From Cryomorphaceae bacterium (GTDB lineage: Bacteria > Bacteroidota > Bacteroidia > Flavobacteriales_D > Parvicellaceae): a stretch of DNA of 64,000 nucleotides. Both the position numbers and the translations under genes were made by a program. Under the pieces are notes generated by a model, which saw nothing but the letters and a program-made list of their open reading frames with translations, made no database searches and had not been told where the DNA came from. The stretch is taken from the NCBI GenBank assembly GCA_905182525.1, contig CAJJBV010000006.1:62001-126000 (forward strand), read 5' to 3'. Below are positions 1-64,000 of this stretch, piece after piece; within the stretch, counting starts at the first letter, position 1, and every line of letters begins with the position of its first letter.

Positions 1-2
1 GG

Positions 3-680
3 GAAAAAGACGTAGTTGGTATTTATATTTCAGGTCATCCGCTTGAAGATTATTTGCTGGAATTAAAGTTTTTTTGTGATATAAATCTTAAAGTTTTAAA
101 TGAAAACCTACAGGAATTACCAGAAAGAGAGTTTTCTTTTATAGGGTTAGCTAGTAGTGCTGCAAATCTTGAAAGTAGAAGGGGAACCAAATACGGAGTT
201 TTGGAGCTTCAAGATATGGAAGGTCAAATGGAATTTAGATTATTTGGAGAACAATACTTGAAATTCATGCATTTTCTAGTTCCGGGAAACTTTTTGCATA
301 TAAAAGGAAAAGTACAACAGCGACCTAAATATTATAAGTCTGATGAATTCCAAAAAGAATTTCGAATTCAACAAATTGATGTGTTAGATGATATTAGAGA
401 TAAATTATCTAATTCTCTTTATTTAAGATGGGATTTTGAATCTTTAAAAGACGATCAGATTAGTTTATTGGAAAAACTAATTTCAAAACATAAAGGAAAA
501 AAACAAATAGTTTTTGAGCTTTTAGATAAAGAATCAAATTCCTTTATTACTTTAAATTCTAGGAAATTCATGTCTAATGTTTCTAATGAGCTAGTTCAAG
601 AAATAGCTAAGATTGATGGATTTTTAGGTTTTTCAATAAATAAATCTACCATGAATAATTATTTACAAGAAACTAATTGA
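3..680 (+). CDS. dnaE: DNA polymerase III subunit alpha, C-terminal part (partial)
   Basis: This is the 3' end of the replicative polymerase gene, and it enters the window already open. The frame is open from base 3, and its first residues give the GIYISGHPLEDY signature found near the DnaE C-terminus, so the true start lies outside the window. Residues about 40-125 resemble the OB-fold (tRNA_anti-like) domain that follows the polymerase core and the helix-hairpin-helix, with a segment on nucleic-acid binding (FIGLASSAANLESRRG) at its start. The rest is the poorly conserved tail. The gene ends 77 bases before trxA. A TTG at 54 is internal and is not a start. The call rests on the SGHPL motif and the OB-fold pattern. 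Confidence 0.9.
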   Translation, partial: EKDVVGIYISGHPLEDYLLELKFFCDINLKVLNENLQELPEREFSFIGLASSAANLESRRGTKYGVLELQDMEGQMEFRLFGEQYLKFMHFLVPGNFLHIKGKVQQRPKYYKSDEFQKEFRIQQIDVLDDIRDKLSNSLYLRWDFESLKDDQISLLEKLISKHKGKKQIVFELLDKESNSFITLNSRKFMSNVSNELVQEIAKIDGFLGFSINKSTMNNYLQETN

Positions 681-727
681 CTTTTTACTATAATTAATTA
701 AATCACATTCATTTTAAACAAAATATA

Positions 728-735
728 TATATTTG
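728..735 (+). promoter_or_regulatory. -7 promoter box upstream of trxA
   Basis: TATATTTG matches the Bacteroidota -7 consensus TAnnTTTG, 22 bases before the trxA start. I see no convincing TTTG at the -33 position, so this is tentative. Confidence 0.35.
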
Positions 736-757
736 TTATTAATTAAAATAATTTAAA

Positions 758-1075
758 ATGGCATTAGAATTTACAGAGGAAAATTTCGAATCTTTAGCAG
801 TTAAATCTGACAAACTTGTAATGATTGATTTTTGGGCAGAATGGTGCGGTCCTTGTAGAATGGTTGGGCCTCTTGTAGATGAATTAGCTATCGATTATGA
901 TGGTAAAGCATTAGTTGGAAAAGTTAATGTTGATCTTCATGGAGGAATAGCTGCTCAATTTGGTGTTAGAAACATACCCACTATAATTTTCCTTAAAAAC
1001 GGTGAATTAGTTGATAAAGTAGTTGGTGCTGTACCAAAAGATCAATTGATCGAGAAATTAGATGCTAATATTTAG
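758..1075 (+). CDS. trxA: Thioredoxin
   Basis: This is a cytoplasmic disulfide reductase that passes electrons from thioredoxin reductase to targets such as ribonucleotide reductase. The 105-residue protein has the usual length of a single thioredoxin domain. It shows the redox motif WCGPC, with Cys30 and Cys33, and the cis-proline in RNIPT at about residue 74. There is no signal peptide, which fits a cytoplasmic TrxA rather than an envelope TlpA/ResA protein. The gene stands alone between dnaE and dapB, and an ATG start follows an AT-rich leader with a TAnnTTTG box. The identification is secure. Confidence 0.97.
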   Translation: MALEFTEENFESLAVKSDKLVMIDFWAEWCGPCRMVGPLVDELAIDYDGKALVGKVNVDLHGGIAAQFGVRNIPTIIFLKNGELVDKVVGAVPKDQLIEKLDANI

Positions 1076-1217
1076 TGTTTTACTTATTTATCACCAAACA
1101 TCCATTTTATTATTTCCCTCATTACAATTATTAAAATAATTTCTTTTTAATATTATTCTAATAACCATTATCTTTTGTTTTAAATATTAGTTTCAATTTT
1201 TTAAATTTGAATTAGTT

Positions 1218-1926
1218 ATGAAAATTGCTTTAATTGGTTACGGAAAAATGGGGAAGCTTTTAGAAATAAAAGCTACAGAGCAAAGTCATACTATTTGTAA
1301 AATATTAGATAATCATAATTGGAATCCTGAAGACCTTAAAGAGTCCGATATAGCAATAGATTTTTCATCTCCTAGAATCTGTAGTTGAAAATATACATAA
1401 ATCATTTAAATCTAATACACCTATTGTGGTTGGAACAACTGGTTGGTATGATCATTTTGAAAAAGTTAAAATGTGGTGTAAAGAATATGATGGATCGATA
1501 TTGCCAGCCTCAAATTTTTCTCTTGGAGTTAATATTTTCTTTGAAATAAATAGGAAATTGTCAAAATTGATGAATAAACAAAAATCATATAATGTTAAAA
1601 TTAATGAAGTTCACCACACTGAAAAAATTGATACACCAAGCGGAACAGCAATCACAACTGCAGAAATTTTAATTAAAGAATTAGACAAATATTCAAAGTG
1701 GGTTCTTGATTCATCACTAGATGATGATAATTTACCTATAATTGCATCAAGAGAATCTGGGATTCCTGGGAATCACGAGGTTGTTTATCAAAGTTCTATA
1801 GATGAATTAACAATATCACATAAAGCAAAAAACAGAGATGGATTTGCTACAGGAGCTATTATTGCTGCTGAATTTTTAATTGATAAAAAAGGACTTTTCA
1901 CTATGAAAGATATTATAAAACTTTAA
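1218..1926 (+). CDS. dapB: 4-hydroxy-tetrahydrodipicolinate reductase, one frameshift
   Basis: DapB makes tetrahydrodipicolinate with NAD(P)H in the diaminopimelate/lysine pathway. The ATG at 1218 opens MKIALIGYGKMGK, a Rossmann dinucleotide-binding start. The frame runs to IAIDFSSP and then breaks. Removing one A near 1374 restores SPESVVENIHK and runs into VVGTTGW. Further on come the catalytic HHTEKIDTPSGTA motif and the C-terminal IPGNHEVVY region, giving about 235 residues, the normal length. The stop is 1 base before lepB. Because dapB is normally essential and everything else is intact, an added base in the assembly is more likely than a pseudogene. A second dap gene, dapA, lies at 11271. 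Confidence 0.92.
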
Positions 1927-1927
1927 T

Positions 1928-3778
1928 ATGATTCCATACATACTTTTAACTTTAATGATATTAGTTTATTTTCTTTCTTTTTGGAAAATATTTGAAAAAA
2001 ATGGCAGAAAAAAATGGGAAGGTTTTATTCCAATTTATAATATTTATGTATGGTTGAAAATCTTAAAAAAACCATGGTGGTGGATTTTCTTTTTTCCAAT
2101 TCCTCTTGTAAATCTAATTGTTGCTGTAGGATGTAATGTTGAGACAGCAAGATTGTTTGGGAAATATACTGTAAAAGATACTTTTTTAATGATTTTACTT
2201 CCTTGGTATTATATTCCTTTTTTAGCCTTTGACGATAAAAACATCATTGAAAAACCAACAGATTGGACCAACGAAAATGATAGAAATATTAGAAAATGGC
2301 ACGATCAAATAACTTTATTTTTTATAGCTCCTATTGTCGGTCACGCTTTATTTATTGTTTTTAGAATTTTTGGTTCTAAGGATAAGCCAAAGAAAAAAAC
2401 AATGGCAGCTGATTGGACTAATGCATTAGGCTTTGCTATTGTGGCTGCTTCAATTATAAGATCTTTGTTTTTTGAAGCTTTTACTATTCCAACTGGATCT
2501 ATGGAAAAAACCATGAGAATTGGTGATTATTTATTTGTAAATAAAATGAAATACGGGGCAAAACTTCCTCAAACTCCAATTTCTGTTCCATTTGTCCACA
2601 ACAGATTACCGTTTACTTTTATTCCATCTTATGTAGATTGGTTTAGCTCTGATTATAGACGATTGTTTGGATATGGTAAAATTAAAAGAGGAGATATTAT
2701 GGTTTTTAATTGGCCTGTTGGAGATTCTGTTATTGTACATGATGGAGTTATAGCTCATGATTATTATGCCATACTAAGAAATCAAGCATTTTTAAATTGT
2801 GTAAGAGATTTAAAAGCATATAATGCCAATGGAATTAATTTATCATACGATAGATACCAATCTTTAGAATCTAAATATTTAAATGCTGCAAGACAAAAAC
2901 TAATAAATGGTGGCGGGTTGACACAATCACCTGTTGGTCCAATCGAAAAAACTGGAGGGATTGCTACTTTGCCCATTGATAAAAAAGAAAATTATATAAA
3001 ACGATGTGTAGCTATTGGTGGAGATACACTAGAAATAATTGATAATCTTCTATATATAAATAGTCAATTAGAAGATAAAAAAGATGAGGTGATTTTTAGC
3101 TACAACTTTTACTTTAAGCCCGGATCTTATATTCCCCAAGATAAGATTCTAGAGGATTTTGAAATTTATAATGACCAGCACACTAGATCAAAGATTGAAA
3201 ATAAATATATTTCTATTATTGATACTTCCTACAAAGATTCATTAGTTTATATTAATAAACTTGCAGCATTTAGTAAAGAGCAGATAACCTGTTCGCCACA
3301 AACAGCTAAAATGCTTTCAAGATATCCTGGGTTAGATAGCATGAGTCAAGAAGTTCACCCAAGAGGATTTAATTATACTCTTTATGGTCAATATTATCCT
3401 TATTTTCCAAACCATGCAGATTTTAATTGGTCGAGAGATAATTTTGGTCCTTTAATTATACCTAAAAAGGGATGGAGTGTTGATTTAAATGATTCAACGT
3501 GGGTCCTTTATAAAAGAGCTATTGAAGTTTATGAAAAGAATACGGTTTCTATAAACTCAAAAGGTGATTATTTAATTAATGGAGAGCTCTCAAAGTCTTA
3601 TACATTCAAACAGAATTATTATTGGCTAATGGGTGACAATAGGCACGGCTCAGCAGACTCCAGATGTTGGGGTTTTGTTCCTGAAGATCACGTGGTTGGA
3701 ACAGCTTCTTTCGTATGGTTTTCTAAGCATCCAGAGACAGGAATTAGATGGAGTAGAATCTTTTCTACTGTTCATTAA
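1928..3778 (+). CDS. lepB: Signal peptidase I, long Bacteroidota form
   Basis: This is a membrane serine protease that removes Sec signal peptides. At 616 residues it is far longer than the E. coli enzyme. Residues 1-110 form a DUF5684-like membrane region with Trp-rich helices. Another transmembrane segment lies at about 165-185, just before the catalytic FTIPTGSM motif (Ser191). The general base Lys358 is in YIKRCVAIGGDTL, and the conserved GDNRHGSADSR box lies near residue 580. The large insertions between Ser and Lys and between Lys and GDNR carry periplasmic sequence and are usual in this phylum. It sits tightly between dapB (1-base gap) and wbqC (1-base overlap), implying an operon. Confidence 0.95.
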   Translation: MIPYILLTLMILVYFLSFWKIFEKNGRKKWEGFIPIYNIYVWLKILKKPWWWIFFFPIPLVNLIVAVGCNVETARLFGKYTVKDTFLMILLPWYYIPFLAFDDKNIIEKPTDWTNENDRNIRKWHDQITLFFIAPIVGHALFIVFRIFGSKDKPKKKTMAADWTNALGFAIVAASIIRSLFFEAFTIPTGSMEKTMRIGDYLFVNKMKYGAKLPQTPISVPFVHNRLPFTFIPSYVDWFSSDYRRLFGYGKIKRGDIMVFNWPVGDSVIVHDGVIAHDYYAILRNQAFLNCVRDLKAYNANGINLSYDRYQSLESKYLNAARQKLINGGGLTQSPVGPIEKTGGIATLPIDKKENYIKRCVAIGGDTLEIIDNLLYINSQLEDKKDEVIFSYNFYFKPGSYIPQDKILEDFEIYNDQHTRSKIENKYISIIDTSYKDSLVYINKLAAFSKEQITCSPQTAKMLSRYPGLDSMSQEVHPRGFNYTLYGQYYPYFPNHADFNWSRDNFGPLIIPKKGWSVDLNDSTWVLYKRAIEVYEKNTVSINSKGDYLINGELSKSYTFKQNYYWLMGDNRHGSADSRCWGFVPEDHVVGTASFVWFSKHPETGIRWSRIFSTVH

Positions 3779-4386
3779 TGTCTTTAGTCCTAAGTTCTGT
3801 ATATGCGGGGAATTTGGTGTATTACTCTTTAATTGCTAATTCTAATAAAATAATTTTAGATGTATATGAAAATTTTAAAAAGCAATCATTTAGAAATAGA
3901 TGTGTAATTGCAAGTCCTAATGGACCTCTAAAATTAATAATCCCTGTAGTTAGAAGTTCTAAAAATATTGTTAAAGATGTGAAAATTGATAATACCCAAA
4001 ACTGGAAAAAAATCCATTGGAAATCCTTAGAGAGTTCGTACAGATCCTCCCCTTATTTCGAATTTTATGAGGATGAATTTTATTCATTATATTTTAAAAA
4101 TAAAAATGATTTTTTATTCGATTTTAATAATAAAATTAATCTTGCGATTTTAAAATGTCTGGGTATTGAAACGGAAATAATTATTTCTTCCTCATATGTT
4201 GAAAAAGATTTAGAAATTGAAGATTTCAGAAATATAATTCCTTCAAAGTCAAAAGATTTAGAAAAATTTAAAGAAATAAAGTACAACCAAGTTTTTCAAG
4301 AAAAGCAATCTTTTTTACCTAACTTAAGTATTTTAGATTTATTATTTAATGAAGGTCCTCTGGCAAAGCAATTTTTGGCACACTAG
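3778..4386 (+). CDS. WbqC-like family protein
   Basis: This 202-residue protein is of the WbqC family, which was first noticed in O-antigen clusters and has no settled activity. Family signs are the opening YAGNLVYYSLI, then the segment NRCVIASPNGPLKLIIPV, and the aromatic stretch WKSLESSYRSSPYFEFYED. Its ATG overlaps the lepB stop (TAATG), and dapB-lepB-wbqC is an order I associate with Bacteroidota genomes. Its last 41 bases overlap the 3' end of the convergent serine hydrolase gene. The function remains open; a role in envelope glycan assembly is only an inference from the family name. Confidence 0.85.
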   Translation: MSLVLSSVYAGNLVYYSLIANSNKIILDVYENFKKQSFRNRCVIASPNGPLKLIIPVVRSSKNIVKDVKIDNTQNWKKIHWKSLESSYRSSPYFEFYEDEFYSLYFKNKNDFLFDFNNKINLAILKCLGIETEIIISSSYVEKDLEIEDFRNIIPSKSKDLEKFKEIKYNQVFQEKQSFLPNLSILDLLFNEGPLAKQFLAH

Positions 4387-6185
4387 AATAATTACAAGCT
4401 TTAGCGACAACATTCATAACCTCTGTTCTTATATTCATACTTATTAACTTATGATTTTCAGCGTTTGGATATACTCTATTGGATAAAAAAACATAAAGTA
4501 TTCCACTTTCTGGATCGGCCCAAGTTAAGTTTCCGGTAAATCCAGAATGACCAAAACTTTTCATTGATGCACAACCAAAGCATGTTGGTCCACCTGCACC
4601 ATTTCTCACAGGCTTGTCAAAGGCAATTCCTCTTCTATTATCATTGGAATTATAATATGGTGACGAAGTGTATTTTTCAATAGTTTTTTTATCTATAATT
4701 GTATCACCGCCATAAACACCTTTATTTAAATACATCTGCATAATTACTGCTAAATCATTTGCGTTAGAAAATAGACCAGCATGACCGCCAACTCCACCTA
4801 GTAATGCTGCTCCTTGGTCATGAACATATCCATGAATTAATTGGTGACGAAAAAAGGTGTCATTTTCTGTGGGGGCTATCCTTCTTAAATCCCATTTTTC
4901 TAAAGGTTGATAACCTATGTTATGAAGCCCAATCTTATTATAAATATTTTCTGCTATTTTGTCTTGACTTGTATAGGTAATTCTTTTTATAATCTCATTT
5001 ATAAAGTAATATCCAATATCGCTGTATTTATAATTTTTATTTTTATTAACATCTGTAGAAATGATTCTTTCAAAAATTGAATCTCTGTAAGAACTAAGGA
5101 CATATAGGTTTTTTGCAACTAGAGTTTTTATGAATTGAAGATGGAAGCTTGCTGTAAAGTTCGTAAGATGGCATTCCTTCGCTTAAAGTTTTTATGTAAA
5201 ATGGAATCCATGGCGCAAGACCAGCTTGATGAGTTAACACATCTTTAATAATCAATTCTTTATAATCTGTAGAATCTAGAATTTTCGGCAAATAATAACC
5301 TAATGTAGAATCAACATTAAATCGGTTTTCTGACTCTAGCTGCATAAGGATTAGAGCAGAACTTGCAATTTTTGTTATTGAGGCTAAGTCATAAAGATCA
5401 GAATTTTCTACTTTCTTGGAGAGACTATCATAGGTGTGCTTCCCAAAAGAATTTTGATAAAAAACATGTCCATCTTTAGCTAGTAATATTTGACAACCAG
5501 GCATTGCTTTGTTATTTATGCCATTTTTAACTATTGAATCTATTTTGTAAAGTAAGCTATCGTTAATATTTAACTTTTTAGGATTAACATAAGAGAGTCT
5601 TGATTTTTTTGTAGTTAGTCCGTCTCCAATTCTAAAGTTTTCAGATAAATCTGTTTTTAAATAATTATTAGTTGCTAAACCTCCAAAAATAACTTGACCT
5701 GCATAACTTAAATTTTCATTTTTTATTTTAGTATCATAAATAATTGCTTGACAACTTTTGATTATAACATCTTCAAATTCAAGTTTGTTTCCTCCAAGAT
5801 AGTTCAATATTATTTTTTTACTAAAACTTATCTCATTAATCATATTTGCAATTTCCTGCTGAATTGTATCAGTTACAATTACAATAAGATTATATTTCTT
5901 GAGCTCTTTTAACATAGCTCTTACCATTCTTTTAGAAGAAAAAGTATTAAAATGAAAATGATCTAATTTCGAATAATTATCACAAGATTTTTCAAAAACG
6001 TTTAAATTATTGGAAGACAAATTTAGGCTAGCAATTTTCAATGTGTCTAAATTTCTAAGAGGAATTATATCATTGGTATTTTTGAGTAGGACATTATGAT
6101 TAATTATCGAGTCATTTGAAAAAAAATGATTAGGGTATAATATTTCTACAAAAAGTATCAATATAATAGATGCTAATCTTTTCAT
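4346..6185 (-). CDS. Secreted serine hydrolase with N-terminal GH3-C-like region, one frameshift
   Basis: The protein begins with a signal peptide (residues about 1-23). Next comes a stretch that resembles the GH3 C-terminal domain (LLKNTNDIIPL onwards), and then a class C beta-lactamase-like domain. The nucleophile motif SITK gives Ser269 and Lys272. After a frameshift between about 5105 and 5187, the minus-strand frame stays open to 4346. It includes YSDIGYY (the YxN/YSD element), the HDQGAALLGGVGGHAGLF segment, and GHSGFTG, which replaces KTG. Family members in Bacteroidota are usually one fused GH3-plus-beta-lactamase polypeptide. Here the catalytic GH3 half is absent and a matching gene lies at 24995. 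Likely substrates are muropeptides or D-amino-acid peptides; this is inferred. Confidence 0.82.
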
Positions 6186-6592
6186 TCGGTATTTTAATTT
6201 TAATTTAATTCAATATTAATTTTTATTTGTTTACTAATTATTCAAAAAAAATAAGTTTAGGAATATTAAAATGTTCATAAAGTGTAAATTTTTAAAATAT
6301 TGATTTTTAATTATCAATTTATCTTAAAGATTCTCTTTAATTACATGTATTTAGATATTCGATAAAACTTTTATAAATCCTAAAAATTGATCGGAAATAA
6401 CAAGGTCTTATTTTTTATTTTCTGTAAATATTTTAAAATTAGTACTAGAATTCACTATTTGTAACAGCACAAAGGAAGAATAATTGATGGTATAAATGAT
6501 CAGCTTAAATATAAATTACATCTAGGCTTAAAAAAATTGATGTTTCAGTTTATCGAAAAAAAGTACTTTATACTTTATTTATTAAAGTTTAT
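6186..6592. other. Intergenic stretch, no gene seen
   Basis: These 407 very AT-rich bases separate the serine hydrolase start from the end of the upstream enzyme gene. I see no ORF of convincing composition, no tRNA-like or hairpin structure and no exact TAnnTTTG box. It probably holds the serine hydrolase promoter and perhaps decayed sequence. Confidence 0.4.
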
Positions 6593-7846
6593 TTACTTGT
6601 TAGTGTCAAAAACCTTATCTGAATGATATTCCCCAGCATCTAATTTTGATTTGATATTTTTAAAAGTCTTAATTGTATATTCTACATCTTCTAATGAGTG
6701 TGATGCAGTTGGAATTAATCTAATTAAAATCATTCCTTTTGGTACAACAGGATATACAACTATTGAACAGAATAAACTATGATTCTCTCTTAAATCATGA
6801 GTTAATGTGGTAGCCTCTCCTAGTGTTCCTGACATCATTACAGGAGTTACACATGAGTTAGTATCTCCTAAATTAAATCCAGCGTTTTTTAATCCAGATT
6901 GTAAGGCATTAGTAATTTCCCAAAGTTTGTTTTTTTGATCTTGGGCTTTTAGAAGTTCTAATCTTTTAAGACCACCAACTACAAGTGGCATTGGAAGAGA
7001 TTTAGCAAATATTTGAGATCTCATATTATAAGCCAAGTAATTTATTACGTCATCGGAACTACATACAAACGCACCAATACTTGCCATTGATTTAGCAAAT
7101 GTTCCAAAAAGAACATCGATCTCATCTTGTACTCCTTGTTCTTCTGCAGCACCTTGACCTGTTTTTCCAAGTGTGCCAAATCCGTGAGCATCATCAACAA
7201 ATATTCTGAAATTGTATTTTCCGGACTTTCTATATTCAATAATTTCTTTTAATTTTCCTTGATCGCCACTCATTCCAAAAACTCCTTCGGTAACAACCAA
7301 TATTCCACCGCCAGTTTGACCAGCTATTTTAGTTGCAATATCCATCTGTTTTTCAAAACTTTTCATATCGTTGTGAAGAAAAACTTTTCGTTTTCCTTGG
7401 TGAAGTCTTACTCCATCAACCATACAGGCGTGTGATTCACTATCATAAACAATAACATCATTTCTATCAACTAAAGCTTCTATAGTAGACATACATCCTT
7501 GATAACCAAAGTTTAAAAGATAACACGCTTCTTTGTCCATGAAATTAGCCAATTCATTTTCAAGCTTTTCATGCTCTTGAGTTTGCCCAGACATCATTCT
7601 AGCTCCCATTGGATAACCTAAACCCCATTCTTTGGCAGCATCAGCATCAACTTTCCTAACTTCTGGATGGTTGGATAGTCCTAGGTAATTGTTTATACTC
7701 CATGTTAATACTTCCTTTCCTCTAAAAAACATCCTAGGGGCTATTTCTCCTTCTAATTTAGGGAATGTAAAGTATCCGTGAGTTTCTTTTGCATGTTGGC
7801 CTAGAGGACCTCTGTTGTTTTTAATCTTGTCAAAAATATCTATCAT
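6593..7846 (-). CDS. Alpha-oxoamine synthase, serine palmitoyltransferase-like
   Basis: This is a PLP-dependent fold-type I enzyme of the family that condenses an amino acid with an acyl-CoA (serine palmitoyltransferase, KBL, BioF). The 417 residues show the N-terminal NNYLGLSNHP, the cofactor-stacking segment YDSESHACMVDG, the PLP aspartate in VDDAHGFGTLG, and the lysine of GTFAKSMASIGAF (Lys252), which should form the Schiff base. In Bacteroidota the long form starting with the GPLGQHAKETHGYFTFPKLEG block is associated with sphingolipid synthesis. A close alternative is the cysteate-using enzyme that makes sulfonolipids. The neighbours do not decide between them. It is divergent from bamD. 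Confidence 0.82.
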   Translation of the reverse strand: MIDIFDKIKNNRGPLGQHAKETHGYFTFPKLEGEIAPRMFFRGKEVLTWSINNYLGLSNHPEVRKVDADAAKEWGLGYPMGARMMSGQTQEHEKLENELANFMDKEACYLLNFGYQGCMSTIEALVDRNDVIVYDSESHACMVDGVRLHQGKRKVFLHNDMKSFEKQMDIATKIAGQTGGGILVVTEGVFGMSGDQGKLKEIIEYRKSGKYNFRIFVDDAHGFGTLGKTGQGAAEEQGVQDEIDVLFGTFAKSMASIGAFVCSSDDVINYLAYNMRSQIFAKSLPMPLVVGGLKRLELLKAQDQKNKLWEITNALQSGLKNAGFNLGDTNSCVTPVMMSGTLGEATTLTHDLRENHSLFCSIVVYPVVPKGMILIRLIPTASHSLEDVEYTIKTFKNIKSKLDAGEYHSDKVFDTNK

Positions 7847-8003
7847 AATGTATGAAATACAAATTTTCGATAAAATTATAACACTTTAATTGCTATTAGC
7901 ACTTTTGTTTTACTTTTATTAACATATCTATTCACATAGTTTATTTCATTTGAGGGATATTCTTAGCCATATAATTTTATATTTGTCCTCAAAAATTAAG
8001 GTA

Positions 8004-8828
8004 TTGAAGTACATTTTTCTTAAAAACATAATTTTAAAATTTTCTCTTTTCTTTTTTATATTTTCAGCTATAACTTCGTGTTCTGAATATAACAAAATAC
8101 TAAAAGGTTCTGATTATAATTTAAAATATGATAAGGCAATCGAGTATTATAATAATAATCAGTGTTTTAAATCCTTACCTCTTCTTGAAGAATTGATGTC
8201 CTATTTTAGAATGACCAGTAAAGGCGAAGATGTTTATTACTACTATGCGAAAAATCAATATTGTATGGGTGACTATTATTTGGCAGGATATTATTATAAA
8301 AGGTTTGTAAAGAATTTCCCCCAAAGTTCAAGAGTAGAGGAGTGTGCATTCAATACTGCAATATGTTTAATGATGAACTCACCTGAATATTATCTTGATC
8401 AATCTGAAAGTTATAAAGCAATTGATGAATTCCAATTATTTATGAGTAAGTACCCTAATAGTATACTTATTGACAGTTGTGATAAAATGGTAGGTAAAAT
8501 AAGAAACAGACTTGAGCTAAAAAGTTTTGAAATAGGGAAACTATATTATAAGATGGAAAAATACAGATCTGCTACAATAGCACTTGAAAATACTATTACT
8601 GAATATCCAGATACCAAATTTAAAGAAGAAGTTTTATTTTTAGTTTTAAAGTCAAATTATTTATTTGCTTCAAATAGTGTTGACTATAAAAAAGAACAGA
8701 GATATCAAGAATCGATTAAATCCTATTTAACTTTTGTAGATTCTTTTAAAAACAGTAAGTTTGCAAAAGAAGCTGAAAGCTTTTACTTATCAAGTTTAAA
8801 AGAGTTAGAAAAACTTAAAAAAACCTAA
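8004..8828 (+). CDS. bamD: Outer membrane assembly lipoprotein BamD
   Basis: BamD is the TPR lipoprotein of the BAM complex that inserts beta-barrels in the outer membrane. There is no ATG near the 5' end. The best start is TTG at 8004, which gives a short basic N-region, a hydrophobic core and the lipobox-like AITSC. An upstream in-frame TTG at 7950 would add 18 unconvincing residues. The body is a series of TPR-like helices with family signatures: DYNLKYDKAIEYYN, YYYAKNQYCMGDYYLAGYY and FVKNFPQSSRVEECAF. It is followed 3 bases later by rpoZ and then coaBC, the conserved Bacteroidota order, which strongly supports the call. Confidence 0.92.
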   Translation: MKYIFLKNIILKFSLFFFIFSAITSCSEYNKILKGSDYNLKYDKAIEYYNNNQCFKSLPLLEELMSYFRMTSKGEDVYYYYAKNQYCMGDYYLAGYYYKRFVKNFPQSSRVEECAFNTAICLMMNSPEYYLDQSESYKAIDEFQLFMSKYPNSILIDSCDKMVGKIRNRLELKSFEIGKLYYKMEKYRSATIALENTITEYPDTKFKEEVLFLVLKSNYLFASNSVDYKKEQRYQESIKSYLTFVDSFKNSKFAKEAESFYLSSLKELEKLKKT

Positions 8829-8831
8829 ACA

Positions 8832-9164
8832 ATGGCATATAAAGATAGCACTGCAGAGAGAACAACAATTACAAGAAGCTTAAAAAGTCTTGAAGACGAT
8901 ACTGATAATATCTACGAATCAATTACTGTTTTATCTAAAAGATCAAATCAGATTAATATTGAAATGAAAGAAGAGTTGGATCAAAAGCTTGATGAATTTG
9001 CTACATCTACTGATAATTTAGAAGAGATATTTGAAAATAGAGAACAAATTGAAGTTTCTAGGTATTACGAAAGATTACCAAAATCTGGTGCAATTGCTAT
9101 TCAGGAGTTAGAAAACGAAAAAATATTTTGGAAATCTCCTGAAAACGAAGATTCGAACGAATAA
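8832..9164 (+). CDS. rpoZ: RNA polymerase omega subunit, Bacteroidota type
   Basis: The 110-residue acidic protein carries the RPB6/omega helix NIYESITVLSKRSNQI followed by a Glu/Lys-rich helix and the segment EVSRYYERLPKSGAIAIQE, typical of Bacteroidota omega subunits. It would help assemble the beta-prime subunit in the core polymerase. It lies between bamD (3-base gap) and coaBC (8-base gap), the standard position in this phylum. No signal peptide is present. Confidence 0.9.
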   Translation: MAYKDSTAERTTITRSLKSLEDDTDNIYESITVLSKRSNQINIEMKEELDQKLDEFATSTDNLEEIFENREQIEVSRYYERLPKSGAIAIQELENEKIFWKSPENEDSNE

Positions 9165-9172
9165 TAGTTTCA

Positions 9173-10363
9173 ATGCTCAGTGGCAAAAATGTATTACTAG
9201 CTATCACTGGAAGTATAGCAGCGTACAAATCAGCCTATTTAATTAGAGAATTTATTAAAAAAGGTGCTCAGGTTAAGGTAATTGTAACCGAAGCTGCATT
9301 ACAATTTGTAACTAAAGTCACTCTATCTACATTATCAAAAAATCCCGTCTACAAGGATTTTATTAAAAATGAAGAAACTGGCCAATGGAATAATCATGTT
9401 GATTTAGGTTCTTGGGCAGATTTAATGGTTATTGCACCAGCTACTGCCAATACTATATCAGATTTAGTATCCGGAAAGGGAAACAGTTTTCTACTAACTA
9501 CATTTTTGTCATGTAATGCTCCCGTCTTTGTTGCACCAGCAATGGATTTGGATATGTTTAAAAATAAATCAACCCAGTCTAATATCAAAATACTTAGTGA
9601 AAGATCTGTTGAAATCATAGAACCAACAGAGGGTGAACTCGCAAGTGGTTTAGAGGGTAAAGGTAGAATGGAAGAACCTGATCAAATAGTGACTATCATC
9701 AGTGAATATTTTCTTAATAAAGCAACTTTAAAAAATATTAATATTTTAATTTCTGCAGGTCCTACATACGAATCTATTGACCCCGTTCGTTTCATTGGAA
9801 ATCATTCTTCTGGTAAAATGGGTTTTGCTTTAGCAAATGAAGCACAAAAAAGAGGTGCTAATGTAGAGTTGGTTTCTGGTCCTGTAAATTTAGAAACACC
9901 GGAGAATGTAATTAGAACGAATGTTAAATCTGCTCAGCAAATGAAGAAAGAAATTACAGATAGATTTAAAAATATTGATGTTTTAATTATGAGCGCTGCT
10001 GTTGCAGATTATAAACCAGTTAAAGAGTATGATAATAAAATTAAAAAGCAAGAGGCTGAGTTAAATATTGTACTTGAAAAAACACCAGATATTTTAAAAG
10101 ATTTGGCCAAAATTAAAAAGAAACAAGTTGTTGTAGGGTTTGCTTTAGAAACGGAAAATGAATTGGAGAATGCACGTCAAAAAATGAAAAGAAAAAATTT
10201 AGACGCAATTATTTTAAACTCTTTAAGTGATAATGGTGCTGGGTTTGGGTACGATACAAATAAAATTACTCTAATAACTCCATCTGAAAACAGGAAATTT
10301 GAACTTAAAACAAAAGATTTAGTAGCTAAGGATATTTTAAACTTTATTGAAGAATGTATTTAA
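9173..10363 (+). CDS. coaBC: Bifunctional phosphopantothenoylcysteine decarboxylase / phosphopantothenate-cysteine ligase
   Basis: This enzyme performs two steps of coenzyme A synthesis: ligation of cysteine to 4'-phosphopantothenate, then decarboxylation to 4'-phosphopantetheine. The N-terminal flavoprotein half (CoaC) shows GSIAAYKSAYLIR, an Asn-His active-site region in WNNHVDLGSWADL, and APAMDLDM. The C-terminal half (CoaB) shows GPTYESIDPVRFIGNHSSGKMG and the AAVADYKP motif. The length of 396 is normal. It overlaps the next gene by 10 bases, so the two are likely cotranslated. Confidence 0.97.
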   Translation: MLSGKNVLLAITGSIAAYKSAYLIREFIKKGAQVKVIVTEAALQFVTKVTLSTLSKNPVYKDFIKNEETGQWNNHVDLGSWADLMVIAPATANTISDLVSGKGNSFLLTTFLSCNAPVFVAPAMDLDMFKNKSTQSNIKILSERSVEIIEPTEGELASGLEGKGRMEEPDQIVTIISEYFLNKATLKNINILISAGPTYESIDPVRFIGNHSSGKMGFALANEAQKRGANVELVSGPVNLETPENVIRTNVKSAQQMKKEITDRFKNIDVLIMSAAVADYKPVKEYDNKIKKQEAELNIVLEKTPDILKDLAKIKKKQVVVGFALETENELENARQKMKRKNLDAIILNSLSDNGAGFGYDTNKITLITPSENRKFELKTKDLVAKDILNFIEECI

Positions 10364-11262
10364 AAATTAAAATTTTAATATTAATTTTTCTAGGGATTAC
10401 AAAATTCTCTTTTTCTCAAATTTTTAATTGTGAGGTTCAGGTAATTGCACCAACCTTACAAAATAACCCAGCAAATGAAGAAATTTTTTCTTCTTTAAAA
10501 AATGCGATGATTGAGTTTATAAATTTTGGATATGCCTGGACCGATGACAAGTTTGAACAGCACGAACAAATTGACGTTTCTTTTCTCCTTACTCTAAATA
10601 CAAAATCAGGAAATGATTTTTCTGGAAAATTGCAAATCACCTCTCAAAGACCAATATTTAATTCCGATTACAAATCATTATTAATGAATTATATTGATAA
10701 AAATGTAACATTTAAATATATTAGAAATTCACCAATTCAATATTTTAAAGGTCAACATATTGATAATTTGGCAGATGTTCTAGCTTACTATATTTATATG
10801 ATTTTGGGATATGATTATGATTCTTTTTCGATGGAGGGAGGAACTGCTTATTTTAACAAGGCAGATCAAATTTTAAATATATGTCAAAGCGCTCCTGAGT
10901 CTGGTTGGAAAGCTCCAGATGGAGATGGAAGTAATAATAGATTTTGGTTAATTCAAAACACTTTACAACCCCAATTTTCTTCCTTAAGAAAAACACTTTA
11001 CAATTATCATATTAATGGATTAGACCAATGTTATTTAAACAGAGACACATGTATTAGTAATATAAGCAATTCTATTAGCGATTTAATGGAAATCCATAGA
11101 AGTAGACCTTCTTCATTAAATATGCAGTTGTTTTTTAATGCGAAATCGGAAGAATTAATTAAAATTTATTTACCTACTTCAAAAGAAACAAAAAATAAAT
11201 TATACAATTTAATGTCTCAATTAGACCCATCTAGAATAAAGGCATATAATAAATTGAAGTAA
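10354..11262 (+). CDS. DUF4835 family periplasmic protein (PorD-like)
   Basis: This secreted 302-residue protein has a clear signal peptide (basic MYLKIK, hydrophobic core, FSQ cleavage region). Its mature start, FNCEVQVIAPTLQ, and the blocks FKYIRNSPIQYF, LADVLAYYIYMILGYDYDSFS and FNAKSEELIKIY match DUF4835. The family follows coaBC in many Bacteroidota and has been labelled PorD in connection with type IX secretion; that link is family knowledge and is not visible here. In many relatives recN follows, but here the next gene is dapA. Confidence 0.85.
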   Translation: MYLKIKILILIFLGITKFSFSQIFNCEVQVIAPTLQNNPANEEIFSSLKNAMIEFINFGYAWTDDKFEQHEQIDVSFLLTLNTKSGNDFSGKLQITSQRPIFNSDYKSLLMNYIDKNVTFKYIRNSPIQYFKGQHIDNLADVLAYYIYMILGYDYDSFSMEGGTAYFNKADQILNICQSAPESGWKAPDGDGSNNRFWLIQNTLQPQFSSLRKTLYNYHINGLDQCYLNRDTCISNISNSISDLMEIHRSRPSSLNMQLFFNAKSEELIKIYLPTSKETKNKLYNLMSQLDPSRIKAYNKLK

Positions 11263-11270
11263 ATTTAGTT

Positions 11271-12161
11271 ATGGATAAATTTAAAGGAACAGGTGTCGCA
11301 TTAGTAACTCCGTTTAGCTCAAATGGTAAAATTGATTATAGTGGACTCCAAAAGTTAGTAGAATTCCAAATTAATAATGGTATTAATTATTTAGTTGTTC
11401 AAGGAACTACTGGGGAATCTGTAACATTAAGTGAAGAAGAAAAAATTGCTGTTTTAGATTATGTAATTGAAATAAATGCCGGTAGACTCCCAATTTTGCT
11501 CGGAGTTGGAGGAAATAATACTTTAGCAGTTTGTGAAAAGATAAAATTCTTTTCAAACTATAAAATTGATGGATTTCTTTCGGTTAGTCCGTATTATAAT
11601 AAACCAACTCAAGCTGGTATTTTTCAGCATTATAAAGTTATTGCTAATTCAACCAATCTTCCAATTATAATATATAATGTTCCTGGAAGAACAAGCTCCA
11701 ACATTTCTTCCCAAACCACCTTAGAACTAGCTAGTTCTATTACCAATATAGTTGGTGTAAAAGAAGCTTCTGGCGATTTAGAACAAATAATGAATATTAT
11801 ATTAAAAAAACCTGCGAATTTTCTAGTGATTTCTGGCGATGACGCCTTAACACTTCCTCATATTTGTGTTGGAGGAGATGGTGTAATCTCTGTTATTGCA
11901 AATGCATTTCCTAAAAGATTTTCAACTATGGTTCATGCAGCTTTGAATAATAATTTAAGTTTAGCAAACGAAAAACACTATGAGCTTTTTGAAATTATTC
12001 ATTATCTGTTTAAAGATGGGAATCCAGCCGGTATAAAACATGTACTTAAATTAATTAATATTTGTTCGGATAATGTTAGACTTCCCTTGGTAAATATCAC
12101 TGAAAAAACTGCCGACAAATTATACGAATTGGTGGCATCTATTGATGATACTTTAGTTTAA
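11271..12161 (+). CDS. dapA: 4-hydroxy-tetrahydrodipicolinate synthase
   Basis: DapA condenses pyruvate with aspartate semialdehyde, the committed step of diaminopimelate and lysine synthesis. This 296-residue TIM barrel shows GTTGESVTLSEEE near the N-terminus, the catalytic tyrosine in YNVPGRTSSN and the Schiff-base lysine in GVKEASGD, then the ISGDDALTLP segment. It lies 8 bases after the DUF4835 gene in the same direction and converges 2 bases from the DMT transporter gene. Together with dapB at 1218 it supplies the diaminopimelate branch. Confidence 0.96.
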   Translation: MDKFKGTGVALVTPFSSNGKIDYSGLQKLVEFQINNGINYLVVQGTTGESVTLSEEEKIAVLDYVIEINAGRLPILLGVGGNNTLAVCEKIKFFSNYKIDGFLSVSPYYNKPTQAGIFQHYKVIANSTNLPIIIYNVPGRTSSNISSQTTLELASSITNIVGVKEASGDLEQIMNIILKKPANFLVISGDDALTLPHICVGGDGVISVIANAFPKRFSTMVHAALNNNLSLANEKHYELFEIIHYLFKDGNPAGIKHVLKLINICSDNVRLPLVNITEKTADKLYELVASIDDTLV

Positions 12162-12163
12162 AA

Positions 12164-13033
12164 TTAAAGTAATATCATGGAAATTGCTAAAACTCCTATT
12201 CCAATACCTACCCATTTAAATAGTGATACTTTTTCATTGAAAATTAATATGGAAGATACTGTACATAGAATTATAACTCCCATATTAACTATTGGAAATA
12301 TTTGAAAGGAATCCAACAATCCATTTTTCAAAGACTTTATAAAGTATAAAAGTGTAAGATAATTTGGTATGCCTAAAACTATACCCCAAACAATGCTTTT
12401 TTTGTCAAATTTCACTTTAGATCTTCCTATTTGAAAGATTAAAAAAAAACTACCTATTAGACCAGCTGCTAAAAAAGTAATTGCAAAAAAAAGATTCATA
12501 TTCTGCTCACTTAACATATTTTTTTGAGTCCAATTTAAAATACCATCGGCCATGCCTTGACCCAAAAAAAGTAGCAATAGAATTATTAAATGCTTTTTAC
12601 TTAGTTTAGAATTACCATCTTCTTTAGATGCTATTATAATTGCTCCAATAGCTAAAATTATTCCTAAAATTTTAAAAAAAGTAATTGTTTCCTTGAATAA
12701 AATCAACCCAATTAAAATTGGAATAATCATAGACATTTTATTTGAAATTGTGCTAATTGTAATTCCTATTTTTTGAGTTCCATAAGCATATAAATTAAAG
12801 GTTACTACAAAAAATAGTCCAACTAGTAATGCTAAAAATATGTAAGTAATTGTGATAGAATCTTGAATTTCAGTAAGATTAAAATCTTTCGAAAAACTCA
12901 TAAGTGCTAATATGCCTGCTGTGAAATAATTAAAAGTAATGGCTATTAAGTTGTTGACTTGAATTTTATCAAAATATTTAAACAACATAATCATAATGGA
13001 GAATGTTGTCGTAGTAATAATTAACTCAATCAT
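12164..13033 (-). CDS. EamA/DMT superfamily transporter
   Basis: The 289-residue protein is almost entirely hydrophobic, with about ten predicted membrane helices in two five-helix halves, the pattern of drug/metabolite (DMT) exporters. The second half includes the motif-like FNEKVSLFKWVGIGIGV seen at the end of EamA repeats. Its start overlaps the ribD stop by 8 bases, so the two form one transcript. The substrate cannot be read from the sequence; pairing with a riboflavin gene is suggestive but weak evidence for a flavin-related role. Confidence 0.82.
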   Translation of the reverse strand: MIELIITTTTFSIMIMLFKYFDKIQVNNLIAITFNYFTAGILALMSFSKDFNLTEIQDSITITYIFLALLVGLFFVVTFNLYAYGTQKIGITISTISNKMSMIIPILIGLILFKETITFFKILGIILAIGAIIIASKEDGNSKLSKKHLIILLLLFLGQGMADGILNWTQKNMLSEQNMNLFFAITFLAAGLIGSFFLIFQIGRSKVKFDKKSIVWGIVLGIPNYLTLLYFIKSLKNGLLDSFQIFPIVNMGVIILCTVSSILIFNEKVSLFKWVGIGIGVLAISMILL

Positions 13034-14063
13034 TAAAGTAGGTATAGAGAACGTCTTTTTCTAAATCTTTTTTTATCGACCAATCTTTATTTAATGAAGG
13101 AGATTTCAATCCTTTATTAAATATTGTATCACCAACAATCACCCTGGCTTCATTCCAGTAGTTTTTTTCTATAAATGAATTTAGTGTGTGTTTTCCACCT
13201 TCTACTATAATAGAAGTTATGTTTTGGGTAAATAAATATTTTAATAATTCATCAATCATATATTTATCACTTGTTTTTAGATATTGTAAATTTTTAAATT
13301 CTTTATCCGTTGATTGGTTCACAACAATCGTTTTCGAAGAAGAATCAAAAACATTAAAACTTGTTTTCAGCTTAAGTGTTGGGTCTAAAACTATTCTTAC
13401 AGGATTTTTTCCATCGACTTTTCTAACTGTTAGTTTAGGGTTGTCATTTTCTACTGTTTTTCTACCTACTAAAATGGCGTCTTCTTCAGATCTCCATTGA
13501 TGAACCAAAAGCTTGGTACTTTCATTGGTAATCCAATTTATTCCTTTGTTATTTTTTTCTCTTATTACATCAATAAATCCATCTTTAGTTTCTGCCCATT
13601 TAAGAATTATATAGGGAATTTTATTTTTCTGAAAATTAAAAAATCGTTTATTAAGATCGATACATTGCTTAGACAATACATCTAATTTTACTTTAACATT
13701 ATGTTCTTTCAAAAATTTAATTCCCAATCCATTCACTTTTTTGGAAGTATCCTTACTGCCAATAACAACTTTAGTAATTTTTTTACTTACTATATATTCA
13801 CAGCACGGGGGAGTATTTCCAAAATGAGCACATGGCTCAAGATTTACATATAGGGTAGATTTAGAAAGTAAGTTTTGCTCTTTTACACTCTTAATAGCAT
13901 TTACTTCTGCGTGGTGGTCTCCATATTTTTGATGATAACCTTCGCCAATAATTTTATTTTCATAAACAATAACACAACCAACCATGGGGTTGGGAGATAC
14001 ATAACCAGCACCTTTTTTAGCTAGTTCTAAACATCTAGCCATATATGTATTATCATTTTTCAA
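13026..14063 (-). CDS. ribD: Bifunctional riboflavin deaminase-reductase RibD
   Basis: RibD deaminates and then reduces the pyrimidine intermediate of riboflavin synthesis. The N-terminal cytidine-deaminase-like domain carries the zinc site HAEVNAI and PCAHFGNTPPCCEYI. The C-terminal reductase domain has LKWAETKDGFID, the substrate-binding RSEEDAILVGRKTVENDNPKLTVR, and IIVEGGKHTLNSFI. The length of 345 is usual. It is the first gene of a two-gene leftward unit with the DMT transporter and is divergent from rpsA. Confidence 0.96.
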   Translation of the reverse strand: MKNDNTYMARCLELAKKGAGYVSPNPMVGCVIVYENKIIGEGYHQKYGDHHAEVNAIKSVKEQNLLSKSTLYVNLEPCAHFGNTPPCCEYIVSKKITKVVIGSKDTSKKVNGLGIKFLKEHNVKVKLDVLSKQCIDLNKRFFNFQKNKIPYIILKWAETKDGFIDVIREKNNKGINWITNESTKLLVHQWRSEEDAILVGRKTVENDNPKLTVRKVDGKNPVRIVLDPTLKLKTSFNVFDSSSKTIVVNQSTDKEFKNLQYLKTSDKYMIDELLKYLFTQNITSIIVEGGKHTLNSFIEKNYWNEARVIVGDTIFNKGLKSPSLNKDWSIKKDLEKDVLYTYFND

Positions 14064-14127
14064 TCTTATAAAATTATATATATTTTTAACTGTAAGTTTA
14101 TATTGGCAGTAATTATTCTAGTTTGTA

Positions 14128-14158
14128 TTTGGATAAAACATATAATTCACTATTTTTG
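14128..14158 (+). promoter_or_regulatory. Bacteroidota-type promoter for rpsA
   Basis: TTTG at 14128-14131 and TATTTTTG at 14151-14158 are separated by 19 bases, matching the Bacteroidota consensus TTTG-N19-TAnnTTTG. It lies 84 bases before the rpsA start, leaving a leader of roughly 75 bases. Confidence 0.65.
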
Positions 14159-14241
14159 ACGCCCATTAAATACTTGACGGTTCAAGTAAATTAACCACTC
14201 TTAAGATAAACCGTTATCTGAGATACAAAAATATCAGCCCT

Positions 14242-16422
14242 ATGGCCGAAGATAAAAAACCCAAATCAGCTGCAAAAAAACCTGCAGCAACTACTAAAAA
14301 AACTACAGCAAAGAAAGCTGCACCTGCAAAGAAAGCTGCACCTGCTGCAAAGAAAGCTGCACCTGCTGCAAAGAAAGCTGCACCTGCTGCAAAGAAAGCT
14401 GCACCTGCTGCAAAGAAAGCTGCACCTGCTGCAAAGAAAGCTGCACCTGCTGCAAAGAAAGCTGCACCTGCTGCAAAGAAAGCTGCACCTGCTGCAAAGA
14501 AAGCTGCACCTGCTGCAAAGAAAGCTGCACCTGCTGCAAAGAAAGCTGCACCTGCTGCAAAGAAAGCTGCACCAGCAAAGGTTGAAGCTACTTCTAAATC
14601 CATGGAAGATGTTATTCCTTCAGGTGAAGTAATTCAAGAAAAAGCAGTTGCCCCAACTCCAAAAAAGAAAGTATCTACTGCTTTTGATTGGGATGCTTTT
14701 GAAGCAGAAGAAGCAGACACTTATACTTCAAGTGAAAGAACCAAGTTAAACGACATGTATGATGGTACTCTTACTCAAATTGAAGAGAAATCATTAATTC
14801 AAGGTTTAGTCATTGCAATCACCAAAAAAGAAGTTGTAATAAATATCAATTATAAAAGTGAAGGCGTAGTTCAAAAAAACGAATTTAGATACAATCCCGA
14901 TTTAGCTATTGGCGATTCTGTTGATCTTTTCATTGAGAATATGGAAGATAAAACAGGTCAATTGGTAGTATCTCACAAAACTGCAAGAACGCATTTAGCT
15001 TGGATTAGAGTTAACGAAGTTTTAGGAACTGGTGAAATCATTACTGGACATGTTAAATGTAGGACTAAGGGGGGGCTAATTGTCGATGTTTTTGGAATTG
15101 AAGCATTTTTACCCGGTTCTCAGATAGATGTAAAACCTATTAGAGATTACGATCTATTTGTTGGAAAAAACATGGAATTCAAAGTTGTTAAAATCAACAA
15201 AGAGTTTAAAAACATTGTTGTTTCTCACAAAGCGCTTATCGAAGCAGAGATCGAAGAACAGAAAAAACAAATTATGTCTGGTCTTGAAAAAGGACAGGTA
15301 TTGGAAGGTATTGTTAAAAACATCACTTCCTACGGAGTATTTATTGATTTAGGTGGAGTAGATGGTTTAATTCACATTACAGATTTATCTTGGGGAAGAG
15401 TCAATCATCCAGAAGAACTGGTGACTTTAGACGAGAAAATCAAAGTAGTTATTCTTGATTTTGATGACAATAAGAAACGTATTGCATTAGGCTTAAAACA
15501 ACTTTCTGAACATCCATGGGATTCTCTTAACAAAGACTTAAAAATTGGTGACAAGGTTAAGGGTAATGTTGTGGTAATTGCAGATTACGGTGCATTTATT
15601 GAAATTGCTGCTGGTGTTGAAGGACTGGTTCATGTTTCTGAAATGAGCTGGAGTCAGCATTTAAGAACTGCAAACGATTTCCTTAAGGTAGGTGACGAAG
15701 TTGAGGCCATGGTATTAACCCTAGATAAAGAAGAAAGAAAAATGTCTTTAGGTATTAAGCAATTAATACCAGATCCATGGGAAAACATTGATAAAAAATA
15801 CCCTGTACAATCTAACCATACTTCAAAAGTTAGAAACTTCACCAACTTTGGTGTTTTTGTTGAATTAGAAGAAGGAATTGATGGTTTAATACACATTTCT
15901 GATCTTTCTTGGGACAAGAAATTCAAGCATCCTTCAGAATTTTGTAATGTAGGTGATGAATTAGACGTTGTAGTATTGGAATTAGATGCTGAAAACAGAA
16001 GATTAAGTTTGGGTCATAAACAACTTCAAGAAAATCCTTGGGATGTTTACGAAACAGTTTTCACTATGAATTCTACTCATGATGGTACAGTAATTAAGTT
16101 AAAGGATAAAGCTGGTATTGTATCTATGGAATATGGTGTAGAGGCTTATTGTCCTGCAAAGCACATGAAGAAAGAAGACGGTTCTTATGTTGGTGCTGAA
16201 GAAAAAACACAATTTGTAGTTTTAGAATTTAACAAAGAATCTAAAAAAATATTAGTTTCTCATACTAAAGTTTGGGGTGAGGTAGAAGCTAAAAAAGCAA
16301 AAACTACTGCATCTAAAACTTCTAGAGCTGTAAGAAGCATTAACGATTCTAGAGAAAAAACCACCCTTGGTGATTTAGAAGCATTATCTGCTTTAAAAGA
16401 CAAAATGGATAAAGGGAAGTAA
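14242..16422 (+). CDS. rpsA: 30S ribosomal protein S1 with Lys-Ala-Pro repeat N-terminus
   Basis: S1 binds mRNA on the 30S subunit and helps start translation. After residue 180 the protein contains six S1 OB-fold repeats. The last four are most regular, with motifs such as SYGVFIDLGGVDGLIHITDLSWG, each followed by a KKRIALGLKQL-like end. Before them is a tail of about 115 residues in which KKAAP occurs 13 times, mostly as KKAAPAA, making a highly basic, flexible arm like histone H1 or AlgP tails. A short acidic linker follows. The total of 726 residues exceeds the usual Bacteroidota S1 (roughly 600). A strong terminator follows the stop, so the gene is monocistronic. Confidence 0.95.
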   Translation: MAEDKKPKSAAKKPAATTKKTTAKKAAPAKKAAPAAKKAAPAAKKAAPAAKKAAPAAKKAAPAAKKAAPAAKKAAPAAKKAAPAAKKAAPAAKKAAPAAKKAAPAAKKAAPAKVEATSKSMEDVIPSGEVIQEKAVAPTPKKKVSTAFDWDAFEAEEADTYTSSERTKLNDMYDGTLTQIEEKSLIQGLVIAITKKEVVININYKSEGVVQKNEFRYNPDLAIGDSVDLFIENMEDKTGQLVVSHKTARTHLAWIRVNEVLGTGEIITGHVKCRTKGGLIVDVFGIEAFLPGSQIDVKPIRDYDLFVGKNMEFKVVKINKEFKNIVVSHKALIEAEIEEQKKQIMSGLEKGQVLEGIVKNITSYGVFIDLGGVDGLIHITDLSWGRVNHPEELVTLDEKIKVVILDFDDNKKRIALGLKQLSEHPWDSLNKDLKIGDKVKGNVVVIADYGAFIEIAAGVEGLVHVSEMSWSQHLRTANDFLKVGDEVEAMVLTLDKEERKMSLGIKQLIPDPWENIDKKYPVQSNHTSKVRNFTNFGVFVELEEGIDGLIHISDLSWDKKFKHPSEFCNVGDELDVVVLELDAENRRLSLGHKQLQENPWDVYETVFTMNSTHDGTVIKLKDKAGIVSMEYGVEAYCPAKHMKKEDGSYVGAEEKTQFVVLEFNKESKKILVSHTKVWGEVEAKKAKTTASKTSRAVRSINDSREKTTLGDLEALSALKDKMDKGK
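14308..14579 (+). repeat. In-frame 21-base tandem repeats in rpsA
   Basis: A 21-base unit (gctgcaaagaaagctgcacct) repeats essentially without change. It gives 13 occurrences of Lys-Lys-Ala-Ala-Pro, the first and last spaced slightly differently. The near-identity at DNA level implies recent expansion by slippage or recombination. Because the unit is a multiple of three, copy-number change would alter tail length without breaking the frame. Long antisense frames here are by-products of the repeat. Confidence 0.95.
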
Positions 16423-16441
16423 TTTTTTCTAACAATATTAT

Positions 16442-16469
16442 AAAACCGCTCAATGAGCGGTTTTTTTTT
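16442..16469 (+). terminator. Rho-independent terminator of rpsA
   Basis: A perfect stem AAAACCGCTC / GAGCGGTTTT with a 3-base loop is followed directly by a run of T. It starts 20 bases after the rpsA stop. Confidence 0.92.
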
Positions 16470-16518
16470 GCTTACATTTATCCAATAACTAATCTTATAA
16501 TTTAAATTAATTTCAATA

Positions 16519-17388
16519 ATGAGTGTATTAGTAAATAAAGATTCAAAAGTAATTGTCCAGGGTTTTACTGGTGGTGAAGGAACTTTTCATTCCGAGCAAA
16601 TGCTCGATTATGGAACCAATGTAGTTGGTGGAGTTACACCTGGTAAAGGTGGTCAAGAACATTTGGGAAAACCAGTATTTAACACTGTTCAAGACGCTGT
16701 TGAAAAAACAGGAGCCAATGTATCTATCATATTTGTTCCACCTGCGTTTGCTGCAGATGCGGTAATGGAAGCTGCACAAGCTGGTATAAAAGTAGTTATT
16801 TGTATTACCGAAGGCATTCCTGTTTCGGATATGATTAAGGTTAAGGAATACTTAAGTGACAAAGATTGTAGAATGGTTGGTCCAAATTGTCCAGGAGTTA
16901 TTTCTGCAGACGAGGCAAAAGTTGGTATTATGCCAGGTTTCATATTTAAAAAAGGGAATGTAGGTATTGTAAGTAAGTCTGGTACATTAACTTACGAAGC
17001 GGTAGACCAAGTTACCAAAGTTGGTTTGGGACAAACTACAGCCATTGGAGTAGGAGGAGACCCAATTATTGGAACTACTATAAAAGACGCGGTAGAATTA
17101 CTTATGAACGACGAAGAAACCCACGGAATTATTATGATTGGTGAAATTGGTGGAAATTTAGAGGCCGAAGCAGGGGAGTGGATTAAAGAAAACGGAACTA
17201 AGCCAGTAGTTGCTTTTATTGCTGGGGACACTGCTCCTAAAGGCAGAACAATGGGCCATGCTGGAGCTATTGTTGGTGGCGATAGCGATACGGCATCTGC
17301 TAAAAAAGCAATTCTTAAAAAGTGTGGTGTACATGTGGTAGATTCACCAGCCGATTTGGGTACTAAAATGGCAGAGCTATTAAGCTAA
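16519..17388 (+). CDS. sucD: Succinyl-CoA ligase subunit alpha
   Basis: With SucC this TCA-cycle enzyme interconverts succinyl-CoA and succinate with formation of ATP or GTP. The 289-residue protein shows the CoA-binding Rossmann start ([17 protein letters not shown]), [20 protein letters not shown], the [12 protein letters not shown] block and the phosphohistidine motif GHAGAIVGG. It is isolated, with its own promoter region and strong terminators on both sides. The beta subunit gene is 23 kb away at 40305. Confidence 0.97.
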
Positions 17389-17413
17389 ATAAAAAATATT
17401 TTATATTAAATGT

Positions 17414-17440
17414 AAAAGGCCACCCATGGGTGGCCTTTTT
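17414..17440 (+). terminator. Rho-independent terminator of sucD
   Basis: A 12-bp perfect inverted repeat, AAAAGGCCACCC / GGGTGGCCTTTT, is followed by T residues 25 bases after the sucD stop. The A-rich left arm means it could also stop leftward transcription. Confidence 0.92.
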
Positions 17441-17463
17441 ATTGGTAAATATTTTATTTAAAA

Positions 17464-17630
17464 CTAATCTTTTAAGCAGCGAATAGATTTATAGTTATAG
17501 CCATTAGAAGTACTTCTTTCTATTTGACCACTTGAATTGGTTAAGGACCTAGTATAACCGTCACTAGCCCACCAAGAGTTTAATGAATTCAATCCAGAAG
17601 TTTTTGATTTGCACAAAGTGAATTTAAAAT
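17464..17630 (-). pseudogene. C-terminal remnant of a FISUMP-domain surface protein
   Basis: On the minus strand an open segment without a start reads SGLNSLNSWWASDGYTRS, then SGQIERSTSNGYNY, and ends KSIRCLKD at a TAG (17464-17466). The Trp-Trp/Ala-Ser block and the terminal SIRCLKD are typical of the Fibrobacter succinogenes major paralogous (FISUMP) domain found on secreted Bacteroidota proteins. Upstream the frame is cut by stops, and the nearly exact edge of HNH copy 1 lies 30 bases away. I read it as the tail of a broken surface-protein gene. Confidence 0.7.
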
Positions 17631-17658
17631 TCTAAGTAATTCACATTTAAAACTAATT

Positions 17659-18013
17659 ACAAAAAAATTAGGTACAATTAGGTGAGTTAACTTATTTAAC
17701 TTTTTTAGTTTGAGACTTCACCCACTGAATAAATTTTTTTAAGTCGTTGTGGTTTAGTAGCTTTTCTTTTGAATTATAGTCTAAAGCAAGAGATTTATGA
17801 GGAATTAATTTATGAATCATCTTGTGACAATCCTTACATATTTTAATTCCGTAAGTATTAATATTTAACGAGTTGTGCTTTTCTCTAATGTGTTTTATCT
17901 TATGGTTTTTCTTGGGAATAAGATGATGAAAAGTAAGTTCTTGTGCTCTATTACATAATTCACAATTATTCATTAATTGAAATTTTAATTTAAGAAAGTG
18001 ATTTTAGTTAAAT
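17659..18013. repeat. Direct repeat unit carrying HNH gene, copy 1
   Basis: This 355-base block matches 21423-21780 nearly base for base. It includes the whole HNH gene plus about 35 bases on each side. Differences are a 3-base indel just past the stop codon, two synonymous changes in the last codons, and single changes in the flanks. The 3' flank holds a 10-base-period internal repeat: AATTAGGTAC followed by AATTAGGTGA. Homology stops abruptly at both ends. Confidence 0.9.
17692..17973 (-). CDS. Small HNH endonuclease-like protein, copy 1
   Basis: This 93-residue protein is identical to that of copy 2. It has a zinc-ribbon-like pair CELC near the N-terminus, the ββα-metal core start LTFHHLIPK, and IKICKDCHKMIHKLIPH. 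That matches an HNH fold with paired zinc cysteines, as in stand-alone HNH proteins common in Bacteroidota. Lone HNH genes can be homing nucleases, anti-phage effectors or housekeeping nicking enzymes; nothing here decides between them. The copy sits between two FISUMP remnants. The only base changes from copy 2 within the gene are silent, which is compatible with selection on the protein or with very recent duplication. Confidence 0.85.
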   Translation of the reverse strand: MNNCELCNRAQELTFHHLIPKKNHKIKHIREKHNSLNINTYGIKICKDCHKMIHKLIPHKSLALDYNSKEKLLNHNDLKKFIQWVKSQTKKVK

Positions 18014-18100
18014 TAAGATGATTTACTTTTTTCAATTGCTCCCTTCCCATTTGAATGAGATCTATTATATCCATCGCTATTCCGCGTAGTTGGTGATTTT
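18013..18100 (-). pseudogene. Second FISUMP-like fragment
   Basis: A minus-strand frame reads NSDGYNRSHSNGKGAIEKS and ends at a TAA formed exactly where the HNH repeat unit begins. It parallels the SDGYTRS...SGQIERS part of the remnant at 17464, so the two are paralogous pieces, not halves of one gene. It has no start and runs into the 3' end of the O-antigen ligase gene. The fragment is short, hence modest confidence. Confidence 0.5.
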
Positions 18101-19930
18101 TTACTTATTTATGTTTTGATTGATAATATCTCTGTATTTAGTTCTTCTATTTGAGTCATGAAATAAAGATTCGTTCCATTTTTTAGCTTCTAAATAATCA
18201 CCTTTAATTAAATAAACAACAACCAAATTCAGCTTGGGTTCATCAAAACGCGGATTTATCTTTACAGCTCTTTTATAAAAAAACATAGCAGAATCAATAT
18301 TGTTTTCTATAAAATGTATACTTCCTAAATCATTAAGTACATAAATATTATTAGGATGTTCTTTTTGTGCAATTTTAAAACTAGTCATAGCTTCTGAAAT
18401 ATTTCCCAGGTTTGAATTAGCATTTCCTTTATACCAATTAATTGGGGTAGAAGTTGGATCTAGTTTATAAAAAAAAGACAATGCATTAATGCAAGAAGAA
18501 ATAACAGCTTTATTATCGCCTTCATTCTTGGCAACATAAATTTTCTTTGTAAAATATTCTCCTTTTATTTGAAGTAAATTAATATATAGTATAAATATAT
18601 ATATTGGAATTAAAGTGAAAAACAAAAACTTTGGAATACGAATTTTTTTTTCACTAATATTAAGATTACTATTTTTTATAGTATAAACTGCAATACTCAA
18701 CAAAACAGCAAATAAAATATTATGCTCTACCCTTTCTTTAGGAAAGGAAAAGAAAGAGATAACAAAAAAACCAATAAACCCTGAAAAGAGTATAATATTT
18801 TCAATTCTAACATTTAATTTTATTACAGAATACAAATAAAATAGAATTGATATTATTAATAACAACATAATATTAAAACCAATGAGTCCATATTCTGATA
18901 ATATCCATAAGAAATCATTATGAGGTCTTTGAAAGATGAAATTCAAATCTTGGATTCTATAGACATTTGGAAGAGAATAACTTGAAACATCCAACTTCCA
19001 ATTGTTTGGACCTACTCCAAATAATAAATTATCAAAAATAACATCGTAAGTTTTATTCCAAATAAGAAATCTTTCAGAAAGAGTACTTAAATCAAAAATG
19101 GTTTCTGGATAAGATAAAACATCTATATTTTGAATAAACTCATTTGTTACTCGTGGAAAAATAAAAAGAAAAAAAACATTTATTAGTATTATTATGCTAG
19201 CAATATATATTTTGGAACGTTTAAAGCTAATGGTTTGTTGTTCCCAGTTCTTAAAGTACATAATTAGCATTGATACAAAAAACACAAAATAGCCTATCCA
19301 TACTGCCCTTGTTTGAATCACACTTACCAATACTAATTGAACTAATATTGCTATTAAAGCTATTAATTTCCAATATTTTTTCAGCGAAAAGAAAGCGTAA
19401 AAAGAAAATATAGAAACAAGATATAGAAAGCTTGAGTACAAGTTCTTATGTCCGCTTATAGTTCTCAGGCCATATAGGCTTTCACGAGAAATCTCTTCTA
19501 AACTTGCTATTTCAAAAAATATTTTAAAAGTAGAAATGAAAAATATTAATAATATAGTTTTTAATAACAGAGTTAAGAAATGATTCTTAAAGTTTAAGAG
19601 AAATATTAAAGACAATAAAAATAAAGTATAAAAGAGTATGTTTTTAGATACTTCAACAACCGAAATAGAATAATTAATAGACCACGTTATTGAAATTATA
19701 GAATATAGAATAAAAAAAAGATATAGGATTGAGAAAAAGTCAATTGCAAATCTTATTTTTTTGGATTTAACAAGTAAAAAAACAAGAATAAGAAGAGTAC
19801 AAAATGAGAGAAGAAACATTCTCGGCATTAAGTAATAATCCAAAACAATATTAACGGAAAAAAGGGAGCAAATTAATATAGTAATGACAAAAATGTAAAT
19901 TAAAATATTATTTGATTTCTCAACAATCAT
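18101..19930 (-). CDS. O-antigen ligase/polymerase-family protein with C-terminal TPRs
   Basis: This 609-residue membrane protein has about a dozen hydrophobic helices over residues 1-445. The large periplasmic loop carries GVGPNNW and RPHNDFLWILSEYGLIG, the hallmark of the Wzy_C/O-antigen ligase superfamily, and a further helix pair follows PKERVEHNILF. Residues about 490-590 look like TPR repeats (NLGNISEAMTSFKIAQKEHPNN, FYKRAVKINPRFDEPKLNL). Such fusions occur in surface-glycan export and in glycosylation of secreted proteins. The gene stands alone inside the HNH-bracketed segment, away from the exopolysaccharide genes at the right end. Exact substrate unknown. Confidence 0.85.
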   Translation of the reverse strand: MIVEKSNNILIYIFVITILICSLFSVNIVLDYYLMPRMFLLSFCTLLILVFLLVKSKKIRFAIDFFSILYLFFILYSIISITWSINYSISVVEVSKNILFYTLFLLSLIFLLNFKNHFLTLLLKTILLIFFISTFKIFFEIASLEEISRESLYGLRTISGHKNLYSSFLYLVSIFSFYAFFSLKKYWKLIALIAILVQLVLVSVIQTRAVWIGYFVFFVSMLIMYFKNWEQQTISFKRSKIYIASIIILINVFFLFIFPRVTNEFIQNIDVLSYPETIFDLSTLSERFLIWNKTYDVIFDNLLFGVGPNNWKLDVSSYSLPNVYRIQDLNFIFQRPHNDFLWILSEYGLIGFNIMLLLIISILFYLYSVIKLNVRIENIILFSGFIGFFVISFFSFPKERVEHNILFAVLLSIAVYTIKNSNLNISEKKIRIPKFLFFTLIPIYIFILYINLLQIKGEYFTKKIYVAKNEGDNKAVISSCINALSFFYKLDPTSTPINWYKGNANSNLGNISEAMTSFKIAQKEHPNNIYVLNDLGSIHFIENNIDSAMFFYKRAVKINPRFDEPKLNLVVVYLIKGDYLEAKKWNESLFHDSNRRTKYRDIINQNINK

Positions 19931-20100
19931 TCTATCTTGATAATTAATTTTAGCAAGTTATCATTTTGATTTTAGCTTATCCCATCTTCAGTATCATTAA
20001 ATGCAAGACATAAAAATCAGGGAAGTCTATCAATAACGAAATACAATTTATTAGCTAAAAATGAACTGCTCTAGAAAAAATCTTAAATAAATTCCTTTGT

Positions 20101-20868
20101 TTAAAATATTTTAAAAAAATCTTCAAGTAGTTGAGCGCTAGGTAATGATGGCTCAAAGATAATATCGTATGTTCCGGTACCCGCAGAAAAGGGGATTTGA
20201 AAAACTGCATCAAATCTTTTACTATTAATATAATAACTATTTATTGGATAAATATTTGTAGTAGATGTACTCTGTTGGTGACGTAACATAACTTGAGTAG
20301 TAGGTGATGTAGCTTGATTAAATAATAAAGTATCGCTCCCTGAAAAGGAAACAGATAATTCTTGTCCTTTAGAGGCAATTCTAGGAACAACAATTGGTTT
20401 ATTATTTAACACAGTGTACTCTTTATCCCAAGCATTGTAAACAGGGTCTGTTTCGTTGGTTATATCAGAAGTTTTACTATGCATTGCATAAGGCACACTT
20501 AAAAACTGTGTGGTTCCCATATTGGTATAATTCGTACTTCCTGTAATATCCATTTCTATTTTTAGGTAGTAGCTATCTCCAGCCCAGTTTATACTTGAAA
20601 AAGTACCTTGCTGTATAGCTCCAGAACCAATTATAAGATTAAATAATCCGTAGTCATCTGTAGATACGTTGTGAGTTTCTTGATACACTAGCGAACCTAC
20701 TGCCGTACTTTGTAAAATACTCATTTGTAAAGCTATCGCTTGGTTAGTAACCAAACTACCAGCGCCATCTCTTGCCACTGCACTGTAGTTAAATGCATTT
20801 GGTGGTGCTTGTCCCAAAACGAATAGTGTAGATATGCTAAAAGCTAAAAAAAGTAAAGATTTTCTCAT
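20101..20868 (-). CDS. Secreted surface protein with FNYQAVARD-type N-terminal domain
   Basis: The 255-residue protein has a signal peptide ending near VLGQ. Next is the conserved domain starting APPNAFNYSAVARDGAGSLV, with the later blocks TDDYGLFNLIIGSG, FSSINWAGDSYYLKIEMD and FLSVPYAMHSK. This domain heads many Bacteroidota surface proteins that go on to carry FISUMP, collagen-like or tail-fibre modules. Here the C-terminal part is short and ends LEDFFKIF, with no T9SS sorting domain, so it may be truncated or held by its partner. It lies 5 bases downstream of the T9SS-sorted gene at 20874, so the two are one operon. Confidence 0.7.
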   Translation of the reverse strand: MRKSLLFLAFSISTLFVLGQAPPNAFNYSAVARDGAGSLVTNQAIALQMSILQSTAVGSLVYQETHNVSTDDYGLFNLIIGSGAIQQGTFSSINWAGDSYYLKIEMDITGSTNYTNMGTTQFLSVPYAMHSKTSDITNETDPVYNAWDKEYTVLNNKPIVVPRIASKGQELSVSFSGSDTLLFNQATSPTTQVMLRHQQSTSTTNIYPINSYYINSKRFDAVFQIPFSAGTGTYDIIFEPSLPSAQLLEDFFKIF

Positions 20869-20873
20869 TTTAT

Positions 20874-21380
20874 TTATTTTTTAATTATTTGATAAACTCC
20901 AACTGGTTTTTCATTGTCACTTAATAGGTGAATGAAATAATTACCCGATGACCAACTATCGGTTTTAATTCCGATATGATTGTTATTTACTTGAAACTTC
21001 TCGTTAGATATTATTTTACCATTAATATCAATAACTTGAATTGTTAAGGCGCTTAATTTTGTTTTTTGTAAGTCAATATACACCATATCAATAGTAGGAT
21101 TAGGATATACATTTACCATTACCAATTCTTGGCTAGGGACTTCAAGCGGATTTACTTGTGTACTACCTACCGTAGAATTAGTGAAGCCATTTCCTAAAGA
21201 ACCACCATTAGTTAAAGAATCAACAAATGTTTCTACAACAAGTTCTCCCACAGTAAAGGCAATGCTACTTACTGGATTTTCAAAAGAAACACTTGAAGCA
21301 CTAATTGTTTCAGGATTAAGTTTTTGACTTCTTGCATTTATAAAACAAAGTGTTAATATTAGAAGAATAAGATTTTTCAT
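20874..21380 (-). CDS. Small T9SS type A sorting-domain protein
   Basis: The 168-residue protein starts with a signal peptide (MKNLILLILTLCFINARSQ). A short mature region contains ISFTVGEL-like (IAFTVGELVVETF) and GNGFTNS. The end is a type A type IX secretion C-terminal domain: VNVYPNPT, IQVIDINGKI, GNYFIHLL and a final QIIKK. It is therefore likely exported across the outer membrane and attached to the cell surface. The 'VGEL...GF' proteins commonly precede a FNYQAVARD protein, as here. Function unknown. Confidence 0.8.
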   Translation of the reverse strand: MKNLILLILTLCFINARSQKLNPETISASSVSFENPVSSIAFTVGELVVETFVDSLTNGGSLGNGFTNSTVGSTQVNPLEVPSQELVMVNVYPNPTIDMVYIDLQKTKLSALTIQVIDINGKIISNEKFQVNNNHIGIKTDSWSSGNYFIHLLSDNEKPVGVYQIIKK

Positions 21381-21422
21381 AACGATAATATTCTATCAAT
21401 TTAAAAACAAATAAGCCTTAAA

Positions 21423-21780
21423 ACAAAAAAATTAGGTGCAATTAGGTGAGTTAACCTATTATTTAACTTTTTTAGTTTGAGATTTTACCCACTGAATAAA
21501 TTTTTTTAAGTCGTTGTGGTTTAGTAGCTTTTCTTTTGAATTATAGTCTAAAGCAAGAGATTTATGAGGAATTAATTTATGAATCATCTTGTGACAATCC
21601 TTACATATTTTAATTCCGTAAGTATTAATATTTAACGAGTTGTGCTTTTCTCTAATGTGTTTTATCTTATGGTTTTTCTTGGGAATAAGATGATGAAAAG
21701 TAAGTTCTTGTGCTCTATTACATAATTCACAATTATTCATTAATTGAAATTTTAATTTAAGAAAGTGATTTTAATTAAAT
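21423..21780. repeat. Direct repeat unit carrying HNH gene, copy 2
   Basis: This 358-base block is the partner of 17659-18013, in the same orientation. It starts and ends at the same bases relative to the gene and carries the internal AATTAGGTGC-AATTAGGTGA repeat. I see no target-site duplication or terminal inverted repeat at its borders. Confidence 0.9.
21459..21740 (-). CDS. Small HNH endonuclease-like protein, copy 2
   Basis: The protein is identical in all 93 residues to copy 1 at 17692: CELC, then HHLIPK, then CKDCHKMIH. It is placed upstream of the two surface-protein genes rather than among FISUMP remnants. The intact frame and perfect protein identity suggest that both copies are functional or that duplication was very recent. 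A leader of about 40 bases is shared with copy 1, so the transcription signals were probably duplicated too. Confidence 0.85.
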   Translation of the reverse strand: MNNCELCNRAQELTFHHLIPKKNHKIKHIREKHNSLNINTYGIKICKDCHKMIHKLIPHKSLALDYNSKEKLLNHNDLKKFIQWVKSQTKKVK

Positions 21781-21856
21781 AGAATAATGCTTAAAAAATG
21801 GTTCTGTAATTAATATTGTAAATTAATAAAAATTGAACTTTGCTAATAATCTTAAA

Positions 21857-21886
21857 ATAAAAAAAGCCATCCTAGGACAGCTTTTT
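21857..21886 (-). terminator. Terminator of the DUF1573 gene
   Basis: Read leftward, AAAAAGCTGTCCTAGGATGGC is followed by a T-run. The stem is interrupted by one mismatch pair and has a TCCTAGGA tip. It lies about 20 bases after the DUF1573 stop. Confidence 0.75.
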
Positions 21887-21906
21887 GTAATTTAAAAATT
21901 AATGTT

Positions 21907-22416
21907 TTATTCTGTAGAATTAACTGGCCCTTGAGCTGGCTTTACAGGAGTAGCATTTGCTTTAGGCGCTTTCACCTCTCCTTTAATTCTAATAACAGAC
22001 GTTCCTCCAGTTACTTTTCCATCAGCATCTTTCTTTGCTCTAGTAACGTTATCTGCATTCATAGCATTAGATTGAATAGTCACAGATTTATTAATTACAC
22101 CAACACGCTTAGTGTCGTATCTAACTTTAATTTCTCCTGTTGCACCTGGCGCTATTTCTTCTTTTGGCCATTGTGGAACTGTACATCCACAAGATCCTTT
22201 TGCATTAGTAATTTTTAATGGCTTGTTACCAGTATTGGTAAAAACAAAAACACATTCTCCATTAGCACTTTTTTCAATTTGACCATAATCGTGAGTAGAT
22301 TTGTCAAAAGAAATTTCTGCACCTTGAACTAAAGGAATAGATTCCTGAGCAAAAAATGACTGAACTGTAAATATTGTTGCTATTAAAAAGCTTAATTGTA
22401 AAATTGATTTTTTCAT
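21907..22416 (-). CDS. DUF1573 domain secreted protein
   Basis: The 169-residue protein has a signal peptide ending near SFFAQ. One immunoglobulin-like DUF1573 domain follows, with AEISFDKSTHDYGQIEKSANGECVFVFTN, the hallmark GNKPLKITNAKGSCGCTVPQWPKE and GATGEIKVRYDT. The C-terminal tail is Pro/Ala/Lys-rich and probably disordered. In Bacteroidota these are abundant exported proteins of unknown function. A TAnnTTTG box lies upstream and a terminator downstream, so it is a single-gene transcript. Confidence 0.88.
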   Translation of the reverse strand: MKKSILQLSFLIATIFTVQSFFAQESIPLVQGAEISFDKSTHDYGQIEKSANGECVFVFTNTGNKPLKITNAKGSCGCTVPQWPKEEIAPGATGEIKVRYDTKRVGVINKSVTIQSNAMNADNVTRAKKDADGKVTGGTSVIRIKGEVKAPKANATPVKPAQGPVNSTE

Positions 22417-22440
22417 TGTCTTTATTTATCTTAATTATTT

Positions 22441-22448
22441 CAAATATA
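22441..22448 (-). promoter_or_regulatory. -7 promoter box of the DUF1573 gene
   Basis: On the minus strand this is TATATTTG, a TAnnTTTG match 24 bases before the start codon. A TTG lies 25 bases further upstream, a little beyond the usual spacing. Confidence 0.45.
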
Positions 22449-22489
22449 TAAAATGTGGTTTAATTATTAATATCAATATCTAAACCTTT

Positions 22490-23971
22490 TTAATCTTTAT
22501 TGTTTTTTTTCTTAGAATTTTCTATTTTTTCTTTCTCTTCTTTATTTTGTTTTTCTAAAGTTTCTAGGTAATCTATATCAACTTCTTCCAAATGTTCCAT
22601 CATTTTCCCTAAAGAAAGTGCATTTAATTTTTTACCTATAATTTTCTTTTCACTATCAACTAAATATACTTGAGGAGTACTAAATATATCGTATTTTGAT
22701 CGAAAGTTTAAACTTTCTAGAGTAGTTATTCTCTTTTCATAGATATATTCTTTGGCATTTTTATTAGCGTCTGGAAAGTCAGAAATATTTATCCATGGAA
22801 GCTCATTATTCTTTACGTATTTAATCCATTTTTCATTTTCTAAGTTTGTACCAACAGCAATAAACTCTATATCAATACCTTTTTCTTTAAACTCTTTATA
22901 AAGATTTTCCATTTTAGGTATTTCTTTTTTACAATGCCCACAATCTGGATCCCAAAATATTAAAAGATTGTATTTATTAGGCAGTTGATAAAAATCTATC
23001 CAGTTGGTTTCAGAAGTGTCTGCTAAAATTAATCTTGGGGCTTTCTTTCCAATAAGTAAAGGGGCTGTTTTTTCAGCTTTATCACATAAATCAACAATTT
23101 TATTAGAGTCTAACCAAAATGATTTTGAATCGTTTGCAGGACAATAATATTTTTGGGCCATACAAACAAAAACAGCATCCATCCCCATAATATTAGAGGT
23201 TTCGTACTTATAGGTTAAATGGTGTACTGTATATTTAAAAAGATCAGTTTCTTCATCAATTTGAGAGATTAAATTATGAGCATATTTACATATTGTATCG
23301 GGAATCTGAGGAATCATCTTTTTAAAGAAAAAGTCTAATTTCTTATGATATACTGGTGTATGTACTATTCTAGAATCTGTAACATCTATATTATCCCAAT
23401 AATGATCTAGATAAAAACGATATCTTAAAGAATCATTGTCTTTTATTTCTTCAGGAATTTCGGGATCAACAGACATTGCTAAAACTTTAGCAGCTAGTAA
23501 TTCTTTATTCAAAATATTATTTTTCTGATATTGTTTAACCTCTAAATCTAAAGCTTCTCGCTTAGTCTTACTATCATCACCTTGTAATGTCTTAGACCTT
23601 TCTTTCATAGAACCTAAAAAACTGATGTATTGGTAAAAAAGTTTATTGTTTTCAGATTTTTTGATTTTCATTTTACCATTAAAATCTAATATGTCGGTTT
23701 CTAGCTCTACATCTTCATTAGCCATTATAAATTCAAAGTATCTCGATTCTGGACAAACTACAGCATAAATACCGCCTACAAATTCTTTTTTATTGAAAAC
23801 AACAGTTCCATTTTTAGAATAAGCAGTATCGGCATAATACAATTTGTCACCAAAGTACCTAGCTAAAAACACAGTAGTATCTTGTAATCCGTTTATTTTG
23901 AACTTAAGATTTTGTTGACTGTAAAAGCTTACAGTACATAATAAAAGTATTAAAAGTGATTTATTTCTCAT
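22490..23971 (-). CDS. TlpA-like thioredoxin-fold protein with DUF4369/DUF5106-like N-terminus
   Basis: This 493-residue exported protein has a signal peptide (MRNKSLLILLLCTVSFYSQ). An N-terminal region follows with the pattern LKFKINGLQDTTVFLARYFGDKLYYADTAYS, like DUF4369 modules, and a helical middle segment. The C-terminal redoxin domain carries LLIFWDPDCGHCKKEIPKM (Cys344-Cys347) and the cis-Pro in STPQVYLVD. The terminal 35 residues are Lys/Glu-rich. Such proteins act as periplasmic thiol-disulfide oxidoreductases; the partner is unknown. No operon partner is close enough to help. Confidence 0.82.
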   Translation of the reverse strand: MRNKSLLILLLCTVSFYSQQNLKFKINGLQDTTVFLARYFGDKLYYADTAYSKNGTVVFNKKEFVGGIYAVVCPESRYFEFIMANEDVELETDILDFNGKMKIKKSENNKLFYQYISFLGSMKERSKTLQGDDSKTKREALDLEVKQYQKNNILNKELLAAKVLAMSVDPEIPEEIKDNDSLRYRFYLDHYWDNIDVTDSRIVHTPVYHKKLDFFFKKMIPQIPDTICKYAHNLISQIDEETDLFKYTVHHLTYKYETSNIMGMDAVFVCMAQKYYCPANDSKSFWLDSNKIVDLCDKAEKTAPLLIGKKAPRLILADTSETNWIDFYQLPNKYNLLIFWDPDCGHCKKEIPKMENLYKEFKEKGIDIEFIAVGTNLENEKWIKYVKNNELPWINISDFPDANKNAKEYIYEKRITTLESLNFRSKYDIFSTPQVYLVDSEKKIIGKKLNALSLGKMMEHLEEVDIDYLETLEKQNKEEKEKIENSKKKNNKD

Positions 23972-24068
23972 GAATTAAACAATTATTTAAATTTAAACCA
24001 ATAAGGATAATTATTTTGGAATTTAACATTTTTTAGATAATTATTTCTTTGTGTTTATTAAAAAAACA

Positions 24069-24866
24069 TCATTCAATTACTAATTTGAAAGTCTTTTTTT
24101 CATTTTTGACTAAATAAATTCCTTTAGCCAGACTTAAATGTAATTTTTGGTTTATTAAGCCAGCCCAAATATTCTGACCCATAGAATTGTAAATTTGAAA
24201 ATATTGAGTTTCACCTTCATTGTCAATGTATATAGATCCGTTTGAAGGATTTGGATAAACATTAAAAGAAGATGTTTTTAAACTTTCTTTACTTGTAATA
24301 TTATTGGTTTCAACACTAATATTATCTAAAGCAAGAATGTATTGATTGCTAGAATAATGTCTAAAAGCTATATAAATTGGAGTATTTAATGGGACTGCTC
24401 CTAGTTCTACTTGAAAATTTGTCCAAATATTAGGAAGAGCAATTGTATCAAAAACCAAAATACCATTTACAATACTATCCTTGTTTAAATACTCTGAACA
24501 ATATATTTGAAGTGCTTCAGGATAAGATCCATCTAAAGATTTAGCCTGAAAGTTTAAATAATTACCAGTACTATTAAAACTTATAGAAGGAGTAATTAAA
24601 AAATTATTTGCCGAAAGGGTAGTGTCAAACCAAGAATTTGCAGCCATTATAGAATCTCCAATAGTTAAAGAGTCATAATCTTCAATTAAATGGAAAGAAT
24701 TATTTAAGTAATTAACCATGGGGTCGTTATATGGTGCTGCCATATCACCATCTATCAAAGTCCAAGATGAAATGTTTCCAGAGTTGAAATCTTCATTTAG
24801 CAAAACTGTTTGAGCATTGCTACCTAAAAAAGAAATTAAAAAGAATAATGTATATATTTTATTCAT
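24069..24866 (-). CDS. Choice-of-anchor J protein with T9SS type A sorting domain
   Basis: The 265-residue protein has a signal peptide ending near SNAQ. A choice-of-anchor J (MAM/jelly-roll-like) domain follows, recognisable from LLNEDFNSGNISSWTLIDGD, NFLITPSISF, YLNFQAKSLDG and IYIAFRHYSS. The type A C-terminal sorting signal has FNVYPNPSNGSIYID, FQIYNSMGQ and LAKGIYLVK. It is probably secreted by the type IX system and displayed on the surface as a binding or adhesive module; the ligand is not evident. It is divergent from the GH3 gene. Confidence 0.85.
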   Translation of the reverse strand: MNKIYTLFFLISFLGSNAQTVLLNEDFNSGNISSWTLIDGDMAAPYNDPMVNYLNNSFHLIEDYDSLTIGDSIMAANSWFDTTLSANNFLITPSISFNSTGNYLNFQAKSLDGSYPEALQIYCSEYLNKDSIVNGILVFDTIALPNIWTNFQVELGAVPLNTPIYIAFRHYSSNQYILALDNISVETNNITSKESLKTSSFNVYPNPSNGSIYIDNEGETQYFQIYNSMGQNIWAGLINQKLHLSLAKGIYLVKNEKKTFKLVIE

Positions 24867-24994
24867 AATTAAAGGGTAGTAATTGATATTTTCAGCAAAT
24901 GTAATTATTTCCTATCAACAATATAATATGGACAATATATCAAATATTTAATTTTTTCGGAATCTGATGGCCTTAATTTTAATAAATTAAAAAA

Positions 24995-26080
24995 ATGAAA
25001 TTTTTATTATCAGTATTTTTTTCTTTTCAACTTTTCTTCGGGTTTTCACAATCTTTCACACTAAATAGTTTTTTAGCTAATGATTCTATTTTAGATGCTA
25101 AAGTGGATTCTATTTTTAATAGTCTTAACGATACTAGTAGAGTTGGACAAATGATTGTACCCGCAATTGGTAGACTGGGTAAATCAAGAGCTCATGTTTT
25201 TAACTTGGCTAATAAGGGCTGGATAGGTGGTATACTTTTATTAAATGGCACAATTGAAGAATTTACTAATGATGTGAATCAATTTGATAGTGTAATGGTA
25301 AATAATGGTCATATGCCTTTAATTTTTAGTGCAGATGCAGAGCCTACATTAGTAAATAGAAAAATAATTGGTTCTAAAAAAGTACCATATACCAATACTA
25401 TTCATTCTATTGATAGTGTTGAAATGATTGCTAATATAATTTCAGGTGATTTACTCGATATAGGAATTAATCAAAACTATGCTCCGGTAATTGATGCTTC
25501 TCCAAATATGGTTGTAAGCAATAGAAGCTTTGGTCTTAATATGGATACAGTAATTGAATTCTCAAAAAAATTCATTTCAACTACTCAAAATCAGAATTTA
25601 ATTGCTACTGCAAAACATTTTCCCGGTCATGGATATGTAAAAGGAGATACTCATAAAGAATTAATTTTTATTGATGGAGAGATGAAAGAAGTTGAAAATT
25701 ATATTCCTTTAATAAATAGTGGGGTTATTTCAATTATGGTTGCTCATTTAGCGGTAAAAAACAATGAACAATACAATACATTCGGCTTGCCTTCAACCTG
25801 TTCTAAAAATATTGTTACAAATCTTTTAAAAGACTCACTGGGTTTTAAAGGGTTAATTGTAACTGACGCACTTAACATGGGAGGAGTTGTAAATGTAGAA
25901 AGCAATGGACTAAAGGCTGCTCAGGCAGGTTGTGATCAACTGCTAATGCCAATCAATGAAGAAAAAGTTTTAATGGATATTTTAAACGAATTATATAACA
26001 ATGAAATCTTTAAAACACAGATTTATTCATCTGTAAAAAAGATAATTAGGTTAAAAATATGCTTGGGAAAAATTAATTAA
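24995..26080 (+). CDS. GH3 N-terminal-domain hydrolase (NagZ-like beta-N-acetylhexosaminidase)
   Basis: The 361-residue secreted protein has a signal peptide ending near FGFSQ. It consists only of the catalytic GH3 TIM barrel: RVGQMIVPAIGR, GWIGGILLLNG, the NagZ-type KHFPGHG loop (Lys207-His208) and the nucleophile in VTDALNMGGV (Asp291). NagZ enzymes split GlcNAc-anhydroMurNAc during wall recycling. In many Bacteroidota this barrel is fused to a GH3-C-like and a beta-lactamase domain. Here that second half appears as a separate gene at 4346-6185. Some catalytic-domain-only NagZ proteins exist naturally, so a fission is an inference. It shares its stop with the convergent gene at 26077. Confidence 0.85.
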   Translation: MKFLLSVFFSFQLFFGFSQSFTLNSFLANDSILDAKVDSIFNSLNDTSRVGQMIVPAIGRLGKSRAHVFNLANKGWIGGILLLNGTIEEFTNDVNQFDSVMVNNGHMPLIFSADAEPTLVNRKIIGSKKVPYTNTIHSIDSVEMIANIISGDLLDIGINQNYAPVIDASPNMVVSNRSFGLNMDTVIEFSKKFISTTQNQNLIATAKHFPGHGYVKGDTHKELIFIDGEMKEVENYIPLINSGVISIMVAHLAVKNNEQYNTFGLPSTCSKNIVTNLLKDSLGFKGLIVTDALNMGGVVNVESNGLKAAQAGCDQLLMPINEEKVLMDILNELYNNEIFKTQIYSSVKKIIRLKICLGKIN

Positions 26081-26802
26081 TTGTAGGTTTTTTTATCCCA
26101 TTGGTATTCACTAGGATAAATACTTTGTGAAAAACACATAAAAGTAGAAAGTGAACAAAGCATTATAAAAGAATAAAGAAACCATGCTATTCTATGGTAA
26201 CCAAAATATCCCATATCTACTTCAGCACCATTTAAAATTAACCACGTGGGTGTAAAAGCTGCTATTAAAAAAGCAGTTATTCCTACAGTAGCTATCATGG
26301 ACTCTAAACTTTTCAATGGAAGAGCTAATAGCTTTTTAAACCAACCTAAATCATCTCCCCATTTGTGAACTAATAAAAATTCTTTGTTTTTTAAGGGAAT
26401 AAACAATAAAGGATCTTTATTACAATCTTCTAAGTCGAAAGCTTGTGATGGAGCTAGTATAAAAAACTGTTCTACTGTAATATTGTTTTCTTTTTCAATT
26501 TCTTTAATTTTAAAAATAGCTTCTTTAGGAATTTGATTTTTAAAATATTTTGTGGGTAAGAATCTTAAACGATACTGAGTAGCAATATTTTTAATGGATT
26601 TTAAATTAAATATTGAATAATTTTTTTTAGAATTTATTTCAGCAAAATAATTTTTTGAGTTGTAATTAGAAAGGTTTTTTTCAATAGAAGCTTCTAGATT
26701 AAATCGTCTTTTAATTGCTTATTAACTCGAATTTAATAAAGCGTTTTCCCTAACACTTCTAACTTTAATTAATTCTTTCTCAATATCAATATTTTGAAAC
26801 AT
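26077..26802 (-). pseudogene. Conserved membrane protein of unknown function, interrupted by two stops
   Basis: The ATG at 26802 starts MFQNIDIEKELIKVRSVRENALLNSS, then TAA TAA (26719-26724) interrupts the same frame. Reading continues uninterrupted through QYRLRFLPTKYFKNQIPKEA, LAPSQAFDLEDCNKDPLLFIPL and LLVHKWGDDLGWFKK. Two membrane helices follow, ending EYQWDKKTYN. I do not recognise a named family, though the central block looks conserved in Bacteroidota. Two compensating one-base errors would also remove the stops, so it may be intact in reality. If not, translation might restart downstream and leave the soluble part and helices. Confidence 0.6.
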
Positions 26803-26881
26803 ATATAGATAATTTTAATTAAAAGTAAAAACAATTAAACTCATTTTAAGTTTTGTTTAATTATTAAAAATAAAAATTGTT

Positions 26882-27634
26882 CTAATTATTTTTTATTAAT
26901 CTTTTTTGGTATTTGCTTTGAACAATATCTACAAAAACAAGAATAACTATTATAAAATAGAATGTTGTCTTATTCATCGAATGAATAGAACTATCTAAAA
27001 TAATTAACTCTGCTTTTTCTCCACCCTCAGTTAAAAGCATTACGCCAACTAGAAATAAAATAAAGAGTCCTAAAACTTCATACTTTCTGTTTTTTTGTAA
27101 AAAGTCCGAAACTTTATTTGCTGCTAGTATCATAAGAATTCCACCCACTACAATAGAAATGGCCATAATTAAAAAATTATCTGTCAGTGCCATTGCACTT
27201 AGTATAGAATCAAAAGAAAATACTAGATTCATTAAGACAATCATAAATATAACTTTAGATGTTGATTCTTTTTCTGTAGAAGTTTCCTTGTTTTGAAAAC
27301 TAATCATATGCCAAATTTCTTTAATTGAAGTGTATAGAATAAACCCACCCCCCAAAAGAATTATAAGACTATGTAAATTCATTTTAAAGGAAATAATATC
27401 AGAACTAATATTTAAAAAGGGGTCTTTAAACTTCTCAACTAAATTCACAAGAATAAATAACAATGCTAATCTTAAAATAATTGCTATTGAAATACCTAAT
27501 TTTCTTACAAATTCTTGTTTTATTAAAGGAGCTTTTTTAGATTCTAGAGCTATGTAAAGTAAATTGTCAAATCCTAAAACAATTTGTAAAATAATAAGCA
27601 TAATAAGTGTACCAATAATTTCAGCTATTTCCAT
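26882..27634 (-). CDS. TerC/Alx family integral membrane protein
   Basis: The 250-residue protein has seven or so membrane helices and the TerC signature at the N-terminus, LQIVLGFDNLLYIALESKKAP. A second acidic helix is MNLVFSFDSILSAMAL, and NFLIMAISIVVGGILMILAANKVSDFL follows. The two Asp-bearing helices are thought to bind metal ions. Members are linked to manganese export under alkaline conditions and, less clearly, tellurium resistance or handling of exported metalloproteins. No neighbouring ter genes are present and no riboswitch is evident upstream. Confidence 0.88.
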   Translation of the reverse strand: MEIAEIIGTLIMLIILQIVLGFDNLLYIALESKKAPLIKQEFVRKLGISIAIILRLALLFILVNLVEKFKDPFLNISSDIISFKMNLHSLIILLGGGFILYTSIKEIWHMISFQNKETSTEKESTSKVIFMIVLMNLVFSFDSILSAMALTDNFLIMAISIVVGGILMILAANKVSDFLQKNRKYEVLGLFILFLVGVMLLTEGGEKAELIILDSSIHSMNKTTFYFIIVILVFVDIVQSKYQKRLIKNN

Positions 27635-27702
27635 GATAATTCAAAGAAAGTAAAAATCAATTAATTATGAGAGTATAGATAATTTATTTTAATCAAATTA
27701 AT

Positions 27703-28614
27703 TTAAAAATACAACCATTTAAATTGACTATTATTTTGAAATAAAACTGCAGGAGCAGGAAGTTTAATAATTGAAAAAGAATTAACAATTAATTTTAGAA
27801 ATTTATTTTTTATCTCTATTTCACTTAAATCTATGTCAAAACTTAATATAAATTGAGACTGTCTTTCTAAATTATTACAATCCAAACAATCTAAATTTGG
27901 ATTATTTCGAGCCCCTGTAAATCCATCAATTGAATAACCTATCGAAAGATTTAAGAATTTAAAAATTTTTAGTTTTTCTTGAAGTCTTGTGTTAAAATCA
28001 AAGTTGAGCCAATACGTTTGGCCGTTGTAATCTTTAAATATTCTTTCTAATGAATTTTCTCCTAGTAATGACGGTCTATATTTTGCAAATCCTGTCTGGT
28101 GAGATGAGAACTTTAATTTTAGAGCTTGTCTTTTTAATTTTTTTTCTTGTCCATAATATAGTGTAGTACCAATAAGATTTGAAATTAAATCATAATTTGA
28201 AAATCCCCATTGTTTTGAAAATCCATCAAAAACTTCAATACCAACCATGTAAAGAAAGCTGTAGGCAGAAGCTTTAAAAAGACTTTCTGATATTTTTCTT
28301 TTTTTAAGAAACAAATGACTTTTTCTAGCTACATGATATGAAGAATAAACATGCCCAATTTTATCTATTTGGTTCCACTCATTAAAGTCATTAAAAAAAT
28401 GAAATGAAGACTGAGGATATTTTTTATACCACAAATTATATAAACCAACATAGGATGTTGTAGTAGCACTAATTAATGATGCTTTTAAAATATTTTCTTT
28501 ATTAAGTAAGCTATCTTTTTTTGAAATTTCATTACCTAAATATTTTCCAGAAACAAATAAAAAAAGTACTAAAAAAAGATAAACTTTTATTTTTCGAAGT
28601 TTATAAAATTTCAT
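27703..28614 (-). CDS. DUF2279 family protein
   Basis: The 303-residue protein begins with a membrane segment or signal peptide (VYLFLVLFLFVSGKYLG). It matches DUF2279, with FNEWNQIDKIGHVYSSYHVA, a helix bearing VGIEVFDGFSKQWGFSNYDLISNLIGTTLYYGQE, and a later SLERIFKDYNGQTYWLNFD block. The family is common in Bacteroidota and may be a membrane-associated enzyme or barrel-linked protein; its function is not established. It lies immediately before a decayed outer-membrane protein gene in the same direction. Confidence 0.78.
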   Translation of the reverse strand: MKFYKLRKIKVYLFLVLFLFVSGKYLGNEISKKDSLLNKENILKASLISATTTSYVGLYNLWYKKYPQSSFHFFNDFNEWNQIDKIGHVYSSYHVARKSHLFLKKRKISESLFKASAYSFLYMVGIEVFDGFSKQWGFSNYDLISNLIGTTLYYGQEKKLKRQALKLKFSSHQTGFAKYRPSLLGENSLERIFKDYNGQTYWLNFDFNTRLQEKLKIFKFLNLSIGYSIDGFTGARNNPNLDCLDCNNLERQSQFILSFDIDLSEIEIKNKFLKLIVNSFSIIKLPAPAVLFQNNSQFKWLYF

Positions 28615-28620
28615 AAACGG

Positions 28621-29446
28621 TTATTTCATCATCTTTTTAAGATAATCCGTTCCATTGATAACCAATCTCACAAAAATGGAGTTTTGCATTCCCCACGGTT
28701 TCAAATCTTCAGAAAAATTTGTTTGTGAAAATTGTCCGTGATAACCTAAGTCAAAAGAAACATCTTTATTTATAAAATAGTTTAGTACAAATCCGCTTCC
28801 AAATCCAATTCCATATCCTTGAGGGTTTTGAGATTGACCAGAACTATTCGATACTGTTATGAATATAGGATAGGTTGTCTGTCTATTACTACATAGTTTT
28901 CTTTTAATTCTACATTAATTAATTGAAAAAATATAGGTACATATAAAGAGAAGTTATATTCTTTGAAAATATTTTTTTGGTACCCCAATATTGATCATAT
29001 TCCTTTTTTCTTTGCCAATTATAGCAAATTGCTTGTAATCTGGATCAGTAGACATATTATTTGTATTATCTACAGCTACAACCACAACATTCTTGAACTT
29101 TAAGCTGTGCAAAATTTATATCAATATATATTTTAGATTTCTCTTTTTCTTTTCCAATATGAATTCCTATTTCTGTTCCAGGATTATATTTTATATTATT
29201 TGGAAATGAAATACTTTCTATTGGATAACCTTTAAATTCATTTGAATCATTTAAACTATAATAATTATTATTATTATTTAAAATAGTCTGAACACCATTT
29301 GAAGTTACATTTCCCTCATATAAAGATGCTGTATTTTTATTGCCTAAGTAAGTCCCCGCATTTATTCCAAAAATTAGCTTACTTTTTTCTTGGGCTAAAA
29401 TAAAATATGGAAACACTACTAAAAATAAAATAAACTTTCTCATCAC
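28621..29446 (-). pseudogene. Outer-membrane beta-barrel protein, multiply frameshifted
   Basis: The intact first 126 residues start with a signal peptide (MMRKFILFLVVFPYFILAQ) and LIFGINAGTYLGN, typical of Bacteroidota outer-membrane barrels. The frame stops at 29066. Further coding is recognisable in other frames: DPDYKQFAIIGKEKRNMINIG, SLYVPIFFQLI, then in a third change GYGIGFGSGFVLNYF, FDLGYHGQFS and a terminal KKMMK before TAA at 28621. At least three indels are needed, so this is either a real pseudogene or badly assembled. It would have been about 270 residues. Confidence 0.65.
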
Positions 29447-31399
29447 TAATAATTTATTAAGAAATCAATTTTTTCATTAATATTCTTGTTGGCTAAAAAT
29501 TGCTCTTCTAAATCTGCTGCAAATGGAACAGGAGTATCTAAACTCGCACATCGTATAATAGGAGCATCTAAGTATTCAAAACAATTTTCATTAATTAAAG
29601 AAGAAATCTCTCCACCAATTCCACCTGTAAGACAATCTTCATGAACTATAAGTACTCTATTTGTTTTCTTAACAGATTTAAAAATAGAATCTTTATCTAA
29701 TGGCAATAGAGTCCTAAGATCTAAAATATCTGCATTAATATTTTTTTCATCAATAGCTTTCTTCGCCCAATGAACTCCCATTCCGTAAGTAATTATACTT
29801 AGTTGATCACCTTCATTAACTAATTTTGCTTTTCCAATTGGAGTTGTGTAATAATTCTCAGGAACTAACCCTGTTAAACTTCTGTAAAGAGCTTTGTGTT
29901 CGAAAATCATTACTGGATTAGGATCTTCAATAGCTGCTAGCATTAATCCTTTGGCATCTTCAGGCGAGGAAGGATACAAAACTTTAAGACCAGGAGTATG
30001 AACAAACCAAGCTTCATTACTTTGAGAATGAAAAGGTCCTGCCCCAACACCTGCTCCAGTAGGCATTCTTATCACAACGTCAGCATTTTGCCCCCACCTG
30101 TAATGTAACTTAGCCAAGTTGTTTATAATTTGATTAAATCCAACAGTTACAAAATCTGCAAATTGCATTTCCATAATAGCTTTTTTGTTTTTTAGTGATA
30201 GCCCTAAAGCTGCACCAACTATTGCAGATTCACATAGTGGTGTATTTCTAACTCTATTTTTACCAAATTTTTCAATAAACCCTTCTGTCATTTTAAATAC
30301 TCCACCATATTCAGCAATATCTTGCCCCATAATAACAGAATTCTCAAACTTTTCCATTCCTTGAAATAATCCTTGTGATAATGCATCAATAAATCTAATT
30401 TCCTTTTTATCTCCTAAATTATATTGGCCATTAAAAATGTAGTTTTTATAAATGTCATTTAACTCAGAATTTAAATCTGCTGTAATTTTAGGAGTTGAGA
30501 ATGCTTTTAGCCATGCATTATTAATATCATCTTTTATTAGTTTTTTGATATCATCAATTTCATTTTTTGAAAGAATTTCATTGTTTAAAATTTCAGTCTC
30601 CAATTTTAAAATAGGATCTTTTAACTTCCACTTATCTTGTAATCCTTTAGGATAATATTTTGTTCCAGAAGCTTCTTCATGGCCTCTCATTCTAAATGTC
30701 AATGCTTCAACTAAAAATGGTTCAGAATTTTTAATTTGTAAGTTTTTTACTTTTTTAATGCAATCATAAACTTTCAAAACATCATTTCCATCTACCTGTT
30801 CTGTTTTCATTCCATATCCAATTCCTTTGTCTATAAATTGTTTGCAATTAAATTGTTCTTTAGATGGTGTAGAAAGTCCCCATTGGTTATTTTCAATAAC
30901 AAAAATTACTGGTAATTGCCAAACAGATGCTACGTTTAAGGCTTCATGAAAATCACCTTCGCTTGCTCCTCCATCCCCTGAAAATACTAGAACTGATTTA
31001 TTAGTTTTATCTATTTTTTCTGACAAAGCAATTCCACAAGCAATTCCTAGTTGAGGACCTAAGTGAGAAATCATTCCAACAATTTTATGTTCCATTGTTC
31101 CAAAATGAAAGGACCTATCTCTTCCTTTTGTAAAACCATCAATTTTACCTTGAAATTGACAAAAAAGTTTGTAAAGTTCAACCTTTCTAGTAGTAAAAAC
31201 TCCTAAATTTCTATGCATGGGTAAAATAAACTCTTCATTATCCATTGCTAAAGTTGAACCAACAGAGATTGCTTCTTGACCAACTCCCGAAAACCACTTA
31301 GAAATTTTACCTTGTCTTAAAAGAATTAGCATTTTTTCTTCTATCAACCTTGGAATTAATAAAGCTTTTAATGTATTTATTATTTGAGGTCTTATTCAT
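29446..31399 (-). CDS. Fused 2-oxoacid dehydrogenase E1 (alpha-beta), N-terminal frameshift
   Basis: This thiamine-diphosphate enzyme decarboxylates a 2-oxoacid (branched-chain or pyruvate) and passes the acyl group to E2. Residues 1-320 are the alpha part: MIEEKMLILLRQGKISKWFSG, the ThDP motif GDGGASEGDFHEALNVASVW and RMRGHEEASG. The rest is the beta part: GAALGLSL, MQFADFVTVGFNQIIN, RMPTGAGVGAGPFHSQS and EDCLTGGIGGEI. The alpha and beta fusion is usual for Bacteroidota. A TTG at 31347 gives an open start, but family-like residues YIKALLIPR continue upstream to ATG 31399 only with a one-base shift near 31370, so I take 31399 as the probable start. No E2 or E3 gene is in the window. Confidence 0.87.
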
Positions 31400-31577
31400 G
31401 AAAAATAAAAGTAATCTTTAAATTATATAGTGCAGTTTAAATTTATTAATATTTTTAGTTTTCAGATTAGATTAATAATAATTAGCTTAATTGTTGATTA
31501 ATTTTATTTTTAAAAATACTGAACGAGTTTGTTTTATTTAATTAAATTTAATTAATAATAAATATAATTTTTATTGA

Positions 31578-33814
31578 TGAAAAATTTTCCTTTAATACAT
31601 TTAATTACATTCTTTAATATTTTCTTGTGCTTCTACAAGCATATTTGCAACTCCATTTGTTGGTGGAGATTTTAAAATTACAATGACTAATAATGGTGCC
31701 TAGTTCAAGTAATTATGACATTCAATTAAGGCTTGTATAGAGATGATGTAAATGGTCATAGTTAATCATGCCGTCTACTGTAACTATTGGAATATATCAA
31801 ATTGGAACTAATATTCTTCAAACTACTAAAGTTCTTTATTTAGATAATAATACTGGGACTATTGTTCCTTTAGGTGACGCATGTTTTTCACCTAATCCAT
31901 TAGTTATTAGAGTAGAAGAGGGTGTTTACAATGGGTTAACTTCCACCGTTTTACCCAATTTTTCCATGGGTTATTATATACAATATCAAACTTGTTGTAG
32001 AAATGCTTCAGTTACTAATTTAGCTGATCCAGATTGATGGAATATCAATTTTTGCAATAATTCCAGATCCAGCACTTGGACAAAATTCTAGTCCAGATTT
32101 TGGTAATTATCCTAATGATGCATATTTCTGTTTAAACAGTACTAATAGTTTTATTTGGCCTGTTACTGATCCAGATGGTGATTCTTTGGTTTTTTCATTA
32201 GTTCAGCCTTAAATGATGGCAATGGTGCAACTAATGGAAATTCACTCAGGTACTGGAGCATATCCATTTTATCCAACTTGCATTTATGCTGCTGGATATA
32301 GTCTTACATCCTTAGGTCCTGGGACGCCACCTTTTACAATTAATTCTGTTACTGGCGAAATTTCTGGATCACCAGCTATAATTGGAAATTTTGTATTTGC
32401 TGTGAGAGTCGAAGAATATAGAAATGGAGTTAAAATTGGTGAGGTTAGAAGAGACGTTCAATATGCTGTAGAACCACTTTGTACAACAGTAACTCCTCCA
32501 TTTATTTCTATTAATAATGATGTTGATTCTTCTGGTATTTCATCGGATACACTTTCAATTATAATTAATGTAAAAGATAGTTTATGCTTTGACTTAGAAT
32601 TTGGAGTTAGCCAGAATGGTATAATTAATGATACTAGTAAAATGTTTTTAAAACTAACTTCAAATAATTTTGATTTAACAGGCTCTTTTGTTCAGCCTAA
32701 TGCTGATACAGTTTCAGTAGGGTCAAATAATACATTCTTATCATATTATAATTGGGAAAATATTTCAGGAGATACAGTGTTTTTTAATTTGGACACTAAT
32801 AATACTGGAGTTGACAGTGGCTATATAGAATTTACTGGATTTGGGTATTTTAGATATTGCTGGCAAGCTCCTTGTGAATCATTTGATTCTACATTTAATA
32901 TTTTAGTTGATGCTTATTCTAAAGATTGTAGTGGGATTAATCGATCGCAAAAGAATATATGAGCGTTGAGGATCGTTCAAAAAAGATCCTCCTATCGTAT
33001 GTCTTATAACTCAGATTATTTACAGAAACTTGCATGACGTATTAGCAATTGAACTTTAATGATAACTGTTTTTAGAAGCTATGTCTATTGATTTTCTAGC
33101 ATACACGATACTGCCAGATATCTGTTTTTGATCCTTTTAGGCGATTCAGAGCCTCAAAGAAATGCATTTTGGGACTCATTTTTTGATTTTGAAGCAATAT
33201 ACCAACCACCTTTATATAACAACGTAACTGGGAAATACTATTATGAAAATTTTAATGATTCGATTACTATATTTTCAATGAATGGATTTTCTCATCATGG
33301 ATAATATTTCTTCTGCTGTTCAGATCAGTTGGAATGAGGTTTTGTTTACTCCTGACTTGTAAGTTTATAAAAATACGTGACTCTAATTCAAGACTCCAGA
33401 AATTATCCAGGTTAAACTTATTAAGACATTTTCAACTATTTGTGTTCTGATACATTATTTGGCTAATACAAAAATTACTATTGAATTACCTAATGGAGAA
33501 GAAAAAGACATTCCAAATGTTTTCACACCGAATGGAGATTTAGAAAATGATGTATTTAAGTTAAAAGATACATTAAACGATCCATGCTTTGATTTTATGA
33601 GTATTAGAATATATAACCGTTGGGGACAATTGGTTTTTGAAGATCAATGATCCAAATTTTAATTGGGATGGTAATTTAAAAAATGGAAAAGAATGTAAAT
33701 CTGGATCATATTTAATAATTATAAATGGTGAATATGGTAGTATTTATAATAGCGAAGGAAGAAGAGAACGGAATTGCTGTTAAAGATGAATTTTGGATTC
33801 AATTACTTAGGTAA
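31578..33814 (+). pseudogene. T9SS type B (gliding-motility CTD) surface protein, heavily frameshifted
   Basis: A coding signal runs for 2.2 kb through many frame changes. The ATG at 31578 begins MKNFPLIHLITFFNIF and shifts into STSIFATPFVGGDFKITMTNNG. Then come intact stretches at 31768-32037 (VTIGIYQIGTNI, YYIQYQTCCRNASV) and 32213-32962 (SVTGEISGSPAIIGNFVFAVRVEEYRNG). After that the sequence is scrambled to about 33458. The end is a type B C-terminal domain: IPNVFTPNGDLENDVF, IRIYNRWGQLVFE, then after another shift FNWDGNLKNGKECKSGSYLIII and FWIQLLR. At least eight shifts are required. It was a large cell-surface T9SS cargo related to adhesins. It overlaps bshA by about 12 bases. Confidence 0.75.
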
Positions 33815-34937
33815 TAATCTAACACATTCTCTGTATAAATTTTCATATCTAGGTAAAATAATTTCTATATCAAATTTCTTAGCTTGATTTAAAGCATTGG
33901 ACTTGAATTTTTCTAATGTATCATTGATTAGATAGTATTTTGAGTGCGTTTATTGTCATTTGATTGGTATCTCCAACTTCATTTAACAGCCCACTTTCTT
34001 CATGAATTACAACTTCCGGAATTCCACCAGAATTACTCGCAATAACTGGAACGCTACAAGCCATAGCTTCTAGAGCTGATAATCCAAAACTTTCTTTTGA
34101 AGAAGGTAGTATGAATAAATCGGAAATATTTAGAACTTCTTTAGTTGATTTAAGACTTCCTAAGAAGAAAATATTTTCTTTAAAATCAGATTTTCTAGAT
34201 ATTTTCTCCAATCTAGGTCTCTCAGGTCCGTCACCTACTAAAATTAGTTTTACTTCTGTCTTTTTTGAAATTTCTTCAAAAGTTGTCAAAACATCTTCAA
34301 TTCTTTTAACTTTTCTAAAGTTGGAAACGTGACATATTATTTTTTCATTATTGGGAGCAAATCTTCTTTTATAAAATTCATTATTGTCAAGTTTATATTC
34401 ATTTAAGCATATAAAGTTTGGAATTACTTTAATTTCTTTTTTAATATCAAATAATTCATGGGTTTCTTTTTTTAGACTTTCTGAAACAGCAGTAACCATA
34501 TTAGAATGATTAATGGAGAAATTAATAACAGGTTCAAAAGATGGGTCTTTTCCAACTAAAGTTATATCCGTCCCATGGAGAGTTGTAATAAAAGGAATTT
34601 TTATTCCTTGATCTTTGAGGATTTGTTGAGCCATATATGCTGCTGACGCATGGGGAATAGCATAATGTACATGAAGAAGGTCAAGCTTTTCAAATTTAAC
34701 AACATCAACTAATTTACTAGTAAGAACTTGCTCGTATGGAGTAAATTTAAATAATGGATAATCAGAAGTTCTTACTTCGTGATAAAAAATATTTTTTCTA
34801 AGTTCACCTAGTCTAACTGGTTCACTATAGGTAATAAAATGTATTTCATGGCCTTTTTTAGATAAGGCTTTTCCTAATTCTGTTGCTACAATTCCGCTCC
34901 CACCAAAAGTAGGATACAATACAATCCCAATTTTCAT
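33803..34937 (-). CDS. bshA: N-acetyl-alpha-D-glucosaminyl L-malate synthase, frameshift near the 3' end
   Basis: BshA starts bacillithiol synthesis by joining GlcNAc to L-malate. This GT4 glycosyltransferase begins MKIGIVLYPTFGGSGIVATELG and shows LDLLHVHYAIPHASAAYMA, TTLHGTDITLVG, IPNFI and the UDP-sugar motif SSKESFGLSALEAMACSVPVI. The open frame stops at 33921 after KILSNQ. One base shift continues it as NDTLEKFKSNALNQAKKFDIE to a stop at 33803, the normal C-terminus (about 377 residues). I therefore extend it and regard the break as a probable sequence error. A palindromic promoter region lies just upstream. Confidence 0.9.
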
Positions 34938-34943
34938 TCAATA

Positions 34944-34962
34944 TATATTTGAATCAAATATA
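34944..34962. promoter_or_regulatory. Perfect palindrome carrying two divergent -7 boxes (bshA / carboxylase)
   Basis: TATATTTGA-A-TCAAATATA is a 19-base perfect inverted repeat. Each arm contains TATATTTG, a TAnnTTTG -7 box reading outward on each strand, between divergent bshA (start 34937) and the carboxylase gene (start 35033). It may be two overlapping promoters, an operator, or both. Matching -33 elements are not obvious. Confidence 0.55.
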
Positions 34963-35032
34963 ACTTAATTGATTTACTAGAACATGCTGAATTCCCTATA
35001 TTAGCAATCAACAAAAATAATTTCATTAATCA

Positions 35033-36676
35033 ATGAATAATTCTGATAAAAAGTTAGGTTTCAATAAAAATGAAGATCAAATTAAAATGATGATTTCTTC
35101 CTTAAATCAAAAGCTAGATAAAATATATCTTGGTGGTGGAACTGAAAAAATTAAGAAACAAAAGTTAAAAGGAAAATTAACTGCTAGAGAAAGAATTGCT
35201 TTGTTATTGGACGATGATCTTTCAAGTATTGAAATTGGAGCTTTAGCTGGTTATCAAATGTATGAGCAACATGGCGGTTGCCCAGCGGGTGGTGTAGTTG
35301 TAAAGATGGGTTATATCCATAAAAAGCTTTGTATAGTTGTTGCTAATGATGCTACAGTAAAAGCTGGAGCTTGGTTTCCAATCACTGGGAAGAAAAATCT
35401 AAGAGCACAAGAAATAGCAATGGAAAATAGAATTCCAATAATCTATCTTGTTGATAGTGCAGGTGTTTATTTACCTCTTCAAGATGAAATATTTCCTGAC
35501 AAAGAGCATTTCGGAAGAATTTTCAGAAATAATGCAAAAATGAGTGCAATGGGAATTACTCAAATTGCAGCAGTAATGGGGAGCTGTGTTGCAGGAGGAG
35601 CCTATCTTCCAATTATGAGCGATGAGTCATTAATTGTTGAGAAAACAGGAACTATATTTTTAGCAGGTTCATATTTAGTAAAAGCAGCAGTTGGTGAGAT
35701 AATTGATAATGAAACACTAGGTGGAGCAACAACCCATTCTGAAATTAGTGGAGTTGTTGACTACAAATCTCCTAATGAAAAAACATGCTTAAAAACCATA
35801 AGAGATATTATGGATAAAATTCCCGATGGCAATAGTCTAAATTTAAATAAGTCAGTTTCTCAAAAGCCAAAACTAAAATTTGAAGATTTCTACGGTACTT
35901 TTCCATCTTCTAGATCGTCAAACTATGATACCAAGACTATACTTAATTTTTTCATTGATAACGCAGAATTTACAGAGTACAAAGCAGACTATGGTAAAAC
36001 AATAATTTGTGGTTACGCTAGAATTGACGGTTGGTCAGTTGGAATTGTTGCTAATCAAAGAAAAGTTGTTAAAACTGGGAAATCTGAAATGCAATTTGGA
36101 GGTGTTATTTATAGTGATAGCGCTAGCAAAGCTTCAAGATTTATAATGAATTGTAATCAAAAAAAGATTCCCTTGGTATTTTTTCAAGATGTGAGTGGAT
36201 TTATGGTAGGTAGTAGATCTGAGCACGGTGGAATTATAAAAGATGGTGCAAAAATGGTAAATGCAATGGCCAATTCAGTAGTTCCTAAGTTTACTATAGT
36301 TATGGGAAATTCTTATGGAGCTGGAAATTATGCAATGTGTGGAAAAGCTTACGATCCAAGACTTATAGTAGGTTGGCCAACGGCAGAAATTGCAGTTATG
36401 GGAGGAGAGCAAGCTGCTAAAGTTTTACTTCAAATTGAATTAGCATCGCTCAAATCTAAAGGCGAAGAAATAAGCAAGGAAAAAGAAAAAGAATTATTTA
36501 ACAATATTAAAAAAAGATATGATGATCAAATAAAGCCCTACTATGCGGCTTCAAGATTATGGATAGACGCTATTATCGACCCTAAGGACACAAGAAAGTG
36601 GATATCTATGGGTATAGAGGCAGCTAATAAAAATCCTGAAATCATGGAATATAAGACGGGAGTTATGCAAACTTAA
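35033..36676 (+). CDS. Acyl-CoA carboxylase beta subunit (carboxyltransferase)
   Basis: The 547-residue carboxyltransferase has the family's two crotonase-like halves. KLTARERIALLLD and SIEIGALAGYQMYEQHGG open the N-half, with the ATVKAGAWFPITGKKNLRAQEIAMENRIP segment and MGSCVAGGAYLPIMSDE. The C-half has FFQDVSGFMVGSRSEHGGIIKDGAKMVNAMAN and the GNSYGAGNYAMCGKAYDPR oxyanion region. It would carboxylate propionyl-CoA, methylcrotonyl-CoA or a similar substrate using a biotinylated partner subunit that is not in the window. The family resembles methylcrotonyl/propionyl carboxylases more than AccD. It is convergent with the acyl-CoA ligase gene. Confidence 0.9.
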   Translation: MNNSDKKLGFNKNEDQIKMMISSLNQKLDKIYLGGGTEKIKKQKLKGKLTARERIALLLDDDLSSIEIGALAGYQMYEQHGGCPAGGVVVKMGYIHKKLCIVVANDATVKAGAWFPITGKKNLRAQEIAMENRIPIIYLVDSAGVYLPLQDEIFPDKEHFGRIFRNNAKMSAMGITQIAAVMGSCVAGGAYLPIMSDESLIVEKTGTIFLAGSYLVKAAVGEIIDNETLGGATTHSEISGVVDYKSPNEKTCLKTIRDIMDKIPDGNSLNLNKSVSQKPKLKFEDFYGTFPSSRSSNYDTKTILNFFIDNAEFTEYKADYGKTIICGYARIDGWSVGIVANQRKVVKTGKSEMQFGGVIYSDSASKASRFIMNCNQKKIPLVFFQDVSGFMVGSRSEHGGIIKDGAKMVNAMANSVVPKFTIVMGNSYGAGNYAMCGKAYDPRLIVGWPTAEIAVMGGEQAAKVLLQIELASLKSKGEEISKEKEKELFNNIKKRYDDQIKPYYAASRLWIDAIIDPKDTRKWISMGIEAANKNPEIMEYKTGVMQT

Positions 36677-36692
36677 ATGGAAGAATTAAATT

Positions 36693-38345
36693 TTAGTCAA
36701 GAAGTCTTCTCAAGATTTTACCGACATTTGATTTAGGAAGTTCATTTCTAAAACTTACGCTTTTAGGAACTTTATAATTGGTTAATTTCGTTCTACAAAA
36801 CTCAATTACTTCTTCTTCAGTTAGTGAAGGGTCTTTCTTAACTATAAATGCTCTAACAAATTCTGACCCATCATCTTTCTTTTCACCACGAACTCCAACT
36901 TCTAAAACTTTTGAATTTTCAGAAATAGCTTTTTCAACATCATTTGGATAAACATTGAAACCTGAGACTAATATCATTTCTTTTTTTCTGTCTACTATTT
37001 TAAAAAATCCCTTTTCATCCATAGTTCCCACATCTCCAGTTAAAAAATACTCACCATGCATAGATTTAGAAGTTTCTTCAGGACGTTGCCAGTAGCCTTT
37101 CATTACCTGTGGCCCTTTAATAGCAATTTCTCCAGGACTTCCAGTTTCAACTTCTTTCATATCATCATCCAGTATTTTAATATCTGTATTTGGAAGAGGA
37201 AGTCCAATAGATCCAATTTTATGTTGACCATTCCATGGATTAATTGTTGCAGCTGGACTTGTTTCAGATAATCCATAGGCTTCAAGAAGTACACATCCTG
37301 TTAATTCTTTCCACTCATGAGCAACAACATCTTGGACAGCCATTCCTCCACCAAGAGCTAATTTTAAGTCTTTAAAATCAAGATTTCTAAATGATTCTTG
37401 ATTCATTAATCCAATAAAAAGTGTGTTAACTCCAGTTATAGCTGTAAATGGATTTTTCTTAAGATCAGCACAAAATTTAGGCATATCTCTAGGATTTGTA
37501 ATTAAAACATTTTTTGCTCCATATCTAAAAAATGTAAGACAATTAGCAGTTAATGCAAAAATATGATATAAGGGCAAAGCAGTAATTATAATTTCTTCTC
37601 CTTCGTTCATGTTTTCTCCAATCCACGCTTCAACTTGAGAAACATTAGCACAAATATTACCGTGTGTAAGTTCAGCTCCTTTTGAAACTCCAGTAGTTCC
37701 CCCAGTATATTGTAAAAATGCAGTATCGTCTTTATTTAATTCAATAGTTTCCACTTTTTTACCAGAATTTTCCTTAAGAATATTTTTTAGTTTAACACAA
37801 TTAGAAATAGAATATGATGGAACCATTTTTTTAACTTTTCTAATTACAAAATTCACAATACCACCCTTTACCGTACCTAGCATATCACCGATAGTAGTTG
37901 TAATCACAGTTTGTATTTCTGTTTTAGAAAGTATTTTTTCAAGGTTGTACGCGAAATTCTCTACAATTATTACAGCTTTTGCTCCAGAATCCTTGTATTG
38001 GTGTAACATTTCATCAGAGGTGTATAATGGGTTGGTATTAACTATTACTAATCCAGCTTTGAGGCAAGCAAATATGGCTACTGGATATTGTAATAAATTT
38101 GGCATTTGGAGTGCAACTTTGTCCCCTTTTTTTAAATTAGTTTTGTTTTGAAAAAATGAAATTAAAGAATTAACGTGTTTGTCTAAATCATTAAATGTTA
38201 GCTCTACATCCATATTTTTATAGGCAACTTTAGAACCAAATTTTAATATTGATTGCTCATATATTTCTACAATATTCTGATAATTTGTTTCTGTTGTTTT
38301 TGGAACGAAGTCAGGGTAACTTTCAAGCCATGGAAATTTGCTCAT
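36693..38345 (-). CDS. fadD: Long-chain-fatty-acid-CoA ligase
   Basis: This AMP-forming acyl-CoA synthetase of 550 residues activates fatty acids for beta-oxidation. The P-loop-like AMP motif is LQYTGGTTGVSKGAELTH, followed by ALPLYHIFALT, the A4-A5 region LLEAYGLSETSPA, and the motif YFLTGDVGTMDEKGFFKIVDRKKEMILVSGFNVYP. The C-terminal lysine is in KSNVGKILRRLL. The N-terminal MSKFPWLESYPDFVPKT matches bacterial FadD proteins closely. A TAnnTTTG box lies upstream on the minus strand. Confidence 0.92.
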   Translation of the reverse strand: MSKFPWLESYPDFVPKTTETNYQNIVEIYEQSILKFGSKVAYKNMDVELTFNDLDKHVNSLISFFQNKTNLKKGDKVALQMPNLLQYPVAIFACLKAGLVIVNTNPLYTSDEMLHQYKDSGAKAVIIVENFAYNLEKILSKTEIQTVITTTIGDMLGTVKGGIVNFVIRKVKKMVPSYSISNCVKLKNILKENSGKKVETIELNKDDTAFLQYTGGTTGVSKGAELTHGNICANVSQVEAWIGENMNEGEEIIITALPLYHIFALTANCLTFFRYGAKNVLITNPRDMPKFCADLKKNPFTAITGVNTLFIGLMNQESFRNLDFKDLKLALGGGMAVQDVVAHEWKELTGCVLLEAYGLSETSPAATINPWNGQHKIGSIGLPLPNTDIKILDDDMKEVETGSPGEIAIKGPQVMKGYWQRPEETSKSMHGEYFLTGDVGTMDEKGFFKIVDRKKEMILVSGFNVYPNDVEKAISENSKVLEVGVRGEKKDDGSEFVRAFIVKKDPSLTEEEVIEFCRTKLTNYKVPKSVSFRNELPKSNVGKILRRLLD

Positions 38346-38379
38346 TTTATAAGTTTAATTTTAATAATTTGTATAATTA

Positions 38380-38387
38380 CAAAAATA
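38380..38387 (-). promoter_or_regulatory. -7 promoter box of fadD
   Basis: On the minus strand it reads TATTTTTG, an exact TAnnTTTG match 34 bases upstream of the fadD start. No clear -33 TTTG is seen at the usual distance. Confidence 0.45.
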
Positions 38388-38533
38388 TTGTAACATTTAA
38401 ATATAGTTGTTATAGATGAATTCTCAAATTTTTATTTTTATAAAAAAACCACTTTTTAGCTGTGATTTATCGTAATGTTATTAATTTAGAAAAATTTTAT
38501 AACTAAATTCCTTTTTTTAAGTATAAAGATATT

Positions 38534-39534
38534 ATGTTAAAAAGTAACAAAATTTATATAAAGTACATATACAAGTAATTTTAGTAACAGCAGTATTGCT
38601 AATTAACTCTAGTATTAATTTATATGCTCAAGACCCTATTTTTACTCAATTTTATTCCAATCCAGTATATTTAAATCCTGCATTTGCTGGAAGTAATAAA
38701 TGCCCAAGAATTGTTTCTAACTTTAGAAATCAATGGCCAGGGTTTTCTGGTGATTTTATAACAACATCACTTACTTATGATCAATATGTTGATAAAATTA
38801 AGGGAGGATTAGGAGTTATTTTGATGAGTGACCAGGTTGCAAAAACATTAAAATCTAATGAAGCAAGTTTTGTATATTCTTATCATCAACATTTGTCAAG
38901 AAAATTCACTTTAAATTTTGGAATCCAGGGGACTTATATTTCAAAATCTATAGATAGATCAAACTTAACTTTTGGAGATATGATACATCCAAGAAGAGGG
39001 TTTGTTCTTTCTACTCAAGATGTAATAAATTATGCACCAGTAGACATATTTGACTTCTCTGCAGGTATTTTAGGTTACACGGATAAATTTTATGTTGGTT
39101 TTGCTACACACCATTTAACGGAACCTAGCTTTTCTTACATTTCAACTAACAATACATCATTTTTAAATAGAAGATATACTGCTCATGCTGGTACTGAAAT
39201 TTCTCTTAACTCTAAATCATTATTTTCAGAAGAAGAAAAGTCACTTTCTCCAAGTGTTTTGTTTATTAAACAAGGCGATTTTCAGCAGCTTAATTTTGGA
39301 CTATATTACAGAAAAGGAAATTATGTAGTTGGAGCTTGGTATAGAGAAGGTGATTCTTTTATAGTTACTGCGGGGATGAATACAAAATTGTTGCGAATTG
39401 GTTACAGTTATGATTTAACAACATCACAGCTAGGTGTTTATTCTGGTGGTTCTCATGAAATTTCAATCGCTTTAAAGTTATATTGTGCACCCAAGAAAAA
39501 GTCTTTGAGAGCAATGTCATGCCCTTCATTTTAA
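38534..39534 (+). CDS. PorP/SprF family T9SS membrane protein, N-terminal frameshift
   Basis: PorP/SprF proteins are outer-membrane barrels that help type IX cargo reach or attach to the surface. The diagnostic start is AQDPIFTQFYSNPVYLNPAFAGSNKCPRI, followed by NFRNQWPG, DQYVDKIKGGLGVILMSDQ, YSYHQHLSRKFTLNFGIQGTY and a barrel ending ISIALKLYCAPKK. The only in-frame start near the signal peptide is TTG at 38596. However, ATG at 38534 encodes MLKSNKIYIKYIYK and connects through VILVTAVLLINSS after a one-base shift near 38575, giving a complete signal peptide. It shares its stop tetranucleotide with convergent lolD. Confidence 0.88.
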
Positions 39535-40181
39535 AAAATTCTTCCGTCTTTTATCGTGATTTTTTTATCAGCTAAATCAGCTAGTTTGTCATTATGAGTA
39601 ACAATAATAAAAGTTTGCTTATTAGAATCTCTAAGTTTAAAGAAAAGTTCATGTAATTTTTCTGCTGTCTTAGAATCTAAATTCCCGCTAGGTTCATCTG
39701 CTAGAATTACTTTAGGATCATTCATGAGTGCTCTAGCAACACTTACTCTTTGCTGCTCTCCACCTGAAAGCTCAGATGGTTTATGATCGAATCTATTACC
39801 AATACCAATAAGGTCTAAAAGATATTTTGCTTTTTCTAATGCTACTTTTTTTGGTTCTTTTGCAATATATGCGGGTATACAAACATTTTCTAAAGCAGTA
39901 AACTCCGGAAGTAAATGATGGAATTGAAATACAAATCCAATATTTTTATTTCTGAAATCTGCTAATTGATTTTCGTTGTATTCAAAAACATTTTTTTTAT
40001 TGTATTCAAGACTACCACTTGATGGTTTCTCTAGAGTACCCAGTATTTGAAGCAATGTAGTTTTTCCAGCACCACTTTTTCCAACTATCGATACAATTTC
40101 ACCCTGAGCAATAGAAATATCAATTCCATTTAAGACATTTATATCATTAAAATTTTTATAAATATTAGTTCCATTAATCAT
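39531..40181 (-). CDS. lolD: LolD-like ABC transporter ATP-binding protein
   Basis: The 216-residue nucleotide-binding subunit has Walker A GKSGAGKTTLLQ, the Q-loop FVFQFHHLLPEFTALENV, the signature LSGGEQQRVSVARAL, Walker B VILADEPSGNLD and the H-loop IIVTHND. The FQFHHLLPEF block and the overall size place it in the LolD/MacB branch, which powers release of lipoproteins from the inner membrane. The permease partner is not adjacent, which is usual in Bacteroidota. Whether it serves lipoprotein export or another MacB-like permease cannot be read here. Confidence 0.85.
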   Translation of the reverse strand: MINGTNIYKNFNDINVLNGIDISIAQGEIVSIVGKSGAGKTTLLQILGTLEKPSSGSLEYNKKNVFEYNENQLADFRNKNIGFVFQFHHLLPEFTALENVCIPAYIAKEPKKVALEKAKYLLDLIGIGNRFDHKPSELSGGEQQRVSVARALMNDPKVILADEPSGNLDSKTAEKLHELFFKLRDSNKQTFIIVTHNDKLADLADKKITIKDGRIF

Positions 40182-40304
40182 ATTATAAAAGTAATTAGAT
40201 TAAACTAATAATTAAATTTAAATACTCTTGATTGTAATAATTTTCTATTTTGAAACCAATCATCCATACAAATTTTTACATTTACTAAAATTAATTACAG
40301 ACTT

Positions 40305-41516
40305 ATGAACTTACATGAATATCAAGGTAAAAACATTTTAAAGAGTTATGGTGTTGCCATTCAAGAAGGAAAAGTTGCACATAGTGTAAGTGAAGCATTA
40401 CAAGTTGCCAACGAGCTTTCGTCGGAGACTGGCACTAAATGGTTTGTTGTAAAAGCACAAATTCATGCTGGAGGAAGAGGTAAGGGAAAAGTAATTGAAA
40501 CTGGTTGTAATGGTGTTGTCATCGCTAAGGGAATCGATCAAGTTGAAGAAAAAGTAAAAGGTATTTTAGGAGGTCATCTTGTTACTGCTCAGACTAACGA
40601 AAATGGAAAAAAAGTAAGTAAAATATTGATTGCTGAAGATGCATATGCACCTGATTTTGACAAAACTTCTGAATTTTATATGTCTGTTCTTTTGAATAGA
40701 GAAACCAGCAGAAATATTATCATGTATTCTACTGAAGGTGGTGTTAACATTGAAGAAGTTGCAGAAAAAACCCCACATTTAATTTTCAAAGAAGAGATTG
40801 ACCCGAAAGTAGGAATTACGGGTTTTCAATGTAGAAAAATCGCATTTAATTTGGGCTTAAGTGGTAAATCACTTAAAGAAATGGTAAAATTCGTTCATTC
40901 ATTATATTCTGCTTATGTAGGTTGCGATGCTTCTTTATTTGAAATTAACCCAGTTCTTAAGACTTGTGATGACAGAATTTTAGCAGTAGATGCAAAGGTA
41001 AGTTTAGACGATAATTCATTGTATAGACATAAAGATTATGCAGAAATGAGAGATTTTTCAGAAGAAGATCCTATGGACGTTGAAGCTGATAAAGCAGGTT
41101 TAAATTTTGTAAATCTTGATGGAAATATTGGTTGCATGGTAAATGGAGCAGGTCTAGCAATGGCAACTATGGACATAATTAAACAAAGTGGAGGAGAGCC
41201 AGCTAATTTCCTTGATGTAGGTGGTACTGCAGATGCGGATCGAGTTGAAAAAGCATTTAATATTATTCTTAAAGATTCTAACGTTCAAGGAATTTTAGTA
41301 AATATATTTGGTGGGATTGTTAGATGTGATAGAGTTGCTAAAGGGGTTGTACAAGCTTATAAGAGTATAGGTAATATCCCAGTTCCAATAATTGTTAGAC
41401 TTCAAGGTACAAACGCTATAGAAGCAAAAGAAATAATTGATAATTCAGGTTTAAATGTGCACTCTGCTATTACTTTAAAAGATGCTGCAGACAAGGTTAA
41501 AGAATTGGTTAATTAG
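40305..41516 (+). CDS. sucC: Succinyl-CoA ligase (ADP-forming) subunit beta
   Basis: This is the nucleotide-binding partner of SucD. The 403 residues begin MNLHEYQGKNILKSYGV, with the ATP-grasp features KAQIHAGGRGKGK, the FEINPVLKTCDDRILAVDAKVSLDDN segment and the ligase-CoA domain with FLDVGGTADADRVEKAF and NIFGGIVRCDRVAKGV. Length and motifs are complete. The gene is separate from sucD (16519). The last base pairs overlap the convergent DUF1015 gene within TTAG. Confidence 0.97.
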   Translation: MNLHEYQGKNILKSYGVAIQEGKVAHSVSEALQVANELSSETGTKWFVVKAQIHAGGRGKGKVIETGCNGVVIAKGIDQVEEKVKGILGGHLVTAQTNENGKKVSKILIAEDAYAPDFDKTSEFYMSVLLNRETSRNIIMYSTEGGVNIEEVAEKTPHLIFKEEIDPKVGITGFQCRKIAFNLGLSGKSLKEMVKFVHSLYSAYVGCDASLFEINPVLKTCDDRILAVDAKVSLDDNSLYRHKDYAEMRDFSEEDPMDVEADKAGLNFVNLDGNIGCMVNGAGLAMATMDIIKQSGGEPANFLDVGGTADADRVEKAFNIILKDSNVQGILVNIFGGIVRCDRVAKGVVQAYKSIGNIPVPIIVRLQGTNAIEAKEIIDNSGLNVHSAITLKDAADKVKELVN

Positions 41517-42722
41517 TACTCGTAAATTGTTAATCCACTCCTTAATTTAGGTTCTATCCAAGTGCTTTTAGGTGGCATATTCTGTCCTAAATCAGCTATT
41601 TTTATTATTTCTTCAATTTTATGTGGGAATAATTCAATTCCTAAACTTCGTTTTTTTTGATCTACTTTTTTAGTAAGTATTTTAATAGATTGATTTCCTC
41701 TTACATATTCAATTCTATCGTTTAAATTTTTAATATTTAGAACTTTATTTAATATTAAATCTGAAACCATTTGGCTGTTTAAACTACTTTTAAAATCAGG
41801 GTTGATTATATCAATATTTACAGTTAGCAAATACCATTTTTTATCTAAATAGATTACTATTTCATCTTTTTTACTTGGAGATTTATGATTTTTTAAATTT
41901 TCAATTAAGAAATAATTTTTTATTTTTTTTAAAAAATCATCATTTGAAACCTCTCCAATATCTTTAACAATTCTATTAAACTCGAATATTTTTAAATCTT
42001 TATGATCAATTAAAAATGATAAAAAGTAATTACTCTTATCATTTTTCGAATTAGAGATTTGATAAAGTGAAGATGATGCAATTCTATGATGTCCATCTGC
42101 AATATAAATATTATTTAATGATTTAAATTCTTTTGTAATTTTTTCAATATCAGATAAATTATCAATTAACCAAAGTTCATGACTTTTTTTATCAGTTGTT
42201 GTAAATTCATATTCTGGTCTTTTAGTCATCGTTAATAAAATCAGTTCTTTAATAGTTAAAGTTGGATTATAAGATAATAAAACTGGCTCTGCATGAAAAT
42301 TACATACTTCAAGATATTTTTTAAAAATCTTCTCTCTTTTAATTATAGTGTTTTCGTGCTTTTTTATCTTATTAGTTTGATAGTCTTTAACAGATGAACC
42401 GGCGATTAAGACCAGTGAAAACTCCGAAACTAGTTGTTTGTCTATAGACATACAATACTGGTTTTTCATCTTTAATAAAGTATTTCTTGTTTTTAAAGTA
42501 TTCGTATTTTTTCTTAATTAATTCAAACCTCTGGATGCTGTCTGATTTATTTTTTTTAACACTATTAAACTCTGGATTTATAACGTGAAGAAAAGAATAT
42601 GGATTACTCTCTAACTTAGCTTTAAGATGACTCTTTTCATATGTGTAAAATGGTCTTGAGCTTATAAGGTGTACCTTTTTACGTATTGGTCTTACCCCTT
42701 TAAAAGGAATTATTTTTGCCAT
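41513..42722 (-). CDS. DUF1015 family protein, one frameshift
   Basis: The N-terminal part (from ATG 42722) reads MAKIIPFKGVRPIRKKVHLI, then PYSFLHVINPE and KPVLYVYRQ. It loses frame near 42408, where one extra base follows TGL. Restored, the protein continues IAGSSVKDYQTNKIKKHENT and has YIADGHHRIASSSLY and DHKDLKIFEFNRIVKDI, all DUF1015 landmarks, to a stop at 41513 (about 402 residues). The family is unassigned; its position after serC and serA is conserved in Bacteroidota and may mean a link to serine metabolism. The single indel looks like an error. Confidence 0.85.
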
Positions 42723-42743
42723 TAATCAGCAATTTACCAAAAA

Positions 42744-43700
42744 TTATTGGTTGTAAAAATTTATGATTTTATCAGCCAACTCAGTTCCAATTCTATCTTG
42801 AGCTTCTAAAGTAGCTGCTCCAATATGAGGAGTAATCGATATCTTATCGTTTAACAATAAATCTTTTGATGGTTTAGGTTCACCAACAAATACATCAAGA
42901 GCAGCAAAGCTTACTTTTTCTGTTTTTATTGCATCTATAAGAGCGTTTTCGTCAACAACACCACCTCTTGCAGCATTGACTAATCTCACGCCATCTTTCA
43001 TCTTTTTAAACTCTTCACTGCCAATTACTGGTTTTCCATCTTTTGGCATAGGAACATGTAGAGAAATAAAATCAGATTTTTCTAATAAATCATTAATATT
43101 GGTTGTGCTGATATTTACTTTTATAATTTGTTCGGCAATACTTAATTCAATTTTTGCTTCATCTATAAATGGGTCATAAGCTATTACATTCATTCCAGCA
43201 CCTAATGCATATTTTGCTGTATTTTGACCAATTCTTCCAAACCCAATAATCCCTAAATTTTTACCTCTTAGCTCAATCCCTTTAGCATATTTTTTTTTCA
43301 ATACTTTAAACTCAGTTTCTCCATTTTTTGGCATATTTCTGTTAGAATCAAATACATTTCTAGAAATATTGAATAAATGTGCCATAACAAGTTCAGCAAC
43401 AGACTGAGATGACGAAGCAGGTGTATTTATAACTTTCAATCCTTTTTCTTCAGCATAATCTACATCAATATTATCCATTCCAACACCGCCTCTACCAATT
43501 ATTTTAATAGAACTGCATTGGTCAATAATATCTTTTCGAACTTCTGTTGCACTTCTAACTAAGATTACTTCAATTTTATTTTCATTAATATATTTAATTA
43601 AATCATTTTGATTTACATGATCCGTAATTACTTTAAAACCAGATTTCTCTAGTTTTGAAATACCAGATTTGGAAATTCCATCATTAGCTAAAATTTTCAT
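42744..43700 (-). CDS. serA: D-3-phosphoglycerate dehydrogenase-like 2-hydroxyacid dehydrogenase
   Basis: This would oxidise 3-phosphoglycerate to 3-phosphohydroxypyruvate, the first step of serine synthesis. The 318-residue short form has the substrate-domain GRGGVGMDNIDVDYAEEKG, the active-site-flanking NTPASSSQSVAELVMAH, the NAD motif GIIGFGRIGQNTAKYA, the catalytic Arg in NAARGGVVDENAL and the Glu/His in TPHIGAATLEAQ. The absence of ACT and ASB domains marks the short type. It lies 2 bases after serC, which makes the substrate assignment strong. Confidence 0.93.
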   Translation of the reverse strand: MKILANDGISKSGISKLEKSGFKVITDHVNQNDLIKYINENKIEVILVRSATEVRKDIIDQCSSIKIIGRGGVGMDNIDVDYAEEKGLKVINTPASSSQSVAELVMAHLFNISRNVFDSNRNMPKNGETEFKVLKKKYAKGIELRGKNLGIIGFGRIGQNTAKYALGAGMNVIAYDPFIDEAKIELSIAEQIIKVNISTTNINDLLEKSDFISLHVPMPKDGKPVIGSEEFKKMKDGVRLVNAARGGVVDENALIDAIKTEKVSFAALDVFVGEPKPSKDLLLNDKISITPHIGAATLEAQDRIGTELADKIINFYNQ

Positions 43701-43702
43701 AA

Positions 43703-44776
43703 TTATCCTTTTTTATTTTCTAATTCTTTCATAATATCAACAAGTATGCTAACACTTTCTATGGGCATAGCATTATAAATGGAGGCTCTAAAGCCCCCAA
43801 CAGATCTATGTCCCTTAAGACCATTGATACTAGCATCTTTAAGCATTTTTTCAAAAGTTTCATTTAAATCTTGCTCTAATAATGAGAATGTCACATTCAT
43901 TGAACTTCTATCTTCAATATTAGCTGTTCCTTCAAATAATGAATTATTATCTATTTGATCATAGATGAGTTTTGATTTGAGATTATTTTGATTTTCTATG
44001 TAGCTTAATCCACCAATATTTTTTAACCATCTTAAATTTAGCATTGAAGAGTAAATCGCAAAGACAGGTGGTGTATTAAACATAGAATCTTTGTCAGCGT
44101 GCACTTTAAGATCTAACATCGTTGGTATTGGAACAGAACTATTTCCTAAAATATCTTTTTTACATATATAAAGTGTGGTTCCTGCAGGACCCATATTTTT
44201 TTGCGCTCCTGCGTAAATTAAATCAAAATCTTTTATGTTAATTTCTCTAGAAAAAATATCTGAAGACATATCACACGCAAGTGGAATATTTCCATTGTAG
44301 AATTTTTTGATTTGAGTACCAAAAATGGTATTATTTGAAGTAACATGAAAATAATCAATATTATCACCTAAATTATAACCTTTTGGTATGTAGTTAAAGT
44401 TTTTATTTTCTGAAGATGCCACATTAAATGAATTCCCCATAAAAGAAGCTTCTTTTGCAGCTTTTTTTGCCCAAGAACCAGTAATTAAGTAACCTCCAGT
44501 TTTTTTCTTTCCCATTAAATTGTAAGCAGCTGTTAAAAAACCTAAACTCGCTCCTCCCTGTAAAAATAATACTTCATAATTATCAGGAACGTTTAGAATT
44601 TCTCTAACAAGTTTTCGTGCTTCTTCCATAACTTCAATAAAATCTTTACTTCTATGCGAGATTTCTATTAAGGAAAGACCAGAATCATTAAAATTTAAAA
44701 TACTTTCTGCAGATTTTTCAAATACTTCTTTTGGTAAAATACATGGACCCGCACTAAAATTATGGACTTTTGACAT
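43703..44776 (-). CDS. serC: Phosphoserine aminotransferase
   Basis: This PLP enzyme aminates 3-phosphohydroxypyruvate to phosphoserine. I place the start at ATG 44776 (MSKVHNFSAGPCILPKEV), since a TTG 21 bases upstream adds only MPNKKLT. Family motifs are NFSAGPCILP, LIEISHRSKDF, LQGGASLGF, the PLP lysine in IYAGAQKNMGPAG and the phosphate-binding KGHRSVGGFRASIYNAM. Its length of 357 is normal. It heads the serC-serA-DUF1015 leftward operon. Confidence 0.96.
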   Translation of the reverse strand: MSKVHNFSAGPCILPKEVFEKSAESILNFNDSGLSLIEISHRSKDFIEVMEEARKLVREILNVPDNYEVLFLQGGASLGFLTAAYNLMGKKKTGGYLITGSWAKKAAKEASFMGNSFNVASSENKNFNYIPKGYNLGDNIDYFHVTSNNTIFGTQIKKFYNGNIPLACDMSSDIFSREINIKDFDLIYAGAQKNMGPAGTTLYICKKDILGNSSVPIPTMLDLKVHADKDSMFNTPPVFAIYSSMLNLRWLKNIGGLSYIENQNNLKSKLIYDQIDNNSLFEGTANIEDRSSMNVTFSLLEQDLNETFEKMLKDASINGLKGHRSVGGFRASIYNAMPIESVSILVDIMKELENKKG

Positions 44777-44887
44777 GGTTAATTTTTTGTTAGGCAAAAT
44801 TGTAAAATATAATTAACTGTTTAGTAACTTTTAATACTTAATTTATTAACTTTTTATCTCTATTATTAACAAATTTGAAATAGTTAA

Positions 44888-45736
44888 CTATTTGTTGGGG
44901 TCATTGAAAGGTCTATTTAAAACCTTTAAAGATTTTGCATCAAAATTTCGTTTGAAATTCCACTGATTTTCGCTCCATAAAAATGCATCAAAACTTAAAT
45001 CAGTAACGTACCAATCATTAAAATCTTTTAAATGAGGTGACGGAGGCATTAAGTGATCAAATATTATGTAATCTTCTTTTCTCACCTGTTTATGTTTTAA
45101 GGACATATAGGATTGTTTATTGTACTGAAATATTACTCTTTTTTTTGTTTTACCATCTGAATATTTAAAAATTGGTTCTCCAAATTGAACTTTATTTTTT
45201 TTATTAAAAACCATGGATTCAATAATTTTTTTGTTAGAAAACATATTGTTTCCATCCCAGCCTATAAGAGTATAAACTGTTTTATTCTTTCTTTGATTTG
45301 GTATAATATCATAATATAATGCACCAAGCCATGTGTTTTCGTCTAAAGAACTATATTCAATTTCAGGTATTTCTTTTTTGAAATCACTTAATTTAATGAT
45401 GTTAAGATTTTTTTTTAGTATCCAACATTCGTAATGTTGTTTTTGGTTATCAAGTTCAATATTCCAATTAAAAATTCTAAACTCACCATCGGAAGAAATT
45501 ACAGTACTCATAAATTTTGAGAGACTATCGAAAGGGTAATTAAAAATTTCTTTATTTAAAAGTGCTTTTTGTAAATTAGATTTAAATTCATCGTTCATTT
45601 TCATAGCTAACTTATCGTCTTTTTCAAAATGAACATCTTCTAAACTATTAATAAGTTTTAATTCAATCTCTTCAATAGATTGAGCGTTCATTAAATTAAA
45701 TGATAAAATCAGATAAAAACTTATAATTAATTTCAT
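44888..45736 (-). CDS. Secreted protein of unknown function
   Basis: The 282-residue protein has a clear signal peptide (MKLIISFYLILSFNLMNAQ). I do not recognise a named family. Visible blocks are SSDGEFRIFNWNIELDN, TVYTLIGWDGNNMFSNKKIIESM and IFDHLMPPSPHLKDFNDWYVTDLSFDAFLW, which look like a mixed-sheet domain with a tryptophan-rich end. The DGEFRI(F/Y)NWN pattern suggests a conserved periplasmic or outer-membrane-associated protein. It lies between ferredoxin and serC, 30 bases downstream of ferredoxin, so cotranscription with ferredoxin is plausible. Confidence 0.65.
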   Translation of the reverse strand: MKLIISFYLILSFNLMNAQSIEEIELKLINSLEDVHFEKDDKLAMKMNDEFKSNLQKALLNKEIFNYPFDSLSKFMSTVISSDGEFRIFNWNIELDNQKQHYECWILKKNLNIIKLSDFKKEIPEIEYSSLDENTWLGALYYDIIPNQRKNKTVYTLIGWDGNNMFSNKKIIESMVFNKKNKVQFGEPIFKYSDGKTKKRVIFQYNKQSYMSLKHKQVRKEDYIIFDHLMPPSPHLKDFNDWYVTDLSFDAFLWSENQWNFKRNFDAKSLKVLNRPFNDPNK

Positions 45737-45764
45737 AATAAAATTTAATTACTATAAATCTATA

Positions 45765-46118
45765 CTAAGATATATGTAGACTGTCTTTTTTAATAAGTAA
45801 TGAGCTTTCTTGCTCAACAAAGTCTTCGTCTGGCACGCAACAATCTACTGGGCATACTGCAGCACATTGAGGCTCATCATGAAAACCAACACATTCTGTA
45901 CACTTATCAGTTACAATAAAGAATACATCCATTTCTACAGGTTCGTTATTTTGGTCAGCATTGACTTTTAGTCCTGAGTTTTTTCCGGTGTAATCGCCTT
46001 TTAAGGAAGTTCCATCAGAAAATTTCCACTCTAAACCTCCTTCGTAAATTGCATTATTTGGACATTCAGGCTCACAAGCGCCACAATTAATACATTCGTC
46101 TGTTATTTTAATTGCCAT
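45765..46118 (-). CDS. 4Fe-4S ferredoxin
   Basis: The 117-residue dicluster ferredoxin has cluster motifs [16 protein letters not shown] near residue 10 and [22 protein letters not shown] near residues 75-95. The long segment between them is typical of the Bacteroidota form rather than of clostridial 55-residue ferredoxins. It would carry low-potential electrons in the cytoplasm. The gene is divergent from an acyl-CoA reductase with only about 34 bases between the start codons, an arrangement seen repeatedly in this phylum. Confidence 0.92.
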
Positions 46119-46150
46119 TTAAGAATGGTTGTTAGTTTTGTACAAATATA
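46112..46150. promoter_or_regulatory. Overlapping divergent promoters, ferredoxin / acyl-CoA reductase
   Basis: On the plus strand TTG (46112-46114), 18 bases, then TAGTTTTG (46133-46140) fit TTG-N19-TAnnTTTG. On the minus strand TATATTTG (46150-46143) is another exact -7 box. The two boxes are 2 bases apart around a TTTGTACAAA palindrome, so the two transcripts would have very short leaders and compete for polymerase. Confidence 0.55.
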
Positions 46151-46152
46151 GC

Positions 46153-47214
46153 ATGTTAATGACAATCTTAAAAAACGTTTATCAAAAAGATATTTTAATT
46201 CAATTAGGAATATTTCTATCATCAGTTACAAAGTATGATTCCTGGCCTGGTTATAAATGTGGTGTAAGTGAAACTGAATTTTCTAATTTTAAAAGTGCTA
46301 TAAAAATAGCGTCCACCAAAAATTCATGGTTCTCTATAGATATGATTAATAGATCACTTGAAATTTGGTCAAATAATTTATCACAGGTTAATTTAGATAA
46401 ATGGATGTCTAATTATGATATTCCAGAAAAAATCAATAAAAATGTTCTAATTATTTGTGCTGGAAATTTACCTTTGGTAGGCCTTCATGATATAATATGT
46501 TGTATTTCATTGGATTTAAATACACAAATTAAGCTTTCAAAAAATGATGACATTCTTATTCCAGCTATTCTAGAAGTTTTAGCTTTTTTTGACAATCAAA
46601 TAAGCGATAAATTTAAGATTTTAGATAACAAGCCAGTAAATTTCAATACTGTTATTGCCACAGGAAGTAATAATAGTAATAGGTATTTTGATCATTACTT
46701 TGGAAACCACTCTCATATTTTTAGAAAAAACAGAACTTCTATCGCAGTTATTGATCAATACACATCGGATCAAGAATTAAACAAACTATCGGATGATATC
46801 TTGCAATATTATGGATTAGGATGTAGATCAGTAACTAAATTATTTATTCATGAAAGTTTTGATCTAAATAGAATATACCAATCTGTTTTCAACTATAAAA
46901 ATTTAGCTAATCATAATAAGTACATGAATAATTATGATTACAACAGATCAATATTTTTATTAGGAAAAAAATTGTTTTTTGACAATGGATTTTTAATTTT
47001 GAAAGAAGATAAAAGTTTGTTCTCGCCAATAAGTGTGGTTAATTATGAGTTTTATTCCGATATAGAATTTCTAGAAAAAGAATTGCTAGATAAGAATAAT
47101 GAAATTCAATGCAGAGTAGGGGTTGGAGGTATTTCTTTTGGAACTGCCCAAAAACCAGACTTATGGGATTATGCAGATGGTGTAGACACAATTAATTTTT
47201 TAACAAAAATTTAA
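46153..47214 (+). CDS. LuxC-like acyl-CoA reductase family protein
   Basis: The start is taken at ATG 46153 (MLMTILKNVYQKD); the first eight residues read from a TTG further up are unlikely. The 353-residue protein shows the family blocks NVLIICAGNLPLVGLHDIICC, ATGSNNSNRYFDHYFGNHSHIFRKNRTSIAVID, the active-site region YGLGCRSVTKLFIHE (Cys likely catalytic) and VGVGGISFGTAQKPDLWDYADG. LuxC proteins reduce fatty acyl-CoA or acyl-enzyme to aldehyde. Bioluminescence genes are absent, so another aldehyde-forming role is likely. It is divergent from ferredoxin, which could supply electrons indirectly. Confidence 0.8.
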   Translation: MLMTILKNVYQKDILIQLGIFLSSVTKYDSWPGYKCGVSETEFSNFKSAIKIASTKNSWFSIDMINRSLEIWSNNLSQVNLDKWMSNYDIPEKINKNVLIICAGNLPLVGLHDIICCISLDLNTQIKLSKNDDILIPAILEVLAFFDNQISDKFKILDNKPVNFNTVIATGSNNSNRYFDHYFGNHSHIFRKNRTSIAVIDQYTSDQELNKLSDDILQYYGLGCRSVTKLFIHESFDLNRIYQSVFNYKNLANHNKYMNNYDYNRSIFLLGKKLFFDNGFLILKEDKSLFSPISVVNYEFYSDIEFLEKELLDKNNEIQCRVGVGGISFGTAQKPDLWDYADGVDTINFLTKI

Positions 47215-47260
47215 AAAAAGTAATAAAATATTTAATGTAATTTCATAAAAAAAATAAGAT

Positions 47261-47863
47261 ATGTCAACAATAACAAAAGAGATTCAGGATAGTATTTCGC
47301 CTGATAAAGCATTAGAAATGCTTAAAGAAGGAAATCAAAGATTTTTAGATAAAAATGAACTGAAAAGAGATTTACATTTTCAAGTTAACATAACAAGCGA
47401 AGGACAATTCCCATACGCTGTAGTTCTTAGTTGTATTGACTCTAGAGTTCCAGTAGAACTAGTCTTTGACCAGGGTGTAGGAGATATTTTTAGCGCTAGA
47501 GTAGCAGGTAACATCATCAATGAAGATATTCTAGGATCTATAGAGTATGCTTGTGGAGTTGCTGGTTCAAAAGCTATTTTAGTTTTAGGACATACAAAGT
47601 GCGGTGCTGTAACATCTGCTTGTAAAGGGGTAGAGTTAGGTAATATTACTGCTTTATTAAGTAAAGTTAAACCAGCTATTGCTGATGTTCAACAAAGGGA
47701 TGGAGAAGTTAAAGTTGAAGAAGTTACTAAAGCAAATGTGTTTCAATCTATAAAAGAAATTAGAGAAAACAGTTCAATCTTAGCAGATTTAGAAAGAGAT
47801 GGAAAGATTAAAATTGTTGGTGCTGTTTATCATGTTGAGGACGGTCAAGTTTCATACTTATAG
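47261..47863 (+). CDS. Beta-class carbonic anhydrase
   Basis: The 200-residue zinc enzyme interconverts CO2 and bicarbonate. The zinc ligands are visible in LSCIDSRVPVELVFD (Cys and Asp/Arg dyad) and LGHTKCGAV (His and Cys). FSARVAGNI and ENSSILADLERDGKIKIVGAVYHVEDG complete the fold. There is no signal peptide, so it is cytoplasmic, where it could feed bicarbonate to the acyl-CoA carboxylase at 35033. It is a stand-alone gene. Confidence 0.94.
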   Translation: MSTITKEIQDSISPDKALEMLKEGNQRFLDKNELKRDLHFQVNITSEGQFPYAVVLSCIDSRVPVELVFDQGVGDIFSARVAGNIINEDILGSIEYACGVAGSKAILVLGHTKCGAVTSACKGVELGNITALLSKVKPAIADVQQRDGEVKVEEVTKANVFQSIKEIRENSSILADLERDGKIKIVGAVYHVEDGQVSYL

Positions 47864-47944
47864 TAATATCGTAAAATAATTTTTAATTTTATAAGACACT
47901 TTATTATTTCTTCACTCTAGAATTAAAAAATTTTGAAACCGTAC

Positions 47945-48451
47945 TTATTCTAAAAAAACTGAAATTTCATTTTTTGAAATTTCAACATTTATGTGTTCTT
48001 GAATTGTTGTTGAAAGTGTTAGACCCACCCAGTTGGCTTTAATTGGGAAGTAACGGTGCCGTCTGTCAACTAAAACAACTGTGTTCATCTTGTTTATATC
48101 TTGTTTTAGAAGAAATGCTGCCGCATGCATTAAAGTTTTTCCAGAATTAAGAACATCATCGATTAATATTACTTTCTTGTTGTGTAGAGAGATTTCTGGA
48201 TCCAATGAGATTTTACTTTTTAATGGATCTTTTTTATTGATTTTAAGTTCAATTAATTGAACATTTGTTTCATAGGAATTACTTTGTAGTAAAGAATTTA
48301 TTTTTTTAGTTAGTAAAAAACCATTTTTACTTATTCCTACTAAAAAAAGTTCTTTTTCGTTGTGATATTCTTCAATAATTTGGAAAGCAATTCTTGCTAA
48401 CTTATTATTTACATCATTATTATCTAATATTAATGAACCTAATTTTTGCAT
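47945..48451 (-). CDS. Phosphoribosyltransferase-domain protein (PyrR/Hpt-like)
   Basis: The 168-residue type I phosphoribosyltransferase fold has the PRPP motif VILIDDVLNSGKTLMHAAAFL. A flexible-loop region is SKISLDPEISL, and the end is NWVGLTLSTTIQEHINVEI. PyrR (uracil phosphoribosyltransferase and pyr attenuation regulator) and purine salvage enzymes share these features, so the substrate is uncertain. It is 4 bases from the end of the TonB-receptor gene and may share its transcript. Confidence 0.75.
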   Translation of the reverse strand: MQKLGSLILDNNDVNNKLARIAFQIIEEYHNEKELFLVGISKNGFLLTKKINSLLQSNSYETNVQLIELKINKKDPLKSKISLDPEISLHNKKVILIDDVLNSGKTLMHAAAFLLKQDINKMNTVVLVDRRHRYFPIKANWVGLTLSTTIQEHINVEISKNEISVFLE

Positions 48452-48455
48452 AAAC

Positions 48456-50810
48456 TTAAAATCTTGCTACTAATTTAATATTTAATCGTCTAGATGTTAA
48501 AAAACTTGGAATAGAATATTGTCTTCCACTTGAATCTCTAATCCAAGTATAGTTGGTTGTGTTAGAAATATCTAAAAGATTAAAAACTTCAAAAGAAATC
48601 CACATGGACTGGATTCCATTGAGTATAGATTTCTCTTTAAATTTTGATTTGTCAGTTTTACTATTTATTAAATCTTTAGAAAAACCAATGTCTATTCTCT
48701 TATAAAAATTGGATCTTAATGTATCTGAATACCTTTGATTCCCAGGTGGGCCATAGGGAAGTCTTGATCCAAATAAAACATTGATATTAACTTTCATTGT
48801 ACTCCATTTTACTTTTTCGGTGTCCCAGTCATTTGGCATTTGATCTTGAAAAAACATAGAAAATGATACCCTTTGATCTGTTGGTCTTGGAATTAAACCA
48901 GGTTCATTTATAGTACTATCAGTGGCATTTTGATCTATTGTAAATCCAGGGATTATTTTTTCACCATTTGCATTAAAATAGGTGTAGTAAAAATCATTTA
49001 TTAAGTTTTCTTTTGTCTGTAACCAACTTAAAGATGCGTAAGATTGAATCCCTTTTACAAATTCGCCATTAATTTTTAAATCAATTCCTCTAGCAAATCC
49101 TTTAGCTAAATTCTCCCCATAATAGTTAACTCTAACATTTTCAATTTCATATGGTATAATATCATCTAATACTTTATAATAAATTTCAGTACCTGCTTTA
49201 AATTTCCTCTCCCACATTTTAAATATTAAATCTCCGCCTGCTACAAAATGAATCGATTTTTGAGCTCTAATTAACGGGTTTAGTTCACCGTTTAAATTTC
49301 GTGCAGCTCTGTAAAAAGGAGGCTGGTAGTAAAAACCAGTAGCTAATTTTAAAGTCAAGTTTTTTCTAACTATTTTATCGTCTTCATATTTGAAAAATGC
49401 TGGTCTCCATTTAAAATTAATCCTTGGAGATAATACTGTCTGATCATTATAGCTCCAATAATTAGCTCTTATTCCAACGGTAGCCGTAAAATAACTTGAA
49501 CTTGAAAAAGTTGTATCAATAAATGTTAAACTATCATTTTTGTGTATAAAATGTGTCTTTTTTTCCTTATTGAATTTATATCTGTGCTGAGCAAAACCTG
49601 TAATTCTAGAGGAACTAATTTCATTAGTCGCTTTTATAAATTTACTTAACTCGAGTTCTTGATATTGGATATTACTAGGGTTTTGATATCCAATGCTATC
49701 CAACGGCCTAGGTGAATTAAATCTAGAAGAATCTAAATAATTCCATTCTTTAATTTTATTTTGAACCTGTTCACCTTGTAATTTTATTCCCCAAGATGTT
49801 TTTTGATTATTATTAACGAAATCTCCTGTATGGTAAAAATTTAATACGTTTGCTTTTAGCTGATTTCGTCCATGATTTAGAAAAGATCCAACTCCTCTGT
49901 TATAAGCAACACTTCCATATTGATCGCTTCCTAAATCTCTTTCAAGTTCATCTAATCTATACTCTCCTAATAAATCAAAATATTCAGTTTCATCTGTGTT
50001 AAATGTTGATATAAAATAATTTAGTGAAAGGTTTTCGTTTTTTCGATGTTTTAAAGAAATAGCACCCATATATGTTCTATATTGAGTATTTTCTTGTCCT
50101 TCGTAATAAACAGTAAATCTAAGAGCCTCGTTAATATTCCCAAAATTAGTTTCTCTATTTTCAGGCCTAACCGAAAATAGATTATTGGCAGTATTTCCAA
50201 ATATGGATAGTTTTAAATTTTCATTAAGATTGAAATTTATTAGACCTTGAATATCCATAAACTGAGGTTGATATTCTCCCTTTGTATCCAATGTCCCTAA
50301 TAAGTATGCATTTGATCTATATCTAAACCCAAAATTATAATTAATAAGTGAATTTGGTCTATCACCAAATTGTAATTGTGCACCTAGAAGGCTTGTAGAA
50401 AAATTAGCCTCAAATTCAACAGGCTCTCTGTAGCTAATGTCCAAAACACTAGAAAGTTTGTCACCATATTTTGCATCAAAACCACCTGCTGAAAAAACTA
50501 TATTTTCAACCATTGAGGGATTTATAAAACTTAATCCTTCTTGTTGTCCAGATCTTGCTAAAAAAGGTCTATATACTTCAATTCCATTTACATAAATTAA
50601 ATTCTCATCAAAATTACCACCTCTAACACTAAAGCCACTCGATAGTTCATTATTTTGTCTAACGCCATATCCTACGGAAGAAAGTAAGCCTTCAATATTT
50701 CCACTTGGTAAAGCAATATTAGAGGCATTTATATTTGGTAATATTTCTGTTGGAGAACTTCCAGGGTCTTTATACTCAACTTCTAATGTTTTTAAGACTT
50801 TATTCTTCAT
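48456..50810 (-). CDS. TonB-dependent receptor, plug and barrel
   Basis: This 784-residue outer-membrane importer has the plug domain (SVGYGVRQNNELSSGFSVRGGNFDENLIYVNGIEVYRP, then MVENIVFSAGGFDAKYGD) and a long beta-barrel ending in aromatic Phe (NIKLVARF). The first 20 residues, MKNKVLKTLEVEYKDPG, are the linker between an N-terminal carboxypeptidase-regulatory domain and the plug. That domain is encoded immediately upstream at 50807-51106. The ATG of this frame overlaps the TGA of that one (ATGA), so one missing A would join them into a single normal receptor. Substrate unknown. Confidence 0.88.
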   Translation of the reverse strand: MKNKVLKTLEVEYKDPGSSPTEILPNINASNIALPSGNIEGLLSSVGYGVRQNNELSSGFSVRGGNFDENLIYVNGIEVYRPFLARSGQQEGLSFINPSMVENIVFSAGGFDAKYGDKLSSVLDISYREPVEFEANFSTSLLGAQLQFGDRPNSLINYNFGFRYRSNAYLLGTLDTKGEYQPQFMDIQGLINFNLNENLKLSIFGNTANNLFSVRPENRETNFGNINEALRFTVYYEGQENTQYRTYMGAISLKHRKNENLSLNYFISTFNTDETEYFDLLGEYRLDELERDLGSDQYGSVAYNRGVGSFLNHGRNQLKANVLNFYHTGDFVNNNQKTSWGIKLQGEQVQNKIKEWNYLDSSRFNSPRPLDSIGYQNPSNIQYQELELSKFIKATNEISSSRITGFAQHRYKFNKEKKTHFIHKNDSLTFIDTTFSSSSYFTATVGIRANYWSYNDQTVLSPRINFKWRPAFFKYEDDKIVRKNLTLKLATGFYYQPPFYRAARNLNGELNPLIRAQKSIHFVAGGDLIFKMWERKFKAGTEIYYKVLDDIIPYEIENVRVNYYGENLAKGFARGIDLKINGEFVKGIQSYASLSWLQTKENLINDFYYTYFNANGEKIIPGFTIDQNATDSTINEPGLIPRPTDQRVSFSMFFQDQMPNDWDTEKVKWSTMKVNINVLFGSRLPYGPPGNQRYSDTLRSNFYKRIDIGFSKDLINSKTDKSKFKEKSILNGIQSMWISFEVFNLLDISNTTNYTWIRDSSGRQYSIPSFLTSRRLNIKLVARF

Positions 50811-51106
50811 TTTAATTTAATAACTGTATCTTTTTTAGGATTTACTGACTTTGATATTTTTTTATAATTAACATGAGTTATTTCAAGTGTAACTTTACTT
50901 TGATCTTCTATAGTAACTCTAAATTCACCCTTTTCATTTGAGACTGTTCCTGATTTTAAATTTAAAACTTTGATGTTGGCATTGCTAATAGGTAATCCAT
51001 TATTGTTTTTTATTTCTCCTTTTAAAAAAAAATTATCCTGACCTGAAATAATTGGTGCAAAAAGAATCATTACAAATAATAAATGGTATTTTTTTAATAA
51101 AATCAT
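50807..51106 (-). CDS. N-terminal carboxypeptidase-regulatory-like domain of the TonB receptor
   Basis: The 99 residues comprise a signal peptide (ending IISGQ) and one carboxypeptidase-D regulatory-like domain: LKGEIKNNNGLPISNANIKVLN, SGTVSNEKGEFRVTI and VTLEITHVNYKKISKSV. That is exactly the N-terminal module expected on the receptor that follows. The frame ends KDTVIKLK-TGA in an A-run just where MKNKVL begins, so it is best read as the first part of a single protein interrupted by a one-base error, or a truly split pair translated by coupled restart. The stop and start overlap by 4 bases. Confidence 0.8.
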   Translation of the reverse strand: MILLKKYHLLFVMILFAPIISGQDNFFLKGEIKNNNGLPISNANIKVLNLKSGTVSNEKGEFRVTIEDQSKVTLEITHVNYKKISKSVNPKKDTVIKLK

Positions 51107-51768
51107 TTATTACTTTTAAAATCTCCTCTTTTCCAAGCTTTAATAAATTGTGCCCAAGCAAAAGGATTTAATAGACTGTTTGGTGCATATTGGCCTGCAT
51201 AATATAGTTTGTTCTGGATTTGTTGTTGTTGCCATTTAAAATTCATTGCTCCATCCATAGGGGTAAATTCCATTCTTTCATTAAGTTTTTCTCTTGCAAG
51301 GTTATTCATTGCCCTTTTGTAATCGTCGTTAGGTATTGGTGTTTCTACAAAAGCTTTTGCAAATTGTTCTTTTGATGGCCACGGATATATAACGAAGGTT
51401 TCTAGCATTATAGTATCTTGGTACATTACATGTATCAATGAATATTTATTAGTGGTAAGAGTGTCAGGAATTGTAAAACTTGACTTTTTATATCCAACAC
51501 TACTAAAAATAATAGTATCAGATTTTTTAGCTACAAAAGAAAAATATCCAAAATAGTCTGAAATAGTACCACGCTTAGTTACTTTATCAATAATACTACA
51601 ATATGGAACAGGTTGCATACTATCCTCGGAAATAACTACTCCACTGAATTGAATAAATTCTTCATTATTTTGTGATTTAATTTTAAATGTATTACCAAAT
51701 AATATTAGAATTAAGACATATATTTTGAAAAAGACTTTAATTTGAATTCGTTTATTAAAATTAATAAT
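51103..51768 (-). CDS. Secreted carboxypeptidase-regulatory-like domain protein, start unclear
   Basis: The frame is open from about 51768 and encodes, upstream of the first Met (51618), a signal-peptide-like stretch FFKIYVLILILFGNTFKIKSQ and then EFIQFSGVVISEDSMQPVPYCSIIDKV, a carboxypeptidase-regulatory-like domain with GYFSFVAKKSDTIIFSSVGYKK. No ATG, GTG or TTG opens this region, so a start was probably lost to a nearby error or a rare codon is used. The rest is conserved (IPNDDYKRAMNNLAREKL, LYYAGQYAPNSLLNPFAWAQFIKAWKRGDF). It overlaps the downstream receptor gene by 4 bases, suggesting an outer-membrane assembly partner. Confidence 0.68.
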   Translation of the reverse strand: MINFNKRIQIKVFFKIYVLILILFGNTFKIKSQNNEEFIQFSGVVISEDSMQPVPYCSIIDKVTKRGTISDYFGYFSFVAKKSDTIIFSSVGYKKSSFTIPDTLTTNKYSLIHVMYQDTIMLETFVIYPWPSKEQFAKAFVETPIPNDDYKRAMNNLAREKLNERMEFTPMDGAMNFKWQQQQIQNKLYYAGQYAPNSLLNPFAWAQFIKAWKRGDFKSNK

Positions 51769-51771
51769 TCT

Positions 51772-52509
51772 TTAGGTACTAAAAATTAAAATACCAGTTA
51801 TTATACCCGCAGAAATGGTAATAATATTTTTAACCTTCCCCTTAGATTGATGATGATCCTCAAAAATTAATAATGTAGTAATATGAAGAAGCATTCCACA
51901 TGATATAGCCAATAAATTTGTAGACCAATTTCTGAAATAATCCAGATTAATTATGTATTCGCCAAAATAAACTCCCAGTGGAGAGGATAGAGCAAATATT
52001 ATAAGTAACGTAAACTTCTTAGTGAAATTTAATTTTATACTATTTAGAAATATAATGAGTACAGCTGCAATTGGAAGTTTATGAATTAGAATAGTTGATA
52101 AATATATCCAAGAAAAAGAATTCCCATTTTCAATAAATGAGTGGTTATGACCAACTTCTTCAAAAGTATTTATGGGCATTCCTTCAATAAATGAGTGAAT
52201 GGATAGTCCTATAAAAATTACAATTAATTCTTTAGTTGAAATTTCACCATGAAGGTGAACATGACCATGTTCAATCCCCTTTGATAATAATTCAAGTAGT
52301 ATTTGAATAATAAATCCTGCTAATAGATAATACCCTAATTGGTTGTTCTCTACTGAAAAAAGTTCAGGCAAAACATGAGTACATAGAAGAGTAAGTACTA
52401 AAGCAACACTAAATGATATAATTATAGGTTTATATTTTTCAATTTTTTTATATAAAATTTCTGTAATGACCCCAACAGTTAAGACACTAAAAAACAATAC
52501 TTCAATCAT
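51772..52509 (-). CDS. ZIP family metal transporter
   Basis: The 245-residue protein has about eight membrane helices and the ZIP fingerprint helices: FIGLSIHSFIEGMPI and STILIHKLPIAAVLI, with His-rich EHGHVHLHGE in the cytoplasmic loop between. ZIP proteins import zinc, iron or manganese into the cytoplasm. The SHSFIEG/HKLPIA pair is typical of the GufA-like branch. Its start overlaps the preceding methyltransferase gene by 4 bases, so the two are probably one operon. Confidence 0.88.
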   Translation of the reverse strand: MIEVLFFSVLTVGVITEILYKKIEKYKPIIISFSVALVLTLLCTHVLPELFSVENNQLGYYLLAGFIIQILLELLSKGIEHGHVHLHGEISTKELIVIFIGLSIHSFIEGMPINTFEEVGHNHSFIENGNSFSWIYLSTILIHKLPIAAVLIIFLNSIKLNFTKKFTLLIIFALSSPLGVYFGEYIINLDYFRNWSTNLLAISCGMLLHITTLLIFEDHHQSKGKVKNIITISAGIITGILIFST

Positions 52510-53249
52510 GTGTTTATTTTTTTTGCCAGCAAAATTAATCTATTACTATTTAAATTGTATGGATTCATATAATAATCTCCAAATGTTTCAATAATTTTAA
52601 ATCCAGTAGCTTTAAACATGGTCTTAAAATCTTCAAGTCCAAAAAGTTGAACTTTTTCAGAAAAGTTAAATTTTAATTCCCCATCAGAAACAATTATTTC
52701 CTTAGTTATAAAGTCTCCAACTATTTTTTTTGTTATTTCAAATTTTATTTGATCAATTATTTTAATTTCTTTAAGTTCACTATTTGATGTTTTTATTTTC
52801 TCAGCATTTAAAAAATCAATCAAAATCAAACCGTTTTTCTTTAAGTGATTATGGCATGACTTTAAAACTCTTATATTGTCATTTCTATTATCAAAATACC
52901 CGAAACTGGTAAAGAGATTAAATATATATCCATAGATGTTTTTAGTTTTAAAACCTCTCATATCGGATAAATAAAAACTTAGATTATTTTTTTTGTTTTT
53001 ATTGGCTATTCTAATATTTTCATTAGAAATATCTAATCCATCAACTTCATGGAAATACTTGCTTAAACTTACAGAATGACGTCCATTTCCACAGCCTAAA
53101 TCTAGAACTTTATCATCCAATTTAAGAGATAATTTAGAAACAATAAATTTGATAAATTCGTTGGCTTCAACCTCGTTTCTATCGCTGTAAAGTATATGGT
53201 AATATTTAGAGTTGAACCAATTAATAAACCAATCGTTTGCTTTTTTCAT
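52506..53249 (-). CDS. SAM-dependent class I methyltransferase
   Basis: I place the start at ATG 53249 (MKKANDWFINWFNSKYYHILYSDRNEVEA), typical of a Bacteroidota methyltransferase family; the upstream 27 residues are poorly composed. Motif I is VLDLGCGNGRHSVSLSKYF, motif II HEVDGLDISNENI, and a YIFNLFTSFGYFDNRNDNIRVLKSCHNHL block is present, giving about 247 residues. The YYHILY N-terminus and SFGYF motif match the family. The substrate cannot be read from the sequence. It precedes the ZIP gene with a 4-base overlap. Confidence 0.82.
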   Translation of the reverse strand: MKKANDWFINWFNSKYYHILYSDRNEVEANEFIKFIVSKLSLKLDDKVLDLGCGNGRHSVSLSKYFHEVDGLDISNENIRIANKNKKNNLSFYLSDMRGFKTKNIYGYIFNLFTSFGYFDNRNDNIRVLKSCHNHLKKNGLILIDFLNAEKIKTSNSELKEIKIIDQIKFEITKKIVGDFITKEIIVSDGELKFNFSEKVQLFGLEDFKTMFKATGFKIIETFGDYYMNPYNLNSNRLILLAKKINT

Positions 53250-53356
53250 TTTTTCAGTACAATTATCTTTAGTAAATCTAATACATAATTTATTTTTATA
53301 AGCTTTTATTATTTTTGTTTTTACTTTCAACTATTTGTTATATTTGTTAGTGTAAT

Positions 53357-53917
53357 ATGAGAACTACTACATTTGATTTATATAATTTAATGGAGCGTGA
53401 TAACGTTTTATTAGCATTTAAGGGTACTGTAACCTCAGATCTTTTATCCTCTGTATTTCATATTATGGAAACTAAAATGGATGATTTAAATGATTCTCCT
53501 GCCACTAAAAAGAAAGTTTTTAATGTTTTAGTAGAATGCTTACAGAATTTATATCATCATATCGATGATTTTGACAATGACAATACTGTTTATGATGACA
53601 CAATTGATAAGAAGTCAGCAATATTTAGTATCAGTAGAAATGAGGAATATTACAATATCATAACAGGTAATTTCATATACCCTAGAAATGTTGTTGAAAT
53701 TACAAATAAAATTAATCATATTAATTCCTTAGATAGAGATCAATTAAAGGCCTATTATAAAGAAGTTTTAGGAAATGGAAAGTTAAGTGCTAAAGGCGGA
53801 GGAGGTTTAGGCTTAATTGATATTGCAAAAAAATCCAGAAATAAGTTAGAGTACAGTTTTAAAGAAATTGATGATGATTATTCATTTTTTACTTTAATTG
53901 TTAAAATTTTAAAATAA
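53357..53917 (+). CDS. SiaB family protein kinase (DUF6272)
   Basis: The 186-residue protein resembles SiaB of Pseudomonas, a serine kinase with a histidine-kinase-like ATPase fold that phosphorylates SiaC. Visible blocks are TFDLYNLMERDNVLLAFKGTVTSDLLSSV, KVFNVLVECLQNLYHH (the N-box-like helix), ITGNFIYPRNVVEI and the glycine-rich lid GKLSAKGGGGLGLIDIA. It is paired with the downstream SiaC-type gene (5-base gap). SiaA phosphatase and the SiaD diguanylate cyclase of the Pseudomonas operon are not in the window. Confidence 0.82.
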   Translation: MRTTTFDLYNLMERDNVLLAFKGTVTSDLLSSVFHIMETKMDDLNDSPATKKKVFNVLVECLQNLYHHIDDFDNDNTVYDDTIDKKSAIFSISRNEEYYNIITGNFIYPRNVVEITNKINHINSLDRDQLKAYYKEVLGNGKLSAKGGGGLGLIDIAKKSRNKLEYSFKEIDDDYSFFTLIVKILK

Positions 53918-53922
53918 AAGTT

Positions 53923-54297
53923 ATGGAAAATTTAAAACACGAAGGTTCTTCAAAAACACCAGAAGTAGATTTTAATTCATCAGGTGAATTACTACTTAAA
54001 GGAAGATCAATTCCAGAAAATTCAATTGAGTTTTACAAGCCGTTAATAGAATGGTTAGAAGCATATGCTGAGTCTCCAAGCTCTACTACTGTTTTGAGTG
54101 TTCAGCTAGAATACTTTAACACAAGTTCATCTAAATGTATTTTAGATGTTTTCAAGAAGTTAGAAGCAGTTTCAGGAAGTGAAATTTCAATTAAATGGCA
54201 CTATGAAGAAGACGATGAAGACATGTTAGAGGCAGGAGAAGATTATGATGCTATAATTGATTTACCGTTCGAAATGATTGAAGTCGAAGAAATTTAA
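53923..54297 (+). CDS. SiaC family regulatory phosphoprotein (DUF1987)
   Basis: The 124-residue acidic protein contains the DUF1987 pattern: KTPEVDFNSSGELLLKGRSIPENSIEFYKPLIEWLEAY, the middle SVQLEYFNTSSSKCILDVFKKLE (a Thr/Ser pair around the SiaC phosphosite), and the acidic end WHYEEDDEDMLEAGEDYD. In Pseudomonas SiaC is phosphorylated by SiaB and then stops activating a cyclase. Here the effector is unknown. It is followed by a strong terminator. Confidence 0.85.
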   Translation: MENLKHEGSSKTPEVDFNSSGELLLKGRSIPENSIEFYKPLIEWLEAYAESPSSTTVLSVQLEYFNTSSSKCILDVFKKLEAVSGSEISIKWHYEEDDEDMLEAGEDYDAIIDLPFEMIEVEEI

Positions 54298-54318
54298 CAT
54301 TTAAAACCATCTAATTTT

Positions 54319-54346
54319 AAGGCTGTCTATCGACAGCTTTTTTTTT
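54319..54346 (+). terminator. Rho-independent terminator after the siaB-siaC pair
   Basis: GCTGTC-TATC-GACAGC followed by nine T residues forms a standard terminator 24 bases after the SiaC-type stop. It ends only 6 bases before the cmk start. Confidence 0.88.
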
Positions 54347-54351
54347 ATCAA

Positions 54352-55062
54352 ATGAAAAATACTGTAATCACTATTGATGGACATTCTGGTTGTGGTAAAA
54401 GCACTTTAGCTAAATCATTAGCTAAAAAATTGAACTTCTTATACATTGATACTGGGGCAATGTACAGAGCAATTTCGTTATTTTTTTTAGAATCAGATTT
54501 TATTTTAAAAAATGGTAATCTTAGAAACGATTATATTTCCTCTATGTCTTCTCTTAATATAGATTTTTCAGAACCCAATGAAAATGGTGAAAGCTTTGTA
54601 AGGCTAAATGGTAAAAATGTAGAAGATAAAATTAGAAGTATTGAAATATCAAATTTGGTTAGTCATATTAGTAAAAATTCTTTAGTAAGAAAAAAAATGG
54701 TTTCTATCCAACAGTCTTATGAACCAAAAAGTAATTTGATAATGGATGGAAGAGATATTGGTTCTGTAGTATTTCCCAATGCAGATATTAAATTTTGGGT
54801 AACTGCTTCTGCTAAAAAAAGAGCTCATCGTAGATGGCTAGAATACAAACTAAATGGGGATGATATTTCTATTGAAAAAGTAATTGAAAATATAAACTTT
54901 AGGGATCATAATGATGAAACAAGAAAAGTAAGTCCTTTGATTAGACCAAAAGATTCAATAGAAATTGACAATACTAATTTGAATATTGATCAAACTTTTG
55001 AACTCGTATTTAATCATGTTCAAAATCATCTTAACAAAGGAATTGGAAAGAATATTAATTGA
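54352..55062 (+). CDS. cmk: (d)CMP kinase
   Basis: This enzyme phosphorylates CMP and dCMP using ATP. The 236-residue protein has the P-loop GHSGCGKSTLAKSLA, the CMP-binding LYIDTGAMYRAIS, the LIMDGRDIGSVVFPNADIKFWVTAS block and the R-rich lid AKKRAHRRWLEYKLNG. Length is normal. Its ATG is 6 bases beyond the terminator hairpin of the preceding pair, so it must have its own promoter inside that gene or depend on read-through. It overlaps truA at its 3' end. Confidence 0.95.
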   Translation: MKNTVITIDGHSGCGKSTLAKSLAKKLNFLYIDTGAMYRAISLFFLESDFILKNGNLRNDYISSMSSLNIDFSEPNENGESFVRLNGKNVEDKIRSIEISNLVSHISKNSLVRKKMVSIQQSYEPKSNLIMDGRDIGSVVFPNADIKFWVTASAKKRAHRRWLEYKLNGDDISIEKVIENINFRDHNDETRKVSPLIRPKDSIEIDNTNLNIDQTFELVFNHVQNHLNKGIGKNIN

Positions 55063-55786
55063 AATAGCCTATAACGGATCTCATTATCATGGATGGCAAA
55101 CTCAAGAAAATGCTAAGACTGTTCAAGATACTATTGAAAGAAATATTAATATTATAATTCAATCAAAACAAACTATTAATATTATTGGTTGTGGTAGGAC
55201 TGACACTGGTGTTCATGCTGAGCAATATTTCTTTCATTTTGATTTAAAAGAAAAATTTGATTTTGATAATTTTTTACATAAAATTAATCAGATACTTCCT
55301 TTAGATATATTATTTAAAAAATATTGTGTTGTAAAACCTGATTTTCATGCTAGATTTAGTGCTGTAAGTAGAACTTATGAGTATAGGATTACAAAGGAAA
55401 AAGAACCATTTTCTGGAACACTTTATAATTATATAAAACACAAAATTGATGTAGACTTAATGAATCAATGCTGCCAAAAGTTAGCAAGTTATAAAGACTT
55501 CACTTCATTTAGTAAAGTCCACACGGATGTAAATAATTTCAATTGTGATATTTTTAGAGCTGAATGGAAACAAATAAATAACAAAATTACATTCACAATC
55601 TGTGCTAATAGATTTTTACGAAATATGGTTAGAGCTATTGTAGGTACGATGCTATTAGTAGGAAGAAATAAAATTTCGGTGGAAGATTTTTGTACTATTA
55701 TTGAATCTAAGAATAGATCGTTAGCGGGCCCATCTGTAAAGGCAAAAGCTTTGTTTCTTACTAAAGTAGAATATCCAAATACATGA
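55016..55786 (+). CDS. truA: tRNA pseudouridine synthase A
   Basis: TruA makes pseudouridine at tRNA positions 38-40. I use ATG 55016 (MFKIILTKELERI); a TTG at 54986 would overlap cmk more, and a TTG at 55043 is an alternative. Motifs are IEIAYNGSHYHGWQTQENAKTVQDTIE, the catalytic Asp in GCGRTDTGVHAEQ, the RTYEYRI block and FLRNMVRAIVGTMLLVGR. The 3' end overlaps the ABC exporter start by 4 bases. Confidence 0.93.
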   Translation: MFKIILTKELERILIEIAYNGSHYHGWQTQENAKTVQDTIERNINIIIQSKQTINIIGCGRTDTGVHAEQYFFHFDLKEKFDFDNFLHKINQILPLDILFKKYCVVKPDFHARFSAVSRTYEYRITKEKEPFSGTLYNYIKHKIDVDLMNQCCQKLASYKDFTSFSKVHTDVNNFNCDIFRAEWKQINNKITFTICANRFLRNMVRAIVGTMLLVGRNKISVEDFCTIIESKNRSLAGPSVKAKALFLTKVEYPNT

Positions 55787-57561
55787 ACAATGCTAAAAAT
55801 AAATCTTGGGATTCTAAATTGTTTAGAAGAATTTTAGTTGTTTCCAAACCTCATTTTAAATTATTATTATATGGAATATTATTAACAGTCTTACTTGCCT
55901 TTCTTTCTCCACTAAGACCTTATATTATTGGAAAGTTAGTAGGTCAATATGTAAGATTATCAGATGAAGAATCACTTCTATTTGGGTCTTTAATTGTTGT
56001 AGCTATTCTAATTGTAGAATCTATAATGCTTATAGCGTTGTCTTATCTTTCAAGTGATCTTGGTCAAAGAGTTGTAAAAGATTTAAGAGACCAATTATTT
56101 AAACATATTACAAAATTAAAATTAAGATATTTTGATCAAAACCCTATAGGAATGTTGGTTACAAGATCCGTAAGTGATATGGAAACCATTTCAGAAATAT
56201 TTTCGCAAGGAATTTTAGTAATTCTAGGGGATTTACTAAAATTAGCCGGAGTTCTTTCATTTATGTTTTTTATAAATTGGAAACTCACATTAATTGTTCT
56301 GATACCAATTCCTATTTTAATTATTTCTACTAATATTTTTAAAAAAGCTATAAAAATTTCTTTTCAGGAAGTAAGAAAACAAATTTCTGTACTTAATTCA
56401 TTTGTTCAAGAGCATATTAGTGGAATGAATATTGTTCAAATATTTAGTAGAGAGGGTATTGAAGCTGAGAAGTTTAGTAAAATTAATAATGCTCACAAAA
56501 AAGCTCATATCAAGGGGATTATGGCATATTCTATATTTTTCCCAGTTGTTGAGATATTAAGCGCATCTTCTATTGCTCTATTAGTGCTGTATTGTATCTG
56601 GTCCATTTCTTACGGTGGAGTTGACTATGCTACTGTTACAACCGAAATGTTGTCTTTTATTTTATACGTAAATATGCTTTTTAGACCAATAAGAATGTTA
56701 GCTGATCGATTTAACACTCTTCAAATGGGCATGGTTGGATCTGCTAGAGTTTTTGAACTTTTAGATAGTAAGGAATATATTAATCAAAATTCAAATTTAA
56801 ATCCAAAGATATTTAATGGAAGTATATCCTTTAAAGACGTATATTTTTCATACGACGAAAAAAAACCAATATTTAACGGACTTACATTTGATGTGAAAGC
56901 TGGTCAAACTGTAGCTATCGTAGGCCCCACTGGAGCTGGAAAAACCTCTTTAATTAACCTGATTTCCCGGTATTATGAGTTTCAAAAAGGATCAATTAAG
57001 ATAGATGATTTTGATATTAGAAATATAGATTTAGATATTTTAAGATCTAAAATTGGGGTTGTTTTACAGGATGTTTTTCTATTCAACACTACGATTTTTA
57101 AAAATATTACAATTGGGGATTTGAATATTTCAAGAGAAGATGTAATTAAAGCAGCAAAAAAAGTTGGCGTTCATGAATTCATTAATCAATTACCAAAAGG
57201 ATATGATTTTGAGGTAAAAGAAAGGGGAGGGCTATTGTCTTCAGGACAAAGACAAATTATTGCTTTTTTAAGAGCTTATGTTTATCAGCCTCAACTTTTG
57301 ATTTTAGATGAGGCAACGTCTTCAATAGATTCTTTATCAGAGGAGTTTATTCAAAATGCTACTCAAGAAATCACCAAATCAAGAACTTCAATTATAATTG
57401 CTCATAGGCTATCAACAATTCAAAATGCAGATTCTATTCTTGTTATGGATAAGGGGAAAATAGTGGAGCAAGGCAAGCATATTGATCTTTTAAAAAATAA
57501 AGGTCAATATTATGAGTTATACCAAAATCAGTTTATTTCTGAGCAATCTGTGGTTGTTTAA
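55783..57561 (+). CDS. ABC transporter, fused permease and ATPase (MsbA-like)
   Basis: The 592-residue type IV exporter half has six helices over residues 25-310. The nucleotide-binding domain follows: Walker A GPTGAGKTSLINL, the Q-loop VVLQDVFLFNTTIFKNI, the ABC signature LLSSGQRQIIAFLRA, Walker B LLILDEATSSID and the H-loop IIIAHRLSTI. Such proteins flip lipid A precursors, lipids or drugs; no flanking gene identifies the substrate. It lies in the cmk-truA unit and overlaps uvrA tail-to-tail by 29 bases. Confidence 0.9.
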   Translation: MNNAKNKSWDSKLFRRILVVSKPHFKLLLYGILLTVLLAFLSPLRPYIIGKLVGQYVRLSDEESLLFGSLIVVAILIVESIMLIALSYLSSDLGQRVVKDLRDQLFKHITKLKLRYFDQNPIGMLVTRSVSDMETISEIFSQGILVILGDLLKLAGVLSFMFFINWKLTLIVLIPIPILIISTNIFKKAIKISFQEVRKQISVLNSFVQEHISGMNIVQIFSREGIEAEKFSKINNAHKKAHIKGIMAYSIFFPVVEILSASSIALLVLYCIWSISYGGVDYATVTTEMLSFILYVNMLFRPIRMLADRFNTLQMGMVGSARVFELLDSKEYINQNSNLNPKIFNGSISFKDVYFSYDEKKPIFNGLTFDVKAGQTVAIVGPTGAGKTSLINLISRYYEFQKGSIKIDDFDIRNIDLDILRSKIGVVLQDVFLFNTTIFKNITIGDLNISREDVIKAAKKVGVHEFINQLPKGYDFEVKERGGLLSSGQRQIIAFLRAYVYQPQLLILDEATSSIDSLSEEFIQNATQEITKSRTSIIIAHRLSTIQNADSILVMDKGKIVEQGKHIDLLKNKGQYYELYQNQFISEQSVVV

Positions 57562-60340
57562 ATTCGATACACTTTTTAAGATAATCCTTGGTGTAAGACA
57601 ATACATCACTTTTTATAAAATCGTCTGGATTCCCCTCGAATAATAAGGTTCCACCTTCTTTTCCACCTTCAGGTCCTAAATCAATAATCCAGTCTGCAGA
57701 TTTTATAATATCCATGTGATGTTCAATAATAATCACATGGTGCCCCATTTCAACTAAATCTTGAAGTGCTTTTATAAGTTTTTTGACATCGTGAAAATGT
57801 AACCCAGTAGTTGGTTCATCAAAAATAAAAAGTTTTTTCTGCTTACTTTTACTGGAACTTAAAAACGAAGCCAATTTAATTCTTTGTGCTTCTCCACCGC
57901 TTAATGTATTTGAAGCTTGACCAAGTTGAACATATTGAAGACCCACTTCTGAAAGTGCAAATATTTTTGATTTTATTTTTTTACATAAAGTAGAATCCTC
58001 TTCAAAAAAAGTAAGACTTTCTTCTACTGTCATTTCAAGAACTTCAGAGATATTTTTCCCTTTATATTTAACTTCTAAAACTTCATCTTTAAATCTTTTA
58101 CCATTACATTCATCACATTTAAGATGAACATCGGCCATGAATTGCATGGAAATTGTTAACTGTCCTTCTCCCTGACATTTTTCACATCTTCCGCCATCAA
58201 CATTGAAACTGAAATATCCTGGCTTAAATCCTTTTATTTTAGCGTGTTTTTCATTTGCAAATAATTGTCTAATATCATCATATCCCTTAGTATATGTTAT
58301 TGGGTTTGACCTTGAACTTTTTCCAATTGGATTTTGATTGATAAATTCAACTCCTGAAATCAAATCAAAATTTATTTTAATATTTTTACAATGACTGGCT
58401 TTTTCAATCCCTGAAAGAAAAAATCTTTCTAAAAAAGAGAATAGAATTTTACTAACTAGTGTTGATTTACCACTTCCACTAACACCTGTTACAACACATA
58501 TTTGGTTCAAGGGTATATTTACAGAAATGTTCTGAAGATTATGAAGATATGCTTCTTCAATTACAATAAAGTCTTTCGGTTTTCTTCTAACTGAAGGAAT
58601 ATCAATTTTAAATTGGCCTGTAAGATATTTTGCAGTCAAACTTTTATTGGCATTTACTAGTTCGTCATGATTTCCTTTAAATACTATTTCTCCGCCTAAT
58701 CTTCCAGCTTCAGGACCTATGTCTATTATCATATCTGCTGCTTTCATTATTTCTTCATCGTGCTCTACAACAATCACAGAATTGCCAACATCCCTTAATT
58801 TTTTTAATATTTGAATTAGTCTTAGAGTGTCTCTTGGATGAAGTCCAATTGATGGTTCGTCAAGAATATACATGGAACCCACTAGTGAGCTGCCAATTGA
58901 GGTTGCTAAATTTATTCTTTGTGATTCTCCACCGGAAAGCGAGTTTGAAGCTCTTTCCATAGCTAAATAGCCAAGTCCAACATCTTTCAAATAGCTTAGC
59001 CTAGAATTTATTTCATGAATAATTCTTTTAGATATCTTAACCTCATTTTCGTTTAGCTTTATCTTATTGAAAAACGTAATGGCATCATCAATTGTCATTC
59101 TATTGATTTCGCTTATAGATTTTTTATTTATTTTGACATAGTCTGCGTCTTTCCTTAATCTACTTCCTGAGCAAGAAGGACATTTAGTTTTCCCTCTGTA
59201 TCTGGAAAGCATGACTCTGTATTGAATTTTGTATGATTTTTTTTCTAAATATTTAAAAAATTGATGTAGTCCTTGAAAAAACTCATTACCATTCCAAATA
59301 AGTTCAAGATTAATTTTTGAAAGATTTCTTATAGGTTCATGAACTGGAAAATCAAAATTGTGAGCACTGTTGATTAACTCTGTTTTCCAAATACTCATTT
59401 TTTCACCTTTCCAACAAACTATAGCGTCCTGATAAACACTCAGGTTTGGATTAGGTATAACTAGCTGAGAATCAATTCCTGAAACTTTACCTAACCCTTC
59501 ACAATTTTCACATGCACCGTATGGACTATTAAACGAAAAGAAATCTAAATTTGGCTCTTCAAAAATAATATCATCTTTAAGAAAAAGATTGTTAAATTCT
59601 TTGAGTGAGTAACCTTCTTCATTGAAGGAAATAATATTGCATCTTCCTTTTCCTTCATGAAATCCAAGTTCCAATGATTCTAAGATCCTTGATTGATTTT
59701 CAGGATTATTTTCATTTGTTATTCTATCTATAATTATTTCTAAATTTTCAGATTGGTGATCTATATTTAATTCAATTATTTTTCCGTCATACCATAGTTT
59801 TGAATATCCTTGTTGACTATAAATTTGAATTTGTTCATTAAGACTTCTTCCTTTTGGAATATTTAATGGGAAGCATATTAGTAGCTTAGATTTTTTGGGA
59901 AGGTTCAATATGTATTTTAAAACATCTTCAGGGTTGTCTTTTGTTACTATTTCATTACTAATTGGGGAATATGTTTTTCCAATTCTTGCAAAGAATAATT
60001 TTAAAAAGTCATAAATCTCTGTAGTGGTACCTACAGTGCTTCTAGAGTTTGAAGAATTAACTTTTTGTTCTATTGCAATAGCTGGGGAAATCCCTTTAAT
60101 ATCATCAAGGTCAGGTTTTTCAATTCTCCCTAAAAACAATCTTGCATAAGAACTCAGACTTTCTATGTACCTTCTATGACCTTCTGCGTAAAGAGTATCA
60201 AAAGCTAAAGAGGATTTTCCAGAACCAGATACGCCAGTTAAAACAGTCAATTTATTTCTCGGAATGGAGACATTAACGTTCTTTAAATTGTGAACTCTTG
60301 CACCAATAATTTCAATATTTTTATAAATTTTAACTCCCAT
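57533..60340 (-). CDS. uvrA: Excinuclease ABC subunit A
   Basis: UvrA recognises DNA lesions in nucleotide excision repair. I place the start at ATG 60340 (MGVKIYKNIEIIGARVHNLKN); the TTG 21 bases upstream is unlikely. The protein has two ABC domains: P-loop GVSGSGKSSLAFDTLYAEG with signature NSLSGGESQRINLA, and GVSGSGKSTLVSKILF with NTLSGGEAQRIKLA. Three zinc sites are visible: CENCEGLG, CPSCSGSRL, and CEKCQGEGQ...CDECNGKRF. The length of about 935 is normal. It faces away from the sigma-factor gene. Confidence 0.97.
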   Translation of the reverse strand: MGVKIYKNIEIIGARVHNLKNVNVSIPRNKLTVLTGVSGSGKSSLAFDTLYAEGHRRYIESLSSYARLFLGRIEKPDLDDIKGISPAIAIEQKVNSSNSRSTVGTTTEIYDFLKLFFARIGKTYSPISNEIVTKDNPEDVLKYILNLPKKSKLLICFPLNIPKGRSLNEQIQIYSQQGYSKLWYDGKIIELNIDHQSENLEIIIDRITNENNPENQSRILESLELGFHEGKGRCNIISFNEEGYSLKEFNNLFLKDDIIFEEPNLDFFSFNSPYGACENCEGLGKVSGIDSQLVIPNPNLSVYQDAIVCWKGEKMSIWKTELINSAHNFDFPVHEPIRNLSKINLELIWNGNEFFQGLHQFFKYLEKKSYKIQYRVMLSRYRGKTKCPSCSGSRLRKDADYVKINKKSISEINRMTIDDAITFFNKIKLNENEVKISKRIIHEINSRLSYLKDVGLGYLAMERASNSLSGGESQRINLATSIGSSLVGSMYILDEPSIGLHPRDTLRLIQILKKLRDVGNSVIVVEHDEEIMKAADMIIDIGPEAGRLGGEIVFKGNHDELVNANKSLTAKYLTGQFKIDIPSVRRKPKDFIVIEEAYLHNLQNISVNIPLNQICVVTGVSGSGKSTLVSKILFSFLERFFLSGIEKASHCKNIKINFDLISGVEFINQNPIGKSSRSNPITYTKGYDDIRQLFANEKHAKIKGFKPGYFSFNVDGGRCEKCQGEGQLTISMQFMADVHLKCDECNGKRFKDEVLEVKYKGKNISEVLEMTVEESLTFFEEDSTLCKKIKSKIFALSEVGLQYVQLGQASNTLSGGEAQRIKLASFLSSSKSKQKKLFIFDEPTTGLHFHDVKKLIKALQDLVEMGHHVIIIEHHMDIIKSADWIIDLGPEGGKEGGTLLFEGNPDDFIKSDVLSYTKDYLKKCIEFKQPQIAQK

Positions 60341-60399
60341 AAATTTTTTAAACCGCTGCAAAAATAATAGAATAGTTTTCAGTTAATCAATTTGTTTCT

Positions 60400-60407
60400 T
60401 ATATTTG
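60400..60407 (+). promoter_or_regulatory. -7 promoter box upstream of the sigma factor gene
   Basis: TATATTTG, an exact TAnnTTTG match 79 bases before the sigma factor start, lies in the divergent region with uvrA. No clear -33 element. Confidence 0.4.
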
Positions 60408-60486
60408 TTCATTATTAACTAAAATCACTTGCCTATAAATTAATTCTACTTTTTAAATTTTATTATTAACAATTAAATGTAGAATT

Positions 60487-61083
60487 ATGTATAGCAAAGA
60501 AAGTGATGAATCACTAGTTAAAAAATTCCGTTCAGGTAATAACAAATGTTTTGATGCTATTTTAAATAGATATCAATTAAGAGTATTCTCCTATATAATT
60601 AAAATGGTTAAGGATAAAGATTTGGCCAATGATATATTTCAAGAAGTATTTATTAAAGTAATCACAAGTTTAAAAAAAGACAATTACAATCATGAAGGTA
60701 AATTACTGTCATGGATACTGAGGATTTCTCATAATCAAGTTATTGATCACTTTAGAAAAGACTCTAAAATGCCAATTGCTGGTCGTTCTCAAAATTTAAA
60801 TGATGACTTTAATATTTTTGATGTTATCAAGCTTGAGGAAAAATCTATTGAAGATGTAATGGTGAATGATCAAATTCAAGAAGATGTAAGGTCACTTGTA
60901 AATGAATTGCCTAATGAGCAAATGCAAGTTGTTAGAATGAGGTATTTTCTTCAAATGAGTTTTAAAGATATTGCCGAAATATCAGGAGTTAGTATTAACA
61001 CTTCTTTAGGCAGAATGAGATATGCTTTAATAAATCTCAGAAAGCTTGTTGAAGAGAAGAATTTGACACTAACAAATTCATGA
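60487..61083 (+). CDS. ECF-type RNA polymerase sigma factor
   Basis: The 198-residue protein has sigma-70 region 2 (FDAILNRYQLRVFSYIIKMVKDKDLANDIFQEVFIKVIT, WILRISHNQVIDHFRK) and region 4 (LPNEQMQVVRMRYFLQMSFKDIAEISGVSINTSLGRMRYALINLRK), the HTH at the end. This is the type called sigma-70 family, ECF-like, in Bacteroidota genomes. No anti-sigma gene follows; the next gene is a small conserved ORF. The regulated genes are not identifiable from the window. Confidence 0.92.
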   Translation: MYSKESDESLVKKFRSGNNKCFDAILNRYQLRVFSYIIKMVKDKDLANDIFQEVFIKVITSLKKDNYNHEGKLLSWILRISHNQVIDHFRKDSKMPIAGRSQNLNDDFNIFDVIKLEEKSIEDVMVNDQIQEDVRSLVNELPNEQMQVVRMRYFLQMSFKDIAEISGVSINTSLGRMRYALINLRKLVEEKNLTLTNS

Positions 61084-61142
61084 TTTAAGCAATATTCATT
61101 TTTTTTTATCGTTAGGTTATAAATTTAGAAAAAGCCTATGGT

Positions 61143-61286
61143 ATGAAAATTACAGAAACTCTCGATGATAATAATATTTTAAAACCCAGCAAAGAAATAT
61201 TATTTAGTATAAAATCATTTGCTAGATCATATTCAACTTGCTTTTCAAAAAACTTAAATGTTGAAATTAATTGGAATGATAATTAA
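61143..61286 (+). CDS. Small conserved protein downstream of the sigma factor
   Basis: A 47-residue ORF with ATG 61143 reads MKITETLDDNNILKPSKEIL, then FARSYST and a short polar end. The 'KPSK.IL..I..FA.S' pattern is one I associate with a tiny protein that follows this type of sigma gene in Flavobacteriia. It is too short for a function call. It shares its last four bases with the convergent dehydrogenase gene (TTAA), a good sign of a real stop. Confidence 0.6.
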   Translation: MKITETLDDNNILKPSKEILFSIKSFARSYSTCFSKNLNVEINWNDN

Positions 61287-62173
61287 TTTTTAAAATAATC
61301 AGAAACTATGAGTTCTTTGGTTCCTTGTGCCCAGCTGTAGAAGCCTTCGCCAGATTTAACTCCTAATTTACCTGCTGTAACCATGTTTACTAATAAGGGA
61401 CAAGGAGCGTATTTGTCAGTTCCGAAACCATCTTGTAAAACTTTTAGTATTGCAAGACATACATCTAGTCCAATAAAATCAGCTAATTGAAGTGGTCCCA
61501 TTGGATGAGCCATTCCTAATTTCATAACTGTATCTATTTCTTCAACCCCAGCAACTCCTTCGTTAAGAGTAATGATAGCTTCATTAATCATAGGCATTAA
61601 TATTTTGTTAGCTACAAAACCAGGAAAATCATTGACTTCTACTGGTGATTTGCCAATTTCTTTAGATAAAATCATTATAGAATCAAGTGTGGCTTGGGAC
61701 GTAGAATACCCTTTAATAACTTCAATAAGTTTCATTATTGGAACGGGATTCATAAAGTGCATACCTATTACTTTATCTGGTCTTGAAGTATTTGCAGCTA
61801 TTTTTGTAATTGATATAGAAGATGTATTTGTTGCTAAAATGCAATTTTCAGGAGAATAGTCATCAATTGTTTTAAAAATGGAAAGTTTGGTGTCTAAATT
61901 TTCTGTAGCAGCTTCAATTACTAAATCAGCTTCTTTTATTCCATTTTTGAGATCAGAAAATACACTCAAGTTTTGTAATGTTTTATCTTTATCTAAAGAT
62001 GTAATCTTTTCTTTTGCAACCATTCTATCTAAATTTTTAGAAATGGTTTTTATCGCTTTCTCTAAAGAATTTTCAGAAACATCAATTAGATTGACTTTGT
62101 ATCCATTTTGAGCAAAAACATGTGCTATCCCATTTCCCATGGTTCCAGCTCCTATAACAGAAATATTTTTCAT
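61283..62173 (-). CDS. hbd: 3-hydroxyacyl-CoA dehydrogenase family protein (3-hydroxybutyryl-CoA type)
   Basis: This NAD-dependent enzyme interconverts 3-hydroxyacyl-CoA and 3-oxoacyl-CoA. The 296-residue protein has the Rossmann motif VIGAGTMGNGIAHVFAQNGYKVNLID, ADLVIEAATENLDTKLSIF, the catalytic His in GMHFMNPVPIMKLIEVI and the C-domain with NDFPGFVANKILMPMINEAI and GMAHPMGPLQLADFIGLD. Its length suits the single-function Hbd type. It may act in fatty-acid breakdown with FadD. Confidence 0.93.
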   Translation of the reverse strand: MKNISVIGAGTMGNGIAHVFAQNGYKVNLIDVSENSLEKAIKTISKNLDRMVAKEKITSLDKDKTLQNLSVFSDLKNGIKEADLVIEAATENLDTKLSIFKTIDDYSPENCILATNTSSISITKIAANTSRPDKVIGMHFMNPVPIMKLIEVIKGYSTSQATLDSIMILSKEIGKSPVEVNDFPGFVANKILMPMINEAIITLNEGVAGVEEIDTVMKLGMAHPMGPLQLADFIGLDVCLAILKVLQDGFGTDKYAPCPLLVNMVTAGKLGVKSGEGFYSWAQGTKELIVSDYFKN

Positions 62174-62203
62174 TATTTTTTTAGTAAATATAAATACTAT
62201 TAA

Positions 62204-63601
62204 TTATTTACCAGAACCTTTTAGCATTATAATTACAGTATAAAATAGAATTTTTATATCTAGAATTAAAGACATGTTTTCAACGTACAATAAATCAAAT
62301 TTCAACCTTGCAATCATTTCGTCAACATTCTCAGCATATCCGTATTTAACTTGTCCCCAACTAGTAATGCCAGGTTTCACACTGCTAATATGCTTATAAT
62401 GAGGAGCTCTTTGAATTATCTGATCAATAAAAAATTGCCTTTCAGGTCTTGGCCCAACAAGTGACATTTCTCCTCTTATAACATTAAAAAACTGTGGGGT
62501 TTCGTCTAGCCTGCTTTTACGGATAAACTTTCCAATTGGTGTAATTCTTTTGTCATTTTGACTCGAAAGCTGAGGCCCATTATTTTCAGCATCGATATAC
62601 ATTGACCTAAATTTAAAAATTTCAAATGGTATATTATTTAAACCAATTCTTTTTTGTTTAAAAATTATTTCTCCTTTTGATCCTGTTTTTATTATTACAG
62701 ATAATATTATATATACGGGAATCAATAAAACTATTGCCATAACTGAAATTAAAATATCTAATAATCTTTTAACTGTTTTTTGCCATGACGGCATAATTTC
62801 TGGATTAACTGATATTAATAATGCCCCAAATATTGAATTCATTTTTACAGACCCTGTTATAATATTATATATATCAGGAATTACTTTTATAGCTACTTTA
62901 AGATTTGCCAAATCATTAATTATACTATTTGTTTTTTCTTGTTCTTCAGCTTCAGTAGCGATAATAACTTCTTCAATTTTAAATTTTTTTATTATTTGAT
63001 CAAGTTCTTTATAGTTGCCTAGTTTTTTTAGGCCTGTTTGAGAAATAATATTTTTTCCATTTGAGCTAGAGATGTAACCAATTATTAAATGTCCAGTTCC
63101 TTTTTTTAGGTTATTAATTTCTATTAAAATATCTTTCGATTTTTGTTGACTTCCTATAATAATTGTATTAAATCCAATTTTTTTATTGTGAATTTTACTT
63201 ACTGTACTAGAGGTTAGTATAATTCTTGGTAAAAAAGTTAAAGTTGTATGAACAATTAATAAAACAGATATTAGACTATAATAATCTTGGTATGTATTTA
63301 TTTTATCATCTAGTAAAAAAGTAAAAAAAATAAATATTATACCAATGAAAGATTGAGAAATTGTTTGTGTGATTTCTTTAATTCGATATTTTTTATAAAC
63401 TTCTTTGTAGCTTCCTAATGCAGAATATAAGATTAGCCAAAAAATGGAAATAAGAATAGTACTTAAAATCAGTTTTTCGTTAATTTCAAAAGTAGAATTC
63501 TCAATAAATGCTTTTCTGTAGTAGTTAAAAATAATCCAGCTAGAACTCCCCGATATTAAGTCACAGATAAAGTATATAGACCAAAAATATTTTCTTTTCA
63601 T
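62204..63601 (-). CDS. Exopolysaccharide polyprenyl glycosylphosphotransferase
   Basis: This protein starts repeat-unit assembly by moving a sugar-1-phosphate to undecaprenyl phosphate. The 465 residues begin with four or five membrane helices. Then come a CoA-binding-like middle domain (FNTIIIGSQQKSKDILIEI, VIIATEAEEQEKTNSII) and a C-terminal bacterial sugar transferase domain after one more helix: KRLLDILISVMAIVLLIPV, FKQKRIGLNNIPFEIFKFRSMY, KSRLDETPQFFNVIRGEMSLVGPRPERQ and GITSWGQVKYGYA. It marks the edge of a surface-glycan locus running off the right side. Confidence 0.9.
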   Translation of the reverse strand: MKRKYFWSIYFICDLISGSSSWIIFNYYRKAFIENSTFEINEKLILSTILISIFWLILYSALGSYKEVYKKYRIKEITQTISQSFIGIIFIFFTFLLDDKINTYQDYYSLISVLLIVHTTLTFLPRIILTSSTVSKIHNKKIGFNTIIIGSQQKSKDILIEINNLKKGTGHLIIGYISSSNGKNIISQTGLKKLGNYKELDQIIKKFKIEEVIIATEAEEQEKTNSIINDLANLKVAIKVIPDIYNIITGSVKMNSIFGALLISVNPEIMPSWQKTVKRLLDILISVMAIVLLIPVYIILSVIIKTGSKGEIIFKQKRIGLNNIPFEIFKFRSMYIDAENNGPQLSSQNDKRITPIGKFIRKSRLDETPQFFNVIRGEMSLVGPRPERQFFIDQIIQRAPHYKHISSVKPGITSWGQVKYGYAENVDEMIARLKFDLLYVENMSLILDIKILFYTVIIMLKGSGK

Positions 63602-64000
63602 TGTCTATATATTACTTTAAAGTTGTCCAACAAGACTTTTATATTATTTTCATTATTAAAGTTGGTAATGGAAATATAAAGGTCAAATTCTGTTGCACTT
63701 GAGAAAAAATTTGTAGCATCTGGAATAAATAAGTAAGTTTTATTCCACGAAATTTCATTTTCATATGTTGGAACTAAAGTAATTAAAGCTTGTTTAAAAT
63801 AAGCTGTAATACTTTGGTCTTTATGAAGAATGCCAATTGTAAAAGGAAAGTTATTTGCATAATTTAACTCAATATAGGCTGGTATATTTAAATTTTTTGG
63901 AAATAAATTAAAATCTAATTCATTTGTTCTAAGTTCACAATATAATTGACTGCTGTCCATGGAAATAACTCCAGCATTTCCTTCAAATAAATCTGTATTT
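63598..64000 (-). CDS. Unknown protein, C-terminal part (partial)
   Basis: The frame is open to the window edge and continues upstream (NTDLFEGNAGVISMDSSQLYCELRT), so an apparent Met at 63960 is internal. The visible 134 residues read PKNLNIPAYIELNYANNFPFTIGIL, ISWNKTYLFIPDATNFFSSATEFDLYIS and a C-terminal NIKVLLDNFKVIYRQ, a beta-rich pattern. Similar proteins precede the sugar transferase in Bacteroidota glycan loci. They may be lipoproteins with a jelly-roll fold; the N-terminus is not visible. It overlaps the transferase by 4 bases. Confidence 0.6.
   Translation of the reverse strand, partial: NTDLFEGNAGVISMDSSQLYCELRTNELDFNLFPKNLNIPAYIELNYANNFPFTIGILHKDQSITAYFKQALITLVPTYENEISWNKTYLFIPDATNFFSSATEFDLYISITNFNNENNIKVLLDNFKVIYRQ

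Follow-up and report, generated by a model that had tools for sequence, protein, structure and literature searches.

A lysine-only tandem-repeat arm on ribosomal protein bS1 and a conserved kissing-loop leader of rpsA in a member of the Bacteroidota

The rpsA locus and the architecture of its product

The window analysed here, a stretch of 64,000 nucleotides from the genome of a Cryomorphaceae bacterium, carries the gene encoding ribosomal protein bS1, rpsA, on its forward strand (Table 1). The gene appears to be monocistronic; a terminator-like hairpin lies at its 3′ side, and the ORF that comes next is, judging by its sequence, presumably sucD. The probable promoter matches TTG...TAnnTTTG, which we take to be the Bacteroidota-type consensus; it is almost unchanged in three relatives (L010, L011 and L013) and less alike in L016 and in other genera.

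The identity of the product is well defined. It scores 874.6 bits against NF004953, the NCBIfam equivalog model for bS1, with a cut-off of 720; four of its stretches pass the Pfam S1 model alone, each of the three Pfam families that match the whole product is an S1/OB family, and among the 30 matching NCBIfam families all 25 shown are S1 or S1-domain proteins. An AlphaFold model based on 42 sequences (mean pLDDT 69.6, pTM 0.43) contains six blocks of strands, at residues 185-244, 267-328, 353-417, 438-504, 525-591 and 612-673, mostly with a pLDDT of 75-89, in agreement with the six-domain S1 that the initial annotation had recognised. The first domain is preceded by a short segment in which F148 and W150 are invariant across the alignment of 42 sequences, and for which the model predicts helices at residues 150-157 and 163-176; its position suggests that this FDW segment is likely to dock onto uS2. 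Residues 1-145, on the other hand, form no secondary-structure element and have a pLDDT below 50, and the closest solved chain, 9zcd_A (591 aa), matches residues 146-724 only.

Table 1. Features of the rpsA region, in window coordinates
Feature	Position	Strand	Basis or remark
Probable promoter, TTG-N19-TATTTTTG	14129..14158	+	Bacteroidota-type TTG...TAnnTTTG, a type that the sigma-70 scan does not cover
Hairpin P1, TACTTG [ACGGTT] CAAGTA	14171..14188	+	Covariation
Kissing strand 1, ACGGTT in the loop of P1; partner strand 14209-14214	14177..14182	+	Loop-loop covariation, swaps
Hairpin P2, TCTTAAGATAAACCGTTATCTGAGA	14199..14223	+	Swaps, covariation
Kissing strand 2, loop of P2, AACCGT	14209..14214	+	Swaps, shuffles, covariation
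ATACAA box, 3′ foot of P2	14223..14228	+	Anchor for collecting leaders
rpsA, ribosomal protein bS1, 726 aa	14242..16422	+	ORF, NCBIfam, Pfam, AlphaFold model
Array of 13 units coding AKKAAPA, within the basic arm	14308..14577	+	TRF bounds 14308-14573; translation
FDW-helix segment, residues 148-176, before OB domain 1	14683..14769	+	Conserved; model
Six S1/OB domains, residues 185-673	14794..16260	+	Secondary structure of AlphaFold model; NCBIfam
Terminator-like hairpin and T run	16442..16468	+	3′ of rpsA

A near-uniform array encodes a polycationic arm

The array has a period of 21 bp, 12.8 copies and 98% match, and its TRF score of 511 compares with 56 and 54 for the window's two remaining arrays. 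In translation the motif KKAAP occurs 13 times, starting at residues 24, 30, 37 and so on up to 107, within an array that spans residues 24-111. Eleven of the 13 DNA units are identical (GCAAAGAAAGCTGCACCTGCT); unit 1 gives way to unit 2 already after 18 bases, and unit 13 departs at two bases. The initial annotation had described 13 KKAAP units with nearly invariant DNA copies, and this description is borne out. The same holds for the polycationic arm that it had proposed: residues 1-115 contain 34 lysines and no arginine and carry a net charge of +31, compared with a net charge of -19 for the remainder of the protein. The arm is a disordered, lysine-only, polycationic N-terminal extension of bS1.

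Within its genome (2.19 Mb in six contigs, 96% complete), the array unit occurs 13 times when up to two mismatches are allowed, every time in rpsA, and a reversed-pattern control returned no occurrence, which rules out chance as the origin of the array. A search of the same genome with the tail found the rpsA place only, with the proviso that composition filters could hide some matches, and among the 67 ATG-started window ORFs of at least 80 aa only rpsA encodes a 40-residue stretch with a net charge of at least +12. A structured element at the level of the array RNA was considered and rejected, since the array folds worse than shuffled sequences (z +2.43), 199 of 200 of which fold at least as well.

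The arm in relatives and its turnover

A lysine-rich arm is present in all ten genomes of the genus (11 genomes) in which any arm sequence was found; in the eleventh, G008, neither S1 nor the leader described below was found at the thresholds used. The repeat units, however, are not shared. The best TRF periods of the genus arms are 27, 33, 36, 48, 51 and 54 bp, with 1.9 to 6.0 copies; the 27-bp unit codes for AAAKKAAPK, the 36-bp unit is KKAAPAKKATTA, and the 33-bp unit is repeated only 1.9 times. A different 21-bp unit occurs 1.9 times in L013, TRF finds no array in the 152 arm bases of G010, and yet another 21-bp unit, coding for AKKTTTA, is repeated 7.0 times in L036 from a sister genus. 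The lysine-rich arm is therefore common to the genus and the uniform 21-base array is specific to this species. All arrays of the genus have a best TRF period divisible by three, so that units do change in frame between species, as the initial annotation had supposed for changes in arm length. It had also named a fixed repeat number with diverged sequence in relatives as an outcome that would speak against its reading; the sequence has indeed diverged, but the number is not fixed between species. Compared with L010, its nearest relative, this species has a different base at 76 of 191 fourfold sites (40%) in the S1 core. Because the core has diverged to this extent while the array is nearly uniform, the expansion of the array must be recent, and much younger than the split of the species; one genome per species was sampled among the relatives.

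Assemblies break within the arm in five of the ten genus genomes (G001, G002, G004, G006 and G010). The contig bearing the leader stops 152-241 bases past the ATG in G001, G002, G006 and G010, and the contig bearing the core begins within the arm in G002, G004 and G006. These five assemblies consist of 50-210 contigs per 1.3-2.2 Mb, and by our own estimate no more than about 5% of assemblies should have a break in any given 400 bp. The observed rate lies above this expectation, so that many members of the genus probably carry long, near-identical arrays.

Such breaks raise the question of whether the array was collapsed or expanded by assembly, or whether the true start codon lies 3′ of it. 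The copy number rests on one assembly and may itself be inaccurate, the frame of L035 is broken by indels in the arm, and the next in-frame ATG of rpsA, codon 121, directly follows the arm, so that a late start of S1 is formally possible. Against an artefact, the contig, one of only six, reads through the array, intact relatives carry arms with other units, and orthologues with a complete start have MAE or MADD...KK at the same place. Since both the start and the leader are conserved, and the distance between them is nearly constant, the arm is very probably translated. The array is real, and we regard an artefactual origin as very improbable.

Charge of the arm across Bacteroidota

To place the arm in a wider context, N-terminal extensions were classed as basic (net charge of at least +5) or acidic (-5 or below). 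The 118 distinct S1 genes comprise 18 basic, 61 acidic and 36 short or neutral extensions, and three without a readable start; duplicates and ten distant loci were removed from this set, and long frames are over-represented in it. Extensions that reach 60 aa number 64, with the same over-representation; 45 of them are acidic, 18 basic and one neutral. The order-level sample is biased in that it consists of the best 30 loci of at least 222 matching genomes, 26 of which the set already included, plus 40 further loci with open frames of at least 643 aa. Rows set aside were L095-L104 (Verrucomicrobial or unplaced, distant), L128-L130 (start missing) and duplicates; L087 and L088, with a short core, were used for the tree only, and L035, with its broken frame, received no charge label. 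Judged from these sequences, Bacteroidota S1 proteins have a hypervariable, low-complexity linker between the MAE... start and the FDW segment; the linker is mostly acidic or short, and the in-frame tandem arrays within it vary between species. The other Bacteroidota proteins share the six-domain core, the FDW segment and the hypervariable N-terminal position with the protein described here, but differ from its strongly basic extension. As most of the S1 proteins examined lack a basic arm, positive charge seems unnecessary for S1 as such, and the acidic majority among the long extensions argues against RNA binding by the arm as a general requirement.

Basic arms are almost lysine-only (K 28%, R 0.1%). 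TRF detects arrays in 20 of the 22 pieces of basic arms, to which G002 and G006 each contribute a 5′ and a 3′ half, versus 22 of 60 others. Acidic arms build arrays too, such as EEEAPEVVAEEAAAEPVA in L042 (54 bp, 4.8 copies) and AAEEAPAEEAP in L176 (33 bp, 5.8 copies). On a core tree of 113 rows, inferred by a quick method, the label 'basic' requires three changes, compared with a mean of 17.0 for shuffled labels and none of 500 shuffles as low; close relatives alone make labels cluster in this test, and clustering is also expected if arms merely inherit their composition. Two families harbour the basic arms, f1 with genera g1-g5 and f8 with genus g50, and a single clade for all 18 is rejected (AU p 1.2e-68, on the quick tree and for a group picked after seeing the trait). 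Basic arms therefore probably arose at least twice, and two or three gains are the simplest account of the non-monophyly and the three changes; an early gain followed by many losses is a further scenario compatible with the tree.

Base composition may contribute to the charge, because AT-richness is shared by all 18 genes with basic arms, whose core GC3 is 0.16-0.31. It is not the whole cause, however, as 13 genes of the acidic class have a core GC3 of 0.30 or below, including L163 and L173, whose mixed-charge arms of net -5 are classed as acidic. Two further candidates were rejected. Avoidance of A tracts in lysine pairs gives a weak signal, with AAA-AAA at 57 of 208 pairs in basic arms versus 53 of 147 in their cores. 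A compensating acidic tail on uS2 is not seen either: the C-terminal tails have net charges of -6 to +1 whether or not the genus has basic arms, as judged from 30 tails, one of them incomplete, out of 34 matching genomes and over nine genera.

These observations bear directly on the most serious rival to a functional arm, namely neutral turnover, in which any soluble disordered linker is tolerated, slippage expands whichever unit is present, and the sign of the charge reflects inherited inertia and AT bias and serves no function. The acidic, short or mixed arms of most relatives, including the two mixed-charge species, the arrays in acidic arms and the AT-richness of every basic-arm gene are all compatible with it, and neutral turnover with inherited composition accounts for much of the pattern. 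Less easily reconciled with it are the ten genus arms that stay lysine-rich while their units are replaced, the 13 similarly AT-rich genes with arms of net -5 or less, and the distribution of basic arms over more than one clade. On balance, we consider neutral turnover a realistic possibility, if a somewhat doubtful one.

A conserved kissing-loop structure in the rpsA leader

The more novel result at this locus is not the arm but the leader. Alignment of rpsA 5′ regions revealed a conserved element at 14170-14228, in which hairpin P1, an AU-rich spacer, hairpin P2 and an ATACAA box follow one another, with 13 nt between the box and the start codon. Of the 111 rpsA genes whose start is complete, 84 have ATACAA no more than 60 nt from it, and 54 of these are non-redundant; the 27 leaders without the box, mostly from Bacteroidales by title, stand outside the tests that follow.

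The two hairpins and the helix between their loops are each accompanied by compensatory change. Across 11 sequences, the window included, 100% of the cells of P1 are paired and three of five counted pairs have changed on both sides; for the loop-loop helix, 95.2% of cells are paired and three of six pairs have changed on both sides. P2 forms at least six contiguous pairs in 49 of 54 leaders, compared with 38% of swapped strands, and its outer helix shows 12 double-changed cells against 2.4 in an alignment of 31 sequences, with none of 500 controls as high. As MAFFT failed on P1 beyond part of family f1, P1 and the kissing helix were evaluated leader by leader using swaps and shuffles. The loop-loop score of the 53 leaders has a mean of 14.8, versus 11.35 (sd 0.31) in 20,000 permutations of the leaders, the highest of which reached 12.65. 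In individual leaders the own upstream strand is the sole best partner in four of 53 and within the top tenth in 28; the single-leader score is less decisive because many loops share CGG/CCG. Compared with dinucleotide shuffles, P1 plus the kissing helix scores a mean of 28.0 versus 18.5; 41 of 53 leaders are significant at p<=0.05, 20 of them also at p<=0.01, and the other 12, including L037, L121, L152 and L174, do not reach p<=0.05.

For the full structure, 96.5% of cells are paired in the 11-sequence family alignment, with 28 double-changed cells versus 9.4 in shuffled and at most seven in slid versions, a comparison that favours the structure over its slid versions because it was drawn from the same 11 sequences. 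Two other counts are unremarkable: pairs with a double change (7 versus 5.5, a value reached by 87 of 500 shuffles) and additional pair types (13 versus 15.7 in shuffles). Taken as a whole, the covariation, which is strong within the order, taken here to be Flavobacteriales, makes it almost certain that the rpsA leader forms a conserved RNA structure consisting of two hairpins joined by a kissing loop.

Distribution of the leader and its likely ligand

A covariance search was carried out with a model, R1, that covers only the five pairs of the outer P2 helix and was built from 31 sequences, five of them from the genus searched. In the genome described here the rpsA leader is the sole match at E<=1 (E 4e-8). 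A single match below 1e-5 occurs in each of eight of the 11 genus genomes, and five of these eight are themselves represented in the model; in each genome, scoring covered 150 of the 385-805 first-look candidates. The match shares a contig with the rpsA core in G000, G003, G005, G007 and G009 and beside the rpsA start near a contig end in G001, G002 and G010, and a weaker match in G006 (E 0.008) is likewise situated 5′ of rpsA. As in ribosomal-protein leaders, a covarying RNA is thus found consistently upstream of a ribosomal protein gene. The leader is present in genes with basic, acidic and short arms, and is therefore independent of the arm.

No Rfam 15 family matches at its gathering threshold in the window or in the loci of 20 relatives; at E<=10, the region 14100-14320 yields just four minus-strand matches far below gathering (E 3.8-7.8). 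In the available text of a 2020 survey of ribosomal leaders, the rows for small-subunit proteins in Table 1 are S4, S6:S18, S15 and S16, without S1, and the term 'bS1' is absent (PMC7247131). Likewise, the accessible parts of the motif table of a 2010 study list no rpsA motif, and 'rpsA' is absent from the available text (PMC2864571). A kissing-loop rpsA leader would accordingly be a new type of ribosomal-protein leader.

The best precedent comes from gamma-proteobacteria, where the rpsA mRNA is described as having a folded initiation region with AU-rich single strands and no canonical Shine-Dalgarno sequence, and S1 as an autogenous repressor (PMC10931766). The leader described here is also folded, but it differs in its two hairpins and loop-loop helix, is found in another phylum and has no Rfam 15 family. 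Since the gamma-proteobacterial leader is repressed by S1, S1 is the likeliest ligand here as well; by this analogy we think it rather probable that S1 binds the leader, which would then probably mediate autoregulation of S1. For bacteria that do without Shine-Dalgarno pairing, the kissing-loop leader provides a concrete handle on the control of S1.

Possible roles of the arm

Together, arm and leader address how the RNA affinity and the level of S1 are set in Bacteroidota. In E. coli, domain 1 of S1 is reported to sit on uS2 and to anchor the protein (PMC6847099; PMC3858243). In F. johnsoniae, S1 is described as loosely bound, and added S1 doubled the amplitude of the reaction with an mRNA lacking a Shine-Dalgarno sequence; on the rpsU mRNA, S1 had little effect on initiation, which implies that its role depends on the mRNA (PMC9976891). 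For Bacteroidota, S1 has been proposed as a stand-in for Shine-Dalgarno pairing (PMC6847099).

Against this background, the hypervariable linker, polycationic in this clade, could act as an electrostatic RNA arm on S1, a proposal that we consider evenly balanced between being right and wrong. In the family clade of this species the linker before the FDW segment keeps a strong positive charge as its units vary in length and sequence, and in this species a 21-base array has recently expanded inside it. Because composition is kept and sequence is not, arm length would be only loosely set. Judging by its position, the arm would emerge on the 30S platform, where S1 is anchored to uS2, and serve as a non-specific electrostatic tether, raising the residence of S1 on the 30S subunit and on mRNA or rRNA phosphates; such a tether would be useful where S1 is loosely bound and Shine-Dalgarno pairing is absent. 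S1 expression would probably be under the kissing-loop leader at 14170-14228, which is present with every kind of arm. More speculatively, the fast-evolving charge of the arm could set the RNA affinity of S1 and thereby the set-point of feedback through the leader. In its widest form, the idea is that in Flavobacteriales, whose ribosomes do without Shine-Dalgarno pairing, free S1 binds the hitherto undescribed kissing-loop leader, and that arm charge, which probably became positive more than once, tunes this feedback; taken as one, we judge this chain of events unlikely. Whatever its role, the acidic, neutral and positive arms that S1 orthologues carry on a single conserved core form a natural series for studying the contribution of electrostatics to S1.

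Relation to known lysine-rich tails

The initial annotation had likened the arm to AlgP and to H1-like proteins, and this likeness stands in composition but not in homology. The arm is a Lys-Ala-Pro-rich, disordered repeat tail as in those proteins, but neither tail nor whole protein shows homology to their family models, and the tail alone matches no Pfam or NCBIfam family at E<=10, a search in which HMMER filters may drop weak matches. The KPAA tail of AlgP/PhaF in Pseudomonas is described as a long, disordered, positively charged series of Lys-Ala-Pro repeats and as a mutational hot spot (PMC9239181); it is C-terminal on an alpha-helical protein, whereas the arm is N-terminal on a ribosomal protein. 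Given this resemblance, the arm could bind DNA or polyphosphate in the manner of AlgP/PhaF and H1-like tails and thereby link ribosomes or free S1 to the nucleoid or to polyphosphate. Its composition is close to that of the KPAA tail, peptides of which are reported to bind DNA and which is required for granule spacing (PMC9239181). We nevertheless regard such a link as improbable: no H1 or AlgP model matches, the single HU-family protein of the genome lacks such a tail, and S1 acts on the 30S subunit and on RNA, the nearest polyanion.

The arm combines a known protein, S1, with a tail whose type is known but whose location is new, and a function as an electrostatic RNA arm is plausible. A search of titles and the beginnings of abstracts found no lysine-rich S1 arm in the literature, with subscription journals mostly uncovered, and the terms 'lysine', 'extension' and 'Bacteroid' are absent from the text, as far as available, of a paper from 2019 that deals with disorder in S1 proteins (PMC6566611). 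Other lysine-rich repeats show related behaviour. Hc2 of Chlamydia and BpH1 of Bordetella, which are H1-like DNA-binding proteins, have lysine-rich repeats whose number is reported to change in frame by duplication and deletion; there, size varies within species, whereas the comparison made here is between species (PMC2848022). In actinobacterial TopA, lysine repeats are attached to a conserved nucleic-acid enzyme and said to confer processivity (PMC7398561), although these repeats are C-terminal, on a DNA enzyme and in another phylum, in contrast with the N-terminal arm of S1. The arm of bS1 suggests that a tandem array can quickly rewrite the charge of a ribosomal protein, in frame.

Basic, acidic and mixed S1 arms in relatives

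Basic N-terminal arms rich in KK(T/A) are also found outside family f1, at three S1 loci of the same order (L140, L141 and L142; genus g50, family f8), and a tree of the conserved six-domain S1 core places these loci separately from the basic-armed members of f1. Tandem arrays likewise build acidic S1 arms: at L042 (2551-3039), L043, L091 and L176 the array units measure 54, 18, 54 and 33 bp, respectively, and the net charge of the arms ranges from -28 to -47. In genus g12 (family f4), Lys-rich blocks alternate with Glu-rich blocks in mixed arms of 165 aa (L163) and 145 aa (L173), with a net charge of -5.

At L035 and L113, indels in the Lys-rich arm region disrupt the frame upstream of an intact core; these breaks probably reflect errors in the consensus sequence of the assembly concerned. 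Of 176 near-complete genomes from this order, five (e.g. G062) yielded no single match to S1 at E<=1e-150; in these, S1 may lie in pieces on separate contigs or have diverged.

The rpsA leader and the frame opposite the array

Features in and around the rpsA 5' region
Feature	Window position	Strand	Description
rpsA mRNA leader	14170-14228	+	two hairpins and a covarying loop-loop (kissing) helix
129-aa open frame	14214-14603	minus	GAAFFAA repeats; opposite the rpsA array

The minus-strand frame is a mirror of the array's codons, and nothing marks it as a gene. The mRNA leader is conserved within the order, probably functions in S1 autoregulation and found no match in a search of Rfam 15. Its ATACAA box, at the 3' foot of hairpin P2, is absent from most of the rpsA leaders L071-L089, which are Bacteroidales by record title (exceptions L079, L085 and L088). 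By eye, many of these ATACAA-less leaders share a TTAAACnnCTAGT-like motif ~20 nt 5' of the rpsA start codon.
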